A program made the translations under genes and the position numbers. Below, in pieces: positions 1 through 64,000 of a stretch of DNA of 64,000 bases (positions are counted from its first letter, which is position 1; every line of letters begins with the position of its first letter). Where the stretch lies: positions 62,001 to 126,000 of the forward strand of contig CALCXM010000074.1 of the NCBI GenBank assembly GCA_937905825.1. Direction: 5' to 3'. Under the pieces are notes generated by a model. The model was given only the letters and a program-made list of their open reading frames with translations. It ran no database searches and was not told the origin of the DNA. This DNA comes from an uncultured bacterium (GTDB lineage Bacteria > Planctomycetota > UBA1135 > GCA-002686595).

Positions 1-486
1 GAGGATTCCGATGCCGTCACAGAGCACGGTCAACATCGGGCACATGATGGCGAGGGCCACGACGCGCGGCAGGACCAAGAGCCTCAGTTTGTCGATGGAC
101 ATGACTTCCAAGGCGGCCAACTCATCGCTGACCGACATGGTGCCCAGTTCCGCCGCGATCGAACTGCCGGCGGTGGCTGCAAGGATCGTGGCCGTGATGA
201 ACGGTCCCATCTCGCGCGCCATGCTGACGGCCACGATCAGACCAATCTGATCCTGTTGGCCGATGCGCGAGAGTTCGATGCCTGTCTGCAAGGAAACGAT
301 CATGCCCATGAACAAACCGACGAAGAGCACCACCGGGGTCATGTTGAGCCCCAGGGAGCACATGGCGTCGGCGATCAACCTGCGGCGTTCAAAAACTGCG
401 GGCAGCCGGCGCAGGGTGGCGAGCAGCAGGCTGGCACGCTCGCCCGAAGTTTGCACAAAGTGCGTCGCGCTGGACGAGAAGCTCAT
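1..486 (-). CDS. mlaE: MlaE-type ABC lipid transporter permease (3' end beyond window)
   Basis: Inner-membrane permease of the MlaE (DUF140) family, which works with an MlaF ATPase and MlaD substrate-binding protein to move phospholipids between the membranes. The first 162 residues are visible. They show the family hallmarks: REMGP at the start of a hydrophobic stretch, then the small-residue run ATAGSSIAAELGTM, the acidic/Leu segment DELAALEVM, and PR before the next membrane helix. The gene runs leftward off the window, so its C-terminus and any mlaF/mlaD partners are not seen. Its ATG lies inside the stop of the upstream lipoprotein gene (ATGA overlap), so the two are translationally coupled. 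The family call is sure; the exact substrate is inferred. Confidence 0.9.
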   Translation of the reverse strand, partial: MSFSSSATHFVQTSGERASLLLATLRRLPAVFERRRLIADAMCSLGLNMTPVVLFVGLFMGMIVSLQTGIELSRIGQQDQIGLIVAVSMAREMGPFITATILAATAGSSIAAELGTMSVSDELAALEVMSIDKLRLLVLPRVVALAIMCPMLTVLCDGIGIL

Positions 487-2024
487 GGCAGTTGCGGGGA
501 GGTCGGAGGGTGAATGGAGTTGGGGACGCGCTCGATGGGCCAACCGGGTCCAGGAAAGGCCGGGCTCATGAAGGACAGGCCATCGCGCTCGTGGGAGCGC
601 CAGCGCAGCAAGCCGAAGAGCAAGGAGCGTTCGGTGACTTGCGAGCCCGCATCAGTGTAGTCTCGCTGGGACCAGATTCCGCTTACGTAGCTGCGCTGTT
701 CGTCCCGATCGTGTTCCCGGCGCCAGAGGCCCCAAAGGGCGTGATCTGTGGTGATCTCGGGACTTCTGGATCCCCGGTAGACGGAGTAGATCCAGGCGTA
801 GTTCTCGTCGAAGTCCGGCCAGTAGGGGAAGGGGCTGAGCACCGGGAACATGTAGTTCTTGGTTTCCCCCTCGCGGTAGTACTGGAAAAGCGGGAAGGCC
901 TTCTTGTAGGAATTGGAGCCGCCAGCCTTGAAGCGCTTTTTCCACTCGGACCAGAAGGGCACCACCGTGAACGCCGTGCGCGTGCCGTCGTAGTACTCTT
1001 CGTTGCGGTCGTTGATGAGCGGCCACAGGTACCAACTCGAGGTCAAACCGTCCCCTTCGTACTTGGACCAGAAGGGCCAGAAGCGCGTGCGTTTGGGGGC
1101 GTTCTTGGGGGGCACGCCCGTGTCCGGATCGTTGCCCGGCCGCATCACGCGCACCAGGGGCCAAGGTCCGTCGTAGGCCCAGAAGCCCGTGGCCGGATCG
1201 CTCGCGTAGCCGAAGAAGGGCCACAGCACACTGCGCGAGGTGTAGGTGTTCTGACGGGTTTCGCCATACAGCGGGAAGATGGCCCACTTGGTCTGGTGGT
1301 TCGGCTTCGAGGCCTTCAGGTTCTCGCGGTTGTAGTTGAAGATCGGCCAAACGGCGAACCAACGGTCGTACAGGTGCTCGCTCCAGGTGTGGCCTACCAA
1401 AGGCCAGGCGCGCCAACCGCCGCCGTCGGGTGCGCTGGTGTACGAGAAGAAGGGGAAGGGCACGTGATAGGTCGTGCGCCCCTGGCGTTTGGTGCGCGTG
1501 TACAGCGGCCACAACACAAAGTCCAACTCGTCGAAGGTGAGGAGTTCTTCCACGTGGCCACCGAAGGGAAACCAGGCGTTGGCGCTGCGACCGTCAGGCA
1601 AGCGACTGAAGTACAGACCGGGCAAAGCCAAGAGGCTCCAACTGCGACCTTCTTCCGAGTCCTGGCGCCGGTAGTCGACGATCGGCATCAGCCACCAGTT
1701 GAACTCACCGCCGCCACGCACGACCCGTCCCAGGGGATAGAGGAACTGGGTGCGGCTGCGCTCTTCGCGGTCGGGGTAGTGCAGGAAGAGCGGGCGCAGT
1801 CCCCATTGATAGAAGGGCTCGTCGATTCCTTTGCGGCGCGCGATCAGCGCGCCGGCCAGGGCCTCGTACTCTTCACCACCGCCCGCCGTGGAGAGGTGGG
1901 TGTAGACCGGGGCCAGGTGTTGCTCCTGCTTGGGCCCAGCGCACGAGCTTCCCAACGCTCCCATCATCCAGAGGAGAACCCATCGAAAGAGGTTGTGGAC
2001 GGGCCGAGTGCGACGCAGAAGCAT
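483..2024 (-). CDS. Lipoprotein with repeated Trp-Pro motifs, coupled to mlaE
   Basis: Predicted lipoprotein of 513 residues from the second in-frame Met, chosen because it puts a basic n-region (MLLRRTRP) directly before a hydrophobic segment and lipobox GSSC. An earlier Met at 2066 is possible. The mature part is rich in aromatic residues and carries a recurring W-P-hydrophobic-aromatic motif (WPLY, WPLV, WPIF, WPFF, WPFW, WPLI), spaced at roughly 25-50 residues and often followed by charged residues. The repeat suggests a regular beta-rich fold. No known enzyme motif was recognised. The 4-base overlap with mlaE suggests a periplasmic or outer-membrane partner in lipid transport, which is inference only. 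Confidence 0.8.
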   Translation of the reverse strand: MLLRRTRPVHNLFRWVLLWMMGALGSSCAGPKQEQHLAPVYTHLSTAGGGEEYEALAGALIARRKGIDEPFYQWGLRPLFLHYPDREERSRTQFLYPLGRVVRGGGEFNWWLMPIVDYRRQDSEEGRSWSLLALPGLYFSRLPDGRSANAWFPFGGHVEELLTFDELDFVLWPLYTRTKRQGRTTYHVPFPFFSYTSAPDGGGWRAWPLVGHTWSEHLYDRWFAVWPIFNYNRENLKASKPNHQTKWAIFPLYGETRQNTYTSRSVLWPFFGYASDPATGFWAYDGPWPLVRVMRPGNDPDTGVPPKNAPKRTRFWPFWSKYEGDGLTSSWYLWPLINDRNEEYYDGTRTAFTVVPFWSEWKKRFKAGGSNSYKKAFPLFQYYREGETKNYMFPVLSPFPYWPDFDENYAWIYSVYRGSRSPEITTDHALWGLWRREHDRDEQRSYVSGIWSQRDYTDAGSQVTERSLLFGLLRWRSHERDGLSFMSPAFPGPGWPIERVPNSIHPPTSPQLP

Positions 2025-2268
2025 GGCGGGATTGTGAGGGCTCTGAGCGCCGATGCAAGCGTGCATTTCGATCCCTGATCAATGCAGCGCGCGGGCTCTG
2101 GAACGAGCGCAGGCGACCCAAAAACTCTTCTTGGAAAGATCGAACAGTTCCGTCGCTTTTGTCCCTGTGAGCCATCTTGCCTGTGTCCCGATGAGATCGG
2201 CGATGGTAGCCTCCCGTGCTCTCTACGGCCTTTTCTGCCCCTTGGGGCGCGCCTCCTGCCTTTCAGCC

Positions 2269-3252
2269 ATGACCACTTTTCTGAGCGGTATCCAACCCAG
2301 CGGACTTCAACACCTGGGGAACTATTTTGGCGCGATTCGTCAGCACATCCTGGGAACGGAAGAACCCGGAGATCACTTCTACTTCATCGCCGACTACCAC
2401 GCGCTGACCACCAGCCGTGACCCCGAAGTCCTGCGCGAGCGAGTGCGCGAGACGGCCGTGACCTACTTGGCCCTCGGGTTGGATCCAGCCAAGGCTTCGC
2501 TCTTCCGGCAATCCGACGTGCCTGAAGTGACCGAGATCGCCTGGTTGCTCTCGACCGTGACCGGCATGGGGCTCTTGGAGCGCGCGCACTCCTTCAAGGA
2601 CAAAATGACCCGTGGCCTCAAGGCCAACGTCGGACTCTTCACCTACCCGATCCTGATGGCGGCGGACATCCTGGCCTACGAGTCGAACGTCGTGCCCGTG
2701 GGGAAAGACCAAGTGCAACACGTGGAGATGGCCCAGGACATGGCGGGCTACTTCAACGGGGCCTATGGGGACGTCTTTGTGCGGCCCGAGTACAAGCTGG
2801 CCGCGGAGGCCGTCTTCGCCAAGGTCCCGGGTCTCGACGGGGACAAGATGTCGAAGTCCTACGGCAACACCATTCCGATTTTCCAAACGGGCAAGCAGCT
2901 CAAGAAGCTCTTCGGCAAGATCAAGACCGACAGCCGCGATCCCGAGGAGCCCAAGGACCCCGCGGAAATCCTGCCCATGCGCTTCCTGGAACTTTTCCTG
3001 CCCGCCGCCCAGTTGCGCGAATGGGAAGAGCGCGTGCGCACCGGCGGCGAGGGCGCTCCCGGTTATGGGGAACTGAAGATGGCCGCCTACGAGGCGATGG
3101 AGGAGACCTTTGCCCCGGCCCGGGCCAAACGGGAGGAGCTTTTAGCGAATCCCGAAGCGTTGGAAGAGGTGCTGATGGCGGGCGCCGCCAAGGCCCGCGA
3201 GCGGGCCGCCCGCGTTCGTGACCGAGCTCTTCAGGCTTGCGGCTTGAAGTGA
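2269..3252 (+). CDS. trpS: Tryptophanyl-tRNA synthetase
   Basis: Class I aminoacyl-tRNA synthetase charging tRNA-Trp in the cytoplasm. From the ATG at 2269 it is 327 residues, close to the usual bacterial length of about 330. The start is chosen because TrpRS begins just before the substrate loop: SGIQPSGLQHLGNYFGAI, with HLGN as the HIGH-equivalent. The second signature is GDKMSKSYGNTI. The tryptophan-pocket region with HVEMAQDMA is also visible. The open frame continues upstream to 2053, but that extension has no family similarity. Two small lipoprotein genes follow closely on the same strand. It faces the leftward mlaE operon across a 244-base intergenic region. Confidence 0.97.
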   Translation: MTTFLSGIQPSGLQHLGNYFGAIRQHILGTEEPGDHFYFIADYHALTTSRDPEVLRERVRETAVTYLALGLDPAKASLFRQSDVPEVTEIAWLLSTVTGMGLLERAHSFKDKMTRGLKANVGLFTYPILMAADILAYESNVVPVGKDQVQHVEMAQDMAGYFNGAYGDVFVRPEYKLAAEAVFAKVPGLDGDKMSKSYGNTIPIFQTGKQLKKLFGKIKTDSRDPEEPKDPAEILPMRFLELFLPAAQLREWEERVRTGGEGAPGYGELKMAAYEAMEETFAPARAKREELLANPEALEEVLMAGAAKARERAARVRDRALQACGLK

Positions 3253-3305
3253 CCGGAGTCCAAAGCGACAGTGGTCGATCCAATTTCCTGGCCCAATCCG
3301 ATTCG

Positions 3306-3872
3306 ATGATGTTGAACCCACCGCGATCCGCCCACGGCCTCCGTTTGCTCGGCAAGGCCTTCTCAGCCCCTTTGGTAGGAGCCAGCCTCTTGCTCGGGGT
3401 TAGCCTTACGCTTGGCGCCTGCGTCTCCACGGACGAGCAAGGCGAGCCGACCAGCGCCGTGGTGGATTCCGCGCCACGCAAGGCCCCGGTTGCGCGCCCC
3501 TGGACCCAGGACTTTCGCGAGCCGGCCATGCTGATCGCGAACAACGTCTACATCGAGGGACCCCAAGGACTGCTCGATCACATTGCCACCCGTTCCCTGG
3601 ATGAGTTCCACAGCTATGAGGCGAAGACCTTGCCCGAGGGCTTTTGCCAGACCTTCAAGGTTCTGCGCCCGGAAGCAGGGGTCGAGCTGCGTTCCTACTT
3701 GGACGCCCTCGAGCTGGTCATCTTCAACGAGCTGATCGTGATCGAAAAGCCCGGGCGTTTGAACGTGCTGGTGCGCGCCCAAGGGGACGCCTACTGGCGC
3801 GATCCAGTCAGCGGGAAAGAGAAGCGCAGCTTCGAGATCAATCTGGAGGGGATCATCGAAGGTCCCAAGTGA
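3306..3872 (+). CDS. Small predicted lipoprotein, function unknown
   Basis: 188-residue protein starting at one of two adjacent ATGs (3306 or 3309), picked because it puts a basic stretch before a hydrophobic signal ending in lipobox LGAC at about residue 39. The mature domain is about 150 residues of mixed alpha/beta character without a recognised motif. It begins 53 bases after trpS, and its TGA overlaps the ATG of the next lipoprotein gene (TGATG), so the pair is probably co-expressed and may act together at the cell envelope. I do not recognise the family. Confidence 0.7.
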   Translation: MMLNPPRSAHGLRLLGKAFSAPLVGASLLLGVSLTLGACVSTDEQGEPTSAVVDSAPRKAPVARPWTQDFREPAMLIANNVYIEGPQGLLDHIATRSLDEFHSYEAKTLPEGFCQTFKVLRPEAGVELRSYLDALELVIFNELIVIEKPGRLNVLVRAQGDAYWRDPVSGKEKRSFEINLEGIIEGPK

Positions 3873-5014
3873 TGGGGGGCAGGGCCAACTGGGTGCACGG
3901 CCAGCCGCCAGCGAATGGGCCCCGAGGCCGCGGCCCAATGGCCTGCATGCTGGCCGCGCTCGCGTTGTTCCTCGCCGGTTGTGGAGGTGCTTTGCGTCCC
4001 TGGTCTGTGGGTGGCGAAGCGCGCGATCCCTACTTCCAGTTGCAGGGGGAGGATCTGGCCAACTTGCGCCAGTCGATCGAGGTGCTCGAGAGTGGGGACC
4101 CGATCCAAGCGATCAAGGCCTTTGAAGAACTGGTGCGTCGGGCTCCCGAGGATCTTCCCAGCGCCGTTTGGTTGCAGGAAGCTCGCATGGCGGAGCGCTT
4201 GCGGCGCGCCGAACTCTTCAGGTACTCCGCCAGCAACGGCCGAGCGCCCCAGGCCGACCTGCGCGAGCGCTACCGAGCCGAAGCCCTGGCCCAGCCCTCG
4301 GCCCTCGCCTACTTTTTGGCCGCCCGGGTGGAAGAGGATCAACTGGCTGCTAGCTTGCTGCTCAAGAAGGCCCTGGAACTCGATCCGAGCATGCCTTGGG
4401 CCCACTACGGGCTTGCCTACGGCGCCGCCCGCGCCGGGGATTGGGCCTTGGCGCGCGAAGAGTTGATGACGGTCTTTGAAATCGATCCCGGTCACCTGCC
4501 CTCCGTGCGACTCTTTGGTTGGTTGATGGCGAAGGTGGGCGACGATGCTTCCGCCGTGGCGGCCTTCGAGGTTTGGATCAAAGCCGCGTCCGAGGATCGA
4601 CTGGCCGGCCCCGCGACCCTGGACCGCGTGCGCTTCGATTTGGTTTTGGCCTACACCAATCAAGGTGCCTGGGACGACGCCCTGAAATTGCTGGACGCCC
4701 TGGAGCAGAGTTCGATTTCGGCGAGCGACCGCTTGGCTTCGATCGCCGTGGCGCGTCAAGGCCGCGGGGATGTGACCGAAGCGCGCAAGGCGGCCCTGGC
4801 CGGCAGGCGCGCGGATCGGGAAGCGCTGCTGCCTGCGGTACAAAACGCGCTCTTGATCGAACTCTGGCAGAACGACAAGCAAGCCGCCCAACGGGCCTGG
4901 CGCGAGGTGATCGAGCTGGCCTCGACCACGGACGACTTGGGGGCGGCTTTGCAGCAGTTTCGTGCAGAGGTTCACTTGCAACGGCTCGAGCGCGAAGCGG
5001 CCACAAAGCCCTAA
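3872..5014 (+). CDS. TPR-type lipoprotein
   Basis: 380 residues from the ATG at 3872, which overlaps the previous stop. The open frame extends upstream to 3644 but only inside the preceding gene. A hydrophobic signal (MACMLAALALF) ends in lipobox LAGC near residue 40. The rest is alpha-helical with TPR-like repeats: paired helices with Ala/Gly/Leu at the expected places, for example around LLKKALELDPSMPWAHYGLA and in the next repeat ending EIDPGHLPSVRLFGW. Such proteins are usually periplasmic or membrane-anchored scaffolds. No enzymatic motif is seen. Coupling to the small lipoprotein before it suggests a joint envelope role. Confidence 0.8.
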   Translation: MGGRANWVHGQPPANGPRGRGPMACMLAALALFLAGCGGALRPWSVGGEARDPYFQLQGEDLANLRQSIEVLESGDPIQAIKAFEELVRRAPEDLPSAVWLQEARMAERLRRAELFRYSASNGRAPQADLRERYRAEALAQPSALAYFLAARVEEDQLAASLLLKKALELDPSMPWAHYGLAYGAARAGDWALAREELMTVFEIDPGHLPSVRLFGWLMAKVGDDASAVAAFEVWIKAASEDRLAGPATLDRVRFDLVLAYTNQGAWDDALKLLDALEQSSISASDRLASIAVARQGRGDVTEARKAALAGRRADREALLPAVQNALLIELWQNDKQAAQRAWREVIELASTTDDLGAALQQFRAEVHLQRLEREAATKP

Positions 5015-5119
5015 CCGTCCGCAAGGCAAGCCATTCAGACGCCGAGCCCGATCCTGCATTCTGTATAGCCTCTCGCCGCGTATGACTCCTCACTAGACCG
5101 CCTCGCGCGGCAAATCCCG

Positions 5120-8100
5120 ATGATTGAATTCACCAGACGTGTGTTGCTTTCGCTGGCGCTGCTGCTCACGGTCCTTGCAACGAAAGCCCACGCTCAGCTC
5201 TTAGACCGACAACGCATCGCCTGCATCGGGGACTCGATCACGGAGGGCAACGCGAATCCCGATCACTTGACAAACGCTTGGCCCTTGGTGCTTCAGCGGC
5301 TTTTGGAAACGGCTGCACCTGGACGTTACGAGAGCAAAAACTTTGGCTGTTCAGGAGCAACCGCTCTGCGCAAGGGCAGCAAACCCTACTGGGATCAAGG
5401 GGCGCGAGCGGCGAGCCTGGAGTTCGCTCCAGAGCTCGTGATCATCAACTTGGGAGCCAATGACGCCGTCGATCGGAACTGGCTAGAGCACGGCGCCGAC
5501 TTCGAGGAAGACTACCGCGAGCTGATCCTGAGCTACCAGCAACTGAACACCAAGCCGCGGATTTGGTTGAGCAACTTGACTCCAGTCTTCGACTGGCACC
5601 CGCGCACGGAAGAGCGGCTGCGGAACACGCCCGCTGTGGAGGAGATCATCCAGCGCCTGGCCGTGGAATTCGAGTTGCCCGTGATCGATTTCAAGTCACG
5701 ACTCGCGCAGGAGCCGAAGCTCTTCCCGGACGGACTGCATCCAAACACCGCGGGCAACGAACTCATGGCCCAAGCGGCCGTTGAGGCGCTCACCGGTGAA
5801 CCCGCCCCGACGGATCCGAGCTTGCGCTGGAAGCCCGTTTTCGGCGAGGCCCATCCACTGGTCGAGGCCGGACGGCAGGAGGATGTGCTGATCGGCCGTT
5901 GGAGCGAAACGGAGACCAGCGTCCAAGGAACGGGTGCTAAGTCGCTCTTGCTCGCCAACGTGACTCTCGCAGAAGGGGACTTCCATCTGCGCGCTCGCCT
6001 GCGGATGTTGGGCCAGAAGAACTCGGCGGCGGGCTTTGTGCTGGGTCCGAACTTCTTTGGCTTCGAGGGCAAGCGTGGCACTGTGTTTCGCAACGGGCCA
6101 CAGATGCTCGGATTGCGTTTGCTGCATCCGGCGCCAATGCTTTGGGAGCGCGATGCTTGGATTGAGTTCGAGGTGATTCGCAACGGCGAGACCGTTTGGT
6201 TCGTGGTCGATGACTTCACGGTGGAGATGGCCACGATTCCCGGAGCGATCGATCGCCTGGGCTTTGATCCCACTCGCAGCAGCATGCAAGTGAGCGAATG
6301 GAGCGTGGTTGGCAAACTGCAAAGCCGTCGCGCCCCGTGGCTGGAACGCCGTACCCTGGGGGTGCCGTGGATTGATCTCTCCGTGCGCGAAGAGCTGGTG
6401 TCGCCGGGTCCTGTGAGGGAGTGGGGCGGCGAAGGGCCCCCGTTCCTGCTCTCACCGGATGGATCCCAGCAGTTGCAGTGGAGGGCAGCCGGTGCTGCTC
6501 CGGCCGCGATCCAAATCCGTGGAGTGAGCGATGAGTCTTGGTCCAACTCGATCGAGTTGCCGGCGAGTTTGAGTGGCGCCGGGTACCAGGCCATCTACTT
6601 GGCCGACGGTCGCTTGCTCGTGACCTTCCTCGACAAGCATCCGCAAAGCCCGACGCGCGGCGATTGGGTGGCGTGGGTTGGAACCTACGCTGACTTGGTC
6701 AGTCAGCGCGAGGGCGAGTTCACTTGCCGTCTGTGGGACCTGGCGGGGGAGGACTACCACTACGTGGATTCGAAGCTGTCCTTGTCGTCGGATGGTGAGG
6801 TTGTCTCCTCCGCGCGACTGGTGCTGGGGGCATCGTCCTACGCGCTCGAGAGGACGTTCCGCTTTCATCCAACGCAGCTAACGGAGTTGCTTCCCACCCG
6901 CGGCTACGACATTCCCACGGTGGACCTCGACCGCGATGAGGGCCGTCATGTGCTGGTCGATCGTGAATCGGGGCAATACCTCGGTCACGTGACGACGGAA
7001 CTCTTGGAGGACGGCAAGACGCTGCTCGCGGTCTACCCCAAGGGCCACGGCCGCGGTCCAATCGTCTACAAGCGTTCGCTCGATGGGGGCCAGACCTGGT
7101 CGGAACGCTTGCCCACCCCGGAGAACTGGGCCAGCAGTCGCGAGGTGCCCACGATCCATCAGGTCATGGATCCGCAGACCGGGAAGCGCCGTTTGATTCT
7201 CTGGTCAGGGCTCTATCCAGCTCGACTCGCGCACAGCGAGGACGATGGGAGGAGTTGGAGCCCGCTCGAAGTGGCCGGGGACTGGGGCGGCATTGTCGTC
7301 ATGGGTTTTGTCGAGCGCTTAGCAGACGGGCGCTACCTGGCGATGTTCCACGACGACGGACGCTTCATCGCGGCCAACAACCAAGCACAGGATCCTCCCA
7401 AGTTCACCCTCTATCAAACCATCAGTGCGGATGGCGGACTCAGCTGGAGCGAGCCCAGCAGCGTTTGGGAAGGCACGGACATTCACCTTTGCGAACCCGG
7501 TTGCATTCGCTCCCCCGACGGAAAGGTCCTGGCGGTCTTGTTGCGCGAGAACAGCCGCACGCGCAACAGCTTCGTGATCTTCTCGAAGGACGAAGGGGCG
7601 AGTTGGTCCGCGCCCCGCGAGTTGCCGGCGAGCTTGACCGGTGATCGCCACACCTTGGCCTATGCCAAGGACGGGCGGCTGTTCGCCTGCTTCCGCGACA
7701 CGGCCCATGAGAGTCCGACCAAGGGCGACTGGGTCGGTTGGATCGGAACGTGGGCGGACCTCTACTATGGACGTCCCGGACAGTATCGGATCCGCTTCAA
7801 GGACAACAAGAACAGCTGGGACAGCACCTACCCCGGGGTGGAGGTCTTGCCCGACGGCACCTTCGTGGTGACCACCTATGGGCATTGGGTCGAGGGTGAA
7901 GCGCCCTACATCTTGAGTGCGCGCTTTCAACCCGAAGAGCTGGACGCCCGGGCCGCGCTCGTGCCACGCAAGACAGTTCTGTTTGAGCGCGGCATGAACG
8001 GCGTGCACACCTACCGCATCCCGGCCCTCGTGACGACGAACGCGGGCACCCTGCTCGCCGCTTGCGACGCGCGCCTCAACGATTCCCAAGACCTGCCCAA

Positions 8101-9019
8101 TCGCATCGACACAGCCCTGCGGCGCAGCACGGATGGGGGTCGGACTTGGGGGGAGATTCAAACCATCGCCGAGTGGAGCGGCAAGGCCGGCGCCGCAGAT
8201 CCTTGCTTGGTCGTCGACCGGGAAACGGGCCGCATCTGGTGCGCCATCACCTGGGCGGACGGGGTTGGCTGGCGTGAGTCAAAACCCGGGTTTGGCTCTG
8301 ATTCCTTCCACCTGCTGCTGATTCACTCCGATGACGATGGCCTGACCTGGTCCGATCCTATGGACATCACGGAATCGGTGAAGGATCCATCCTGGCGCAG
8401 CGCGTGGTTCAGTCCGGGCAGTGGCTTGCAGTTGCAAAGCGGGCGCCTGCTCTTGCCCTTCTCCGTGGCAGATGGCGAGGGCGCCATGCTCTCCTACGCG
8501 ACAGTCAGTGACGACCACGGGGCCAGCTGGCGTTCCGTCGGTCCGATCGGCGAACGCACCAACGAGTGCATGCTCGCTCAACTGCACGACGGCACACTGG
8601 TTTGCAACCTGCGATCGATGCAAGGCAAGAACCAGCGGGCCGTAAGCTTGTCAAAGGACGACGGGGAAAGCTGGTCGCCGATCGTTCACGACCCCGCTCT
8701 CGTCGAACCCGTTTGCCAAGGGAGCCTTCTAACGATTCCCAAGCAGCGCACTCCCAATGGCCGGGAGTGGTTGGTCTTCTGCAACCCCGCGAGCACCAAG
8801 CGTGAAGCCCTGACGATTCGCGTCAGTCTTGATGGCGGTCAGACCTGGCCGATCGCCCGCATCATTCACAAGGGGCCCGCCGCCTACAGCAGCCTGACCT
8901 TGCTTGCGGACGGCGGAATTGGCCTGCTCTACGAGTGCGGAGAGCAGAGCCCCTACGAGCAGATCCGCTACGTGCAGCTTCCGTTGGCTTGGTTGCTCGA
9001 TGGGGCCGAGGGCGACTGA
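5120..9019 (+). CDS. Secreted SGNH hydrolase fused to two sialidase-like propellers
   Basis: 1299-residue exported protein. Residues 1-25 form a signal peptide ending AHA. Residues about 30-230 are an SGNH/GDSL esterase: GDSITEG with nucleophile Ser39, GAND (block III) at 112-115, and DGLHPN with Asp204 and His207. Residues about 240-400 resemble a jelly-roll (LamG/DUF1080-like) domain. Two sialidase-type beta-propellers follow (about 410-930 and 950-1295). Each has several Asp-boxes (S-x-D-x-G-x-x-W, such as SLDGGQTW, SEDDGRSW, STDGGRTW, SKDDGESW). The second carries YRIP at 965-968, the variant of the (F/Y)RIP arginine motif. Likely role: removal of O-acetyl groups and sialic or related acids from host or algal glycans. 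Substrate is inferred. Confidence 0.85.
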   Translation: MIEFTRRVLLSLALLLTVLATKAHAQLLDRQRIACIGDSITEGNANPDHLTNAWPLVLQRLLETAAPGRYESKNFGCSGATALRKGSKPYWDQGARAASLEFAPELVIINLGANDAVDRNWLEHGADFEEDYRELILSYQQLNTKPRIWLSNLTPVFDWHPRTEERLRNTPAVEEIIQRLAVEFELPVIDFKSRLAQEPKLFPDGLHPNTAGNELMAQAAVEALTGEPAPTDPSLRWKPVFGEAHPLVEAGRQEDVLIGRWSETETSVQGTGAKSLLLANVTLAEGDFHLRARLRMLGQKNSAAGFVLGPNFFGFEGKRGTVFRNGPQMLGLRLLHPAPMLWERDAWIEFEVIRNGETVWFVVDDFTVEMATIPGAIDRLGFDPTRSSMQVSEWSVVGKLQSRRAPWLERRTLGVPWIDLSVREELVSPGPVREWGGEGPPFLLSPDGSQQLQWRAAGAAPAAIQIRGVSDESWSNSIELPASLSGAGYQAIYLADGRLLVTFLDKHPQSPTRGDWVAWVGTYADLVSQREGEFTCRLWDLAGEDYHYVDSKLSLSSDGEVVSSARLVLGASSYALERTFRFHPTQLTELLPTRGYDIPTVDLDRDEGRHVLVDRESGQYLGHVTTELLEDGKTLLAVYPKGHGRGPIVYKRSLDGGQTWSERLPTPENWASSREVPTIHQVMDPQTGKRRLILWSGLYPARLAHSEDDGRSWSPLEVAGDWGGIVVMGFVERLADGRYLAMFHDDGRFIAANNQAQDPPKFTLYQTISADGGLSWSEPSSVWEGTDIHLCEPGCIRSPDGKVLAVLLRENSRTRNSFVIFSKDEGASWSAPRELPASLTGDRHTLAYAKDGRLFACFRDTAHESPTKGDWVGWIGTWADLYYGRPGQYRIRFKDNKNSWDSTYPGVEVLPDGTFVVTTYGHWVEGEAPYILSARFQPEELDARAALVPRKTVLFERGMNGVHTYRIPALVTTNAGTLLAACDARLNDSQDLPNRIDTALRRSTDGGRTWGEIQTIAEWSGKAGAADPCLVVDRETGRIWCAITWADGVGWRESKPGFGSDSFHLLLIHSDDDGLTWSDPMDITESVKDPSWRSAWFSPGSGLQLQSGRLLLPFSVADGEGAMLSYATVSDDHGASWRSVGPIGERTNECMLAQLHDGTLVCNLRSMQGKNQRAVSLSKDDGESWSPIVHDPALVEPVCQGSLLTIPKQRTPNGREWLVFCNPASTKREALTIRVSLDGGQTWPIARIIHKGPAAYSSLTLLADGGIGLLYECGEQSPYEQIRYVQLPLAWLLDGAEGD

Positions 9020-9217
9020 TGCGCGAGCTCCCTTGCGCTCCGAAGAGTTGGCGCGAGCTCAGTCTGTCGCGCTTGCGCTCAACGACTCTCGCGGCCTTGC
9101 GGTTTCGGACCCGAGCACAAGCGCCCTGTGGCAGTTCCCTCCATCCCTTGCAAAGCTGATCCCCAACCGCCGACTGCCCGCTCCGCGAACCGGCACTCCC
9201 CGAACAGCAGACTCCCC

Positions 9218-9685
9218 ATGAAACTTGTCGTCCAACGTGTGTCGCGCGCCTCCGTGAAAGTGGACGGCGAAGTGGTCGGGGCCATCGAGCAGGGCATGCT
9301 GATCTTGCTCGGCGTGTTGGTGGGGGATGGCGAGCGCGAGATGCAGAAGCTCGCCGAAAAGGTGGCGCGCTTTCGCTTCTTCCAAGACGAACAAGGGCGC
9401 ATGAATCTCTCGGCCATGGACCTCGGCTTGGAGGTCTTGCTCGTCAGTCAATTCACCCTGGCCGCCGACGGACGCCGCGGTCGGCGGCCCTCATTTGATC
9501 AAGCAGCGGACCCCGAAGTAGCGCGCAAACTCTACGAACAGTTCGCCCAGAAGCTGCGCGAGCTCGGGCTCGTTTGCGCCACTGGGCGCTTTGGAGCGAT
9601 GATGGAAGTGGAGCTTGTCAACCAGGGACCTGCGACTTTTGTGCTCGAGGAGGCGCCTCCTGGCGCTCCGAACGGATCGCCCTAG
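9218..9685 (+). CDS. dtd: D-aminoacyl-tRNA deacylase
   Basis: Cytoplasmic proofreading enzyme that hydrolyses D-amino acids (and glycine mischarged on tRNA-Ala) from tRNA. The 155-residue product from ATG 9218 has normal family length and begins MKLVVQRVSRASV, the conserved N-terminus. The active-site motif is SQFTLAADGRRGRRPSF. The Gly-cisPro loop reads NQGPAT instead of the usual NxGPVT, a mild change. The C-terminal FGAMMEVEL segment is typical. The open frame starts upstream at 9128, but the extra residues are not family-like. It follows the sialidase gene by about 200 bases and precedes the HU-family gene. Confidence 0.95.
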   Translation: MKLVVQRVSRASVKVDGEVVGAIEQGMLILLGVLVGDGEREMQKLAEKVARFRFFQDEQGRMNLSAMDLGLEVLLVSQFTLAADGRRGRRPSFDQAADPEVARKLYEQFAQKLRELGLVCATGRFGAMMEVELVNQGPATFVLEEAPPGAPNGSP

Positions 9686-9727
9686 GGGCCGGAAGTCGCC
9701 AGTAGGCAAAATGGCGCAAGTTCTTGC

Positions 9728-9756
9728 TTGACGGGATGTTGTTGCGCTTTGACAAT
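9728..9756 (+). promoter_or_regulatory. Sigma70-like promoter of the HU-family gene
   Basis: TTGACG at 9728-9733, a 17-base spacer, and GACAAT at 9751-9756. It lies 65 bases before the HU-family start codon and after the dtd stop, so it would give the HU gene its own transcript. Match to consensus is 5/6 and 4/6. Confidence 0.55.
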
Positions 9757-9821
9757 CGTCGCGCTGTCTCCAGGGACGGCGAATTCGTCCCGTTTCCCTT
9801 CTGAGCCTCCCCGACCAAGCC

Positions 9822-10232
9822 ATGACCGACAACCGCCACACGATCACGAAAAAAGAGCTCGTGAATCGAATCGCGGAGGACACGGGTCAAACCAAGGTCG
9901 TGGTCAAGAACATCCTGCAGCGCTTCCTGGACGAGATCGTCGAGGAACTGGTCCAGGGCAATCGCTTGGAGTTCCGCGAGTTCGGAGTCTTCGAGGTGCG
10001 CCAGCGCGCCTCCCGCAAGGCCCAGAACCCGCGCACCATGGAGAAGGTCACCGTGCCCGCCAAGCGCGTGGTCAAGTTCAAGGTGGGCCGCACCATGCGC
10101 GAACGCGTCTGCGGCGAGGAAGCCACCGAGGCCCACGAACTCAAGGCCACCCCGCGGCCCAAGCTGACGAAGGTCGACCCAACGCCTGCCAGCCCCCCGC
10201 CCACGCCGCCGCCGTCGAACTCCCCGTTCTAG
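9822..10232 (+). CDS. HU/IHF-family DNA-binding protein with Pro-rich tail
   Basis: Nucleoid protein of the bacterial DNA-binding (HU/IHF) family. Residues about 8-97 make the fold: ITKKELVNRIAEDTGQT helix-turn-helix start, the GNRLEFREFGVFEVRQR beta region (the family has G-x-x-x-x-x-GFGxF here), and the beta-arm segment RKAQNPRTMEKVTVPAK, with the intercalating Pro in NPRT. A tail of about 40 residues rich in Pro, Lys and Thr follows, ending in Pro/Ser/Asn. This tail is absent from classical HU (about 90 residues) and may add non-specific DNA or protein contacts. Monocistronic by position, with its own promoter and a downstream hairpin. Confidence 0.9.
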   Translation: MTDNRHTITKKELVNRIAEDTGQTKVVVKNILQRFLDEIVEELVQGNRLEFREFGVFEVRQRASRKAQNPRTMEKVTVPAKRVVKFKVGRTMRERVCGEEATEAHELKATPRPKLTKVDPTPASPPPTPPPSNSPF

Positions 10233-10288
10233 GGGGCTTCTGTCCTGAGACGCGCCGGTCGGGAATGAGCATCGGCCCGGCCGCCTGC

Positions 10289-10312
10289 CTGCGGGCGCCT
10301 ATTCGCCCGCAG
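10289..10312. terminator. Hairpin between convergent genes
   Basis: Perfect 9-bp inverted repeat CTGCGGGCG / CGCCCGCAG with a 6-base loop, downstream of the HU-family gene and over the last codons of the leftward lipoprotein gene. It could stop transcription in both directions. No U-run follows. Confidence 0.5.
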
Positions 10313-11255
10313 AATCGGCAGGGATCTCTGCCAGGGACTCGGCCTCGATGCGTGCGAGCCGCCCGCGCACCTCCGTTCGCAGGCGCCTGAGATCAGCGCT
10401 CTTGGCATCCTCGGATTCGTCTGTCCCGAAGAGCCTTAGGTACGTGTTGGCCTGATCCTGATCTCCGGTGCGAGTCAGCTCCGAGAGAACCAGGCAGGTC
10501 GCGGAGAGGGAGCGCGGCAGCTTTTGCTCGATCAGGGCGTCGTGCTGCTCGCGCGAGTGATTTTGCTCGTCCCACTCGCTGGGATCATAGATCTGGTCGG
10601 CGGCGTCCCCGTAGATCTGCGCGAGAAGGCGCAGGGCATGCACATCGAAGGCGTCCTTGTCCTTGAAGATCTCCGACAAGATGTAGAGCCGGGTGGGGTG
10701 GATCTGAGTCCAGTGAAGTTCCCGGGCACGATGAATCGCTTGGGCGGCCTCGGCGTGCTTTTTCTCACCCCGCAAGGCCACCGCAAGGGGCAAGTAGTGA
10801 ACGGGCATGTTGGGCTCCAGGCGGATGGCTCGTTCGCTGAACTCCGCGGCTGCCGCCCAATGATCGAGACTGTTTTCGATTTCTGCGCTGCGGGACCAGA
10901 AGGCGGCTTGATCCGGCTCAAGCGCGCGGGCCTTGGCGAGGCATTTGCGTTGTTCCTCATCCGAGTTCTGACCTTGCTTGTCCGAGAGACGGCTCAAGCA
11001 GGTTTGGAGATTGACCCAATGAACGGGCCGGCCCGGTTCGGATCGGGTGTTTTGGCGCGCGAGCTCTACGGCCTTTGCTTCGAACTGATCGGAGCTGTCC
11101 TCTATTCCAAGTTCCAGCAAGTCGTCGATAGTCCGCGCCTGCAGGCCAAGCTTGTCGGCATTGGCGAGTGGAAGGGACTCTCCGCCGCATGCGGCCAGCC
11201 CGATGACCAAGGTCAACAGCATGGCGCCCAGGCGGCGGAGGAGGTGTTGGGGCAC
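10299..11255 (-). CDS. TPR-like lipoprotein
   Basis: 318-residue predicted lipoprotein. It starts with GTG at 11255, giving an n-region with two Arg before a hydrophobic segment and lipobox LAAC at about residue 23. An ATG 11 codons later is an alternative but would lose the basic residues. The mature part contains helix pairs with the TPR pattern, for example WSRSAEIENSLDHWAAAAEF followed by AIRLEPNMPVHYLPLA, and a long, charged C-terminal helix. No catalytic motif is seen. It follows the PLP enzyme gene by 8 bases on the same strand, probably in one transcript, but no functional link is evident. Confidence 0.8.
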   Translation of the reverse strand: MPQHLLRRLGAMLLTLVIGLAACGGESLPLANADKLGLQARTIDDLLELGIEDSSDQFEAKAVELARQNTRSEPGRPVHWVNLQTCLSRLSDKQGQNSDEEQRKCLAKARALEPDQAAFWSRSAEIENSLDHWAAAAEFSERAIRLEPNMPVHYLPLAVALRGEKKHAEAAQAIHRARELHWTQIHPTRLYILSEIFKDKDAFDVHALRLLAQIYGDAADQIYDPSEWDEQNHSREQHDALIEQKLPRSLSATCLVLSELTRTGDQDQANTYLRLFGTDESEDAKSADLRRLRTEVRGRLARIEAESLAEIPADSAGE

Positions 11256-11263
11256 TTAGACGC

Positions 11264-12451
11264 TTAGGAAGCGTTGACCGTCGACGTCGCTTTGGCCAGG
11301 GCCTGTTGCACGTCTTCGATCAAATCGTCCACGTGCTCGACGCCCACCGAAAGGCGCACGAGGCCGTCGGCCAGGCCGGCGGCGTGGCGCTCGGCGGCGG
11401 GGATTGCCGCGTGGGTCATGGAGGGGGGAGTTTCCACCAGGGACTCCACGCCGCCCAGGGATTCCGCCAGGGTGAAGAAGCGCGTCGAGGAGGCAAAGGT
11501 GTTGCCGGCTTCCACGCCACCTTTCATCTCGAAGGCCACCATGCCGCCGAAGTCGCGCATCTGGCGCTTGGCGAGTTCGTGTTGCGGGTGGCTGGCGAGG
11601 CCCGGGTAGAAGACCTTGTCGACGGCGTCATGAGCCTCCAACATTTGAGCAATCTTCATGGCGTTCGCGCAGTGACGATCCATGCGCAGGGCCAAGGTCT
11701 TGGTGCCGCGCATGATCAGGAAACTGCTCATGGCGTCCAAGCCACCGCCGCAACTGTTCTGGAAGAAGGCATAGCTGTCGAAGAGCTCCTCGTCGTTGCC
11801 GACGAGAGCCCCTGCGACTGCGTCCGAGTGTCCGCCCAAGTACTTCGTCATGGAGTGCAAGACCACGTCAGCGCCCAGCTCCATCGGGTTCTGCAGGTAG
11901 GGCGTCGCGAAGGTGTTGTCCACGATCAAGCGCGCCTTGCCCTTGCGACTGATCTCCGCGATGGCGGCGATGTCCGAGAGGCGCAAGAGGGGATTGGTGG
12001 GCGTCTCCAAGTAGACCATCTTCGTGGCGGGCTCCATGGCGGCGGCCACGTTCTTGGCGTCCGTGGTGTCGACGAAGCTGAAGCGGATGCCGTAGCGCTC
12101 GAACACCTGACGGAAGATGCGGTGCGTGCCGCCGTACAAGTCGTTGCCGCAAACCACGTGGTCGCCGGGCAGCAGGCTGTCGAGCAGCGCGTTGGTGGCG
12201 CTGAGGCCCGAGGCAAAGCACAGACCCCAGTTCGCTCCTTCCATGGAAGCGACGTTCTCTTCCAAAGCGAGGCGCGTGGGGTTCTTCGTGCGGGAGTACT
12301 CGTAGCCGTCCCGGGGCACAGCCGGCGCGTCCTGCTCGAAGGTCGAGGTCAAGTAGATTGGCGTCATGACGGCGCCGTTCTGGGGGTCAGACGTCTGACC
12401 GGCGTGGATGGCGCGGGTCTCGAATTTGCCGTGGTTGTTGCGGATGTTCAT
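11264..12451 (-). CDS. Cystathionine gamma-synthase / gamma-lyase family PLP enzyme
   Basis: Fold-type I PLP enzyme of the Cys/Met metabolism family, acting in trans-sulfuration. From ATG 12451 it has 395 residues, the normal length. Visible motifs are ETRAIHAGQ near the N-terminus, YSRTKNPTR (phosphate and substrate contacts), the PLP-lysine block SMTKYLGGHSD with Lys203, and SLGGVESLVETPPSMTHA near the C-terminus. The open frame continues upstream to 12742 but the added residues are not family-like. Sequence alone does not separate cystathionine gamma-synthase, gamma-lyase and O-acetylhomoserine-type enzymes, so no symbol is given. It lies between an upstream phosphotransferase and a lipoprotein gene on the same strand. 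Confidence 0.92.
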   Translation of the reverse strand: MNIRNNHGKFETRAIHAGQTSDPQNGAVMTPIYLTSTFEQDAPAVPRDGYEYSRTKNPTRLALEENVASMEGANWGLCFASGLSATNALLDSLLPGDHVVCGNDLYGGTHRIFRQVFERYGIRFSFVDTTDAKNVAAAMEPATKMVYLETPTNPLLRLSDIAAIAEISRKGKARLIVDNTFATPYLQNPMELGADVVLHSMTKYLGGHSDAVAGALVGNDEELFDSYAFFQNSCGGGLDAMSSFLIMRGTKTLALRMDRHCANAMKIAQMLEAHDAVDKVFYPGLASHPQHELAKRQMRDFGGMVAFEMKGGVEAGNTFASSTRFFTLAESLGGVESLVETPPSMTHAAIPAAERHAAGLADGLVRLSVGVEHVDDLIEDVQQALAKATSTVNAS

Positions 12452-12563
12452 GGGGGAATTGTAGAGCGGGGCGCGCGAGAAGACTGCCCCCGGGACCGCC
12501 AAAATAGCGCTTGGAGGCCAGGTCCGGCCCAGGGCGCGGGCGATTCGCGCACTCGGCCCGGCG

Positions 12564-13457
12564 CTATTGCCCCGGGCCGAGAGTGGCTCGAATGCGCGCC
12601 GCCACGTCCGTCGCACGTCGGGAGCCCGCTTCGGAACCGCCGAGCAGGCCCGCCAAGTTGGCCAGGTCGAAGTCGGCGCAAACCCTTTGCCAATCCTCGG
12701 GCAGGTCGCCCCCAGCCCCGTGATAGGCCCGGGCGAAGCCATGCAAGAAGGGCGCGCCGGGAGTCCAACGCAGGAGCTGCCCCACGTCCATCAAGGTCGG
12801 GCCGGCGTAGGCGAACTCCCAATCGAGGACGAGCAGCCGGCCGTCCGCCGCCAAGTGCAAGTTCGACGCTTTGAAGTCCCCGTGCAGGCGACGGGGATCC
12901 GCGCACAGCTGCGTGAGTCGTTCGTAGCGCGCGTCGAGGTGAGCGAAGGCCAGCTCTGCAAGGTCGCGAAACTTTGCCGGACCCTTCAAGACTTCGCTGC
13001 GCGTGTGGGCACCCAGGGCCTCGGGAAAGTCGGGCATGGGGGCGATCACCGTCCCCTCCGAATCGAAGTCCCCGTGCATGGCAAACGCTTGCTCGTGGAC
13101 TTCCGCGAGAGCTGTCCCAACCAAGGCTCCGCTCCCTTCTGAATCCGGCAGGGGAGCGTGCTCGACGTATTCGAGTAGCAAGTAGTCCGTTCCCCGATCG
13201 AGCACCCGGGGAACGCGGAAGCTGGTCCAGTTGCGTTGGAGCAAGGCGGCTTCCTTGGGCAGCTCTTTCGCATCGCGCCGATAGATGCGCAGCACGCGCT
13301 CATCCCCGATGCGCAGGTTGAGGTTGGCCAGGCCACCGGACAAGAGAGTGATGGGTTCGGCACAGGGCCCGAGCCGCTGCTCCACATCCGCCTGGCGAAA
13401 CTCCAAGAGCTCGGGCTTCCGTTGCCAGCGGGTCTCAGCGTTGGGGAGCGTGCGCAT
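12564..13457 (-). CDS. Aminoglycoside phosphotransferase-family kinase
   Basis: 297-residue protein of the APH/choline kinase fold. The N-lobe has a Gly-containing nucleotide loop (LLSGGLANLNLRI). The C-lobe has the catalytic HGDFKASN (His192-Asn199) and the metal-binding Asp212 in VLDWEF. Such proteins phosphorylate small hydroxylated molecules (choline, homoserine, sugars, antibiotics); the substrate here cannot be told from sequence. The position upstream of a Cys/Met enzyme raises a homoserine-kinase-like role as one option, which is speculative. It is divergent from blaI across 184 bases that contain a palindrome. Confidence 0.85.
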   Translation of the reverse strand: MRTLPNAETRWQRKPELLEFRQADVEQRLGPCAEPITLLSGGLANLNLRIGDERVLRIYRRDAKELPKEAALLQRNWTSFRVPRVLDRGTDYLLLEYVEHAPLPDSEGSGALVGTALAEVHEQAFAMHGDFDSEGTVIAPMPDFPEALGAHTRSEVLKGPAKFRDLAELAFAHLDARYERLTQLCADPRRLHGDFKASNLHLAADGRLLVLDWEFAYAGPTLMDVGQLLRWTPGAPFLHGFARAYHGAGGDLPEDWQRVCADFDLANLAGLLGGSEAGSRRATDVAARIRATLGPGQ

Positions 13458-13567
13458 GGCCGGAATCTATCAAGGGCTGGCCCGAATCGCCCCCGTTTGG
13501 CCCTCAAACAGGTCTCTTACGCTGTCTTGCAAGTCATCGGCGAAACTCCCGAAATTTCTGTAGCCAC

Positions 13568-13601
13568 CTCCTACAGCCCGTAGTACTACAGGGCGTAGGA
13601 G
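13568..13601. promoter_or_regulatory. 34-bp imperfect palindrome, likely BlaI-type operator
   Basis: The arms CTCCTAC and GTAGGAG enclose inner TAGT/ACTA, with TACA and TGTA elements typical of BlaI/MecI/CopY operators. It lies 40 bases before the blaI-like start, between divergent genes, so it could autoregulate blaI/M56 and perhaps also the phosphotransferase operon. Confidence 0.6.
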
Positions 13602-13641
13602 ATCCAGCCGGTCCCCGCAGCACCACCCAGGAGTTCGAAGC

Positions 13642-14052
13642 ATGAGTCCTCAATCAAGATTGGTCAGTGACACGGAGCTGGCAGTTCTCAAGGTCCTCTG
13701 GGACCTCGGCCAAGGCAGCGTGCGCGATGTGCTCGCCGCTGCGGAACGAGAAGAGGAGCGCGACTGGGCCTACACCACGGTCCAGACCCTGCTCAACCGC
13801 TTGCAAGAGAAGGGCTTCGTGCAGAGCGAAAAGAGCGGGCGTGCCTTTGTCTTCCGACCCGTGGTCAGCCGCGACGATCTGCTGGGGCGCAGCTTGACGG
13901 AACTCGCCTCGCGGGTTTGCGACGGCGCTGCCATGCCGCTGCTCTTGAACTTGGTGCGTAGCGCGAAGTTCGACAAGTCGGAGCTAGAGAGCTTCCGGGC
14001 GCTCTTGAATGAACAGGCCGACAACCAGGCCAAAACGGAGGAGGACGCGTGA
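13642..14052 (+). CDS. BlaI/MecI/CopY-family repressor
   Basis: 136-residue winged-helix repressor. The N-terminal domain has TELAVLKVLWDLGQGSVRDV followed by the recognition helix YTTVQTLLNRLQEKGFV and a wing with the Gly-Arg turn. The C-terminal dimerisation helices are LLGRSLTELASRV and SELESFRALLNE. These repressors bind palindromic operators with TACA/TGTA half-sites and are cleaved or released when the partner M56 peptidase is activated. The TGA overlaps the ATG of the M56 gene, so the two are translationally coupled. Preceded by a matching palindrome. Confidence 0.92.
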   Translation: MSPQSRLVSDTELAVLKVLWDLGQGSVRDVLAAAEREEERDWAYTTVQTLLNRLQEKGFVQSEKSGRAFVFRPVVSRDDLLGRSLTELASRVCDGAAMPLLLNLVRSAKFDKSELESFRALLNEQADNQAKTEEDA

Positions 14053-16493
14053 TGCTCCAGTGGCTCATCGGAAACAGTCTGCTGACCGGGGTCGTGATGC
14101 TCGTGGTCTACGCCCTCTGTCGCGTGAACCGCAAACGTCCCGCTCTTTGTCATCTGCTTTGGGTTTTGGCGTTCGCCTCCTTAATCATGCCCCCGGTTCC
14201 GATCCAGATGGCGCCGGGGACGCAGTTGCGGGAGCGCTTGAATCAGTGGTGGCAAACGCAGGGGGAGCCGACCAGCACTGTGGTGTTGTCGGCACTCCCG
14301 ACATTCCGTGGAGACCTGGACGGAAAGCCCGGAGCCGTTGACAGCACGGCTCTGTCCACCGCGCAACTCCAACTGGGAGAGGGACCGGCGCGCACCCCAT
14401 GGTTCGCACAGTTCTCACTCAGGCAATGGTTGGTGGGGGTCTGGCTGCTAGGCGCCCTGCTGCTTTGTGGCTTGGCTGCCTTCCGGATCCTGCGCTTTCA
14501 CCGCTTGGTGCGTCGCGCTCCCACGGTGGACTCGTCCTTGCGAACGGTGGTGCAAGACGTCGCCGGGCTGCTCGGGATCCAAGCACCCGCCGTGCGCCAA
14601 CTGGAAGGCATCGGATCGCCCGCCATCTGGTGCTTCGGACCGCCGCTCCTGCTGTGGCCGACGGCGGGCGGTAAGGTCGTGCGCCACGGGGGCGAGCGTT
14701 CCCTGATCGCCCATGAACTGGCCCACGTGGCCCGCCGCGATCACTGGGTCTCGCGCCTGGATGTGCTCGCCATCGGGCTCTGTTGGTGGAATCCGCTCTT
14801 CTGGATCATTCGCCACGAAGTGCGCCACTACGCCGAACTCTCCTGCGATGCATGGGCCCTGTGGGCCTACCCGACCTGTCGTCGGGACTTTGCTGAAGCC
14901 TTGATCGAGTCGCAGGAAAGAACGCAAGGCGCAACCATGGCCATCGAGGGGCTATGCGCAACCAACTCGGAATTTAAGAACTTCGAGAGGAGACTCATCA
15001 TGATCATGAATACGAACGTTTCCAGGCAGGTCTCGAAAGGAGCAGCGACGGTCGCGCTCCTGACCACCCTACTCGTGCTCCCGGGATTCTCCGGGGGCGA
15101 CGAGTGCAAGAAGCAAGCGGTCTGCGATGGCCGTCTGGTACGCACGTGCATCGACCAGGAGCTGGAGCTGAAGGAGCTCAGCAACAAGGCCGGCGAGCAC
15201 TTCACGAAGCAAGAGTTCGCACAAGCGACAGAACTCTACAAGCAGGTCTTGGCACTCGCGCCCATGGATGGCAACGCCCATGGCCGCCTGGGCTACATGC
15301 TTGTGGCCGAAGGGCAGTTAGAGGCCGCCAAAATGCACTTCAAGCAGCAATTCAAGAGCGGCCACGAAGTGGCCATCGCGGTCTACAACTTGTCCTGTGC
15401 CAACGCATTGGGCGGCGACCTGGAGCAAGCGGGCGAGTACCTGACGCAGGCTGTGCGCCGGGGCTTCGCCGATCACCAGCTGCTCGCGAAGGACTCCGAC
15501 CTTGCCAGCCTGCGCGCCTCCGAAAGCTTCGCCTGGGCCCTGAAGGCTTCGACGAAGCACAGCGCGCTACGCCTTGAATTGAAGAGTGAAGAGGTCGGCG
15601 AGGACGTGGTCAAACGCGCCGCCATCTACGACACCCTGGCCGAAATTTGCTCGGAGGACGGAGCGCTGCAAAACGAGGCAGGCTTGAACTACCTCTTGGC
15701 CAAGAACTACGCGGGTGGCTTGAAGGCCTTCGAACGCCAGATTGCGGCGGGATACGATGTGGCCCGGGCGAACTACAACGTCGCTTGTGCTCACGCGCTC
15801 TCGGGCCAGCCCGCGGCCGCTTTGAGCGCTTTGGAAACATCCGTCGAACTCGGCATGTCCTACGCGAAGGTGCGCGAGGATCAAGACTTGGCCAGCCTGC
15901 ACGGCATGGCGCGTTTCGAACAAGCGGCCGAGCGTCTACAGGCTCCCGAGGCCTTCAAGAAGCAACTCAAAGCGGCGAGCACCGCTGAAGAAGTCGGGGA
16001 GGCCAGCGCAACTCTGATGCAGCTCAAGGATGACGAGGGCAAAAACGCCCAGGTGCGCAGTTGGGCCGCTTTCGAGCTGGGGCGTTTGCAGTTGCGCACG
16101 GACCAAGCCCAGGCCTCCATCGGCAGCTTCCAAGAAGCCGCCAGAATCGGCTACGAGGTGGACCTTGTGGCCTTCCAAATCGGAAACGCCCACGCCCAGT
16201 TGGGTGCGGTGGACGAGGCCCTGCGATTCTACGAGCGAGCCGTGCAACTGGGCTTCGCGGACGTGGCGTCCATGGAGCGCAGCTTGCAGGCCTGTGGCAT
16301 GGCCGATAGCAAAGTCGGGGCCACCTTGGTCAAGCAAGCGGGCAAGCAGCACAAGGCCAAGTCCAAAGACAAGGCCGGCTACGGTGCCGAGAGCAAGGCC
16401 CAAGCAAAGCTGGACTCCAAGACGAAGGACGCCAAGAAGAAAGCCATGCAGGACTCGGGCAGCGGGAGCAGCGTCTCGGGTCTGCGCTTCTAG
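14052..16493 (+). CDS. M56 (BlaR1-type) membrane peptidase with C-terminal TPR region
   Basis: Sensor-transducer of the BlaR1 family, 813 residues from ATG 14052 (a GTG at 14049 is possible). Residues 1-30 and about 130-155 are membrane helices. The cytosolic zinc peptidase motif is HELAH at 221-225, with downstream WWNPLFW and HYAELSCDAWAL giving the third ligand region. A further hydrophobic segment at about 325-345 precedes a region of roughly 460 residues with TPR-like repeats and a Lys/Ala-rich end. There is no penicillin-binding sensor domain, so the signal is probably not a beta-lactam. It most likely cleaves or activates the adjacent BlaI-like repressor. The TPR part may sense an envelope partner. 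Confidence 0.88.
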   Translation: MLQWLIGNSLLTGVVMLVVYALCRVNRKRPALCHLLWVLAFASLIMPPVPIQMAPGTQLRERLNQWWQTQGEPTSTVVLSALPTFRGDLDGKPGAVDSTALSTAQLQLGEGPARTPWFAQFSLRQWLVGVWLLGALLLCGLAAFRILRFHRLVRRAPTVDSSLRTVVQDVAGLLGIQAPAVRQLEGIGSPAIWCFGPPLLLWPTAGGKVVRHGGERSLIAHELAHVARRDHWVSRLDVLAIGLCWWNPLFWIIRHEVRHYAELSCDAWALWAYPTCRRDFAEALIESQERTQGATMAIEGLCATNSEFKNFERRLIMIMNTNVSRQVSKGAATVALLTTLLVLPGFSGGDECKKQAVCDGRLVRTCIDQELELKELSNKAGEHFTKQEFAQATELYKQVLALAPMDGNAHGRLGYMLVAEGQLEAAKMHFKQQFKSGHEVAIAVYNLSCANALGGDLEQAGEYLTQAVRRGFADHQLLAKDSDLASLRASESFAWALKASTKHSALRLELKSEEVGEDVVKRAAIYDTLAEICSEDGALQNEAGLNYLLAKNYAGGLKAFERQIAAGYDVARANYNVACAHALSGQPAAALSALETSVELGMSYAKVREDQDLASLHGMARFEQAAERLQAPEAFKKQLKAASTAEEVGEASATLMQLKDDEGKNAQVRSWAAFELGRLQLRTDQAQASIGSFQEAARIGYEVDLVAFQIGNAHAQLGAVDEALRFYERAVQLGFADVASMERSLQACGMADSKVGATLVKQAGKQHKAKSKDKAGYGAESKAQAKLDSKTKDAKKKAMQDSGSGSSVSGLRF

Positions 16494-16538
16494 ACCCCGG
16501 TCGGCACCACCCTGGCAGGGGGCCGTGTCACCGCCACC

Positions 16539-16575
16539 GAGCCCGCCCGATGATTGATCACCATCGGGCGGGCTC
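16539..16575. terminator. GC-rich hairpin after the M56 gene
   Basis: Perfect 14-bp inverted repeat GAGCCCGCCCGATG / CATCGGGCGGGCTC with a 9-base loop, 46 bases after the M56 stop. Probably a transcription terminator, though no strong U-run follows. Confidence 0.65.
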
Positions 16576-16618
16576 TCTCCGTTTGAGCCACTCTGCTTCG
16601 GGCCGTGTTTCTTCCCCA

Positions 16619-16689
16619 GCCGACGCAATCAAGCGAGGAGCGCCGCGACCTGGGGTGGGTCTCGGCGCTCCTCGCTTGATTGCGTCGGC
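16619..16689. repeat. Perfect 27-bp inverted repeat, 17-base loop
   Basis: Left arm 16619-16645 (begins GCCGACGCAATCAAGCG) and right arm 16663-16689 are exact reverse complements. The element sits between the convergent M56 and CheA-like genes, just after another hairpin and 16 bases from the end of the CheA-like gene. It can act as a bidirectional terminator but is longer than most. Confidence 0.85.
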
Positions 16690-16704
16690 CCTTGCGGGCC
16701 TGGG

Positions 16705-18810
16705 CTACTCGCTCTTCTTCTGCACCAAGGGCATCGCCAGGCGGAAGGTACTGCCTTTGCCGAGCACGGAGTCGACGGTCACTTTGCCGCCGAGGTTTTC
16801 AATGTTTTTGCGCACCACGTCCATGCCCACGCCGCGACCGGAGATAGCGGTGACTTGAGCGGCGGTGGAGAAGCCGGGGGCGAAGATCAGCATGTAGGCT
16901 TCCGCCTCACTGATTTCAGCACCTTCTTCGAGGACGCCCTTTTCGATTGCCTTGGCGATCAGGATGGAGGCATCCATGCCGCGGCCGTCTTCGGCGATCT
17001 CGACCACCACTTGGCCGTCTTCGTGGAAGGCGGTCAGGCTGACCGTGGCCAACATGGGCTTGCCCGAAGCGGCCCGTTCGTCCTGCTCTTCGATGCCGTG
17101 GTCCACGGCGTTGCGCATGATGTGCACCAGTGGATCGTTCAATCCTTCGACCACGTGACGGGGGACTTTGGTGTCCTCGCCATCCACGTTGACCTTCGTG
17201 AGCTTCTCGGTCTTTTTCGAGAGGTCGCGCACCATGCGCGTCATCTTCTGGAAGACGCTGCCCAGGCTGACCATGCGGATTTGTGCGCTGATCGTCGTCA
17301 AGCGCTCGGCAACCTCTTGTAGAGCGTTCAAGTCGCCGTCCTGCTCGGCCACTTCTCCAAGCTCAACGATGGCGGCCTCGAGTTGCTCGATGAGCGTTAC
17401 GTCGAGTTTGAGAGTTTGCTTGAGCTTTGTCTTGCCGGCGGGCTTGGGAGCTGCCGCGTCGGGCGTGCCACCGGGTTCCTTGCGGGCGCTGGGGGCGACC
17501 GTCTTGCCTGCGATGCAGTCTTCCAGGCGCTGAATGAGTTCCGAGAGATTCGGCGCGGTTGGAATCTCGGTCCCGTTCTCGACGGCGCTTTGCAGATTGA
17601 CGAACAGCGTGCGCGTCAAAGCTGTGGAGTCGAAGACTAGGTCGAGCACGACGCCCGCTAGTTCGGCCTCCCCATCGCGAACCTTGGCCAACAAGGTTTC
17701 CGTGGTGTGACTGAGGGAAGTGATCTCGGCCAGTTCGAGGAAGCTGGAGGCTCCCTTCATCGAATGGTAGATGCGGAACAAGTTGTTGACCGTCTCCGCG
17801 TCCACTCCCCCGCCGTCGGAGTCGAGCAGAATGCCGTCGACTTGCTCGAGGCCGTCGCCGCTCTCTTCCAGGAAGTCGGAGAGCATGTCGACGGTGTCCT
17901 CGTCGCGCTCGATGGACTGCAAGACTTGGCTGATACCCGCGCCGCTCGAGACCAACCCGCGCGGGTTGGGCACTTCGTCCGGTGCAAGCTTGGCGCCTGC
18001 CGGGTGGAACACGAGCTGCATGGCCTCGTTCACCTGGCGGATCGCATTGATTCCGGCGACGCCGTCGATCTCGTCGTTGATGACTTCGGTCAGGATGCTC
18101 TCGCAATCCTCGATGCACTCGCGCAAGTGCTCGGAAGCCGTGTTCGGCAAGAACTCGTCGATGTCCTGGAAGTAGGAGATCATCTGCGTGGGCCCGAGTT
18201 TGTCCCCGGGTATGTGAGTCTCCAAAAGGGCGCCGATTTCGCTCACGAGCGAGGCCGGTGTGACCTCTTGCCAAACCAAGTAGAGAGCGCCGTCGATGCT
18301 GTCGCAGGTGAAGGCCTGGGACTTGACGCTCATGGCCTTGGGCTGGTGCTTCTGGCACTGCTCGCCGGTCAAGAACATGGGGGAGGTCGTGTTGACTTCC
18401 GAGCTCGAGGCCTTGGTCAGCTCTGCTTTGGCGGAGCCGGCCACCATGTTGACCATCTCGCCGAGTACATCGAGCACGTCGATCTCCTCCGGGTCCTCGT
18501 CGGGCTCCATGGCGAGCACGGCGCGTGCCAGGCTCTTGGCGGTTTCCTCCGTGCCGTAGAGCGCGAACTCCCAGCTACCACCTTCGTGGAAGAGGGTCAC
18601 GCAGCCGGCAAAGGAGCGAGCTGTGGCATCAAAGCACTCTACCTCTCCCTGCGGCTGCAGTTCGAGGCAGAACATGGTGCCGCAGATGTCGGTCAACGCC
18701 TGCGTTCCCACAGTGGCTGCCTTCAAGAGAAGGGCCGACTGGGGGTGGATGATGGTTGTGGTGGGGGGGGTGGCCGTCGTCAAAGCTGGGGGTGCTCCTG
18801 ATAGAGACAT
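16705..18810 (-). CDS. CheX-Hpt-CheA-type histidine kinase without CheW domain
   Basis: 701 residues. Residues about 20-190 resemble CheX/CheC-like phosphatase folds (LDVLGEMVNMVAGSAKAEL matches the E-x-x-N signature). An Hpt domain follows with phospho-acceptor His349 in RIYHSMKGASSF. The C-terminal half holds the dimerisation helices and a HATPase with N-box HIMRNAVDHGIE, G1 box EDGRGMD, and G2 GRGVGMDVV, ending in GKGSTFRLAMPL. A standard CheA continues with a CheW-like coupling domain; here the protein ends right after the ATPase. No CheW, receptor or CheY gene is adjacent. It probably feeds phosphate to a separate receiver protein outside classical chemotaxis arrays; partner unknown. Confidence 0.85.
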   Translation of the reverse strand: MSLSGAPPALTTATPPTTTIIHPQSALLLKAATVGTQALTDICGTMFCLELQPQGEVECFDATARSFAGCVTLFHEGGSWEFALYGTEETAKSLARAVLAMEPDEDPEEIDVLDVLGEMVNMVAGSAKAELTKASSSEVNTTSPMFLTGEQCQKHQPKAMSVKSQAFTCDSIDGALYLVWQEVTPASLVSEIGALLETHIPGDKLGPTQMISYFQDIDEFLPNTASEHLRECIEDCESILTEVINDEIDGVAGINAIRQVNEAMQLVFHPAGAKLAPDEVPNPRGLVSSGAGISQVLQSIERDEDTVDMLSDFLEESGDGLEQVDGILLDSDGGGVDAETVNNLFRIYHSMKGASSFLELAEITSLSHTTETLLAKVRDGEAELAGVVLDLVFDSTALTRTLFVNLQSAVENGTEIPTAPNLSELIQRLEDCIAGKTVAPSARKEPGGTPDAAAPKPAGKTKLKQTLKLDVTLIEQLEAAIVELGEVAEQDGDLNALQEVAERLTTISAQIRMVSLGSVFQKMTRMVRDLSKKTEKLTKVNVDGEDTKVPRHVVEGLNDPLVHIMRNAVDHGIEEQDERAASGKPMLATVSLTAFHEDGQVVVEIAEDGRGMDASILIAKAIEKGVLEEGAEISEAEAYMLIFAPGFSTAAQVTAISGRGVGMDVVRKNIENLGGKVTVDSVLGKGSTFRLAMPLVQKKSE

Positions 18811-19116
18811 CCTGCGAGCTATCGGCCTTTGAATCGTCGCTCTTTAGCCAGGTTGGAGCAGAAGCTGGAGATCTGAGCCGGGATCCGGGGGGGCTCCTCT
18901 TGGAGTCACCCCAGGACCCGAAAGGAACCCGCCAGGGGGCGAATGTCGCCCTAACCAGAGTCATCCTGTACGGTATCGCACACCGCGCGGAAGTCCGCTT
19001 CCGAAGAGTGCCGCATCAGATCCCTGCACCCGGCCGGAAGCCCGTTGGTTGCGATTGATGCGGCACTCTTGCGCGGATTCCTTCCGCGCGGGATGCGGTA
19101 CCGGGACCAAATCCGG
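18811..19116. other. Intergenic region between CheA-like and RluA-family genes
   Basis: About 306 bases with no convincing gene. It holds the 5' flank of the CheA-like gene (leftward) and, over more than a third of its length, a large imperfect inverted repeat described separately. Confidence 0.6.
18971..19104. repeat. Large imperfect inverted repeat
   Basis: Two arms of about 48 bases. The inner part is an exact 15-bp match, AAGAGTGCCGCATCA (19004-19018) against TGATGCGGCACTCTT (19056-19070). Outward, the arms share CCGCGCGGAAG and CGGTA-CGCA with a few mismatches and small indels. The loop itself holds the palindrome CCGGCCGG. It starts 12 bases downstream of the RluA-family stop in that gene's direction, so it may be a terminator or a small structured element. 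Confidence 0.75.
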
Positions 19117-19878
19117 CTAGCCGGGGAACTCGTTCGGGACCTGCCCCAAGCCGAGCTGATCTGCCAATCGCTGCAGGTCCTCCGGAAGGGGGCAGTCGAA
19201 GGCGGCGGGCTGTTCCCCATCCGCAAAGCGCAGCTTCCAAGCGTGCAGAGCTTGCCGATGGTGTCGACGGAGGCCCGGCTCTCCGTACCAATCCTCCCCG
19301 ATCAGCGGGTGCCCGAGCGCCGCCAGATGGATTCGAATTTGGTGGGTTCTTCCCGTTTCGATCATGACCTCCAGCAAACTGCAATCCTCCCCACGCGCGC
19401 GCACGCGCAGGTGGCTGAGGGCGTGCTTGCCGGTCGGACTCACTCCCCATCCGCCCTCGGTCAGGGGACCGATGGGAAGGTCCACCGTGCGCTGCTCGAA
19501 AGTCGCGCGACCATCGACGATCGCGAGGTAGGTCTTTTCTCCATTGGGGGAACGCAGGCGCTGCTGCCAATGGGGGACGAGGGCCTTCTCTAGAACGAAT
19601 ACGTTGATTCCCGAGGTGTCCGCGTCGAGTTGGTGGACCGCCCAAACCATCTGTCCGGAGCGCTGGATGAGGGCGTACTGCAGGCAATCCGGGTCGCCCA
19701 GGCTCCTTCCGGACGTGGGCCAGCCAGCCGGCTTGTGAACCACGAGGAGACCTTGGCCTTCATGCAGGATGCGTGCTTCCAGCTCCATCAGGGGCAATGG
19801 GGGCACCCCGCTGGGAGGTTGGATTGGATCTGCTCGTCCCGCCTGTCCTCCGCGCGGGTCCTGCTCTCGGTGAGTCAT
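19117..19878 (-). CDS. RluA-family pseudouridine synthase
   Basis: Converts uridine to pseudouridine in rRNA or tRNA. 253 residues from the first ATG. A start at Met31 (19788), where family similarity begins with ARILHEGQGLLVVHKPAGW, is equally likely. The catalytic motif is HQLDADTSGINVF (usually HRLDxxTSG), with the catalytic Asp in LDADTSG; the Arg-to-Gln change in HRLD is seen in some subfamilies. The later motifs TGRTHQIRIHLAALGHPLIGED and ALHAWKLRF are typical. No S4 domain is present, which fits the RluA/TruC-like short branch. The target nucleotide cannot be assigned. Confidence 0.93.
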   Translation of the reverse strand: MTHREQDPRGGQAGRADPIQPPSGVPPLPLMELEARILHEGQGLLVVHKPAGWPTSGRSLGDPDCLQYALIQRSGQMVWAVHQLDADTSGINVFVLEKALVPHWQQRLRSPNGEKTYLAIVDGRATFEQRTVDLPIGPLTEGGWGVSPTGKHALSHLRVRARGEDCSLLEVMIETGRTHQIRIHLAALGHPLIGEDWYGEPGLRRHHRQALHAWKLRFADGEQPAAFDCPLPEDLQRLADQLGLGQVPNEFPG

Positions 19879-19989
19879 CGGGTCAATTTTTATATCGCAA
19901 GTGGGTGAACGGAAACAGATTCCTGGACTCGAGTGGGTTTGAGACGGCTCCGTACTCGATAGGCAGACGGTACCTCACTCTTATCTCGA

Positions 19990-21350
19990 GTGGGGGTTTC
20001 CGCCAAGGTGTCTCGCGCGGACGGCCAGGTCGTTGCGGACGCGGACGCGGGCGGCGAGCAGCGGGCCGGGGGTGTGCGCGAGTTCGCCTTCCCGGTGCGC
20101 TTGCGAGATGCTGAGAATGTTCACGAGTTGGGCGAAGTCGTGATCGGACTTTCGACGGCTCCTGTGCAGGGCTTGGTGGACAAGATCGTCGATTCCATGA
20201 TCAATCACGGTCGCCATGCTATCGGGCATGCTGTGCCTCCTGCTCTTCGCTCTCATGCGCACCATCGCGGTCTCGCGCATCGAGAACCTCGAGGGCCAGG
20301 CCCTGGTCTTGGCAAACGGTGAGCTCTCCAAACCGGTCCACTGCAGCGGGCGCGATGAGTTGAGCAAGCTGGGGGAGACCCTCGAGATCTTGCGCAGCCG
20401 GTCATTCGACTACCGAGCCAAGTTGGCGGCGCGCAATCGTGAACTGTGGGCCACGACAAAGGACCTACGCATCGCCTTGGATGACGCCAATCTGGCCGTG
20501 CGCGCCAAGGGAGAATTCCTCGCGACCATGAGTCACGAGATTCGCAAACGCGGTGAAGTTTACCGAAGCGGGTTCGGTTCGCATTGCGAGCTGGGTGGAG
20601 TACGGAACAGGAGAACAACCAGAGATCTGGGTGAGCATCGCGGACACCGGGATCGGCATGACCGGTGAAACCCTGGCAAAGCTCTTTCAACCTTTTCAGC
20701 AGGCGGACGGTTCCATGAGTCGGCGCTTTGGGGGGACGGGTCTTGGGCTCGCCATTGTGAAGCGTTTGATCGAGGCCATGGGGGGCTACGTGAAGGTGGA
20801 AAGCGTGCTCGACCACGGATCGACCTTCACCATGGTCGTACCCGGCCAGGCGCTGGAGTCCTCGACGCTTCGGACACGGGAGAGTTCAGCGGCTGCTGCC
20901 CCCTGCCCACCGCGCCAGTTTGCTGGTGAGGTTCTCTTGGTGGAGGACAACGCCGTCAACATGCGTTTGGCCGTCGCCTTCCTGCGCAAGCTTGGCATCG
21001 AAGCCCACTCTGCAGTGGACGGCACGCTAGCCCTGGCCAGGGTGGAGAGCCGGTCGTTCGACTTGATCTTGATGGATTGCCAAATGCCTGTGATGGACGG
21101 ATTCGAGGCCACCCGCGCCATTCGGAAGCTAGGAGCCTGTGCCACAGATAGCGACCCGGTCCGTTCACGCACTCCAATCGTGGCCCTCACGGCGAATGCG
21201 ATGCCGGAAGATCGCCAGCGTTGCATGCAGTCCGGCATGGACGGATACCTGAGCAAACCGCTCGACCGCAGCGCCTTGGCGAACGAACTCGCGAAGTGGT
21301 TGCCCGTGACCGGCGGCCGGTCCGATGGCCCGTTGGAGCAATCGGCCTAG
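19990..21350 (+). pseudogene. Decayed hybrid histidine kinase (frameshift plus internal deletion)
   Basis: Pieces of one sensor kinase lie in order but in different frames. From 19990 a sensor remnant runs (EFAFPVRLRDAENVHELGEVVIGLS...). Near 20200 the frame moves by one base, giving a membrane helix (MLSGMLCLLLFALM), a HAMP domain, and the H-box FLATMSHEIR. At about 20540 the sequence jumps straight to the N-box (NAVKFTEAG) in another frame, so the second dimerisation helix and about 100 residues are missing. The last part (from about 20553) is intact: G-boxes ADTGIGM and GGTGLGLAIV, then a receiver domain with EDN, DCQMPVMDG, TANAM and KP. It cannot make a working kinase. The residual C-terminal frame might still be translated. 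Confidence 0.8.
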
Positions 21351-21914
21351 CTGGCTGCTTGCGATCTCGCGCCTTGCGCCTTGCGCCTTGCGCCTTGCGC
21401 CTTGCGCGCGGGCCACGAACCGAACCGAAACTCGTCGAGGCGCAAGAGGGCCCGCTACACCGTAGACACTCCGCCCCCCCGCTGAGAAAGGCATCGATGA
21501 CTCTGCTGGTGACAGGGTTGTCCACCCCGGCCGTCCCGCGAGCCAAGGCAACCGAGAAAGCGCCAGATTCGAGAGCGACTTAGGCCTCGCCGAACCCCCG
21601 ATTTTGCAAGAGCTCGGGCCCGCTTCCCTCGGGCCAGAACGGACCTGGTTTTGAAAATTGTTCTGGGGGGGTTTACCCTAGATTTAAGGCCTCTTTGGTC
21701 GTCCACTGAAGGCCTTGGCTGGAGTGTAAACCAATTGCTGTAAAGGCTTTGAGGACAACGCGGCCGAGCCGGAGGGGAGGCCGGCCGAGTCCGCGGAGTT
21801 GACCCGCCGCGAGCGCCCTACAAAAAAGGGTGAGGGTCGAGTCAAGCTGTTCCTATGGCGGGACGATAGCCAACGTACCCACCCCGCCAGGGGTCACAGC
21901 GCGCTCGGCTCCCC
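21351..21914. other. Intergenic region before the intact hybrid kinase
   Basis: 564 bases without a supported gene. It holds a heptamer tandem repeat near its left end, several G-runs and A-rich patches at about 21650-21690, and presumably the promoter of the kinase at 21915. A rightward open frame from 21830 is only the kinase gene read in another frame. Confidence 0.6.
21369..21403. repeat. Heptamer tandem repeat (GCGCCTT)5
   Basis: Five exact head-to-tail copies of GCGCCTT directly after the pseudogene stop, then GCGCGCG. A simple-sequence repeat prone to slippage. Confidence 0.95.
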
Positions 21915-23993
21915 ATGGATCACAAACCTCACGTCGACTCCCACGTCGACCCCTCACGCCTGCCCTCTTGGGCAGTTGGCATCGTCCTTTGCCTGTGCGT
22001 TGCCCCGCTCATTCTCACCTCGATGGGGGTGGACTTTGCGACGGCAAAGCTCGTGGGGGATGCGGGCGTGGACCAAGTGGGACTGGCTATGCGCAGCGCG
22101 TTCAGCCGGACGGTGCTCGAGTGGAGCGCTTTGAGCGTGACGGTCTTCACGGGAATCCTCGCGGCCCTGCACTACGGCTTTCGCAGGGACTCGGTCATGC
22201 CGGTGATGGGGCTCGCTTTGTTTTGTGCGGGGAGCATGGATGCCCTGCACACCCTGACCGTGGATCGCTCGCTGTCTTCCGTCGGAGAAAATGCAAACCT
22301 GATTCCGACCACCTGGGCCATCTGCCGCTTTTTCAACGGGCTGATTCTGGTGCTTGGTGCTGGGCTCTTCATCGGAGTACGCGGGGGCATGCGACACGCG
22401 GGGCCCAAAATGATCCTGGGCATCAGTGCGGCACTCGGTTTTTCGGCGCTGCTCATGATTCACTACGGGCTCCACGGCCAAGAGAACGGGGAGCCTCACT
22501 TCCTTCGCACGATGGTGACGCGACCCTGGGACCTGGGCTCCCTTGTGGTCTTTGGCTTTGCCGGGTTGGTGCTCTTGCCGATGGTCTATCGCCATCAACC
22601 CAACGTGTTCATTCACGCCCTGGCCCTCAGCATGGTTCCCCAGGTGGCGACTCAGTTGCACATGGCCTTTGGATCCACGGAGATCTTGGATCACCACTAC
22701 AACGTGGCGCAGGGGCTACGCTTCTTGGCCTGTCTCATCCCGTTCATCGGCTTGTGCCTGCTGTTCCGTGCCAACTACCGGGCGGAGGCTTTGCGTTCGG
22801 AACAACTGGAGACGACCCGGGATGAAGCTCTAGCGGCAGTCACGGCACGCTCGGAATTCTTGGCGAACATGAGCCACGAAATTCGCACACCCATGACTGG
22901 CGTTGTTGGCATGACCGCGTTGCTCTTGGAGACCGAGTTGAACAAGACACAAAGGGAGTACACGGAGGTCGTGCGTTCCAGCGCAGACGCCCTGTTGGTG
23001 TTGATCAACGACATCCTGGACTTCTCCAAGATCGACGCCGGCAAGATGAGCTTGGAAGTGATCGACATGGACTTGCGCGCCAGCGTTGGCGCTGCCATCG
23101 ACATCCTGGCGATCAGTGCCCAGGCCAAGGGTCTGACTCTAGCGTTGGAGTTTGATGAGCAAATCCCCGTGGAGCTTTGCGGGGATGCTGGGCGCCTGCG
23201 ACAGGTCTTGACCAATCTGGTGGGCAATGCGATCAAGTTCACCGACCGTGGAATCGTCCAAGTAAAAGTGCGTTTGCTCGAGGACAGCGGTCCGCACGCG
23301 GTTGTGGAGTTTCGCGTCAGGGACGAGGGCATCGGCATCTCGCCGGCAGGCATCGAGCTGCTCTTCCAGCCCTTCGTTCAAGCGGACGCCAGCACCACAC
23401 GCAAGTTTGGCGGCACTGGCTTGGGGTTGACGATCGCGCGCCAGCTCACTCAGTTGATGGACGGGGACATCGAAGTCCAAAGCACCGAGGGCCAGGGGTC
23501 GACGTTCCTCTTCACCGCTCGCTTTGCCCGGGGCTGGCTCCAAGGAGGGCCCCAGAGCTATGGCAAGAATCACGGGGCCCGCGAGCTGGAGGCTTCGCTG
23601 CAGGGCTTGCGTGTGCTTTTGGCGGAGGACAACATGGTCAATCAACGGGTCGCCTTGCAGCAGCTCAAGAAACTAGGTTGCTCGACGGATGTGGTCGGCG
23701 ATGGCTTGCAGGCTCTCGAGCGCTTGCGAACGGGCGACTACGATTTGGTGCTCATGGACTGCCAAATGCCGGAATTGGACGGCATGCAAGCCACGCGACA
23801 GTTGCGGGAGATGCCCGGCCCGATTAGCCAGATTCCGGTGATCGCCATGACCGCCAACGCCATGGTGGGGGATCGCGAGAAATGCCTCGATGCGGGCATG
23901 AACGACTACATTTCCAAGCCGGTTTCCCTGGGCGACCTGGCCGAAAAGTTGGTGCGCTGGTCCGCCGCTCGGCGGGCGCGCTCCGTCGCCTAG
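21915..23993 (+). CDS. Hybrid histidine kinase with MASE3-like membrane sensor
   Basis: 692 residues. Residues about 15-290 form seven or eight membrane helices with short loops. The motifs SMDALHTL and WAICRFFNG fit the MASE3-type integral-membrane sensor (family call from pattern, moderate). The kinase core follows: H-box FLANMSHEIRTPMTG with His321, N-box QVLTNLVGNAIKF, G1 RDEGIGI, F-box LFQPFVQAD, G2 GGTGLGLTIA. The C-terminal receiver domain has EDN, phospho-acceptor Asp615 in LMDCQMPELDG, TANAM and the KP Lys. A membrane kinase that passes phosphate to its own receiver and then to an Hpt protein; the Hpt-containing CheA-like protein nearby is one candidate, by inference only. Confidence 0.9.
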   Translation: MDHKPHVDSHVDPSRLPSWAVGIVLCLCVAPLILTSMGVDFATAKLVGDAGVDQVGLAMRSAFSRTVLEWSALSVTVFTGILAALHYGFRRDSVMPVMGLALFCAGSMDALHTLTVDRSLSSVGENANLIPTTWAICRFFNGLILVLGAGLFIGVRGGMRHAGPKMILGISAALGFSALLMIHYGLHGQENGEPHFLRTMVTRPWDLGSLVVFGFAGLVLLPMVYRHQPNVFIHALALSMVPQVATQLHMAFGSTEILDHHYNVAQGLRFLACLIPFIGLCLLFRANYRAEALRSEQLETTRDEALAAVTARSEFLANMSHEIRTPMTGVVGMTALLLETELNKTQREYTEVVRSSADALLVLINDILDFSKIDAGKMSLEVIDMDLRASVGAAIDILAISAQAKGLTLALEFDEQIPVELCGDAGRLRQVLTNLVGNAIKFTDRGIVQVKVRLLEDSGPHAVVEFRVRDEGIGISPAGIELLFQPFVQADASTTRKFGGTGLGLTIARQLTQLMDGDIEVQSTEGQGSTFLFTARFARGWLQGGPQSYGKNHGARELEASLQGLRVLLAEDNMVNQRVALQQLKKLGCSTDVVGDGLQALERLRTGDYDLVLMDCQMPELDGMQATRQLREMPGPISQIPVIAMTANAMVGDREKCLDAGMNDYISKPVSLGDLAEKLVRWSAARRARSVA

Positions 23994-24126
23994 CTTTTGG
24001 AACTGAGCGGCGCGCCCCTGAGGTCGGGCGATAAATCCGGTGCCTGCGCGGGCTCCTGGAAGGTCGGGCCCAGAGAGTTTCGCCGAACTGCGAGATAGTC
24101 GGTTAGGGTCGTCGTACGGCGGCGCG

Positions 24127-24144
24127 CCGAAGGGAACCCTTCGG
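24127..24144. promoter_or_regulatory. Short perfect palindrome upstream of the redoxin/cytochrome gene
   Basis: CCGAAGGG aa CCCTTCGG, an 8-bp perfect inverted repeat 59 bases before the start at 24203 and after the kinase stop. It could be a weak terminator for the kinase or an operator. Confidence 0.4.
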
Positions 24145-24202
24145 AACGTGTCCCGCACCCTGCCCCGGCTCCCCGAGTCTGTTTCCACCTCTCGAAGCAA
24201 CG

Positions 24203-26026
24203 ATGATCTCCGCTCTCTCCTCGATCGTTCCCAGCCTGGTCTCCCTCGCGCTGCTCGCGCCCGTTCCTAGCCTTCCCCAGGACTTGGAGTACCAGCAGGA
24301 ACCGAAGGTTCTCGGCCGGGACGCGCCCGGTCTGCAACAGTGGGTGATGGACCTGGAGTGCACGGACCTGGATGGTGCCAAGCGCCGGCTCTCCGCAGCC
24401 TTCGGTGAAAAGGGCTTGGTGGTCGCCATGCGTGACCCGGAGTGTCCGCTCTCTAAGAAGTATTCACCGCGCCTGCGCGTGCTCGAGCAGGAAGCGCGCG
24501 AGATGGGTTTCGGTTGGTTGTACGTGGGCATGGACAGCCTCGAAGCAGCCCGCACGGATCGCGACTTGCACAAGTTGGATGGGGACTACGTCTTCGACCC
24601 CCAGGGCCTCATCGCCCGGGAACTCTCCGCGCAAACCTCCACGGAAGTCTTTGTGATCGACGCGGGCAGCACCCTCGTTTACCGCGGGATGATCGACGAC
24701 CAGTACGGCTTGGGATTCGCGCGGATTGCGGCGGAACGACACTACTTGGTGGATGCCCTGGAATCTGTGAGCGCCGGCCAGACCGTGAGCGCCGGGGCGA
24801 CGGTGGCCCAGGGCTGCAAGCTCGACATTGAGGGGCCCGAGCGCAGCGCCCGCCCCGTGACCTACCACAACCGCATCAGTCGCATCGTTCAGAACCGCTG
24901 CCAGAGTTGCCATCGCCCGGGAGAGGCGGCGCCCTTTGCGCTGATGGATTACCGTCAGGTGAAGAAGCGTCGCAGCATGATCGAGTGGGCCATCGAGGAC
25001 GGAATCATGCCTCCTTGGTTCGCCGAGCCGGAGTCCGGGCCTTGGGCGAATGACTGCAGCTTGACAGACAGCGAGTTGCGGGACTTCCTGGCCTGGATCG
25101 CAGAGGACGCGCCGGAAGGGGAGCCGTCCCAGGCTCCCCTAGAACGAACTTGGGTCGACGGTTGGACCATCGGCCAGCCGGACCTTGTGGTGACCATTCC
25201 CAAACCCTTCACCGTGCCTGCGGAAGGTGTCGTCGACTATCAATACTTCTACGCCCAGTGCGACCTGCCCGAAGACCGCTGGGTGAAGGCGGTCGAGTTG
25301 CGCACCACCGGCGGTGAGGTGGTGCACCACGCGCTCTTGTTCTTGGAGGCTCCAAAGAAGGAGGGGGGCGGACGCCGCAATAGGAACTTCCAAACTGGCG
25401 GAGAGACCTTCTTCGCAAGCTACGCGCCGGGACAACCGGGCATCACCTTCGAGGCGGGCACCGGAAAGTTGCTGCCCGCCAACTCATGGTTGAAGTTCCA
25501 AATGCACTACACGGTGAACGGAACGGAAACGATCGATGAGACCTCCGTTGGCTTTGTCTTTGCGGACGAGCCTTTGATCGAAGTTCGCACCAGCTCGGCC
25601 ATCAACGATGGCTTCACGATCCCGCCCCAGACCTTCGACTACGAAGTGAGTTCGGAGTTTCGCTTTCCGGAGAGCGGGCGCCTGGTCAGCCTCTTTCCCC
25701 ACACCCACGTGCGTGGGGTGCGCTTCGCCTGTGAGCTGGTCACGCCGGACGGGGAAGTCCAGGACCTGTTGAGCTTGCCCTTCTACGACTTCAACTGGCA
25801 GTTGAACTACCGCCTGGCGAATCCGGTGTTTGTGACCCCCGGCACGAAACTGCGGGCGACTGCCTGGTACGACAACACGCCGGAGAACCCTGCCAATCCG
25901 AACCCGAACGCGGCCGTGCGCTTCGGGGAACAGACTTGGGAAGAGATGATGATCGCCTACGTCAACTGGATCCCGAGTGCTCCGGTCGTGATCGAGGCCT
26001 CGAGTCCTGCACCGGAGAAGAGGTAG
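24203..26026 (+). CDS. Exported redoxin - cytochrome c - PHM-like copper protein (paralogue 1)
   Basis: 607 residues with an N-terminal signal peptide (about 1-25). Residues about 45-200 are a thioredoxin/peroxiredoxin fold with a single-Cys motif PECPLSKKYSPRL in place of CxxC. A mono-haem cytochrome c segment follows, CQSCH at 233-237, with MPPW as likely axial Met region. Residues about 330-590 resemble a type II copper monooxygenase (PHM/DBM-like) with possible copper ligands His375-His376, His435, His500-x-His502 and Met582/Met583 (WEEMM). The order redoxin, haem, copper suggests internal electron transfer in the periplasm. Substrate unknown. A paralogue of identical length lies at 33824. 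Confidence 0.82.
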   Translation: MISALSSIVPSLVSLALLAPVPSLPQDLEYQQEPKVLGRDAPGLQQWVMDLECTDLDGAKRRLSAAFGEKGLVVAMRDPECPLSKKYSPRLRVLEQEAREMGFGWLYVGMDSLEAARTDRDLHKLDGDYVFDPQGLIARELSAQTSTEVFVIDAGSTLVYRGMIDDQYGLGFARIAAERHYLVDALESVSAGQTVSAGATVAQGCKLDIEGPERSARPVTYHNRISRIVQNRCQSCHRPGEAAPFALMDYRQVKKRRSMIEWAIEDGIMPPWFAEPESGPWANDCSLTDSELRDFLAWIAEDAPEGEPSQAPLERTWVDGWTIGQPDLVVTIPKPFTVPAEGVVDYQYFYAQCDLPEDRWVKAVELRTTGGEVVHHALLFLEAPKKEGGGRRNRNFQTGGETFFASYAPGQPGITFEAGTGKLLPANSWLKFQMHYTVNGTETIDETSVGFVFADEPLIEVRTSSAINDGFTIPPQTFDYEVSSEFRFPESGRLVSLFPHTHVRGVRFACELVTPDGEVQDLLSLPFYDFNWQLNYRLANPVFVTPGTKLRATAWYDNTPENPANPNPNAAVRFGEQTWEEMMIAYVNWIPSAPVVIEASSPAPEKR

Positions 26027-26593
26027 CCCGCACGCTGGAGCGCGGGGGGCGCAGGCAGAGTGTTCCCCCGCAGTGCTTCCAGGGTTCTGCGCGGGCCTAG
26101 GTTTTCCATCCGCGATCAACAAGCGCACCGTGCGCGGATCACCTGCGGGCGCGCAACGACGGGCAGGTGCCCGATGTTCCCCTCTATTGCGTTTGCTCGC
26201 CGGTTCGTCCAAATCGGGAACGGGGGCCGCTGGGCTCGTCTATTCCCCGAATCCGGGGAACTCTTCGGCAACGAGCGGCCTCCTACATAGCGGGCAACGC
26301 GCCTCGACTCCCCGACGCGAAAGCGCGAACTCGTCGTGGCGGTCTGTGATCTCTTCAACGAAGCTCCATCGAGTTTCGTCACGGACGTGAGCGCGCCCAC
26401 CAACTTCCTGGCTCGGCTCCGCGTGCTCTGCAATCCTTGCAGTGCCGGAATCAAGCGCTCGAATCCGGTGAGTGCCCTTAGCGTGCCGGAGGATTTGACT
26501 TAGCGCCGAAGTCCTCCCTCTGGTTTCCTCCGCCCGGGCTTTCAACCTCCCGGGCGGAGGATTCATGGGGAGTGCCTTTCGTGGCTGGCGCGC
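26027..26593. other. Intergenic region between convergent genes
   Basis: 567 bases. Short open frames occur in both directions but none has a family match, a good start context or a convincing domain. A leftward frame (26240-26566) contains a CxxC pair but overlaps the terminator hairpin at its start. The only clear element is the perfect hairpin at 26526-26561. Confidence 0.6.
26526..26561 (-). terminator. Terminator of the sigma-factor fusion gene
   Basis: Perfect 13-bp inverted repeat TCCTCCGCCCGGG / CCCGGGCGGAGGA with a 10-base loop, 33 bases beyond the leftward gene's stop. Confidence 0.7.
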
Positions 26594-29167
26594 TCAGCGC
26601 TTTGGAATCATGGGAACGTTGAGCTCCGTTAGTTGCCCAGGGAGGACCTGCACCGTGGCGCGGTGATCCTCATAGTCCTTCGCGAACAAACGAACGTCCC
26701 AGGTGCCCGGCTCCATCAACTCGGAGAAGGAAGGCTCCCCGGGGGTGTGATGCCCGTAACGCGTACCCTTCTCGATCGGAGTGGCCAGCGTGTGGCGAGT
26801 TGGCTTTCCACCTTCGATCAAGTTCGACACCTCGAGCAGGACCACAGCGGGAGCTCCACCCGTCGTGCTGCAGTTCAGGCGCAGTCGCCCAGCCAGGGGC
26901 AGCACCGGAGCTAGCTGGAGTGTTTCATCGGCGAGGACTTCCAGCTCTCCATCAATGCTTCGCTCGAATCCGCCGATATCGTAAGCTCCGTCAATTCCGC
27001 CGTCGAGTGGGCCAACTCGATAGGTGTAGAAGCCGACGGGGACGGGCACGCTTGTGCCTTCGGAGTCGAGCCGGATGGAGTCGAATTGGGATCGAGACCT
27101 GGGGTTCGCGACCTCGCTCAGGAGCAATCTGCACCCGGCCAGGGGGGCTCCCCGTTCGTTCTTGGCGCGCACCTGGATGGTGCCCATTGGCGTTTCAAAA
27201 TCGAGCAGCAGTCGGTGAACCGTGATGTACTGCAAGTCTCCAACCGAGAGCCTGGACCGCGCTCCCCGGGTTCCATCGAACGTCGCGCTAGCGGCCCACT
27301 CGCCAGGGACAACCCACGCGTGCATGTTCCCGCCTGCGCCCCCTGAAAAGGCGTCCACTCCGCCGAGGCCGATCCTCAGGCTGACGTGCGCCCCGGGCAA
27401 TGGAAGGCCAGCGTCATCGACGACATCCAGGCGCACGGAGTGCAAGGGGATCGTTGCCTCGAAGAACACTCCAGTGGATGCTGCGCCAAGCTCCGGTGGA
27501 GATTCGGCCCCTACCACACCGTCCAGGATCGTGAGTTTGTAATCGCCTTCGGCAACTCCATCCACGAGGAAGCGTCCATCTTCGTCCGTTCGAAAGGATC
27601 CTCTGTTCAATCCCTCGCCAGGCGAACCGAAGGCCACGAGGTGGGCGAGGGTGACGTCCTTCTCGCCGCTTGCGGATCGGAAGGCGACTTCGAGATTCGA
27701 GATCGGAACACCATCGGGAAAGGTCAAGCGCCCTTCGATGCGGTGGGTCGCTCGTAGCAGGATGTCGGGGATCTGAACGTCTCCGACTCCGACATCCAGC
27801 AGAGGCGACGAGCCCGTTCCGAAAGTTGGGTGCCAGGCGGTCGCGCGCACAAACTTCACTTCTGCAGCCTCAACTGGAACGGCGTAGGTGCCATTCGCAT
27901 CCGTCACTTCGCCGACCTGAGCCGAGTGCTCGCTCAGTGCAACGGCGAGCTGCGCCCCTGGAACGGGTTGGCCTGTCCCGTCGACCACCCGTCCACGGAT
28001 GCTGGGGCCGCGCGTGATGCTGGGATCCCACTCGACGAGCGTAGTGCTCCCGCGAGCGAGTGCCGGCAAGCGCCGAGGGTGGACCGTTGGCTGGTAGTCG
28101 GTAGCCCAGGCTCGCAGAGCGACCTGATACTCGCCATGGCAGTGTGGAGAGAGCTCATATTCCGGTGCGAGCAAGGGGAAGCTGAAGTGGCCATTCTCAT
28201 CGCACTGCATGGGAACCGAGTTCCCGCTCACGGGCGCTGGTGCGATGAAGCTGTAAGCCAGCATCCCATGGGGGACCGGCGCGCCCAGGGCATCCCGCAA
28301 GGTTCCGGACACGATCCAGTCCGCATTTGCGGTTGCGCTCGATTGCCTGGGGAGCTCCGGCTCGTCCCCCCGACTTGGAATCTGAATCGCGAGGCGTTGC
28401 GGCGCCGGGGGTCGCGCCCCTTGCGAGTCACTGGCCACCAACGCGGTCGATTCGTGGGCTCCTTCCGCGGGGTTGAGCCCCACGCTCGCGCCCGGTTCCG
28501 AATCCATCCAAAGGAGCGCACCCACGAGCCCTAGGGCAATGGCCGCCGGCAGCAACAGAAACTTCGCACTGATCATGAGAACTCCAAGAGCTGGGGAGAG
28601 CGCCGCGGTCGTCGCCACAGGGCGCGTCCAGGAATCTCCCACAAGGGGTGCGAGCAAGCCGCACCAGGTTTCACGGTGGCCATTGCATGTGTCATCGAGC
28701 TCCCTACGCAAACGCTCGAGCGCCCGTTGCAAACGCGTCTTGACCGTGGACACCGGGACTTGGATCCGCTTTGCAATCTCCGTGGGCCCCAGGCCTTCGT
28801 AGTAACGCAAGTCGATCACTTCCCGGTAGGTCTCGTTCAAGGCGAGCACTGCATCGATCACGGTCCGTTGCATTTCCAAGCGCTCCACCCGTTGAGCGGG
28901 ATCCGAAATGGCTTCCGGCCGGGCGGCGTCCGCTTCGAAGAACTGCCGCGTGGTCCTGTCGCGTAGGACGTTGACGCTGCGCCGTCGCAGGACCCGGGCG
29001 AGCCAATGGCGGGTCGGACTTGGCTCATCCTGGGAGCTTTGCAGCAGGCCGAGGTGCACGGACTGCGCCAGGTCCTCCGCGTCGGCCTCATGGCCGAGCA
29101 GGCTGCGGGAGAGGCGGCGCATGAAGTCCGCGTGGGACTCGATGGATTCGTCGAAGGGCATGTCCAT
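26594..29167 (-). CDS. ECF sigma factor fused via a membrane helix to periplasmic repeats
   Basis: 857 residues. Residues about 10-75 are sigma region 2 (FMRRLSRSLLGHEADAEDLA) and about 100-155 region 4, with YREVIDLRYYEGLGPTEIA and VPVSTVKTRLQRALERLRRE as helix-turn-helix. A single hydrophobic helix lies at about 194-221. The remaining ~630 residues carry at least four carboxypeptidase-regulatory-like/CnaB-type beta-sandwich units of the pattern (I/V)-x-G-x-(V/L)-x-D-x-x-G-x-P-(V/L)-P-G-A, e.g. IRGRVVDGTGQPVPGA and VDDAGLPLPGAHV. No separate anti-sigma gene is adjacent. The layout suggests a membrane-tethered sigma factor that senses envelope or extracellular ligands and needs release to act. 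Start at Met1 or Met3. Confidence 0.88.
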   Translation of the reverse strand: MDMPFDESIESHADFMRRLSRSLLGHEADAEDLAQSVHLGLLQSSQDEPSPTRHWLARVLRRRSVNVLRDRTTRQFFEADAARPEAISDPAQRVERLEMQRTVIDAVLALNETYREVIDLRYYEGLGPTEIAKRIQVPVSTVKTRLQRALERLRRELDDTCNGHRETWCGLLAPLVGDSWTRPVATTAALSPALGVLMISAKFLLLPAAIALGLVGALLWMDSEPGASVGLNPAEGAHESTALVASDSQGARPPAPQRLAIQIPSRGDEPELPRQSSATANADWIVSGTLRDALGAPVPHGMLAYSFIAPAPVSGNSVPMQCDENGHFSFPLLAPEYELSPHCHGEYQVALRAWATDYQPTVHPRRLPALARGSTTLVEWDPSITRGPSIRGRVVDGTGQPVPGAQLAVALSEHSAQVGEVTDANGTYAVPVEAAEVKFVRATAWHPTFGTGSSPLLDVGVGDVQIPDILLRATHRIEGRLTFPDGVPISNLEVAFRSASGEKDVTLAHLVAFGSPGEGLNRGSFRTDEDGRFLVDGVAEGDYKLTILDGVVGAESPPELGAASTGVFFEATIPLHSVRLDVVDDAGLPLPGAHVSLRIGLGGVDAFSGGAGGNMHAWVVPGEWAASATFDGTRGARSRLSVGDLQYITVHRLLLDFETPMGTIQVRAKNERGAPLAGCRLLLSEVANPRSRSQFDSIRLDSEGTSVPVPVGFYTYRVGPLDGGIDGAYDIGGFERSIDGELEVLADETLQLAPVLPLAGRLRLNCSTTGGAPAVVLLEVSNLIEGGKPTRHTLATPIEKGTRYGHHTPGEPSFSELMEPGTWDVRLFAKDYEDHRATVQVLPGQLTELNVPMIPKR

Positions 29168-29309
29168 GGGATGGGAGGCTCTAGCGGCGCCGGGCGCTGC
29201 GTCCTCATCATGGAGTCACCCGGCGACCGGGGAAGGACTCAGCCGACTTTCCTTTTTCACCAATCCCGGCGCGATGGCCGGATGACGCTTCGATCTGCGG
29301 GCTGAAACA

Positions 29310-29351
29310 GAACGAGCGACCGATCCCGGAGGATCCGTCGCTCGCTCGTTC
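29310..29351 (-). terminator. Hairpin after the cupredoxin gene
   Basis: Inverted repeat GAACGAGCGA...ATCC / GGAT...TCGCTCGTTC with one 4-base insertion in the right arm, 22 bases beyond the leftward stop at 29373. It separates the peroxidase/cupredoxin unit from the sigma-factor gene. Confidence 0.55.
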
Positions 29352-29372
29352 CACGGGGCCGGAGCCCGCTAG

Positions 29373-30068
29373 CTACTTCGGAATCTCGACGTTGAACTCG
29401 GTCGCCGCACCCGCTGCGATTGTCACCTCGTAGCTGATCGGCTTGAGCTTCTTGTTCCAGAAGGTGAGCTCGTAGGTGCCGGGGGGCACGTCGGCGATTG
29501 CGTACTCCGAGGAGTAGCGGCTGCCGTCGTCGTCCTTCACTTTCTCGAGTTCAATATGCTTGAACCAGGGGTTGTCGAGCACCAGGACCCAAAGAGACAT
29601 GTCCGGATGCAGGCGGCAGACGACGCTCGTGATGCCGGCTTCCGAATAGGTCACTTCGGTTTTCTTGCCCGCGTCCATGTCGCTGTCGACGGCACAGCAG
29701 CTGTCCGCGGAGAACACGTTGTGGGCCACGGCGTCGATGTTGCTGTACTCGACCTTGGTGCCCTTCAGGATCGGCAAGACGTGGGGAGAGAAGTTGAGCT
29801 TCTCCTGAACCACCACGGCCGCTTGCTTGGGCGGCGCGTGAACGACCTGCGTCTTGGCTTTGAGGTAGACCACCACGTCCTTTTGACTCGTCGCACCCTT
29901 GGTCTTCAATCGCTCAAACGAAGTGAAGACGCCTTTGATCGAACCGCTTTCGAGCACGCTCGGTTGACTCGGCAGCGGGGAAGAGGGCTGGTTGCTGTGA
30001 TTGCCTTGGGCGAGGGCCGGGATCAACACGGCACCTAGCAGCAAGACCTTATGAATGCGTTGGAGCAT
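29373..30068 (-). CDS. Exported cupredoxin-type protein with C-terminal beta domain
   Basis: 231 residues with a signal peptide (about 1-21, MLQRIHKVLLLGAVLIPALAQ). Residues about 60-165 form a plastocyanin-like domain with type-1 copper ligands His116 (in AHNVFSA) and Cys151-x2-His154-x2-Met157 (CRLHPDM), the amicyanin-type spacing. The rest (about 165-231) is a carboxypeptidase-regulatory-like beta sandwich (VPPGTYELTFWNKKLKP). It follows the di-haem peroxidase gene by 34 bases on the same strand, so it is the likely electron donor to that enzyme. Partnership is inferred from position. Confidence 0.85.
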   Translation of the reverse strand: MLQRIHKVLLLGAVLIPALAQGNHSNQPSSPLPSQPSVLESGSIKGVFTSFERLKTKGATSQKDVVVYLKAKTQVVHAPPKQAAVVVQEKLNFSPHVLPILKGTKVEYSNIDAVAHNVFSADSCCAVDSDMDAGKKTEVTYSEAGITSVVCRLHPDMSLWVLVLDNPWFKHIELEKVKDDDGSRYSSEYAIADVPPGTYELTFWNKKLKPISYEVTIAAGAATEFNVEIPK

Positions 30069-30102
30069 GGTGTTTCTGTGGGGCTAAAGAATCGCTTCCT
30101 AA

Positions 30103-31131
30103 CTACTGGTTGCTGGCGGCGGTGTTTTGCACGTCCCGCAGGGAACGACCTTCGTACTCGCCGGTCAGACTCACCAGGAAAGCGACAATGCGCTGCACCT
30201 GCCCATCGGAGAGATCCAAGTCGAGCTGGAACTCGCCCATGGAACGCACCGCCTCACTCAGCGACTCCTGGGTCCCGTCGTGGAACCAAGGACCCGTCAG
30301 AGCCACGTTGCGCAAGGCGGGGACTTTGAAGTTGTGTCGGTCCTCTTCGTCGCCGGTGATGTTGAAGCGTCCGAGATCGACTCCACCTGTGTGGCTGTTG
30401 AAGTAGGGACGTTTGCGACCCAGGCGCTGGAAGGACTTGCCGCCAACTGCCATGCCGTTGTGGCACTCGGTGCAACCCACGTCCTTGAAGAGTTGATAGC
30501 CCTGTTTGGCCTCTTCAGAAATCGCCGAGGGGTCTCCTTGGAGGTACTGATCAAAGGGCGCCGCGGGTGTGATCAGGGTCCGTTCGAAGTCGGCGATCGC
30601 CTCGAGCCAGAACCTGGAGTCGATGCCTTCGCTGAAGTCCTCGTCCGGCCAAGCTGCGCTCAGCATGTCCATGACCACTTTGTCCTGGGACAACTTCGTG
30701 GTGATCTCTTCCCAGTTGGAATCCATTTCGCCACCGGCGTTGGGGGGGCCATCCGCTTGGGCCTCCAAGTCACTGGCGCGACCATCCCAGAACTGCGAGA
30801 AATTGAACGCAGAGTTGAAGACGGTCGGAGTGTTGATCGGGCCCACTTGGCCGCGCACTCCCGTGGCTGTCGCTGAGCGGTCGATGCCCGCGTAGCGCAA
30901 GTCATGGCAGCTCGAGCAGGACAGGGTGTTGTCGTTGGACAAACGCGTGTCGTGGAAAAGTTGTTTGCCGAGGGCCACGCGGGCCGGCTCGTAGTCGAGC
31001 TCCAGGTAGTCCTCGAAGAACTCTTCCACCCCGGGAATGCTTTGGATCGGTTCTGCGTCCGCTTGGATGGGGTCGTAGTGAAACGACTCGACCACAACGG
31101 ATTCGGCTGCCTCGGGTTCGGCCTGCGTCAC
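30103..31131 (-). CDS. Di-haem cytochrome c peroxidase (MauG/CcpA type), leader separated by a stop
   Basis: 342 residues from GTG 31131. Two c-type haem sites, CSSCH at 72-76 and CTECH at 220-224, in the normal order of the bacterial di-haem peroxidase family. The C-terminal block PALRNVALTGPWFHDGT is also diagnostic. It reduces hydrogen peroxide in the periplasm. The frame has no signal peptide, although haem c attachment needs export. Reading the same frame upstream crosses one TAA (31159-31161) and enters a 39-codon hydrophobic leader that starts at 31278. Either the gene is disabled by a nonsense mutation, or the leader is a separate peptide. Confidence 0.85.
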   Translation of the reverse strand: MTQAEPEAAESVVVESFHYDPIQADAEPIQSIPGVEEFFEDYLELDYEPARVALGKQLFHDTRLSNDNTLSCSSCHDLRYAGIDRSATATGVRGQVGPINTPTVFNSAFNFSQFWDGRASDLEAQADGPPNAGGEMDSNWEEITTKLSQDKVVMDMLSAAWPDEDFSEGIDSRFWLEAIADFERTLITPAAPFDQYLQGDPSAISEEAKQGYQLFKDVGCTECHNGMAVGGKSFQRLGRKRPYFNSHTGGVDLGRFNITGDEEDRHNFKVPALRNVALTGPWFHDGTQESLSEAVRSMGEFQLDLDLSDGQVQRIVAFLVSLTGEYEGRSLRDVQNTAASNQ

Positions 31132-31158
31132 GGACGGCGCGAACTCGGGAGGAGCGCT

Positions 31159-31278
31159 TTAGTGTTGTTTGTGCGGAGCGCTCGAGGACTGGGAGCCCTG
31201 GGGCACTCCGGTCATGGCGAGAATGGTTCCGACAGCGGCTGCGCCGCCAATAAACGATAGGAGATTGCTCTGAGACAT
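31159..31278 (-). CDS. 39-codon leader peptide in frame with the peroxidase gene
   Basis: Starts MSQSNLLSFIGGAAAVGTIL and stops at TAA 31159-31161, then the same frame continues through SAPPEFAPSV into the peroxidase. The hydrophobic core (residues about 5-24) looks like a signal peptide or anchor, though the n-region lacks Lys/Arg. A GGAAGG sequence about 11 bases before the ATG could serve as ribosome binding site. Best read as the severed export signal of the peroxidase. Confidence 0.6.
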   Translation of the reverse strand: MSQSNLLSFIGGAAAVGTILAMTGVPQGSQSSSAPHKQH

Positions 31279-31701
31279 AGATAGATAGCCTTCCGGGAGG
31301 ACCTTGGGGGAAGATGTCCGGGGCGCACCGTCCTTGGATTCTGGCGATCTTGAAGGGATCGTTGCTCTCACTAGAATTCGGCTGGCCCCAGGAACAGGAG
31401 CGGGACCGGAGCCCCCGTTGCGTTCGTCCAGAATTGAAACGAAGGACGCCTGGACTGGGCGTGTGGTCCTTCGATGGATAGGTGTTGTACGAGCCTGCGC
31501 GGCACGGCTCCTCATTCGCGGAGTCCATCGAGAGGAAAGGATCCTCATCCGGGCCCCGACACCGAGGAAGCATTGGGACGGCAGGGTGGCTCCAAGTTTC
31601 GACCTACGGTGAGAGCAGGCTTGAGAAAATCTGACGATTGAGACCCCATCTGCAGTCGGGCCAAGCACAGAGCGCTCGAGGGAGCTAGGCTACGGCGCCC
31701 G
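31279..31701. other. Divergent intergenic region
   Basis: 423 bases between the leftward peroxidase leader and the rightward PHP hydrolase gene. It should hold both promoters, but I see no clear consensus pair. A short tandem ATAG repeat occurs next to the leader start codon. No supported gene. Confidence 0.5.
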
Positions 31702-31725
31702 ATGAGATTCGACGGAAGTGCTCCC

Positions 31726-33819
31726 ATGAAGAAAAACCACGCGCGCATGCTTGCCACCTGTTCCAGCTTTCTGCTTCTGGCCAGTCTTGCCCAATCCACC
31801 CAGCAGGCACCCCCTGGGGAGCGACCTGAGCAGGTCCTCGATAGCCGCATGCACCACCTGGGGGACGACCAAACCCCCGAGTGGCCGGAGGCTCCCATGG
31901 ATCCGGAGGGGTCCAGCCTGCAGTTCGATTTCGAAGCCAGCGCCGTCCACGGACCGTGGACCTTGGCCTTCCAGCAACGCCACATTTCGAACAACTGGCG
32001 CATCGAGATCAACGGCCAACTGGTGGGCGCCCTGCGCAAGAGCGATGAGCGTTTGCAGCAGTACATGGAAATCCCCGCGCGGATTCTCCAGGAGGGCACG
32101 AACCGTTTTGAGCTGCTGACCGATAACCCCGCGGACGACATCACCTTCGGACACCTGCGATTGATTCCTAAGTCGTTTCGGGACGCCTTGAACCTGGTGA
32201 GCGTCCTGCTCGTGGCGCGTGATCTGCGCACCAAGAACCATGTCCCCGCGCGCTTCACCCTCCTCGATGGCTCAGGCAACTTGGCGCCGGTCTACTCCGC
32301 GGACTTGCCTACCCAGGCCACCCGCGACGGGGTCGTCTACACTCAAGATGGCTTGGCTTCCTTCGAGGTTCCCGCGGGTAGCTATCGGGTCACCGCCTCA
32401 CGCGGGTCCGAGTGGAGCATCGACATCTACGACCTGAATTTCTCGCGCCCGGACCTTCCGGAGTTGGGTGGCCTGCAAGCGCCGAACGCGATCTTCAATC
32501 TGGTGCGTGAAGTGGACACCTCGGGCTACGTGGCCTGTGACACCCACATCCACACTTTGACTCACAGCGGGCACGGGGACGCGAGCGTTGAAGAACGCCT
32601 GATCACCTTGGTGGGGGAAGGCGTGGAACTGGCGATTGCCACGGACCACAACCACAACACGGATTACGAGCCCACTCAACTGGAGATGGGGCTCGCGAAG
32701 GAGTTCAAAAGCGTGGTGGGCAACGAGGTCACCACGCCCATCGGACACTTCAATGGCTTTCCTTTGGATCCGGAGGAGGAGGTCCCGCCCCACGATCTGC
32801 ACGACATGGTTCAGATTGTTGCTGGCATGCGAAGCCGGGGAGCTCAAGTGGTGATCCTGAACCATCCGCGCTGGCCCGCGCACGACACGGGCCCCTTTGG
32901 CGTGTACGAGCTCGATCACCACACGGGCCACAGTCATGCCACAGAGACTGGGCACTATCCTTTCGACGCCATGGAACTCGTCAACTCCTGCACGGAAGAA
33001 AACGACCCCATGCTGCTCTTCAAGGATTGGTTCGCCCTCTTGAATCGCGGGGAGAAGGTCGTTGCCGTTGGTTCTTCCGATTCGCACACAGTGGCACGAC
33101 CCGTGGGCGGCGGGCGCACTTACGTTCCGAGCAGCGCGAGCAGTCCCTCAGAAATCAACGTGGACCAAGCCTGCGAGGCGCTTGCCACGGGCAAGACGTC
33201 GATCTCGATGGGGATCTTCGTGAGCGCCAAAGTGATGCGCGACAACGAGGCGCAGACGGTGGGCATGGGGGAGTTGCTCGCCGCTCCCGGTGAGTACTGC
33301 AAGCTGGTCCTGACTGTCCGCGCGCCCTCCTGGATCACGCCGCGCAAGGCCGAACTCTACGCCAATGGAGAGTTGATCCACCAGATTCCGCTCGATGAGC
33401 AATCCGATCAGTTGACCAACACGCCGATGAACCGAGAGTTCGAGGTCATCCTGGAGAATCGACATGAGGGCCAGGACGCTTGGCTCGTCTGGGTCGTGAC
33501 CGGCGACGGCGTCTCCGGTGGCCATTGGCCCTTGCACAACGACTACACCCTGGGAGCCACCAATCCGATCTACCTGGATTGGAGCAACGACGGCGTTTAT
33601 CAAAGTCCGCGGGAGACGGCGCAGCGGATGGTGGAGAGCCGAGGAGCCGAGCGCGCGGTCACGACGAATTCCTGGCGCGCCGTGCGCTTCCACACCTTGC
33701 ACCTCTTGCGCGAGGAATTGATCCGTCAAGCTCGCGAGAAGCTCGCGCGAATTGCGGATGAAGCGGGCTTGGATGCGGTCGAGGTGGAGACGTTCCTCGG
33801 CGACAAACTCGATCACTAA
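31726..33819 (+). CDS. Exported PHP-domain metallohydrolase (CehA/McbA-like)
   Basis: 697 residues from ATG 31726, chosen because it gives a good signal peptide (MKKNHARMLATCSSFLLLASLAQS) and has GGAAG upstream; a Met 8 codons earlier is possible. Residues about 30-250 are beta-rich and hold a carbohydrate-binding-like domain. The PHP fold follows with metal motifs DTHIHT (HxH), ATDHNHN, LNHPRW and SSDSH. The C-terminal part is a further beta domain. Family members hydrolyse phosphoesters, carbamates or similar bonds; substrate unknown. The gene ends 4 bases before the second redoxin-cytochrome-copper gene, so they form an operon. Confidence 0.85.
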   Translation: MKKNHARMLATCSSFLLLASLAQSTQQAPPGERPEQVLDSRMHHLGDDQTPEWPEAPMDPEGSSLQFDFEASAVHGPWTLAFQQRHISNNWRIEINGQLVGALRKSDERLQQYMEIPARILQEGTNRFELLTDNPADDITFGHLRLIPKSFRDALNLVSVLLVARDLRTKNHVPARFTLLDGSGNLAPVYSADLPTQATRDGVVYTQDGLASFEVPAGSYRVTASRGSEWSIDIYDLNFSRPDLPELGGLQAPNAIFNLVREVDTSGYVACDTHIHTLTHSGHGDASVEERLITLVGEGVELAIATDHNHNTDYEPTQLEMGLAKEFKSVVGNEVTTPIGHFNGFPLDPEEEVPPHDLHDMVQIVAGMRSRGAQVVILNHPRWPAHDTGPFGVYELDHHTGHSHATETGHYPFDAMELVNSCTEENDPMLLFKDWFALLNRGEKVVAVGSSDSHTVARPVGGGRTYVPSSASSPSEINVDQACEALATGKTSISMGIFVSAKVMRDNEAQTVGMGELLAAPGEYCKLVLTVRAPSWITPRKAELYANGELIHQIPLDEQSDQLTNTPMNREFEVILENRHEGQDAWLVWVVTGDGVSGGHWPLHNDYTLGATNPIYLDWSNDGVYQSPRETAQRMVESRGAERAVTTNSWRAVRFHTLHLLREELIRQAREKLARIADEAGLDAVEVETFLGDKLDH

Positions 33820-33823
33820 ATCC

Positions 33824-35647
33824 ATGGGCTACCAACTGATGCTCGCCGGGCTCGCCCTCCTAGGATTTGGAGCTCTGGGGGAAAGCGCGAAGCACGCCGG
33901 GGCCCCTCCGGACGTTCCCATCGGAACCCAAATCCAGGCCCTCGAGTTCAAGGACATCCGTTCCTTGTCGCGCTCGCTCCGGGATCTCGGCCAGCATACG
34001 GGCTACCTCTTCGTCTTCACGAACACCACCTGTCCCTTGGTTCGTCGCTACTTGCCGCGCCTGGCGAGCCTGCACGAAAGCTATGGGGAGCACGTTCAAT
34101 TTGTGGCGGTCAACGTGGGCCCCGAGGACTCGATTGGGGCCATGGCGTCCTTTGCGCTGGAGTTCGAGATTCCCTTTCCGATCGTCAAGGACGCGGGAGG
34201 CGAGTGCGTCGCGGCCCTCGGAGTCCGGCGCACACCGGAAGTGGTTTTGCTCGACGGAGAGCACAAGCTCGTCTACCGTGGGCGAATCGATGACCAGTAC
34301 CGCTTGGGTGGCGTCTTGCCGAATCCGCGCCGCAAGGACCTGGAGCTCGCGCTGCAAAGTCTGATCGCAGGGGAAGTTGTCGAAGTGCCAGAGACGACCG
34401 TGGACGGCTGCCAGATCAGCGCGAGTCAAGCGACCGTTCGCGCGCCGGGTTCCGTGACCTATCATCGCGACGTGGCCCCGTTGATGGAGAAGCACTGCGT
34501 TCGCTGCCATCAACCCTCCAGCGCCGCGCCCTTCAGCTTGCTGTCCTACAAACAAGTGCGCCGGGAAGGGGAGATGATCGCGGAGGTCGTCGGGGATGGC
34601 CGCATGCCCCCTTGGAACGCCAGTCCCGATCACGGTGTCTTTCAAAACGATCCTGCGATGAGCGCGGAAGAGCGCGCGCGGCTCGTCCATTGGGTTGAGG
34701 ATGGCATGCCCGAGGGCGCTAGCCCCGTCCAGCCGCGCCCAATTCCAGCGCCAGCCCCCGAGTGGCAAATGGGTGAGCCCGATCTCGTGATCTCCATGAC
34801 GGAGTCCCACGACATCCCAGCGGAGGGCTACGTTCCTTACCGCTATGTGGTCCTGCCCCATCTGTTCCTGCGGGAGACTTGGATCGAAGCGCTTGAGTTG
34901 CGACCCGACAACCGGCGCGTTGTGCACCACGCGAACCTCGGCTTCGCTGGCCCCGGACACACTCCCGGACCTTCCACGTTCATCACGGGCTACGTGCCCG
35001 GCGGCGCTCCCTTGGACCTCGGACACTTTGGGCAGGACCTGGCCCTGCGCATTCCCGGTCGGTCCGTGCTCGGCTTGCAGATCCACTATGTGTCCACGGG
35101 CAAGCCGGAGACCTCCAAACTCTCCGTGGGGTTGCGTTTCAAGCGCGATGTGGTGCGCAAGGAGTTGCACTACAATCTGACGGACCCGCACAATTTCAAG
35201 ATTGCGCCGGGAGCCTCAGCGCACTTGGTCAAGAGCGGCTTTCGTTTGCAAGAGGACGCAGTGGTGCTCGGCTTCTTTGCCCACATGCACCTGCGCGGCA
35301 AGGACATCACCTTCCGCGCGATCCTCCCCGACGGCTCATCGAGGACGCTGCTGGAGATTCCCACGTACAACTTCGATTGGCAGCAGAGCTATGAAGTGGC
35401 GCCCGGCACGTGCCGCTTGCCGAAGGGAACGCGCGTGGTGGCCCGGGCGCACTTCGACAACTCGGCCTTCAATCCCTACAACCCCGATCCGACTGCTGAG
35501 GTGGGCTTCGGATTGCGCACAGTGGACGAGATGATGAACGCCTACGTCGGGTTCTTGCACGAGGGCGAGGACTTGGGAATTCGCATCGAAGGGGAGCGCG
35601 GGCTTGCGGCCCGTTCTGGAACGCGCAAGCCGGAGCCCGCGAAGTAG
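33824..35647 (+). CDS. Exported redoxin - cytochrome c - PHM-like copper protein (paralogue 2)
   Basis: 607 residues from ATG 33824, the same length and domain order as the protein at 24203. The open frame extends upstream into the PHP gene but the signal peptide (MGYQLMLAGLALLGF) marks this start. The redoxin part has NTTCPLVRRYLPRL, the haem site is CVRCH at 225-229, and the copper-ligand candidates are His368-His369, His421, His487-x-His489 and Met570/571 (DEMMNAY). The loop DNSAFNPYNPDP just before the last ligand is typical of this family. Operon with the PHP hydrolase (4-base gap), which suggests oxidative and hydrolytic steps on a shared substrate. Confidence 0.84.
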   Translation: MGYQLMLAGLALLGFGALGESAKHAGAPPDVPIGTQIQALEFKDIRSLSRSLRDLGQHTGYLFVFTNTTCPLVRRYLPRLASLHESYGEHVQFVAVNVGPEDSIGAMASFALEFEIPFPIVKDAGGECVAALGVRRTPEVVLLDGEHKLVYRGRIDDQYRLGGVLPNPRRKDLELALQSLIAGEVVEVPETTVDGCQISASQATVRAPGSVTYHRDVAPLMEKHCVRCHQPSSAAPFSLLSYKQVRREGEMIAEVVGDGRMPPWNASPDHGVFQNDPAMSAEERARLVHWVEDGMPEGASPVQPRPIPAPAPEWQMGEPDLVISMTESHDIPAEGYVPYRYVVLPHLFLRETWIEALELRPDNRRVVHHANLGFAGPGHTPGPSTFITGYVPGGAPLDLGHFGQDLALRIPGRSVLGLQIHYVSTGKPETSKLSVGLRFKRDVVRKELHYNLTDPHNFKIAPGASAHLVKSGFRLQEDAVVLGFFAHMHLRGKDITFRAILPDGSSRTLLEIPTYNFDWQQSYEVAPGTCRLPKGTRVVARAHFDNSAFNPYNPDPTAEVGFGLRTVDEMMNAYVGFLHEGEDLGIRIEGERGLAARSGTRKPEPAK

Positions 35648-35759
35648 CGAGGGTTCTCCAGTTCGCAGGCGCGCTCAGACTTGCCAGCGCGCTCAAATCT
35701 GATGGGAGCCGCGCAGCGGACGGGCTTCAGCGCCCGCCACTCGCTTCCCAAACGGATCA

Positions 35760-36221
35760 TCAACCGCCCGGGGGCAACTCGTAGGTTCCGCCGTGGTTTC
35801 CCACCAAGCGGCCCTGTCGTACCAACTCACGCCAGACCGGCGCCGGATAACGTTGGGGCGGCTGAACTCCGACGATGGAGGTGGAGCGGCCCGAAGAGAG
35901 CGGTCCGCCTCCAAGACTCGACTCATGCATCAGAATCGTGACCTTTAAGGTCTTGCGAAAGGCCTTCATGGCGCGCTTCAACACGGCCCGGTCCGACTCT
36001 GGCAAGAGACGTTTGCCCGCTTCCCATCCTTCGGCCAGGGCCTTCATGGCGGGCAGGTCGCGGTCGGCGATGACTTGGGCCAACTCAGGGTCTTTGTCTT
36101 CGCAGAGCGTGCGCGCACTCTCCACCTCAGCCCAGGGAGCGGGGTCATCCGGGGTCTGGCCCAGGTGCACGACCGCGTGGACCACCACGGTACTCAGGAG
36201 TTCCATCTTCGGATCAATCAT
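35760..36221 (-). CDS. Hypothetical protein
   Basis: 153 residues, ATG at 36221 or 36206. It has no signal peptide or membrane helix. The central part is a charged helical stretch (VIADRDLPAMKALAEGWEAG and following), and the last 35 residues contain an RYPAPVWRELVRQGRL helix and a Gly/Pro-rich end. I do not recognise the family. It is convergent with the redoxin/cytochrome gene and divergent from the GT39-like gene, so it is probably monocistronic. Confidence 0.65.
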   Translation of the reverse strand: MIDPKMELLSTVVVHAVVHLGQTPDDPAPWAEVESARTLCEDKDPELAQVIADRDLPAMKALAEGWEAGKRLLPESDRAVLKRAMKAFRKTLKVTILMHESSLGGGPLSSGRSTSIVGVQPPQRYPAPVWRELVRQGRLVGNHGGTYELPPGG

Positions 36222-36354
36222 GGGGGCATGGTAGCCCGGCGCAGGGGTGCTTGCTCACTTCGATTGTAGAGCTGGCTCACGGATCGTCTTTTGAGGGGCC
36301 GCCCGCGGCGCAGAGTGCTGCGAAGCCCCGTACCCAAGGTGTACACTGCCGCCC

Positions 36355-38118
36355 ATGCTCGACGCCCTTCGAACCCGCCTGGCCCGACAACGCTCCAGCA
36401 GCCTGGCCTTGATCGTAAGCCTGCTACTGGCCAGCTGGTGGATCGCAACCCTTGAGATCGAGCGCAGCTGGGCCTGGGACGAGAGCATGCACGCTGAGTT
36501 GCCGGCGGCCCGCATGTTGCTGCATCTGCAAGCGGGGGAAATCGAATCGGCCTTCGATGTGCTGCACAATTGCGTTCAGTATCCCTTTGGCTGGCCCTTG
36601 GTTTTGATGCTGGTGCAGTGGATCTTCGGCCTCTCGGAACTAGCCTGCCGCAGCGCTGGTCTCGTGGCCTGGTGCGGGGTCATCTTCGGTAGCTTCCTCT
36701 TGGCCAAAGAGGTCGGGCGCGCAGGTCGCGAAGACGGACAAGCACCGGCCCCCGGCGAGGATCTGTTTCCCTGGCTGGCCCTCGGCTTCACCGCTCTTTC
36801 TCCCTTGGGGCTCGGTTACGGCCAAAGCCTGTTCTTGGAAGTGCCCTTCGCTTTCTGCGCAGTGTTCGCCCTGCGAGCCTGGTTGCGGCGTCTGAGTTGC
36901 CGCGGCAAACCCGGGGAAGGAGCGCGGCACGTGATCGCGGGACTCTGGCTGTCCGCGGCCTTCTTCGTGAAGTTCAACTACGGCATCCTCTTGATCTTCG
37001 GTTGTGCATTGGACGCCCTGGTGGGGCTCATGATCGCCTGGCGCCGGGGCGCGGGGTGGGCGGAGATGAGGCGGCTTTGTTTCACCTTCGCACCTCTCGC
37101 TTGCGGGCTCCTGTGGTGGCTGGTGCTGCCCTTGCCCTTTGGCTTGGAGATGGGCAAGCACCACCTGGACGCCATGCTCAGCTTTCTGACGGGCAACCAG
37201 CAGTTGGTCGGAGCGCCCCCCGAGCAACGTGTGATCTTCTGGCTCGTGTTCATGAGTTACACGACCCGGCTGTTCTTGCTGCAAGTGCTCGGGGTGCTCG
37301 GCAGCTTGCGATTCCTGCATCAACCAGGAGCGCGCCTCTTGTGGCTCGTGTTTCTCGGTGCGGGTTTGCCCGTGTGGACTCACAGCTTTCAACTCGATCG
37401 CTTCCTGCTTCCGAACGCCCCAATCTTCTGGTCCCTGGCTGCCTTGGGTCTCGCGGGATTTGTGCCCCGTTCGCCCAAGCCTCGGGCCCTCGCGATTTCT
37501 GCCTTGGCCATTGGGACCCTGCTCTTTCCAAGTTTGGACGCCCTTTGGGTGGGGGATCGACTCGAGGTTGTGCCCGCGGATGGCCCCGGGCGCGAGTACG
37601 TTCAACAGGTTCTACAGGAAAAGCACAGGCTCGGTCCCGGGCGCCGTTTTTGGACTCCAGGCTTCGCACCGCAAATCACGGATGCCTTGCTGAAGTTGGT
37701 GACAGCAGACATCCAGCCCCAGGAGCGCGCCGGCTGGATCGGCAACTCGACGGAGGTTCCACCGGCCGTCTTTCATTTAGCGCTGTACGCCGAAAGTGGC
37801 AATCGGATGCGTTTCCTGGCTGATGCGCACCGTCCGCTGGATGTGACCTTCAACGCCGAAGATCCCCATTGGGGCGACGCGGAACTGGCCATATTCGTCT
37901 CGCGCTTCGACGTGGTGATCACCACAGACCCGCCGGATCTTGCGGGCCGCGCCAACCGCGCGTTCCTGCGAGGCTACGCCGCGCGACTCTTGGATCCCCT
38001 CGGTTGGTCCGTGAAAGCTCTCGGAGAGATCTCGATCCCTAAGGATAACGGCCCACCTTTGGCGCTCACGGTCTACGCTTTGCGGCCGCCATCAAGAACC
38101 GACGGCGCAGAGAAGTAG
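36355..38118 (+). CDS. GT39/PMT-type membrane glycosyltransferase
   Basis: 587-residue polytopic membrane protein with about ten hydrophobic segments. The first loop after helix 1 carries WAWDESMHAELPAARM, matching the Asp-Glu motif of dolichyl-phosphate-mannose-type (PMT_2/GT39, ArnT-like) glycosyltransferases that use lipid-linked sugars. A Gly/Leu-rich helix pattern and a soluble C-terminal domain of about 150 residues follow. Likely transfers sugar to protein or lipid on the outer face of the inner membrane. Substrate unknown. mutS2 starts 11 bases after its stop, so the two are probably co-transcribed. Confidence 0.8.
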   Translation: MLDALRTRLARQRSSSLALIVSLLLASWWIATLEIERSWAWDESMHAELPAARMLLHLQAGEIESAFDVLHNCVQYPFGWPLVLMLVQWIFGLSELACRSAGLVAWCGVIFGSFLLAKEVGRAGREDGQAPAPGEDLFPWLALGFTALSPLGLGYGQSLFLEVPFAFCAVFALRAWLRRLSCRGKPGEGARHVIAGLWLSAAFFVKFNYGILLIFGCALDALVGLMIAWRRGAGWAEMRRLCFTFAPLACGLLWWLVLPLPFGLEMGKHHLDAMLSFLTGNQQLVGAPPEQRVIFWLVFMSYTTRLFLLQVLGVLGSLRFLHQPGARLLWLVFLGAGLPVWTHSFQLDRFLLPNAPIFWSLAALGLAGFVPRSPKPRALAISALAIGTLLFPSLDALWVGDRLEVVPADGPGREYVQQVLQEKHRLGPGRRFWTPGFAPQITDALLKLVTADIQPQERAGWIGNSTEVPPAVFHLALYAESGNRMRFLADAHRPLDVTFNAEDPHWGDAELAIFVSRFDVVITTDPPDLAGRANRAFLRGYAARLLDPLGWSVKALGEISIPKDNGPPLALTVYALRPPSRTDGAEK

Positions 38119-38129
38119 TAACAAGAGCG

Positions 38130-40280
38130 ATGGCATTCACCGACCAGAACGAAGAGCGGCAGGGAACCGTTCACGAAAACTCCGCGGACGCCCGCCTAGC
38201 TCGACAGACGTCCGCGCGCGAAGCCTTCGCGGCCGGGGCCTTGGAGTTGGACGGTGCGCTCAGCCTCTACGAGGAGTTTGTGCACTCGTCCCTCGGTCGG
38301 CGCAAGCTGCGCGAACTCGTGCCCATGGGGGAGGGAGATCGGCAGGAGGCCATCGAGCGCTACGCCGAGGTGCAGCTGCTCGAGCGCGCCAAAGACTTCA
38401 TCAGTTTGGGCGGCGTGAGCGATCCGGCTCCAGTCTTGGAATCGGCCCATGCCGGACCCCTCTCGGAAGAAGAGTTGGCCAACCTGCGCGGCATGTTGGG
38501 GGCCAGCGCTCGCTTGCAGCGCTGGTTTGAGGCGCGAGCGGCAGACGTGCCTGCCCTGGCCCGTTGCGCGGCGGAACTGCCCGATCTCTCGGCACTCTTC
38601 GATCGCTTGGACCAGGTGGTCGACGAACGCGGCCGCGTGCAAGACTCCGCGTCACCGGCCCTGGGACGCTTGCGCCGGGAAGTGCGCGAGCTTTCCACGC
38701 GCATTGACTCGACCCTGCGCAACATCGCCGGGCGTTCCGAGATTCGCCATCACTTGACCGATGGCCGTGTGCACTTGCGCGGCGGGCGACTTTGCCTGGC
38801 GGTCAAGAGCAAGGCCTCGGGGCGTGTCAAAGGCATCATTCACGACCGTTCGCAAAGCGATCAAACCGCGTTCGTCGAACCGCGGGAAGTGATCGAACTC
38901 TCCAACCGCCTGTCCGAAGCGCGTCACGATGAGCGCCGCGAGTTGACCCGCGTGCTGACCGAGTTGGCCCGCGAAGTTCTGCGCTGGGAGGGCCTTTTGT
39001 TGCTGGCCTCCGATGGCCTGGGCAAGTTGGAGTTGGCTCTCATCGGCGTGCGCTTCTCCGAAGAGTATGGAGCCCACATGGCCGCCATTTCGCCAATCGA
39101 TGGTGAGAACGGGGGTTTGGTCCTACGCAGCGCCCGGCACCCTTTGCTTTTGGCGGAGGCCCGCCGGGGCAATCTCGGGGAGGTGGTCCCGGTGGATCTG
39201 CGCCTCGGGGCCGAGTTCGATATGTTGATCATCACCGGTCCCAACACGGGTGGGAAAACCTTGGCGCTCAAAACCGCGGGGCTACTGGCCTTGCTCTCGC
39301 ACTTGGGGCTGCCAATTCCCTGCTCCCAAGGAAGTCTTGTCCCGGTCTACGACGGCATTGCCGCGGACATCGGGGATGAGCAGGAGATCAGCCAGAGCCT
39401 TTCGACTTTCTCTTCGCACGTCATGCGCATCAAGGCCGGGCTGGAGCGCGCCACTTCACGCACCCTTGTGCTGCTGGATGAACTAGGCGGGGGCACGGAC
39501 CCGGACGAAGGCGCCGCCCTCGGACAGGCTTTGCTCGAGATCTTGCTGATTCGCAAATCGCCAACCCTTGTCTCCACGCACTTGGGCCGTTTGAAGGAGT
39601 TCGCCTTCCGCCACGGTCGTGTGGAGAACGCCTGCACCGAGTTTGACTTGGAGTCCCTAGAGCCCCGCTACCACGTGTTGGTGGGGGTTCCCGGGGATTC
39701 CGCCGCCCTGGTGATTGCTGGGCGCTTGGGGCTGGACCCGGAGATCATCGAACGCGCCAACCAAAGGCTCGAGCGCCGGGATGAGGACGTCATGGAGTTG
39801 ATGGCCGAGGTGCGCGAGGTGCGTACGGAAGCGGAGCGCGCCCGGGGATCCGCGGAGCTGCGGCTCGAGGACGCAGCGCTTGCCCAGCAGGAGTTGGCGG
39901 AGGAACGGGAGGAGTTGAACCGCTCTCGGGATCTCTTGGAAGCGGAGGCTCAGCGCGGGCTCGAAGAACGGGTGCGCGCAGCGCGAGCCGTTCTCCAACG
40001 GGCCCGTGCCATTCTGCCGCAACTCTCCAGCGCTCAACGGGAGGAGATGAAGAACGTGCTTTCCGAGATGGATAGCGCTCTGGGAGGCGCCAGCTTGACC
40101 CAGCGCCGCGCCGCCTTCCTGGCCGCCATGAAAAAGGGGGACCTGGTCTACCTGCCCCGTTACAAGCAACGTTGCAGCGTGCACAAGGTTCGTCGGGACG
40201 AGGAAGAGGTCGTGGTCAAGCTCGGGCAGATGAAACTCAGCGTCTCCTTTGACGAGGTCACGCTTTACGAGTCCCTATGA
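38130..40280 (+). CDS. mutS2: MutS2-family DNA mismatch/recombination protein lacking Smr domain
   Basis: 716 residues. The N-terminal MutS core (domain III/clamp) is followed by the ABC-type ATPase: Walker A GPNTGGKT at 370-377, STFSSHVMRIKAGLERA (signature), Walker B LVLLDELGGGTDPDEG, and STHLGRLKEF. A coiled-coil (QQELAEEREELNRSRDLLE...) and a KOW-like beta domain (KGDLVYLPRYKQRC) end the protein. Normal MutS2 (about 780 residues) has a C-terminal Smr endonuclease domain; here the reading frame stops after the KOW part, so nuclease activity is likely lost. The rest matches MutS2 rather than MutS. A ribosome-rescue role is known for some MutS2 members. Confidence 0.93.
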   Translation: MAFTDQNEERQGTVHENSADARLARQTSAREAFAAGALELDGALSLYEEFVHSSLGRRKLRELVPMGEGDRQEAIERYAEVQLLERAKDFISLGGVSDPAPVLESAHAGPLSEEELANLRGMLGASARLQRWFEARAADVPALARCAAELPDLSALFDRLDQVVDERGRVQDSASPALGRLRREVRELSTRIDSTLRNIAGRSEIRHHLTDGRVHLRGGRLCLAVKSKASGRVKGIIHDRSQSDQTAFVEPREVIELSNRLSEARHDERRELTRVLTELAREVLRWEGLLLLASDGLGKLELALIGVRFSEEYGAHMAAISPIDGENGGLVLRSARHPLLLAEARRGNLGEVVPVDLRLGAEFDMLIITGPNTGGKTLALKTAGLLALLSHLGLPIPCSQGSLVPVYDGIAADIGDEQEISQSLSTFSSHVMRIKAGLERATSRTLVLLDELGGGTDPDEGAALGQALLEILLIRKSPTLVSTHLGRLKEFAFRHGRVENACTEFDLESLEPRYHVLVGVPGDSAALVIAGRLGLDPEIIERANQRLERRDEDVMELMAEVREVRTEAERARGSAELRLEDAALAQQELAEEREELNRSRDLLEAEAQRGLEERVRAARAVLQRARAILPQLSSAQREEMKNVLSEMDSALGGASLTQRRAAFLAAMKKGDLVYLPRYKQRCSVHKVRRDEEEVVVKLGQMKLSVSFDEVTLYESL

Positions 40281-40366
40281 GGCCCCCGCGGGCCCTGCCA
40301 TCCGGCCTGGAAATTTCGGGTTCTTAGTTTCTCGAAACGGCCGATCCATCTGCGTAGGGTGCGGTC

Positions 40367-41158
40367 ATGGCCCGACTACTGATTGTTGACAACGACGAAC
40401 GCATCGTTGAACTGAGCGCATGGTTCCTGAGGCGACTTGGACACGCCGTGGACACCGCTAACTCCTACAAGGCTGCCCGCATTCAGATGGGCAAGTGCTG
40501 GCCGGATTTGATGCTCGCGGACTTGGACTTGGGCTACGAGCGCGGGCAAGAGGAGTTGCCAAAACTGGCGAATGAAGGCTGTCTGCCAGCGACATTGGTG
40601 GTTTCTGGATTCTTGGATGCGGACCTCGATAGCCAGTTGCGACGCATCCCGGGAGTGCTCGGAACCGTCGCGAAACCGGTTGACTTGAAGCATCTCGAAG
40701 GCCTGATTCGCCATCACTTGGAGAACGGCGAGCGGATTCCCGCCCCAGCTCCCTCTTCGGACCCGGGTGGAGTCGAAGCCCTGGAAGGCCTGGCGCAGGA
40801 GGACGGCGAGGAGGACGGATGGGTCGAAATCGCCCCCCTGGCTCCCGGAATAAACCCGGCTCCAGCGACCCGCCAAGTGCTGTGGGGGAGCGCTCCCCTG
40901 GAAAGTCGCCCTCGCGACGTGAGCACCGATCGAGATCCCGGTCGCCCAGAGAGCTCTAGCCGTCCTGGCCTCCAATCCCGTGGGGAGCCCCAGGCGCAGG
41001 CACCCGGCCAGCGCAGGGCTTCCGAGCAAGGCCGGGCTTCCGAGCAGCGCTGGGCTCCCGAGCAACGCAGGCTTTCCGGCCAAGAACGGGCTTCCGACCA
41101 GCAGAGGGACTCGAACGTGTCCGCCCCCGGGGTTCCAGATCCTCGGACTCGGCTGTGA
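40367..41158 (+). CDS. Receiver-domain protein with repetitive disordered tail
   Basis: 263 residues. Residues 1-120 make a receiver domain: LLIVDNDER (acidic pocket), the phospho-acceptor Asp in LMLADLDLG, and a KP Lys in VAKPVDLKHLE. After about residue 125 the sequence is Pro/Glu-rich and disordered, with five hexapeptide repeats near residues 216-245 (consensus R-R-A-S-E-Q). No DNA-binding or output domain is visible. The TGA overlaps the GTG of aroC, so the two are coupled; the repeat region is also in front of aroC. A stand-alone phospho-acceptor in a phosphorelay is the simplest role. Confidence 0.75.
   Translation: MARLLIVDNDERIVELSAWFLRRLGHAVDTANSYKAARIQMGKCWPDLMLADLDLGYERGQEELPKLANEGCLPATLVVSGFLDADLDSQLRRIPGVLGTVAKPVDLKHLEGLIRHHLENGERIPAPAPSSDPGGVEALEGLAQEDGEEDGWVEIAPLAPGINPAPATRQVLWGSAPLESRPRDVSTDRDPGRPESSSRPGLQSRGEPQAQAPGQRRASEQGRASEQRWAPEQRRLSGQERASDQQRDSNVSAPGVPDPRTRL
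41012..41101 (+). repeat. Five degenerate 18-bp in-frame repeats
   Basis: Codes for RRASEQ, GRASEQ, RWAPEQ, RRLSGQ and ERASDQ in a row. Units share GGGCTTCCGA-CAG-like sequence with a few substitutions, suggesting expansion by duplication followed by drift. Confidence 0.85.
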
Positions 41159-42309
41159 GCGGGCTGACTTGGAGTAGCGCCGGCGAATCCCACGGTCCAA
41201 CCCTCGTCGGGATAGTCGAGGGAATGCCCGCGGGGCTCAGCCTGAGCACGGAGCGCATCGATCAGGAACTCGCCCGCCGGCAGCTCGGCTACGGGCGTGG
41301 CGGGCGCATGAAAATCGAGACGGATCGGGTCGAAATCCTCTCCGGTCTGAAGCAGGGCGTGACCCTCGGTTCGCCCATCGCGGTGCTCGTCAAGAACAAG
41401 GACCACGTGATCGACAAATTGCCGATTCCCGGCGACCCACGGCCAGGACACGCGGATTTGGCCGGTTGTCAGAAGTTCGGTCATCGCGATCCCCGGGCGA
41501 TTTTGGAGCGCGCTAGCGCCCGCGAAACGGCGGCCCGGGTGGCCTGCGGAAGCGTGGCGCGCCAGCTGCTCGAAGTCCTGGATGTGGAGGTCTTCGCCCA
41601 CAGTGTGGAGGTCGGCGGAGTGTGCGTGCGCGCGGACGCCTATGGGGCGGCGGGCGAGGCTCGCCATGAAATACGCGCGGCGAGCGACTTCCTCAGCCTG
41701 GACCCGGAGGCCGACGAGGGCATGCGGGCCGCAGTCGACGGGGCCAAGCAAGATGGGGACACCGTAGGCGGTGTGGTTGAAATCGTCGTGCGCGGCCTGC
41801 CCCCGGGATTGGGGGGGTATTCGAGCGCTGGCCAACGTCTGACCGGACGTCTGGCTGGAGCGCTGATGTCGATCCCCGCCATGAAAGGGGTGGAGATCGG
41901 CCTGGGCTTCGAAGCGGCGCGCCGCCGGGGCTCCGCGGTGCACGACCCGATCGAGCTGCGCGCTGGGGCTCAAACGCCCGGATGGGGGCGTTTTCAGCGC
42001 AGGACCAATCACGCCGGCGGGCTTGAGGGGGGCATGACCAACGGCGAGGCTCTCTGCTTGCGTCTGGCCATGAAACCGATCCCAACCCTGCGCAAGGGGC
42101 TCGACAGCGTCGATTTCGAGTCGGGGCAACCCGTGCACGCCACCTGGCAGCGTTCGGACATCACCGCGCTCCCGGCAGCGGGGGTGGTGGGGGAAGCCAT
42201 GGTGGCCTTGGTCCTGGCAGACGCGGTGCTCGCCAAGTTTGGCGGGGATTCCTTGGATCAGGTTCGGCGGGCCTGGGAGAGCTATCGGACGGATCTCGAT
42301 CAGATCTGA
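41155..42309 (+). CDS. aroC: Chorismate synthase
   Basis: Last step of the shikimate pathway, converting EPSP to chorismate with reduced FMN. 384 residues from GTG 41155, which overlaps the preceding TGA; no ATG occurs before the conserved start. Family motifs: SAGESHGP, GRGGRMKIE (phosphate site), GHADLAGCQKFGHRDPR, RASARETAARVACG and the C-terminal RRTNHAGGLEGGMTNGE. The His residues in ESHG and GHRD are the catalytic pair. Length fits the longer (type II) family. Gene order with the receiver protein is unusual, but the protein is normal. Confidence 0.97.
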   Translation: MSGLTWSSAGESHGPTLVGIVEGMPAGLSLSTERIDQELARRQLGYGRGGRMKIETDRVEILSGLKQGVTLGSPIAVLVKNKDHVIDKLPIPGDPRPGHADLAGCQKFGHRDPRAILERASARETAARVACGSVARQLLEVLDVEVFAHSVEVGGVCVRADAYGAAGEARHEIRAASDFLSLDPEADEGMRAAVDGAKQDGDTVGGVVEIVVRGLPPGLGGYSSAGQRLTGRLAGALMSIPAMKGVEIGLGFEAARRRGSAVHDPIELRAGAQTPGWGRFQRRTNHAGGLEGGMTNGEALCLRLAMKPIPTLRKGLDSVDFESGQPVHATWQRSDITALPAAGVVGEAMVALVLADAVLAKFGGDSLDQVRRAWESYRTDLDQI

Positions 42310-42341
42310 TCGTGTCAGCCCCTGGCGCGGGCCCAGGGAAT

Positions 42342-42373
42342 TGCATTCCTGACCGGAATTTCCGAGGAATGCA
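42342..42373. terminator. Hairpin after aroC
   Basis: TGCATTCCT / AGGAATGCA, 9 bp perfect, with an inner stem CGGAA / TTCCG in the loop, 33 bases after the aroC stop. It separates aroC from the tRNA/tuf promoter. Confidence 0.6.
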
Positions 42374-42383
42374 GTGAGAGCCC

Positions 42384-42411
42384 TTGACCCCTCAAAGATC
42401 GTCCGTACCAT
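42384..42411 (+). promoter_or_regulatory. Putative promoter of the tRNA-tuf operon
   Basis: TTGACC at 42384-42389, 16-base spacer and TACCAT at 42406-42411, 91 bases before the first tRNA. Follows the aroC hairpin directly. Confidence 0.55.
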
Positions 42412-42501
42412 ACCGCGCTCCCATCTTCGACTGGGGTGTCCGGAAGGCCGCTGGCCCGCTTGGTGCCATGGTTTACCGGGAGCCTCGTTGCGAGATCATT
42501 C

Positions 42502-42577
42502 GCCAGCGTAGCTCAGTTGGTAGAGCTCCTGATTTGTAATCAGGTGGTCGCGGGTTCGAGTCCCACCGCTGGCTCCA
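42502..42577 (+). tRNA. tRNA-Thr (anticodon TGT)
   Basis: Acceptor stem GCCAGCG/CGCTGGC, anticodon stem CCTGA/TCAGG with loop TTTGTAA, T-loop TTCGAGT, encoded CCA. The T-stem has one C-A mismatch (GCGGG/CCCAC). Confidence 0.95.
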
Positions 42578-42824
42578 AATCCTCCCCGGGGTTTGGAATT
42601 TGAAGGGAAAACCGGGGCTGGTCGGCGTTTGCGCGTCTGCCAGAGCTCACTGGAAACAAGATCACTGGATGACACGGGAGTGGAGAGCGCTCCGCTGTCC
42701 ATCACGTCGACCTCGCAAGGGGCGTCAGGGTGGAGGGCAAGCGGCTCCCACGAATGTACCGGAGAGTCAAGTGGAGAAACGACACACATGATTGGTGACC
42801 GCTTCGCGGCGACCGTCATGACAC

Positions 42825-42909
<85 letters not shown>

Positions 42910-43098
42910 TCTGCAAACCATTCCGCGCAAGCGGGGCGGCGGCAACGAGTTGCTAAGGATGCGATCGGTTCTCGACAAGCGCCGAGCGGCTCACTGCCCA
43001 TGGCGCCACTTTCCAAGCACTACTTTTTAAGTGGCGAGCAACGTACGGCCTCCCGAGGACAGGTCCCGAATTGAGCGTTGACCCCGGTCAGCTCTCTT

Positions 43099-43172
43099 GC
43101 GGGTGTAGTTCAATGGTAGAACGACAGCCTTCCAAGCTGTACACGAGGGTTCGATTCCCTTCACCCGCTCCA
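43099..43172 (+). tRNA. tRNA-Gly (anticodon TCC)
   Basis: Acceptor GCGGGTG/CACCCGC (with flanking T), anticodon stem ACAGC/GCTGT with loop CTTCCAA, T-loop TTCGATT, encoded CCA. Confidence 0.96.
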
Positions 43173-43320
43173 CCAGACACACTCCCTGCTGCGGTCGGCC
43201 CTTCTCCAAGAGGGGGCGGCTTTCAGAGGCGACGTCTCTACCTTCCTCGACGCGGCACCGTCATCCAGATAGCACCCATTCTTCCCGTTCCGTTCTCGCG
43301 GACGGGGGAGGATGACCGGT

Positions 43321-43395
43321 GCTGCTGTAGCTCAGTGGTAGAGCACTTCATTGGTAATGAAGAGGTCATGGGTTCAAATCCCATCAGCAGCTCCA
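43321..43395 (+). tRNA. tRNA-Thr (anticodon GGT)
   Basis: Acceptor GCTGCTG/CAGCAGC, anticodon stem CTTCA/TGAAG with loop TTGGTAA, T-loop TTCAAAT, encoded CCA. It lies 129 bases before tuf. Confidence 0.96.
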
Positions 43396-43524
43396 CACAC
43401 AATCGAAAACTTAACTCAGCTCTCTGGTCCCCTTCGGGGTTCGGGGGGCCTTCATTCCGGCGCCGACTCTCGGCATCGGAGAAACCACGGAAATGGGCCC
43501 AGCCCAACGACAAGCGCTAAGCAA

Positions 43525-44733
<1,209 letters not shown>

Positions 44734-44742
44734 TCATGAATG

Positions 44743-44770
44743 TCAAGCCAGCGCCTTGGCGCTGGCTTGA
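44743..44770 (+). terminator. Strong palindrome after tuf
   Basis: 13-bp perfect arms TCAAGCCAGCGCC / GGCGCTGGCTTGA separated by 2 bases, 9 bases after the tuf stop. Two further hairpins follow before rpmG, so partial readthrough is likely controlled here. Confidence 0.65.
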
Positions 44771-44782
44771 TCGTGAATAGAT

Positions 44783-44857
44783 GGAGGGCGGCTTCGGCTG
44801 CCTTCCAACCCTCTCTTCTTCGACTGAAGCTACGTGATCCCCACGGGGGGGCTTCAG
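44783..44857 (+). promoter_or_regulatory. Two hairpins in the rpmG leader
   Basis: First: 44783-44806, 10-bp stem (two G-U pairs) GGAGGGCGGC / GCTGCCTTCC closed by a TTCG tetraloop. Second: 44824-44857, CTGAAGC / GCTTCAG with an inner CCCC/GGGG. The rpmG start is 80 bases further on. Possible attenuator or RNA-stability element. Confidence 0.5.
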
Positions 44858-44937
44858 GAAGGTTGGGGGACTTTCCTCCACTTTCGATTCACACCGGGCA
44901 AGTCAGGCCCGCATACCCGTCCAACGCAGACCGTCCC

Positions 44938-45096
44938 ATGAAGATCAAGGAACGCTACGTCTTCCTCGAGTGCACCGAGTGCAAGAACCGCAACTACACG
45001 ACGCACAAGCGTCTGAAAGCGGCCTACAAACTCGAGAAAAGCAAGTACTGCCGCTTCTGCCGCAAGCACGTCCCGCACAAGGAAAAGAAGCTCTGA
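44938..45096 (+). CDS. rpmG: Ribosomal protein L33
   Basis: 52 residues from ATG 44938. Zinc-ribbon form with two Cys pairs, CTEC and CRFC. Conserved KNRNYTT and HKEKKL segments match L33. Position between tuf and secE is the usual one. Frame upstream of the ATG (from 44740) is not family-like. Confidence 0.96.
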
Positions 45097-45221
45097 TTCG
45101 AGCGGTCTGGACCGCCCATCAGGACTCTTGGCCTCGTCACGTTGACGGGCCGCCCTTCGGCTCCTCCCTCTTGGGGGGGGCAACTCACACAAACCACCCA
45201 ACGAATTAGGAGACAGCACAG

Positions 45222-45653
45222 ATGGCCTATAGAAAAGATCAAGGAAGGTTGGCGCGCATGGCCGCCTTCTGGTCCGTGGCTATCCTCATCTTCTACGGAT
45301 GTGTCTCCCTTCGCCAGGAGCTCGCAGGTCGCTTCGCTGACAGCCTCGGACAGCCCATGTTCGAAGGCGGGCGTATTCCGGTGGTGGGGGTTGATCTGAC
45401 CCCTGCGTTCCTGATCGCGACGATTTGTTGCATCGTTGGCTTCATCCTGCTTCACCGTTGGACTGAGTCTCCCAAGATTGCTGATTCCCTCATCGACACC
45501 GAGTCTGAGCTTCGCAAGGTCACCTGGCCGACCCTGCAAGAAGCGACTCAATCCTCCATCGTTGTCATCATGTGCGTGCTCGTGCTGATGGCGATCTTGG
45601 CGGGGTCGGACTACCTCCTTGGCCGCCTGATGAGTCGAGTTCTGCTCGGCTAG
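45222..45653 (+). CDS. secE: Preprotein translocase subunit SecE with N-terminal extension
   Basis: 143 residues. The conserved core at about 95-140 is ESELRKVTWPTLQEATQS followed by a single membrane helix and a short tail. In front lies an extension of about 90 residues with two extra hydrophobic helices (AAFWSVAILIFYGC and TPAFLIATICCIVGFILL), giving three membrane helices in total, as in the longer E. coli type. A GGAG about 10 bases before the ATG supports the start. Part of the SecYEG channel. Next gene is nusG, the usual order. Confidence 0.92.
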   Translation: MAYRKDQGRLARMAAFWSVAILIFYGCVSLRQELAGRFADSLGQPMFEGGRIPVVGVDLTPAFLIATICCIVGFILLHRWTESPKIADSLIDTESELRKVTWPTLQEATQSSIVVIMCVLVLMAILAGSDYLLGRLMSRVLLG

Positions 45654-45710
45654 TCCACTCGGACTTCAGTCACTTAAGGCCCAAGACCAACACAAACGAG
45701 GACGAATCAC

Positions 45711-46262
45711 ATGGCACTCAACTGGTACTTCATTCGCTGCCAATCTGGCCGCGAAGACAGCATCGCGCGCAACGCGGTGACCCGCATTAAGATTGCGGGC
45801 CTGCAAGACGTGGTGCCCCAGGTGTTGGTTCCGTTCGAGCGTGTGACCGATCTAAAGAACGGCAAGAAGCGCACGGTGAACCAGAAGCTGTACCCCGGCT
45901 ACCTGATGATTCAAGCGGAGATCGACGACCTCGAAGATCCCCGCAGTCACGCGATCCGATCCACTCTGCGCGCCGTTGACGGCCTGCGCGAGTTCCTCGG
46001 AAGCCGCGGCGAAGCGACGCCGCTCACTGAAACAGAAGTCTCTGGAATCCTCTCGAGGATGTCGGAGTCGGAGACCCGCCCGCAAGTCACGATTGGCATG
46101 CAGAAGGGTGATTTGGTCAAAATTAAGTCTGGGGCCTTTGACGGATTCGATGGAACCGTGGATGACGTCAACCCAGACAAAGGGACGGTCAAGGTCATTG
46201 TGACCATTTTTGGCCGGCCTACCCCTGTGGAACTCGAATACTGGGAAGTGGAGGCCGTTTAA
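45711..46262 (+). CDS. nusG: Transcription termination/antitermination factor NusG
   Basis: 183 residues, normal length. N-terminal NGN domain starts [21 protein letters not shown] and contains [14 protein letters not shown]-terminal KOW domain has [19 protein letters not shown] and [18 protein letters not shown]. Couples RNA polymerase to Rho or to the ribosome. Lies between secE and rplK; only one base separates it from the rplK start. Confidence 0.96.
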
Positions 46263-46263
46263 C

Positions 46264-46689
46264 GTGGCAAAAGAAGTCACCGGCATGATCAAACTGCAAT
46301 GCCCCGCCGGGCAGGCAACCCCCGCACCACCCGTTGGCCCCGCTCTGGGTGCCCATGGTGTGAACATCGCGGAGTTTGTTAAGCAGTTCAACGACCGGAC
46401 CCGCGATCAAATGGGGATGATTCTCCCCGTCGTTATTTCCGTCTACAAAGACCGGACCTTCGACTTTGTGCTGAAGTCACCGCCTGCCGCGGTGTTGCTT
46501 ATGAAAGCAGCCAAAATCACCAAGGGCGCCGGTTGGGTCGGGACGGAAGTCGCAGGCTCGGTCTCCCGCAAGGATCTCGAAGAGATCGCAGAGATCAAGA
46601 AAAACGACTTGAACGCCCGTGACGTAGATCACGCTTGCCGCATCATTGCTGGCACAGCGCGGTCCATGGGCCTCAAAGTAGAGGACTGA
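46264..46689 (+). CDS. rplK: Ribosomal protein L11
   Basis: 141 residues starting with GTG 46264, one base after the nusG stop. This start gives the family N-terminus [16 protein letters not shown]; an ATG seven codons in would cut it short. Conserved [14 protein letters not shown] and the C-terminal rRNA-binding domain with [19 protein letters not shown] are present. Part of the GTPase-associated centre. Confidence 0.96.
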
Positions 46690-46694
46690 TTCAC

Positions 46695-47381
46695 ATGGTT
46701 AACCGTAGCAAGCGATATACGAAAGCCGCCGAGATGGTGGACCGCACCAAGAACTATGATGCGGTCGAGGCCATCGGTCTCCTCAAGGAGCTCCCCGGCG
46801 CTAAGTTCGATGAGTCCTTCGAGGTCGTCGTCCGATTGGGCATCGATCCTCGAAAGACGGACCAACTCGTGCGTGGGGCTTGTTCCCTGCCGAACGGATT
46901 GGGCAAGACCATCAAGGTCGTCGTCTTCGCCGAAGGCGACAAGGCCGACGCCGCTCGGGAAGCAGGAGCTGACGAAGTCGGTTCTGGCGACCTGGCCGAC
47001 AAGATTGCCGGTGGCTGGATGGACTTCGACGTGGTGATCACGAGTCCTGACATGATGAAGCACGTCGGGCGCCTCGGTAAGGTCCTCGGTCCCCAGGGCA
47101 AGATGCCGAGTCCGAAGTCGGGCACGGTGACCCCTGATGTGGCGAACGCTGTCAAGGAATTCAAGGCTGGTAAGGTCGAGTTCCGGACGGACGCTGGCGG
47201 AAACGTCCACGCTGCCGTGGGCAAGCGCTCCTTCAGCACGGACGACCTGAACGAGAACCTGACGACTTTCCTCAACCACTTGGGAACCATGCGCCCCTCG
47301 GCTGTGAAAGGAAACTTCTTCACTAAGATCTCACTCTCGACCTCCATGGGGCCGGGACTCGTCATCAACTACGGAGGCTGA
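46695..47381 (+). CDS. rplA: Ribosomal protein L1
   Basis: 228 residues from ATG 46695 (five bases after the rplK stop). L1 motifs: FDESFEVVVRLGIDPRK, LPNGLGKT, the core GRLGKVLGPQGKMPSPKSGTV and the C-terminal KGNFFTKISLSTSMGPGL. L1 lines the L1 stalk and represses its own operon in many bacteria. Operon rplK-rplA-rplJ-rplL. Confidence 0.97.
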   Translation: MVNRSKRYTKAAEMVDRTKNYDAVEAIGLLKELPGAKFDESFEVVVRLGIDPRKTDQLVRGACSLPNGLGKTIKVVVFAEGDKADAAREAGADEVGSGDLADKIAGGWMDFDVVITSPDMMKHVGRLGKVLGPQGKMPSPKSGTVTPDVANAVKEFKAGKVEFRTDAGGNVHAAVGKRSFSTDDLNENLTTFLNHLGTMRPSAVKGNFFTKISLSTSMGPGLVINYGG

Positions 47382-47385
47382 TCCT

Positions 47386-47916
47386 GTGCCTAGCCTTGTT
47401 AAAGAACTGATTCACCAAGAGCTTGAGACCGCCTTTGATGGCGTCGAAGGACTTGTCATGGTGACCTTTGGGGGCCTGAGCGTTCAGGAAACCGAAGTGA
47501 TTCGAGGGGGAGTCGCCGCCGCTGGCGCTGACTTCAAAATGGTCCACAACAAGATCGCCCAAAAGGTCCTGGCCAGCAAAGGCTTGGAGTTCCCTGAGGG
47601 TACCTTCGAAGGAAACACGGGCATCGCTTACGGCGACGCCGAGGCCACGATCGGCGCTGCCAAGATCCTGACGGATCCGAAGCTCAAGAAAGCCGGCAAG
47701 GTCAAGATCAAGGGAGGCATGTTGGAAAGCAACGTGCTCAGCGCTTCGGACGCCACCGACTTGGCGGATGTCCCGGATCGCGACACCCTGCGCGCCATGA
47801 TGCTCGGAGCCATTAGTGGCCCTGCCCGCAGCTTGGTCGCAACCATCAACGCAGTTCCCGGCGGTTTGGCGCGAGTCATTCAGGCGCACTGCGATTCCGA
47901 GGGGGGCGAGGGCTAA
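47386..47916 (+). CDS. rplJ: Ribosomal protein L10
   Basis: 176 residues, GTG start at 47386, only 4 bases after rplA, so the long L10 leader that E. coli uses for autoregulation is missing. Family segments: VKELIHQELETAFDGVEGLV, FKMVHNKIAQKVL, and the C-terminal L7/L12-binding helix region (SLVATINAVPGGLARVIQAH). It anchors L7/L12 dimers to the ribosome stalk. Confidence 0.95.
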   Translation: MPSLVKELIHQELETAFDGVEGLVMVTFGGLSVQETEVIRGGVAAAGADFKMVHNKIAQKVLASKGLEFPEGTFEGNTGIAYGDAEATIGAAKILTDPKLKKAGKVKIKGGMLESNVLSASDATDLADVPDRDTLRAMMLGAISGPARSLVATINAVPGGLARVIQAHCDSEGGEG

Positions 47917-48084
47917 GCGCCACTCCGCCAATCTCAACCAGCTATGGGCTGGGAGCACCCCGCGTGTCTTCCGGCCAACAACAAAACACCTCCGGGGCAA
48001 TCCGGGGGGGCGGCATCCACAGAAGGGCGCTCGCCAATCCATCTACCTAATTCGTTTCGAACCCTCCTCCTAGGAGCCATTCCC

Positions 48085-48486
48085 ATGTCTGAAGAGGCAA
48101 CCGTCGCGCTCGAAGCCGACCTCCAAACCATCGCCGACCAACTGGACGGCTTGACCCTTCTCCAGGCCTCCAAACTCGTCAAGCATCTTGAGGAGAAGTG
48201 GGGCGTTAGCGCCGCTGCTCCTGTTGCTGTCGCAGCCGCCGGTGGCGGCGGTGGCGCCGCTGCCGAGGAAGAGCAAACTGCTTTCGACGTCATCTTGACC
48301 GCCGCAGGCGACAAGAAGATTCAGGTCATCAAAGAAGTCCGCGCCATCACTGGCCTGGGCCTCAAAGAAGCCAAAGCTGTTGTTGACGAGGCTCCCAAAG
48401 CGGTCAAAGAAGGCTGCACCAAAGAAGAAGCCGAAGAGATGAAGACTCAGCTCGAGGGAGCTGGCGCGTCCGTCGAGATTAAGTGA
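48085..48486 (+). CDS. rplL: Ribosomal protein L7/L12
   Basis: 133 residues from ATG 48085. The N-terminal dimerisation helix contains [18 protein letters not shown]; an Ala/Gly-rich hinge follows; the C-terminal factor-binding domain has [20 protein letters not shown] and [12 protein letters not shown]. It recruits EF-Tu and EF-G. It is 168 bases after rplJ, a longer gap than usual, and is followed by a structured intergenic region before rpoB. Confidence 0.97.
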
Positions 48487-48938
48487 TCTTGGCGCACGGA
48501 GGGGGGCGCCGCGTGCGTTCCCTAACCCGGGAGGTTCCCTCCCAGATCCGTGCGACTCTTTTGCAACAACTTACTCCACAAGCTAAAGGTCACCCAGGGG
48601 GTCAGGAAACTGGCCTTCGGGGGGGCTATTTGGTGTCTTGAGGACGCGGGGCCACGGCCTGCGCTCTCAATCTCCTCAATGAGGTTCACAACGACCCGAT
48701 TTCGGACCCGCTCTTCTGTTCGCTCTGCGAAGTCGAAGGGGGGGTGGATTTGGTCTGTTGAGACGTTACATTGGGGCTCGGTCTCAACCGTCTGAGTGGG
48801 GGCTTTGCGTACTTATGCTGTTTGTAGGTACGCGAACACTCGGCGCCGCGGATTTCTTTTCGATCGACCCCTTATCCGTACCTGTTGTCCGGGATCCAGC
48901 TGCCTTCGTGATCCGGACCTATCTGGTAAGTGGCTTCC
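48487..48938 (+). other. Long structured leader between rplL and rpoB
   Basis: 452 bases with no supported gene. The 5' part can form two competing hairpins (annotated separately). Two approximate direct copies of a G-run plus ATTTGGT..TTGAG motif lie at about 48620-48645 and 48738-48765. A GCGTAC / GTACGC hairpin follows around 48806-48834. Probably holds the rpoBC promoter and attenuation signals. Confidence 0.6.
48493..48554 (+). promoter_or_regulatory. Alternative hairpins after rplL (possible attenuator)
   Basis: CGCACG(GA) at 48493-48500 can pair with CGTGCG at 48512-48517 (short hairpin) or with TCCGTGCG at 48547-48554 (8 bp). The second would enclose the stem-loop GGGAGG ttc CCTCCC (48529-48543). 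The two folds exclude each other. Confidence 0.5.
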
Positions 48939-52655
<3,717 letters not shown>

Positions 52656-52680
52656 GCTCTAGCCGCCAAATCGAATCATA

Positions 52681-55600
52681 ATGGCCGAAGCGATCTATAA
52701 CCGCGTCAACGACTACGGCAGTGTCACGATCTGCCTTGCTTCTCCTGAGGATGTCCGTTCCTGGTCATTCGGAGAGGTCAAGAAGCCGGAAACCATCAAC
52801 TACCGGACCTACCGTCCGGAGCGCGATGGCCTTTTCTGCGAGCGTATCTTCGGTCCCGAGCGGGACTGGGAATGTGCTTGTGGCAAGTACAAGGGCATCA
52901 AGCACAAGGGCATCGTCTGCGACAAGTGTGGCGTGATGGTCACCCACAGCCGCGTGCGCCGCAAGCGCATGGGCCACATCAACCTGGCTGCACCGACTGC
53001 GCACATCTGGTTCTTCAAGGCCATGCCCTCACGTTTGGGCAACCTGCTTGGAGTCAAGGTTGCCAGCCTCGAGCGCGTGATCTACTTCCAGGACTACATT
53101 GTCGTCGACCCCGGTGACACGCCCCTCGAGGAGTACCAGTTGCTCACCGAGGACGAGTTCCGCGAGGCTCGCGCCAAGTATGGCTCCGAATTCGACGCCG
53201 ACATGGGCGCCGAAGCCGTGCGCAAGATGCTTGGCCGCTTGGACCTGCAGCAGCTCAGCGACGAGTTGCGCGAGGAGTTGATCTCCACCCGCTCCAAGCA
53301 ACGTCAAAAGGACATCATCAAGCGTTTGCGCACGGTCGAGATGCTGCGTGACTCGGAGAACAACCCGGAGTGGATGGTCTTCGACGTGATCCCCGTGATC
53401 CCGCCGGACCTGCGTCCCCTGGTGCTGCTCGATTCGGGCAACTTCGCGACCAGTGACTTGAACGACCTTTACCGTCGTTTGATCAACCGCAACAACCGCC
53501 TCAAGAAGCTGCTCGACCTCAACGCCCCCGAGGTCATCATTCGCAACGAGAAGCGCATGTTGCAGCAGTCTGTGGACGCGCTCTTCGACAACGGACGTTG
53601 TCGTCGGCCCGTGCTCGGTAGCTCCAACCGCCCGCTCAAGTCCTTGACCGACATGATCAAGGGCAAGCAGGGTCGCTTCCGCGAGAACCTGCTCGGTAAG
53701 CGCGTGGACTACTCCGCGCGATCCGTGATCGTCGTGGGCCCCGAGCTGCACTTGCACCAGTGCGGCATGCCCAAAACCATCGCCCTGGAGCTCTTCCAGC
53801 CCTTCATCATCCGGCGCCTCAAGGAGCTGGGCCTGGCCGACACCATCAAGTCTGCCAAGCGCATGCTCGAGCGTCGCGACGAGGACGTCTGGGACATCCT
53901 CGAGGAAGTGACCCGCGACCACCCGGTGCTGCTCAACCGCGCACCTACCTTGCACCGCATGGGCATCCAGGCTTTCGAGCCGGTGCTGATCGAGGGCAAC
54001 GCGATCCGTTTGCACCCGCTCGTTTGTGGCGGTTTCAACGCGGACTTCGACGGGGACCAAATGGCCGTCCACCTGCCCCTTTCCTACGAAGCGCAGATCG
54101 AAGCGTCGACCCTGATGCTGGCGAGTAACAACGTGTTCTCGCCCGCCAACGGTTCGCCCATCATTTCGCCTTCCCAGGACATGGTGCTCGGAATCTTCTA
54201 CCTGACCCGTCAGCCGATGGGGGACCAGGCCATCGCGAAGAAGAGCCTCTCTTCCTTGCAGGAACTGTTCTTGGCCTACGGCCACGGAACCACCAAGACT
54301 CACATGACTGTGCGAGTCAAGATGGAGCCGGGGACCCTGGTGAAGATGAGCAGCAAGGCGGAGCCAGTGCAAGTTGGCGACGATGGCAAGATCGACAACG
54401 CGGACGGCGACAAGCGTGTCTACTTGGAGACCACGATCGGTCGTGCGATCTTCAACGACATCCTTCCTCCCGGGATGCCGTTCTACAACTACGAGCTTTC
54501 CAAGCGTGGCGTCAGCGATCTGATCTCTGATTGCCACCGTTTGCTCGGTCGCGATGCGACGCTCAATCTGCTCGACATGCTGAAGGACCTGGGCTTCAAG
54601 TCCTCGACCCGCGCTGGTATGTCTTTCGGCAAGAGCGACATCCGTATTCCGGACACCAAGCCCGCTATCCTCAAGCGCACCCAAGACGAAGTGGACAAGG
54701 TGGAAGTCGCGTTCATGAAAGGTGTGATCACCGAGGGTGAACGCTACCTCAAGATCATCGACGCCTGGACCCACGCCCGAGAGGAAGTGGGGGAAGACTT
54801 GATGAAGGTCTTGTCCGCCGACTACGACACCGAAACCGGCTACGTGAACCCGATTCACTGCATGGTGACCTCCGGTGCGCGTGGTTCCGTTGACCAGGTT
54901 CGTCAGTTGGGTGGTATGCGAGGCCTGATGGCCAAGCCCAACGGCGACATCATCGAGACGCCCATCAAGGCAAACTTCCGTGAAGGCCTGAAGGTGCTGG
55001 AGTATTTCTCCTCGACCCACGGTGCTCGGAAGGGTCTGGCGGACACCGCTCTTAAAACCGCGGACGCGGGTTACCTGACGCGTAAGTTGACGGACGTGGC
55101 CCAGAACGTGGTGATCACGATCGAAGACTGCGGGACGCCCAACGGTGTGATCAAAGCCGTGGTCTACAAAGGCGACAAAGTGGCGGTTTCCCTGGCTCAG
55201 GGAATCCGCGGCCGCGTGGCCCGCGACACCATGGTTGACGTGGTCAGCGACGAAGTGGTCGTTCGCAAGAACGAGCTCATCACCGAAGAGATCGCCAATC
55301 GAATCGAGGCCCTAGGCCACGAGAAGATCTGGGTGCGCTCACCGCTGGCTTGCGAAGCACCTCTCGGCTGCTGCATGCGCTGCTACGGCATGGACCTCTC
55401 ACGGGGCACCATCGCGGAGCGCGGACTCGCCGTCGGCATCATCGCCGCCCAGTCGATCGGCGAGCCGGGTACTCAGCTCACCATGCGGACCTTCCACATC
55501 GGTGGTACGGCAAGTCGATCTGTGGAAGAGTCTGATTCCAAGGTGAAGCGCGACGGAAAGATCCTGTTTGGCACGACCTTGAAGTACGTGACCAACACGG

Positions 55601-57057
55601 AAGGCGAGGTCGTGACCCTCTCGCGGAACGGCGAGCTGCAGCTGGTGGATGACTCCGGTCGTGAAATCGATCGTTACTCCGTCCCGGTTGGTGCTGTGCT
55701 GAACGTGGCCGATGGTCAAGAGGTGAAAGCCGGTGAAGCCCTCTGTACATGGGACCCGCACAACGTGCCGATCCTGGCAGAGATGGGCGGTACCGTGCGC
55801 TTCGAGGACCTTCTAGAAGGCAAGACCCTGCGCAGTGAGAAGGACGCCCGCCACGGCTCCACTCGTATGCAGGTGACGGAGCACAAGGGTGACCTTCACC
55901 CGCAAGTTCTGATCATTGACGACAATGGCGACACCATTGCCCTCTACCCGGTTCCGGAACGTGCCTACATCGAAGTCGATGACGGCGCCAAGATTGCCGG
56001 CGGTCAGATCATCGCCAAGACGGCCCGTGAGGCCGCGGGTACCCAGGACATCACCGGTGGTCTTCCGCGCGTGACGGAGCTTTTCGAAGCCCGTCAGCCG
56101 AAGAACCCGGCCATCATCTCCGAGATCGAAGGTGTGGTGGAGCTCGGCGACAAGAAGCGTGGCAAGCGAACCATCATCGTGCGCGCCCTCGGCGACAACG
56201 GTGAGGTGATTCAAGAGCACGAACACGCGGTTCCTCAAGGCAAGCACCTACGCGTCCACAAAGGCGATGAAGTGCGCGCTGGCGAGCCCCTGGTCGACGG
56301 CCCTCTGCACCCCCAGGACATCCTGCGGATTCGTGGTGAAGAGGAACTCTTGGCCTACCTGATGAACGAAGTCCAGAACGTGTACCGCTCCCAGGGCGTG
56401 ACGATCGACGACAAGCACATCGAAACCATCTTGGCCCAAATGGTGCGCAAGGTGGAGGTCAAGGACTCCGGTGACTCTGAGTTCCTACCCGGTGCCGTGG
56501 TCGAGAAGTTCCGCTTCCGTCGTTCCAACGACGGGCTGCGCGCCGAGCGCAAGAAACCGGCCACCGGCCAGACCTTGCTCTTGGGCATCACGAAAGCGTC
56601 CCTGTCCTCGGACTCCTTCATCTCGGCGGCTTCCTTCCAGGAGACCACCAAGGTGTTGACCGAGGCGGCCATCGCTGGTCGTCGCGACTTCCTGATCGGC
56701 CTCAAGGAGAACGTTATCCTGGGCCACATGGTTCCCACGGGAACTGGCTTCCGGGATCACTACCGGACGCGGGTCAAGAAGAACATCGACTTCGGCGAGA
56801 TCGGCAGCGGATCGGGCTTTGCCTCGTCCCTGGATTCCGAGCTCGACGAGCTGTTCGGTGGGTCCGTCGGCCTGGATGCCGCAGCGGCAGCCCTGGCAGC
56901 CACGGGCTCCGATGGGGGAGGGACCGCCACGGTGACTGCCCTCCCGGCAGTGGCTGAGGATGCCCGCATCCTGGAAACTCCGGCGGAAACTCCCGATGAG
57001 GGAACCGACGCCGCACCCGACGAAACCGCTTCGGACGACGATTCGAAGACAGAATAA
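52681..57057 (+). CDS. rpoC: RNA polymerase beta' subunit
   Basis: 1458 residues. Zinc site Cys65, Cys67, Cys80 and Cys83 near the N-terminus (CACGKY and CDKCG). The catalytic NADFDGD is at 453-459, followed by [13 protein letters not shown]. Bridge-helix and trigger-loop segments are visible ([39 protein letters not shown]). The last ~70 residues are low-complexity and acidic (Ala/Pro/Thr/Asp/Glu), a lineage-specific tail beyond the omega-binding end. Co-transcribed with rpoB. Confidence 0.98.
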
Positions 57058-57100
57058 TCATGCTTTCGCCGACAAGCTGCGAGGGGCCACCCTCCCGGGC

Positions 57101-57128
57101 TTGACGGCCAAGGCCAAATCCCTAGAAT
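57101..57128 (+). promoter_or_regulatory. Strong sigma70-like promoter before rpsL
   Basis: TTGACG at 57101-57106, 16-base spacer, TAGAAT at 57123-57128, 68 bases before rpsL and 44 bases after rpoC. It would make the str genes independent of rpoBC. Confidence 0.7.
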
Positions 57129-57195
57129 ACTCGGCCCTCCAAGTGGAGGACCTTCCTTCGACCGGCCCCACAAGGGGCGAAGAGACATCTCATTC

Positions 57196-57570
57196 ATGCC
57201 GACGATCAACCAGCTAGTCCGTAAGGGCCGTAAGCCGATCAAGAAGCGCTCCAAGTCGCCCGTCCTTGATTCCTGCCCCCAGCGTCGGGGTGTTTGCCTT
57301 CAAGTGAAGACGCAAACCCCTAAGAAGCCGAACTCCGCTCTGCGGAAGATCGCCCGTGTGCGTCTTTCGAACGGCAAGGAAATTACCGCTTACATCCCCG
57401 GCGAAGGCCACAACCTGCAGGAGCACTCGGTCGTGCTCGTGCGCGGCGGTCGCGTTCGTGACCTGCCCGGTGTGCGCTACCACATCCTGCGTGGAACCCT
57501 CGATGCTTCTGGTGTCGACGACCGTATGCAGGGCCGTTCCAAGTACGGAACGAAGCGTCCCAAGAAGTAG
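57196..57570 (+). CDS. rpsL: Ribosomal protein S12
   Basis: 124 residues, normal length. [11 protein letters not shown] start, decoding-centre segment [15 protein letters not shown] with the Lys residues that matter for streptomycin sensitivity unchanged, and the C-terminal [12 protein letters not shown]. First gene of the str unit with its own promoter. Confidence 0.98.
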
Positions 57571-57702
57571 AGCGCGCGCCGCTCTCCTTCACCTTCGCCA
57601 CAGTTTCCTTCGCGTTCGCCAAAGAACTGATCCCTTCACGACCCCATTGAACAGGAACTCTTAGCCGAGATCGGCTGAGCCTGTCGTCACTGTCGAAACA
57701 GA

Positions 57703-58176
57703 ATGCCACGTAACTACAAGTCCACTGCCGTCTACATCAAGCCCGATCCCAAGCTGGGCTCGATGATCGTGTCGAAGTTCATCAACAAGCTGATGCTTGA
57801 CGGCAAGAAGAGCACCGCTCAAAAGATCTTCTACGATGCGATGGAGATCGCTTCCAAGCAGTTGCCCGATGCTGAGGACCAGTTGGAGATCTTCAACAAG
57901 GCCCTCGACAACGTGCGCCCCATGGTTGAGGTTCGCTCCAAGCGCGTCGGTGGTGCCAACTACCAGGTGCCCCGCGAAGTGAAGCGCAACCGCCAGCAGA
58001 GCCTCGCGATCCGTTGGATCGTGGACAACTCGCGCAAGAAGAAAGGCAAGCCCATGTCGGTGTGCCTCGCTGCGGAATTGGTCGACGCCTACAACGGCAC
58101 TGGCGCATCCGTGCAGTGGAAAGAGAACATCCACAAGATGGCAGACGCCAACCGCGCTTACGCTCACTACGCCTGA
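57703..58176 (+). CDS. rpsG: Ribosomal protein S7
   Basis: 157 residues, normal length. S7 segments: SKFINKLMLDGKKSTAQKI, the central GGANYQVPREVKRNRQQSLA (16S 3' domain binding) and WKENIHKMADANRAYAHY at the end. In most bacteria fusA follows directly; here two hairpins and a Tsr3-like gene come first. The stop codon itself overlaps a GATCGGGC / GCCCGATC hairpin (58175-58193). Confidence 0.97.
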   Translation: MPRNYKSTAVYIKPDPKLGSMIVSKFINKLMLDGKKSTAQKIFYDAMEIASKQLPDAEDQLEIFNKALDNVRPMVEVRSKRVGGANYQVPREVKRNRQQSLAIRWIVDNSRKKKGKPMSVCLAAELVDAYNGTGASVQWKENIHKMADANRAYAHYA

Positions 58177-58268
58177 TCGGGCGAAGCCCGATCTCGACCT
58201 TTTCAACGCCTGCGGCCTTCGGCCGCTGGCAGCGCGAGGAGCCGGGTCAACGAGGAGTAGAGTCAAGG

Positions 58269-58296
58269 AGCCAGCCTTTTTGGGCTGGCTTTTTCT
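58269..58296 (+). terminator. Rho-independent terminator after rpsG
   Basis: AGCCAGCC / GGCTGGCT, 8-bp stem, 6-base loop, followed by TTTTCT. The best classical terminator in the window. It ends the rpsL-rpsG transcript. Confidence 0.85.
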
Positions 58297-58343
58297 ATTG
58301 GCGCGTGGCGGTCCCTGACGTGCGTGTCCTTGGGGCTGTTGCT

Positions 58344-58373
58344 GCGGGTGCGGGTGCGGGTGCGGGTGCGAGT
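58344..58373 (+). repeat. Hexamer repeat (GCGGGT)4 plus one variant
   Basis: Four exact copies and one with a G-to-A change, between the rpsG terminator and the Tsr3-like start. If translated in the downstream frame it would code for Ala-Gly repeats. Confidence 0.9.
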
Positions 58374-58409
58374 TGGGTGTTGTGGGGGAGTTGGAGTCGC
58401 TTGGAGGGG

Positions 58410-58862
58410 ATGATGGAGCTGTTGGACATCTTGATCTTGCGTGACCCGCGGGAGTCGGCGAAAAAGTGTTCCTTGACGCCTTTGCGCGGGATGCAGGGGA
58501 TCACTTTTGTGAACTACCATCCGGAGCGCACGATTGAGGCTGGAGGGCGCGTGCTCTTGGATCCCGACGGAGAGGAGCTGACGCAGGCGGACGCGGGGCG
58601 CGGGCTGTTCTTGATCGATTGTTCTTGGCGCCGCTTGGAGGGCTTGAATCGAACGGTGACGGGGGAGCCTGTCCGTCGTCGATTGCCGGTGCTCAAGACG
58701 GCCTATCCGCGCAAGAGCACGACCTTTGACGATCCTGATGCGGGGCTCGCCTCGGTGGAGGCGTTGTATGCCGCCGCGTGCTTCTTGTGGGGGCCGCGCC
58801 CGGAGCTACTGGCCCAGTACCGTTGGGCCGAAGAGTTTTTGGCGCTGAACCCTGAGCTATAG
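58410..58862 (+). CDS. Tsr3-like (DUF367) aminocarboxypropyltransferase homologue
   Basis: 150 residues from ATG 58410 (58413 equally possible; a GGAGGG run touches the first ATG). Matches the Tsr3/DUF367 pattern in order: DPRESAKKCSLTPLRG near the N-terminus, the DCSW block (residues about 73-76, LIDCSWRRLEGLNR), RRLPVLKTAYPRK (family RxLPxLVAANPVNYG, diverged), SVEALYAAACFL, and YRWAEEFLALNPEL (family FxWGxxFLxLN). In eukaryotes and archaea Tsr3 uses SAM to add an acp group to the hypermodified U in helix 31 of small-subunit rRNA. The DTW relatives (TapT) have DGTW instead. It sits between rpsG and an EF-G gene, which fits a ribosomal target. Activity in bacteria is unproven. Confidence 0.75.
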   Translation: MMELLDILILRDPRESAKKCSLTPLRGMQGITFVNYHPERTIEAGGRVLLDPDGEELTQADAGRGLFLIDCSWRRLEGLNRTVTGEPVRRRLPVLKTAYPRKSTTFDDPDAGLASVEALYAAACFLWGPRPELLAQYRWAEEFLALNPEL

Positions 58863-58887
58863 CTCCCGCCAAGTGTCCAATAGTGCC

Positions 58888-60939
58888 ATGGACCTCAGCC
58901 GCTTGCGGAACTTCGGAATCGCCGCTCACATCGATGCGGGCAAAACCACCGTCTCGGAACGCATGCTCTTCCACACGGGAATCGAGCGACACGCGGGAGC
59001 GGTGGATGACGGCACCGCCGTTTTGGATTGGATGCTCGAAGAACGCGAGCGCGGCATCACGATCTCTGCGGCGGCGACGCGCTTCCCATGGCGCGAGCAC
59101 GCCCTGAATTTGATTGATACGCCCGGGCATGTGGACTTCACCGTAGAGGTCGAACGCTGCATGCGCGTTTTGGATGGGGCGGTCCTGGTGCTCGACGGGG
59201 TCGTCGGGGTTCAGGCTCAATCGGAAACCGTCTGGCGCCAGATGAGTCGGCACGGGGTGCCAGCCATCGCCTTCGTGAACAAATGCGATCGGACTGGAGC
59301 GGACTTTCACGGCGCCGTCGAGAGCCTGCGCACGAGGCTGGGGGTGAACCCGGTTCCCATTCAATTTCCCGTGCTGGACCCGGCGGGGGGCATTCGGTGC
59401 CTGATCGATTTGGTGGAGTCCCGTGCGTGGTCGTTCCCGAGCCGTCCCGGCGGCTGCGCCCTGGTGGAGGTCGCCGTGCCCGAAGAGGCGATGGATGAGT
59501 TGGGTGTTTTGCGCTCCGACATGATCGATGCCTTGGCGGAGGTGGATGACGTGATTCTCTCTCGCGTGGTCGAGGACGAGGCGCCCACTATTCCCGAGCT
59601 GCGTCAGGCCCTGCGGCGCGCCGTGCTCGAGTCTTGCATGATGCCGGTCTTGTGTGGCGCTGCCCTGCGGGATGTGGGGGTGCGGCCCCTGTTGGACGCG
59701 GTTGTGGATTACCTGCCGTCGCCCTTGGACGTGCCCGCGGTCGAAGGGGTGCATCCCGTGGAGGGTCATAAGGTCCAGCGCGCCGCGGATCCCGAAGGAC
59801 CCGCCTGCGCCCTCGCGTTCAAGCTGCACTCCAATCACCACGGGGACCTGACCTTCGTGCGTATCTATTCGGGCCGGATCGCGGCCGGCGGAGTCCTGTA
59901 CAACGCGCGGACGGGCCAGAGCGAGCGCGTGGAGGAGGTTCTGCGCATTCACGCGGAAGCCACCGAGAGCATCGATGTGGCTTGGGCGGGGGATATTGTC
60001 GGTTTGAGGGGTTTGGTCAGCACGGGGACCGGGGACACCCTCTGCAGTGAGGACTACCTAGTGGCCCTCGAGCCCCTGGAGTTTCCCGATCCTGTCATCT
60101 CGCGCGTGATCGAGCTCGAACACGACGCAGACCGCGATCGGCTGAGAACAGTGCTCTCCTGGCTGTTGCACGAAGATCCCAGCTTGCAAGCCCGGGAGGA
60201 CATCTCAGGCCAATGGACCCTGAGCGGGATGGGGGAGCTGCACCTGGAGGTGATCGAGCACCGCCTGCGAACCGAGTTCAAGCTGGACATCCACGCTGGC
60301 AAACCCAGGGCTGCCTATCGGGAGACGCTCATCCGCGGGGGAGAGGCTCGCGCGGAGGTGGACCGTGCCCTTGGGGGACTCACAGCCCACGGTGTAGCGC
60401 GCGTCAGGGTCAGTCCGCGGGACCCGGCCGGGCCTCCGCGGGTCAGCTTTGCTCCGGGTGTTTTGGCTGCGCACGACTCACCCGCGGGCCACCGAGCCGC
60501 TCTTCTCCAGGAATGCCAGGTGGGGCCCCGCTTTGGCTACCCGATCTGGGCGGCCGAGCTGGAGGTCTTGGAGCTCTCGGGCGGGGATAGCGAGGAGTCC
60601 GGGGTGGTGGAGAGCCAGGCCCTGGTGGCCGCTCTGCGGCAGGCCCTCAACCCGAAAAGCGTTCGCCTGGAGGAGCCCCAGATGAGTCTGGAGATTCACA
60701 CCCCTGCGGAGTACGCCAGCGGGATTATCGCCGATTTGAACTCTAGAAAAGCGCAGATTCAGGAGGTTCAAGCGGAGGGCGCAACCCGCGCCATTCGGGG
60801 AATGGTGGCCCTCTACGGGGTCTTCGGCTATTCGACGGACCTGCGATCCCTGTCGCAGGGAAGGGCTAGCTTTTCCCTGGCTCCCTCCGGTTACCGGACG
60901 GTGCCCGAGTCCGAACTGGTGGAGCGCGGGCTGCTCTAG
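58888..60939 (+). CDS. Divergent elongation factor G (EF-G-like GTPase)
   Basis: 683 residues from ATG 58888 (a GTG at 58873 is possible). G-domain motifs are complete: AHIDAGKTT, RGITI, DTPGHVDF and NKCDRTGADF. Domain III has SGMGELHLEVIEHRL. Domain IV starts normally (AYRETL) but is shorter and diverged; the tip loop, where canonical EF-G has DGxxHxVDSS and a conserved His, reads SGGDSEESGVVES with no His. Domain V end (AEYASGIIADLNSRKAQIQ and YSTDLRSLSQGRASF) is normal. It may be an EF-G2/spare EF-G with altered translocation. Position after rpsG is that of fusA, with a Tsr3-like gene between. Confidence 0.88.
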   Translation: MDLSRLRNFGIAAHIDAGKTTVSERMLFHTGIERHAGAVDDGTAVLDWMLEERERGITISAAATRFPWREHALNLIDTPGHVDFTVEVERCMRVLDGAVLVLDGVVGVQAQSETVWRQMSRHGVPAIAFVNKCDRTGADFHGAVESLRTRLGVNPVPIQFPVLDPAGGIRCLIDLVESRAWSFPSRPGGCALVEVAVPEEAMDELGVLRSDMIDALAEVDDVILSRVVEDEAPTIPELRQALRRAVLESCMMPVLCGAALRDVGVRPLLDAVVDYLPSPLDVPAVEGVHPVEGHKVQRAADPEGPACALAFKLHSNHHGDLTFVRIYSGRIAAGGVLYNARTGQSERVEEVLRIHAEATESIDVAWAGDIVGLRGLVSTGTGDTLCSEDYLVALEPLEFPDPVISRVIELEHDADRDRLRTVLSWLLHEDPSLQAREDISGQWTLSGMGELHLEVIEHRLRTEFKLDIHAGKPRAAYRETLIRGGEARAEVDRALGGLTAHGVARVRVSPRDPAGPPRVSFAPGVLAAHDSPAGHRAALLQECQVGPRFGYPIWAAELEVLELSGGDSEESGVVESQALVAALRQALNPKSVRLEEPQMSLEIHTPAEYASGIIADLNSRKAQIQEVQAEGATRAIRGMVALYGVFGYSTDLRSLSQGRASFSLAPSGYRTVPESELVERGLL

Positions 60940-61071
60940 GGGGGAGCTGTCCGTGCGGTCTGGGCGAGCCAGCAGCCGGGCCGGGTATTGGTAGGAATCC
61001 CCATCTCCGCGGGGTTCGGGGGGGAGTTCCAAAAAACTTTTGCGAAGGAACGACCTTATTGGGCAGGAGCA

Positions 61072-61100
61072 TTGACGCTTTCAGGGCTCGCTGCTATTTT
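61072..61100 (+). promoter_or_regulatory. Sigma70-like promoter of the S10 operon
   Basis: TTGACG at 61072-61077, exact 17-base spacer, TATTTT at 61095-61100, 148 bases before rpsJ. Confidence 0.7.
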
Positions 61101-61117
61101 GCTCGCCCCTCAGACGG

Positions 61118-61151
61118 AGAGAGGCTCCTTCGGGACCCTCCGAACCTCTCT
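61118..61151 (+). promoter_or_regulatory. Leader hairpin upstream of rpsJ
   Basis: AGAGAGG / CCTCTCT with a 20-base loop (containing a smaller TCC..GGA pairing), followed by TTT. It lies in the 5' leader right after the promoter. It could be an attenuator or protein-binding site like the L4-controlled S10 leader of enterobacteria; not shown. Confidence 0.45.
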
Positions 61152-61248
61152 TTCAGGCCTCTTGAGGACCCCCTAACACTGTTTCCTAGCTGATGATTCG
61201 CACGGCACTTTGGCTGTGGGGATCGTCTATGGTTACTGCCCGCTACTG

Positions 61249-61554
61249 ATGAAGGACAAGATCCAAATCCGAATGGAAGCCTACGACCACGAGGCTCTCG
61301 ACCAATCATGCGTCGACATCGTGGAAACCGCCAAGCGCACCGGTGCGCGCGTGGCTGGGCCCATTCCGTTGCCGACGCGAATCGAAAAATACACTGTCCT
61401 GCGGTCTCCCTTCATCGACAAGAAGTCCCGTGAGCAGTTTGAGATCCGGACGCACACCCGTCTGATCTACATCTCGGAGCCCACCCCCCAGACGGTGGAC
61501 TCCCTCTCGAGCTTGAACATGCCCGCGGGCGTGGACATCCGAATCAAGGCGTAG
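61249..61554 (+). CDS. rpsJ: Ribosomal protein S10
   Basis: 101 residues from ATG 61249. S10 features: [17 protein letters not shown] start, [19 protein letters not shown] and the conserved [14 protein letters not shown]. The last residues [10 protein letters not shown] are typical. The open frame reaches upstream to 61210 but the ATG is at the family start. First gene of the S10 operon. Confidence 0.97.
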
Positions 61555-61570
61555 GCCTTTTGGTTCGGAG

Positions 61571-61715
61571 GCTTCCGCTGATGGAAGCTTCGCTGGACCT
61601 TCCTACTTAAAAACCAAGCGATGCGCACGGCGGCTGGCTCAGTGATGAGCCGGCGACCTGGCTTCTCATCCTGCCACTGGGCATGGATGGGGGTGGGGGC
61701 CAGCACGTTGCCCCC
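61571..61715 (+). promoter_or_regulatory. Three hairpins between rpsJ and rplC
   Basis: Stem 1: GCTTCC / GGAAGC (61571-61588). Stem 2: GCTGGCTC / GAGCCGGC (61633-61654, 6-base loop). Stem 3: GGGGGC / GCCCCC (61695-61715) followed by a T-rich run, terminator-like. The whole gap to rplC is 269 bases, long for this operon, so transcript level may be adjusted here. Confidence 0.5.
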
Positions 61716-61823
61716 TTCTAATTTTTCTCTCTCCATGCCGAGTGGCTCGGCGTCGAGGCTACCAACTATCTGGTAGGCCTCTACGAGTCGAACCGGCAAG
61801 AACAACACTCACTCGCAGGAATC

Positions 61824-62471
61824 ATGACGCTGATCCTAGGGCGCAAAAAAGGCATGACTCAGCTCTTCGCTGAGGACGGCACGGCAACGGGAGTTACCGT
61901 GGTCGAGGCCGGGCCGTGCGTTGCGACACAGATCCGAACCCAGGAGAACGACGGCTATGACGCCGTTCAATGGGGTTTCGAGGATGTGCGCGAATCACGC
62001 ACCAGTAAGCCGCGACGCGGACACTTCAAAAAAGCAGATGTGGCACCCAAGCGCTTCCTTCGTGAAGAACGCTTGAGCGCACCGGCTACGATCGACGTTG
62101 GGGCCGCTATCGATGCGACTGTCTTCGAGGTCGGAACGCTTGTGGACGTGATCGGTACCACCAAAGGGCGTGGATTCGCCGGTACCATCAAACGCCACAA
62201 CTTCTCGCGGGGTCCCAAGACCCACGGTTCGAAGAACTACCGGGCTCCTGGCTCGATCGGTTGCTCGGCATACCCGTCTCGGGTGTTCAAGGGCAAGCGC
62301 AGTTCTGGTCACTATGGCGACACTCGCCAGACCACGAAGAACCTGCGGATCGTCCATGTTGACGCTGAGCGCAACTTGCTGTTCATCAAAGGGGCTGTCC
62401 CCGGCGCGAACGAAGGTTTTGTCCAGATTCAAACCGCGAAGACCGGGACCAGAACCCCCAAGAAGCGCTGA
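61824..62471 (+). CDS. rplC: Ribosomal protein L3
   Basis: 215 residues. MTLILGRKKGMTQLFAEDG start, VIGTTKGRGFAGTIKRHNFSR, and the peptidyl-transferase-near loop GPKTHGSKNYRAPGSIG, where the Gln methylated in E. coli would sit. C-terminal VPGANEGFVQI is typical. rplD follows after 30 bases. Confidence 0.97.
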   Translation: MTLILGRKKGMTQLFAEDGTATGVTVVEAGPCVATQIRTQENDGYDAVQWGFEDVRESRTSKPRRGHFKKADVAPKRFLREERLSAPATIDVGAAIDATVFEVGTLVDVIGTTKGRGFAGTIKRHNFSRGPKTHGSKNYRAPGSIGCSAYPSRVFKGKRSSGHYGDTRQTTKNLRIVHVDAERNLLFIKGAVPGANEGFVQIQTAKTGTRTPKKR

Positions 62472-62501
62472 GCGGCGTAGCTGAACTCGGAGACCAATAA
62501 C

Positions 62502-63143
62502 ATGCAAGTTAAGAGCTACAAAGCGGGCAGCGTCGGCGAAGTGGAAGTCCAGACGGACTCCTTCGGTGACAAGATCCTGTACCGCACACTCAAGGACGCC
62601 GTGGTCATGTACCAGGCGAACCAGCGTCAAGGCAATGCTCATACGAAAGAGCGTTCCGACGTGAAGGGCACGAGCAAGAAGCCCTACAAGCAAAAGCACA
62701 CGGGCCGCGCCCGTGCTGGTGATGTCAAGTCCCCGATCTGGCGTGGTGGTGGAACGGTCCACGGCCCGCGCAAGAAGGACTATTCTTATCACATGCCTGC
62801 CAAGGCGCGCCGAGTGGCTACCCGCTCCGCGATCGCTGGCAAGCTTCAGGACGGCGAAGTGGTCGTGGCTGAGCTGGGCGGTTTTTCCGCTCCCTCTGCC
62901 AAAGCGGCCCGCAAGGTCCTCAGCGATTTGGGTTCGCCCCGTCGCGCGTTGCTTGTGCTCACCGAGCGCAACATCAACGTCTACAAGTCTTTCCGCAACT
63001 TCCCCGGTGTCAAGGTTCGTACGGCTGATGAGCTGTGTGCCTTTGACGTGGTCGCTGGCGGCCTCGTCATCGCCGAAGCGGGAGTCCTCGAGAAACTCAG
63101 CAGCCGTGTCGGTCTCGACTTGGCCAGCGTCAAGGACGCATAG
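62502..63143 (+). CDS. rplD: Ribosomal protein L4
   Basis: 213 residues. The basic loop that reaches the exit tunnel is present (KEKHTGRARAGDVKSPIWRG-like, read here as KQKHTGRARAGDVKSPIWRG), then GGTVHGPRKKDYSY, and the C-terminal globular part with DVVAGGLVIAEAGVL. In some bacteria L4 represses the S10 operon; a leader with hairpins is present upstream. rplW starts 13 bases on. Confidence 0.97.
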   Translation: MQVKSYKAGSVGEVEVQTDSFGDKILYRTLKDAVVMYQANQRQGNAHTKERSDVKGTSKKPYKQKHTGRARAGDVKSPIWRGGGTVHGPRKKDYSYHMPAKARRVATRSAIAGKLQDGEVVVAELGGFSAPSAKAARKVLSDLGSPRRALLVLTERNINVYKSFRNFPGVKVRTADELCAFDVVAGGLVIAEAGVLEKLSSRVGLDLASVKDA

Positions 63144-63156
63144 GAGCTAAGCAGTC

Positions 63157-63447
63157 ATGAGTAGCATCGACCGAATGTACAACGTGATCAAGAAACCAGT
63201 GATCACTGAGAAAGCGACCAACGACAGCATTGAGCGCAATGCCTACACCTTCCGCGTTCCTGTGAGCGCGAACAAGGTGGAGATTCGCCAAGCGGTGGAA
63301 ACGCTGTTTGAAGTCAAAGTCAACAGCGTGAACACCCTGCGTGTTAGCGGCAAGGCCCGTCGGCGTGGTTATCGCGCCGGAAAGGCCAACGATTGGAAAA
63401 AAGCCATGGTGACCCTCGCTGAGGGTTTCTCCATCGAGGTGATCTAA
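63157..63447 (+). CDS. rplW: Ribosomal protein L23
   Basis: 96 residues. Family start [16 protein letters not shown], central [19 protein letters not shown] and [18 protein letters not shown] are clear. Sits at the exit tunnel, contacting SRP and trigger factor. rplB begins one base after its stop. Confidence 0.97.
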
Positions 63448-63448
63448 G

Positions 63449-64000
63449 ATGGGTATCAAGAAATACAAGCCGACATCAGCCGGCCGCCGGCACGGCAGCG
63501 TGCTGGACTTCTCCGCGCTTTCAAAAGTAAAGCCTGAGAAGAGCCTGCTGCGCCCTTTGCCCAAGACGGGCGGACGCAACAACCACGGTCACATCACCAG
63601 CCGCCGTCGGGGTGGGGGTGCCAAGCGCCGCTACCGTCTCATCGACTTCAAGCGCAAGAAGCTGGGCATTCCGGCCCGCGTTGCGACGATCGAGTACGAT
63701 CCCAACCGTACGGCCAACATCGCCCTTCTGCACTACGCGGACGGGGAGAAGACCTACATCATTGCACCCCTCGGCCTGGCCGTCGGTGACACCCTGATGT
63801 CCGGTCCCGATGCGGAACCGAATGCCGGCAACGCGATGCGCCTTGCCGACATCCCGATCGGTCTGCAGATTCACAACATCGAGCTTCTCGCTGGCCGCGG
63901 TGGCCAGATCTGCCGCACCGCTGGTAGCTACGCTCAGCTCATGGCCCGCGAAGGAAAGTACGCCTCCGTGCTTCTACCCTCCGGCGAGCTGCGCAAGATC
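63449..64000 (+). CDS. rplB: Ribosomal protein L2 (3' end beyond window)
   Basis: The first 184 residues are visible from ATG 63449 to the window edge. L2 features: [17 protein letters not shown] start, [63 protein letters not shown], and [21 protein letters not shown]. The conserved C-terminal His segment lies outside the window. Essential for subunit joining and peptidyl transfer. Confidence 0.97.

What the first reader, a model, noticed from the sequence alone, without database searches (positions are those of the whole stretch)
58410..58862. Tsr3-like rRNA modification gene in a bacterial ribosomal operon
Tsr3 is known from eukaryotes and archaea, where it adds an acp group in helix 31 of small-subunit rRNA. 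This protein keeps the DCSW block and the C-terminal WAEEFLALN pattern and lies between rpsG and an EF-G gene. If active, it points to an acp-type modification of 16S rRNA in this lineage, which I know of no report for.
Basis: partly seen in the sequence, partly recalled or inferred. Interest (0 to 1): 0.75.

Follow-up and report, generated by a model that had tools for sequence, protein, structure and literature searches.

The report
Bacterial Tsr3-like aminocarboxypropyl transferase beside EF-G
This planctomycete gene encodes a real bacterial cousin of Tsr3, an enzyme that adds an amino-acid-like group to ribosomal RNA in archaea and eukaryotes, but the RNA base that Tsr3 modifies is a different letter in these bacteria, so its target is unknown and can be measured in cultured strains.

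Summary
The gene is real (58413-58862, ATG also at 58410). It matches the Tsr3 profile PF04034 over its cut-off. Its AlphaFold model (pLDDT 90) fits Tsr3 crystal structures best (5apg, E 6e-9) and TapT only weakly (E 0.2). It belongs to a planctomycete family: all 25 sampled genomes of its order carry it, and 61 of 244 in the phylum. In 63 of 80 named relatives it lies between rpsG and an EF-G gene.

The acp target in archaea and eukaryotes is U966; here 966 is G in the window's genome and in all other relatives read, including complete genomes of cultured strains. The m2G966 enzyme family RsmD is present and Nep1 is not found. The gene is also not a TapT stand-in: across 244 genomes the two are independent (p = 0.72).

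Bacterial homologues were reported in 2014 as the 'pc1599' family of the TDD superfamily, so the family is not new; its activity seems untested. Best reading: a SAM-dependent acp transferase acting on an unmapped uridine, most likely in rRNA, with tRNA the main rival. The neighbouring EF-G is a divergent second copy; the main EF-G lies on another contig.

The parts
58413..58862 (+). Tsr3-like (TDD superfamily, probably pc1599 family) protein, 149 aa; alternative start ATG at 58410
   Evidence: Pfam PF04034 41.3 bits over cut-off; NF002621 full-length but below cut-off; 5apg TSR3 E 3.4e-10; fold match to Tsr3
58464..58472 (+). KCS motif (residues 18-20); C19 and S20 invariant, K18 in 57 of 60
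58617..58628 (+). D69-C-S-W72 motif: D is the presumed catalytic base, W shapes the SAM pocket in Tsr3/TapT
   Evidence: D69 and W72 invariant in 60 of 60; aligned with D70/W73 of V. distributa Tsr3; role from PMC7026641
58704..58763 (+). family-specific YPRxSxxFxDPxxGLASxEA block (residues 98-117), longer than the archaeal NPxHYGKPYxLSxxEA; holds invariant E116
   Evidence: the middle of the loop is the least confident part of the model
58266..58293 (+). terminator-like hairpin followed by U-rich tail, between rpsG and the Tsr3-like gene
   Evidence: region folds at -21.1 kcal/mol, z -3.18; not listed by the consensus scan
57703..58176 (+). rpsG, ribosomal protein S7
   Evidence: ORF and conserved gene order
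58873..60939 (+). divergent second EF-G, 10 bp downstream of the Tsr3-like gene, closer to the mitochondrial recycling factor EFG2 than to mtEFG1
   Evidence: TIGR00484 639 bits, below cut-off 659, versus 917.6 for the main EF-G on contig C154; 43% identical to it; mtEFG2 431.8 vs mtEFG1 396.9 bits

Best explanation
[quoted passage not shown] It would bind SAM with the acp group facing the RNA, use D69 to deprotonate N3 of a uridine, and transfer the acp group. The target is a uridine in ribosomal RNA that has not been mapped, plausibly in the small subunit, and it is not position 966. Shown here: homology, predicted fold, conserved catalytic residues, near-fixed place in the S12-S7-EF-G gene cluster within much of this order, G at 966. 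Inferred: acp chemistry, rRNA as substrate, the site.
For: Tsr3 profile over cut-off, and 59 of 60 relatives match PF04034 while DTW appears only weakly in 7 (best E 0.01). Model pLDDT 90; best fold matches are the two Tsr3 structures, TapT far behind. D69, W72 and E116 invariant in 60 of 60, D11 in 54 of 60; these are the near-universal TDD residues (PMC4275035), and the D and W are needed for full acp transfer in yeast Tsr3 and E. coli YfiP (PMC7026641). Gene between rpsG and EF-G in 63 of 80 relatives and next to one of them, or inverted in the same slot, in 8 more. Presence independent of TapT/DTW and co-occurring with it in 15 genomes, so not simply a TapT substitute.
Against: No substrate or activity evidence. 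The Tsr3 target position is G966, so the link from Tsr3 homology to rRNA is weakened. In other planctomycete families the gene is not beside ribosomal genes. A crude comparison of 16S U positions between 19 carriers and 13 non-carriers gave no convincing candidate; 23S was not compared.
Confidence: 0.5

Rival explanations
1. It is an acp transferase, but its substrate is tRNA (for example U47 or U20), as for TapT and DTWD1/2.
For: TapT/DTW was not found in the window's genome (genome 88.6% complete); other TDD bacterial families act on tRNA (PMC7026641, PMC6895100); some planctomycete members also score weakly with the DTW profile.
Against: Presence is independent of DTW across 244 genomes (p = 0.72) and 15 genomes carry both. 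It lacks the N-terminal zinc region of TapT (149 aa only), the fold is Tsr3-like rather than TapT-like, and in this order it mostly sits among ribosomal genes.
Confidence: 0.27
2. It modifies helix 31 after all, either another helix 31 base or G966 itself with an acp group, in place of or on top of m2G966.
For: Structural likeness to Tsr3; S7, encoded next door, assembles the 3' domain that holds helix 31 (general knowledge).
Against: G966 in all genomes compared and no U at 965-970 in the window's genome and most relatives. RsmD family present in all 61 genomes. Known Tsr3 chemistry is on U or m1-pseudouridine.
Confidence: 0.07
3. It is a Tsr3-fold protein with a different activity: an assembly factor, a methyltransferase, or the RNase role predicted in 2014.
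For: Position 75 is mostly L/V where V. distributa Tsr3 has the SAM-contacting A76 (PMC7026641); the loop after strand 5 is family-specific; the 2014 prediction (PMC4275035).
Against: Catalytic D and W invariant; both experimentally tested TDD branches turned out to be acp transferases (PMC7026641).
Confidence: 0.16

Closest known systems
pc1599 family of the TDD superfamily (Burroughs and Aravind 2014, PMC4275035)
   Same: Bacterial Tsr3 homologue in the planctomycetes-verrucomicrobia-chlamydiae group; same conserved D/E, DsoW and E residues; the family profile here finds relatives in Planctomycetota and Verrucomicrobia.
   Different: The paper predicted an RNase. It reported ribosomal neighbours for archaeal TSR3 and, in the passages read here, none for this bacterial family. 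Identity with pc1599 itself was not computed here (sequence not at hand).
Archaeal/eukaryotic Tsr3 (16S/18S rRNA acp transferase; PDB 5apg, 5ap8)
   Same: Pfam family, predicted fold, DCSW motif, C-terminal W..F...N block, ribosomal-gene neighbourhood as in some archaea.
   Different: Low identity (29% in the fold alignment), longer YPR..DP..GLAS loop, well below the NCBIfam equivalog cut-offs, and the Tsr3 target base is G instead of U.
TapT/YfiP (DTW domain, tRNA acp3U47)
   Same: TDD superfamily, DxSW-type motif, presumed SAM-dependent acp transfer.
   Different: Lacks the zinc-binding N-terminus; no DTW hit for the window protein; weak fold match; independent genomic distribution.

Membership tests
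Tsr3 (rRNA acp transferase) | Match to the Ribo_biogen_C (PF04034) profile | tested here: met
   41.3 bits, cut-off 29.9
Tsr3 (rRNA acp transferase) | NCBIfam equivalog level match (NF002621, NF053630) | tested here: not met
   48.9 of 152 and 44.5 of 300 bits
Tsr3 (rRNA acp transferase) | Tsr3-type fold | tested here: met
   5apg E 6.2e-9, TM 0.74 by query length
Tsr3 (rRNA acp transferase) | U (or m1-pseudouridine) at helix 31 position 966 as target | tested here: not met
   G966 in own 16S and in all other genomes compared
Tsr3 (rRNA acp transferase) | acp transfer from SAM | not testable with these tools
   needs biochemistry or LC-MS
TDD superfamily | D/E after strand 1, D-small-S/T-W motif, E in penultimate helix | tested here: met
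   D11 54/60, D69 and W72 60/60, E116 60/60; the window protein has DCSW, but position 71 is A or N in some relatives
pc1599 family | Bacterial TDD proteins mainly in the PVC group, distinct from Tsr3 and DTW | tested here: inconclusive
   distribution fits; no direct comparison with pc1599 or the P. brasiliensis protein
TapT/DTW | Match to the DTW profile (PF03942) | tested here: not met
   no hit at E <= 1 for the window protein; 7 of 60 relatives weak, best E 0.01
TapT/DTW | Cysteine-rich zinc-binding N-terminal extension | tested here: not met
   149 aa, single core domain

The most novel reading that the evidence does not exclude
Planctomycetes carry an acp-modified uridine in their ribosomal RNA at a site different from the archaeal and eukaryotic one, made by this enzyme: the first acp nucleotide in a bacterial ribosome and a case of a Tsr3-type enzyme with a shifted target.
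Probability: 0.4. Interest if true: 0.7.

Novelty: new member of a known kind. Interest (0 to 1): 0.42.

Why it matters
Tsr3 function is understood through a single rRNA site, U966/U1191. A widespread bacterial branch with intact catalytic residues, where that site is G, means that Tsr3-type enzymes either act elsewhere on the ribosome or switched substrate. Because cultured carriers with complete genomes exist (Pla86, Pla163, Poly30), one nucleoside-mass-spectrometry experiment can decide, and could reveal the first acp nucleotide in bacterial rRNA.

Tried and rejected
Helix 31 acp3U966: rejected, G966 everywhere compared. Replacement of TapT: no anti-correlation. Loss of RsmD as a sign of altered helix 31: RsmD family present in all 61 genomes. 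m1acp3Psi pathway: no EMG1/Nep1 in the own genome. Search for a candidate target by comparing 16S U positions in 19 carriers and 13 non-carriers: only 294, 603 and 1005, taken as phylogenetic noise. acp on the neighbouring EF-G in the manner of diphthamide: considered; by eye the domain IV tip (LELSGGDSEESG) has no histidine, no further test. Mobile origin: no plasmid hit. Conserved gene neighbourhood outside the S12-S7 cluster: no shared neighbour found with a crude ORF caller. My early carrier/non-carrier labels from PF04034 were wrong for several genomes; the family's own profile corrected them.

Full report
The observation. The open frame ending at 58862 has ATGs at 58410 and 58413, the latter with a well-placed GGAGG. 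Its composition by codon position matches the neighbouring ribosomal genes. Pfam PF04034 (Ribo_biogen_C, the Tsr3 C-terminal family) scores 41.3 bits against a cut-off of 29.9 and is the only Pfam hit at E <= 1. NCBIfam's DUF367 model NF002621 matches residues 6-148, but well below its equivalog cut-off. In the PDB only V. distributa TSR3 is hit by the single sequence, E 3.4e-10; the family profile also reaches S. solfataricus TSR3.

Relatives. The named relatives are Planctomycetota, among them the complete genomes Pla86, Poly30 and Pla163, with a few Verrucomicrobia and two records labelled Myxococcales and Deltaproteobacteria. With a profile of 60 members, all 25 sampled genomes of the order are positive and 62 of 244 in the phylum; one of these (G162) is the DTW gene itself, leaving 61. 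PF04034 alone misses many.

Neighbourhood. In 63 of 80 relatives the gene lies between rpsG and an EF-G gene. In 7 more only one of the two neighbours was found, some of them cut by the contig end, and in one (L069) the gene is inverted in the same slot. In families elsewhere in the phylum, and in the two genomes checked from families f6 and f7 of this order, the gene is not next to these genes. In the window a strong hairpin with a U tail lies between rpsG and the gene, while only 10 bp separate it from EF-G. That EF-G is not the main one: the genome holds a better-scoring EF-G elsewhere (917.6 against 639 bits), 43% identical. The one in the window resembles mitochondrial EFG2 slightly more than mtEFG1, the main one the reverse. 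This recalls the spdEFG1/spdEFG2 split in planctomycetes (PMC3150367), but the subfamily was not settled by a tree.

Fold and active site. The AlphaFold model is confident (pLDDT 90.1, pTM 0.86) except for the family-specific loop near residues 101-110. Foldseek's only significant matches are the Tsr3 structures; E. coli TapT comes next at E 0.2. D69, W72, E116, R89, Y98, P99 and R100 are invariant in 60 sequences. D69 and W72 align with D70 and W73 of V. distributa Tsr3; the D is the presumed catalytic base and the W shapes SAM binding (PMC7026641).

The target. The 16S fragment on the same contig, about 62 kb before the window, reads TTCGAAGCAACGCG: A965, G966, C967, and no U from 965 to 970. 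All other genomes compared, carriers and non-carriers, have G966. RsmD-family genes are present in all 61 relatives and Nep1 is not found. In yeast and archaea the enzyme acts on U or m1-pseudouridine at this place, and PMC7026641 already notes that bacteria have a methylated G there.

tRNA as alternative. DTW/TapT was not found in the own genome, which fits a substitute role. But over 244 genomes DTW is as frequent in carriers (15 of 61) as in non-carriers (40 of 183), Fisher p = 0.72. Genomes are related, so this test is only indicative.

What is known. Burroughs and Aravind (PMC4275035) named a bacterial TDD family, pc1599, mainly in the planctomycetes-verrucomicrobia-chlamydiae group, and found a Planctomyces brasiliensis homologue from an archaeal Tsr3 query. 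They predicted RNase activity, before Tsr3 and TapT were shown to be acp transferases. PMC6895100 states that TSR3 orthologues predominate in eukaryotes and archaea, not bacteria. I found no paper testing the bacterial family, within an open-licence library.

Conclusion. A real and well-conserved bacterial Tsr3-like enzyme of an already recognised but uncharacterised family. acp chemistry is likely by homology, rRNA as substrate is favoured by context in this order, and the classical site is excluded.

Noticed in passing
window 58873-60939; G000:C154:4781-6826: The EF-G in the S12-S7 cluster is a divergent second copy (EFG2-like by best PDB scores), while the main EF-G is on another contig; the cluster slot seems to be held by the paralogue, perhaps across this order (only the own genome was searched for a second EF-G).
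   Followed up: partly
window 58344-58371: A run of GCGGGT hexanucleotide repeats lies between the hairpin after rpsG and the Tsr3-like gene.
   Followed up: no
L069:6001-6438: In one relative (OFTM34) the Tsr3-like gene is inverted within the same slot between rpsG and EF-G.
   Followed up: no
L085, L102, L106, L107, L112, L113: Copies in records labelled Myxococcales, Deltaproteobacteria and Verrucomicrobia without the ribosomal neighbours found: transfer, separate history, short flanks or mis-binning.
   Followed up: no
PF04034 misses many members of this bacterial family (for example G041, G042, G045, G046, G048), so surveys with that model undercount it.
   Followed up: yes
16S loci L131-L139, L199: Many 16S matches stop at model position 873; in G042 the next piece follows directly, so this is probably how the search cut the sequence, but elsewhere it was not checked for an insertion.
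   Followed up: no
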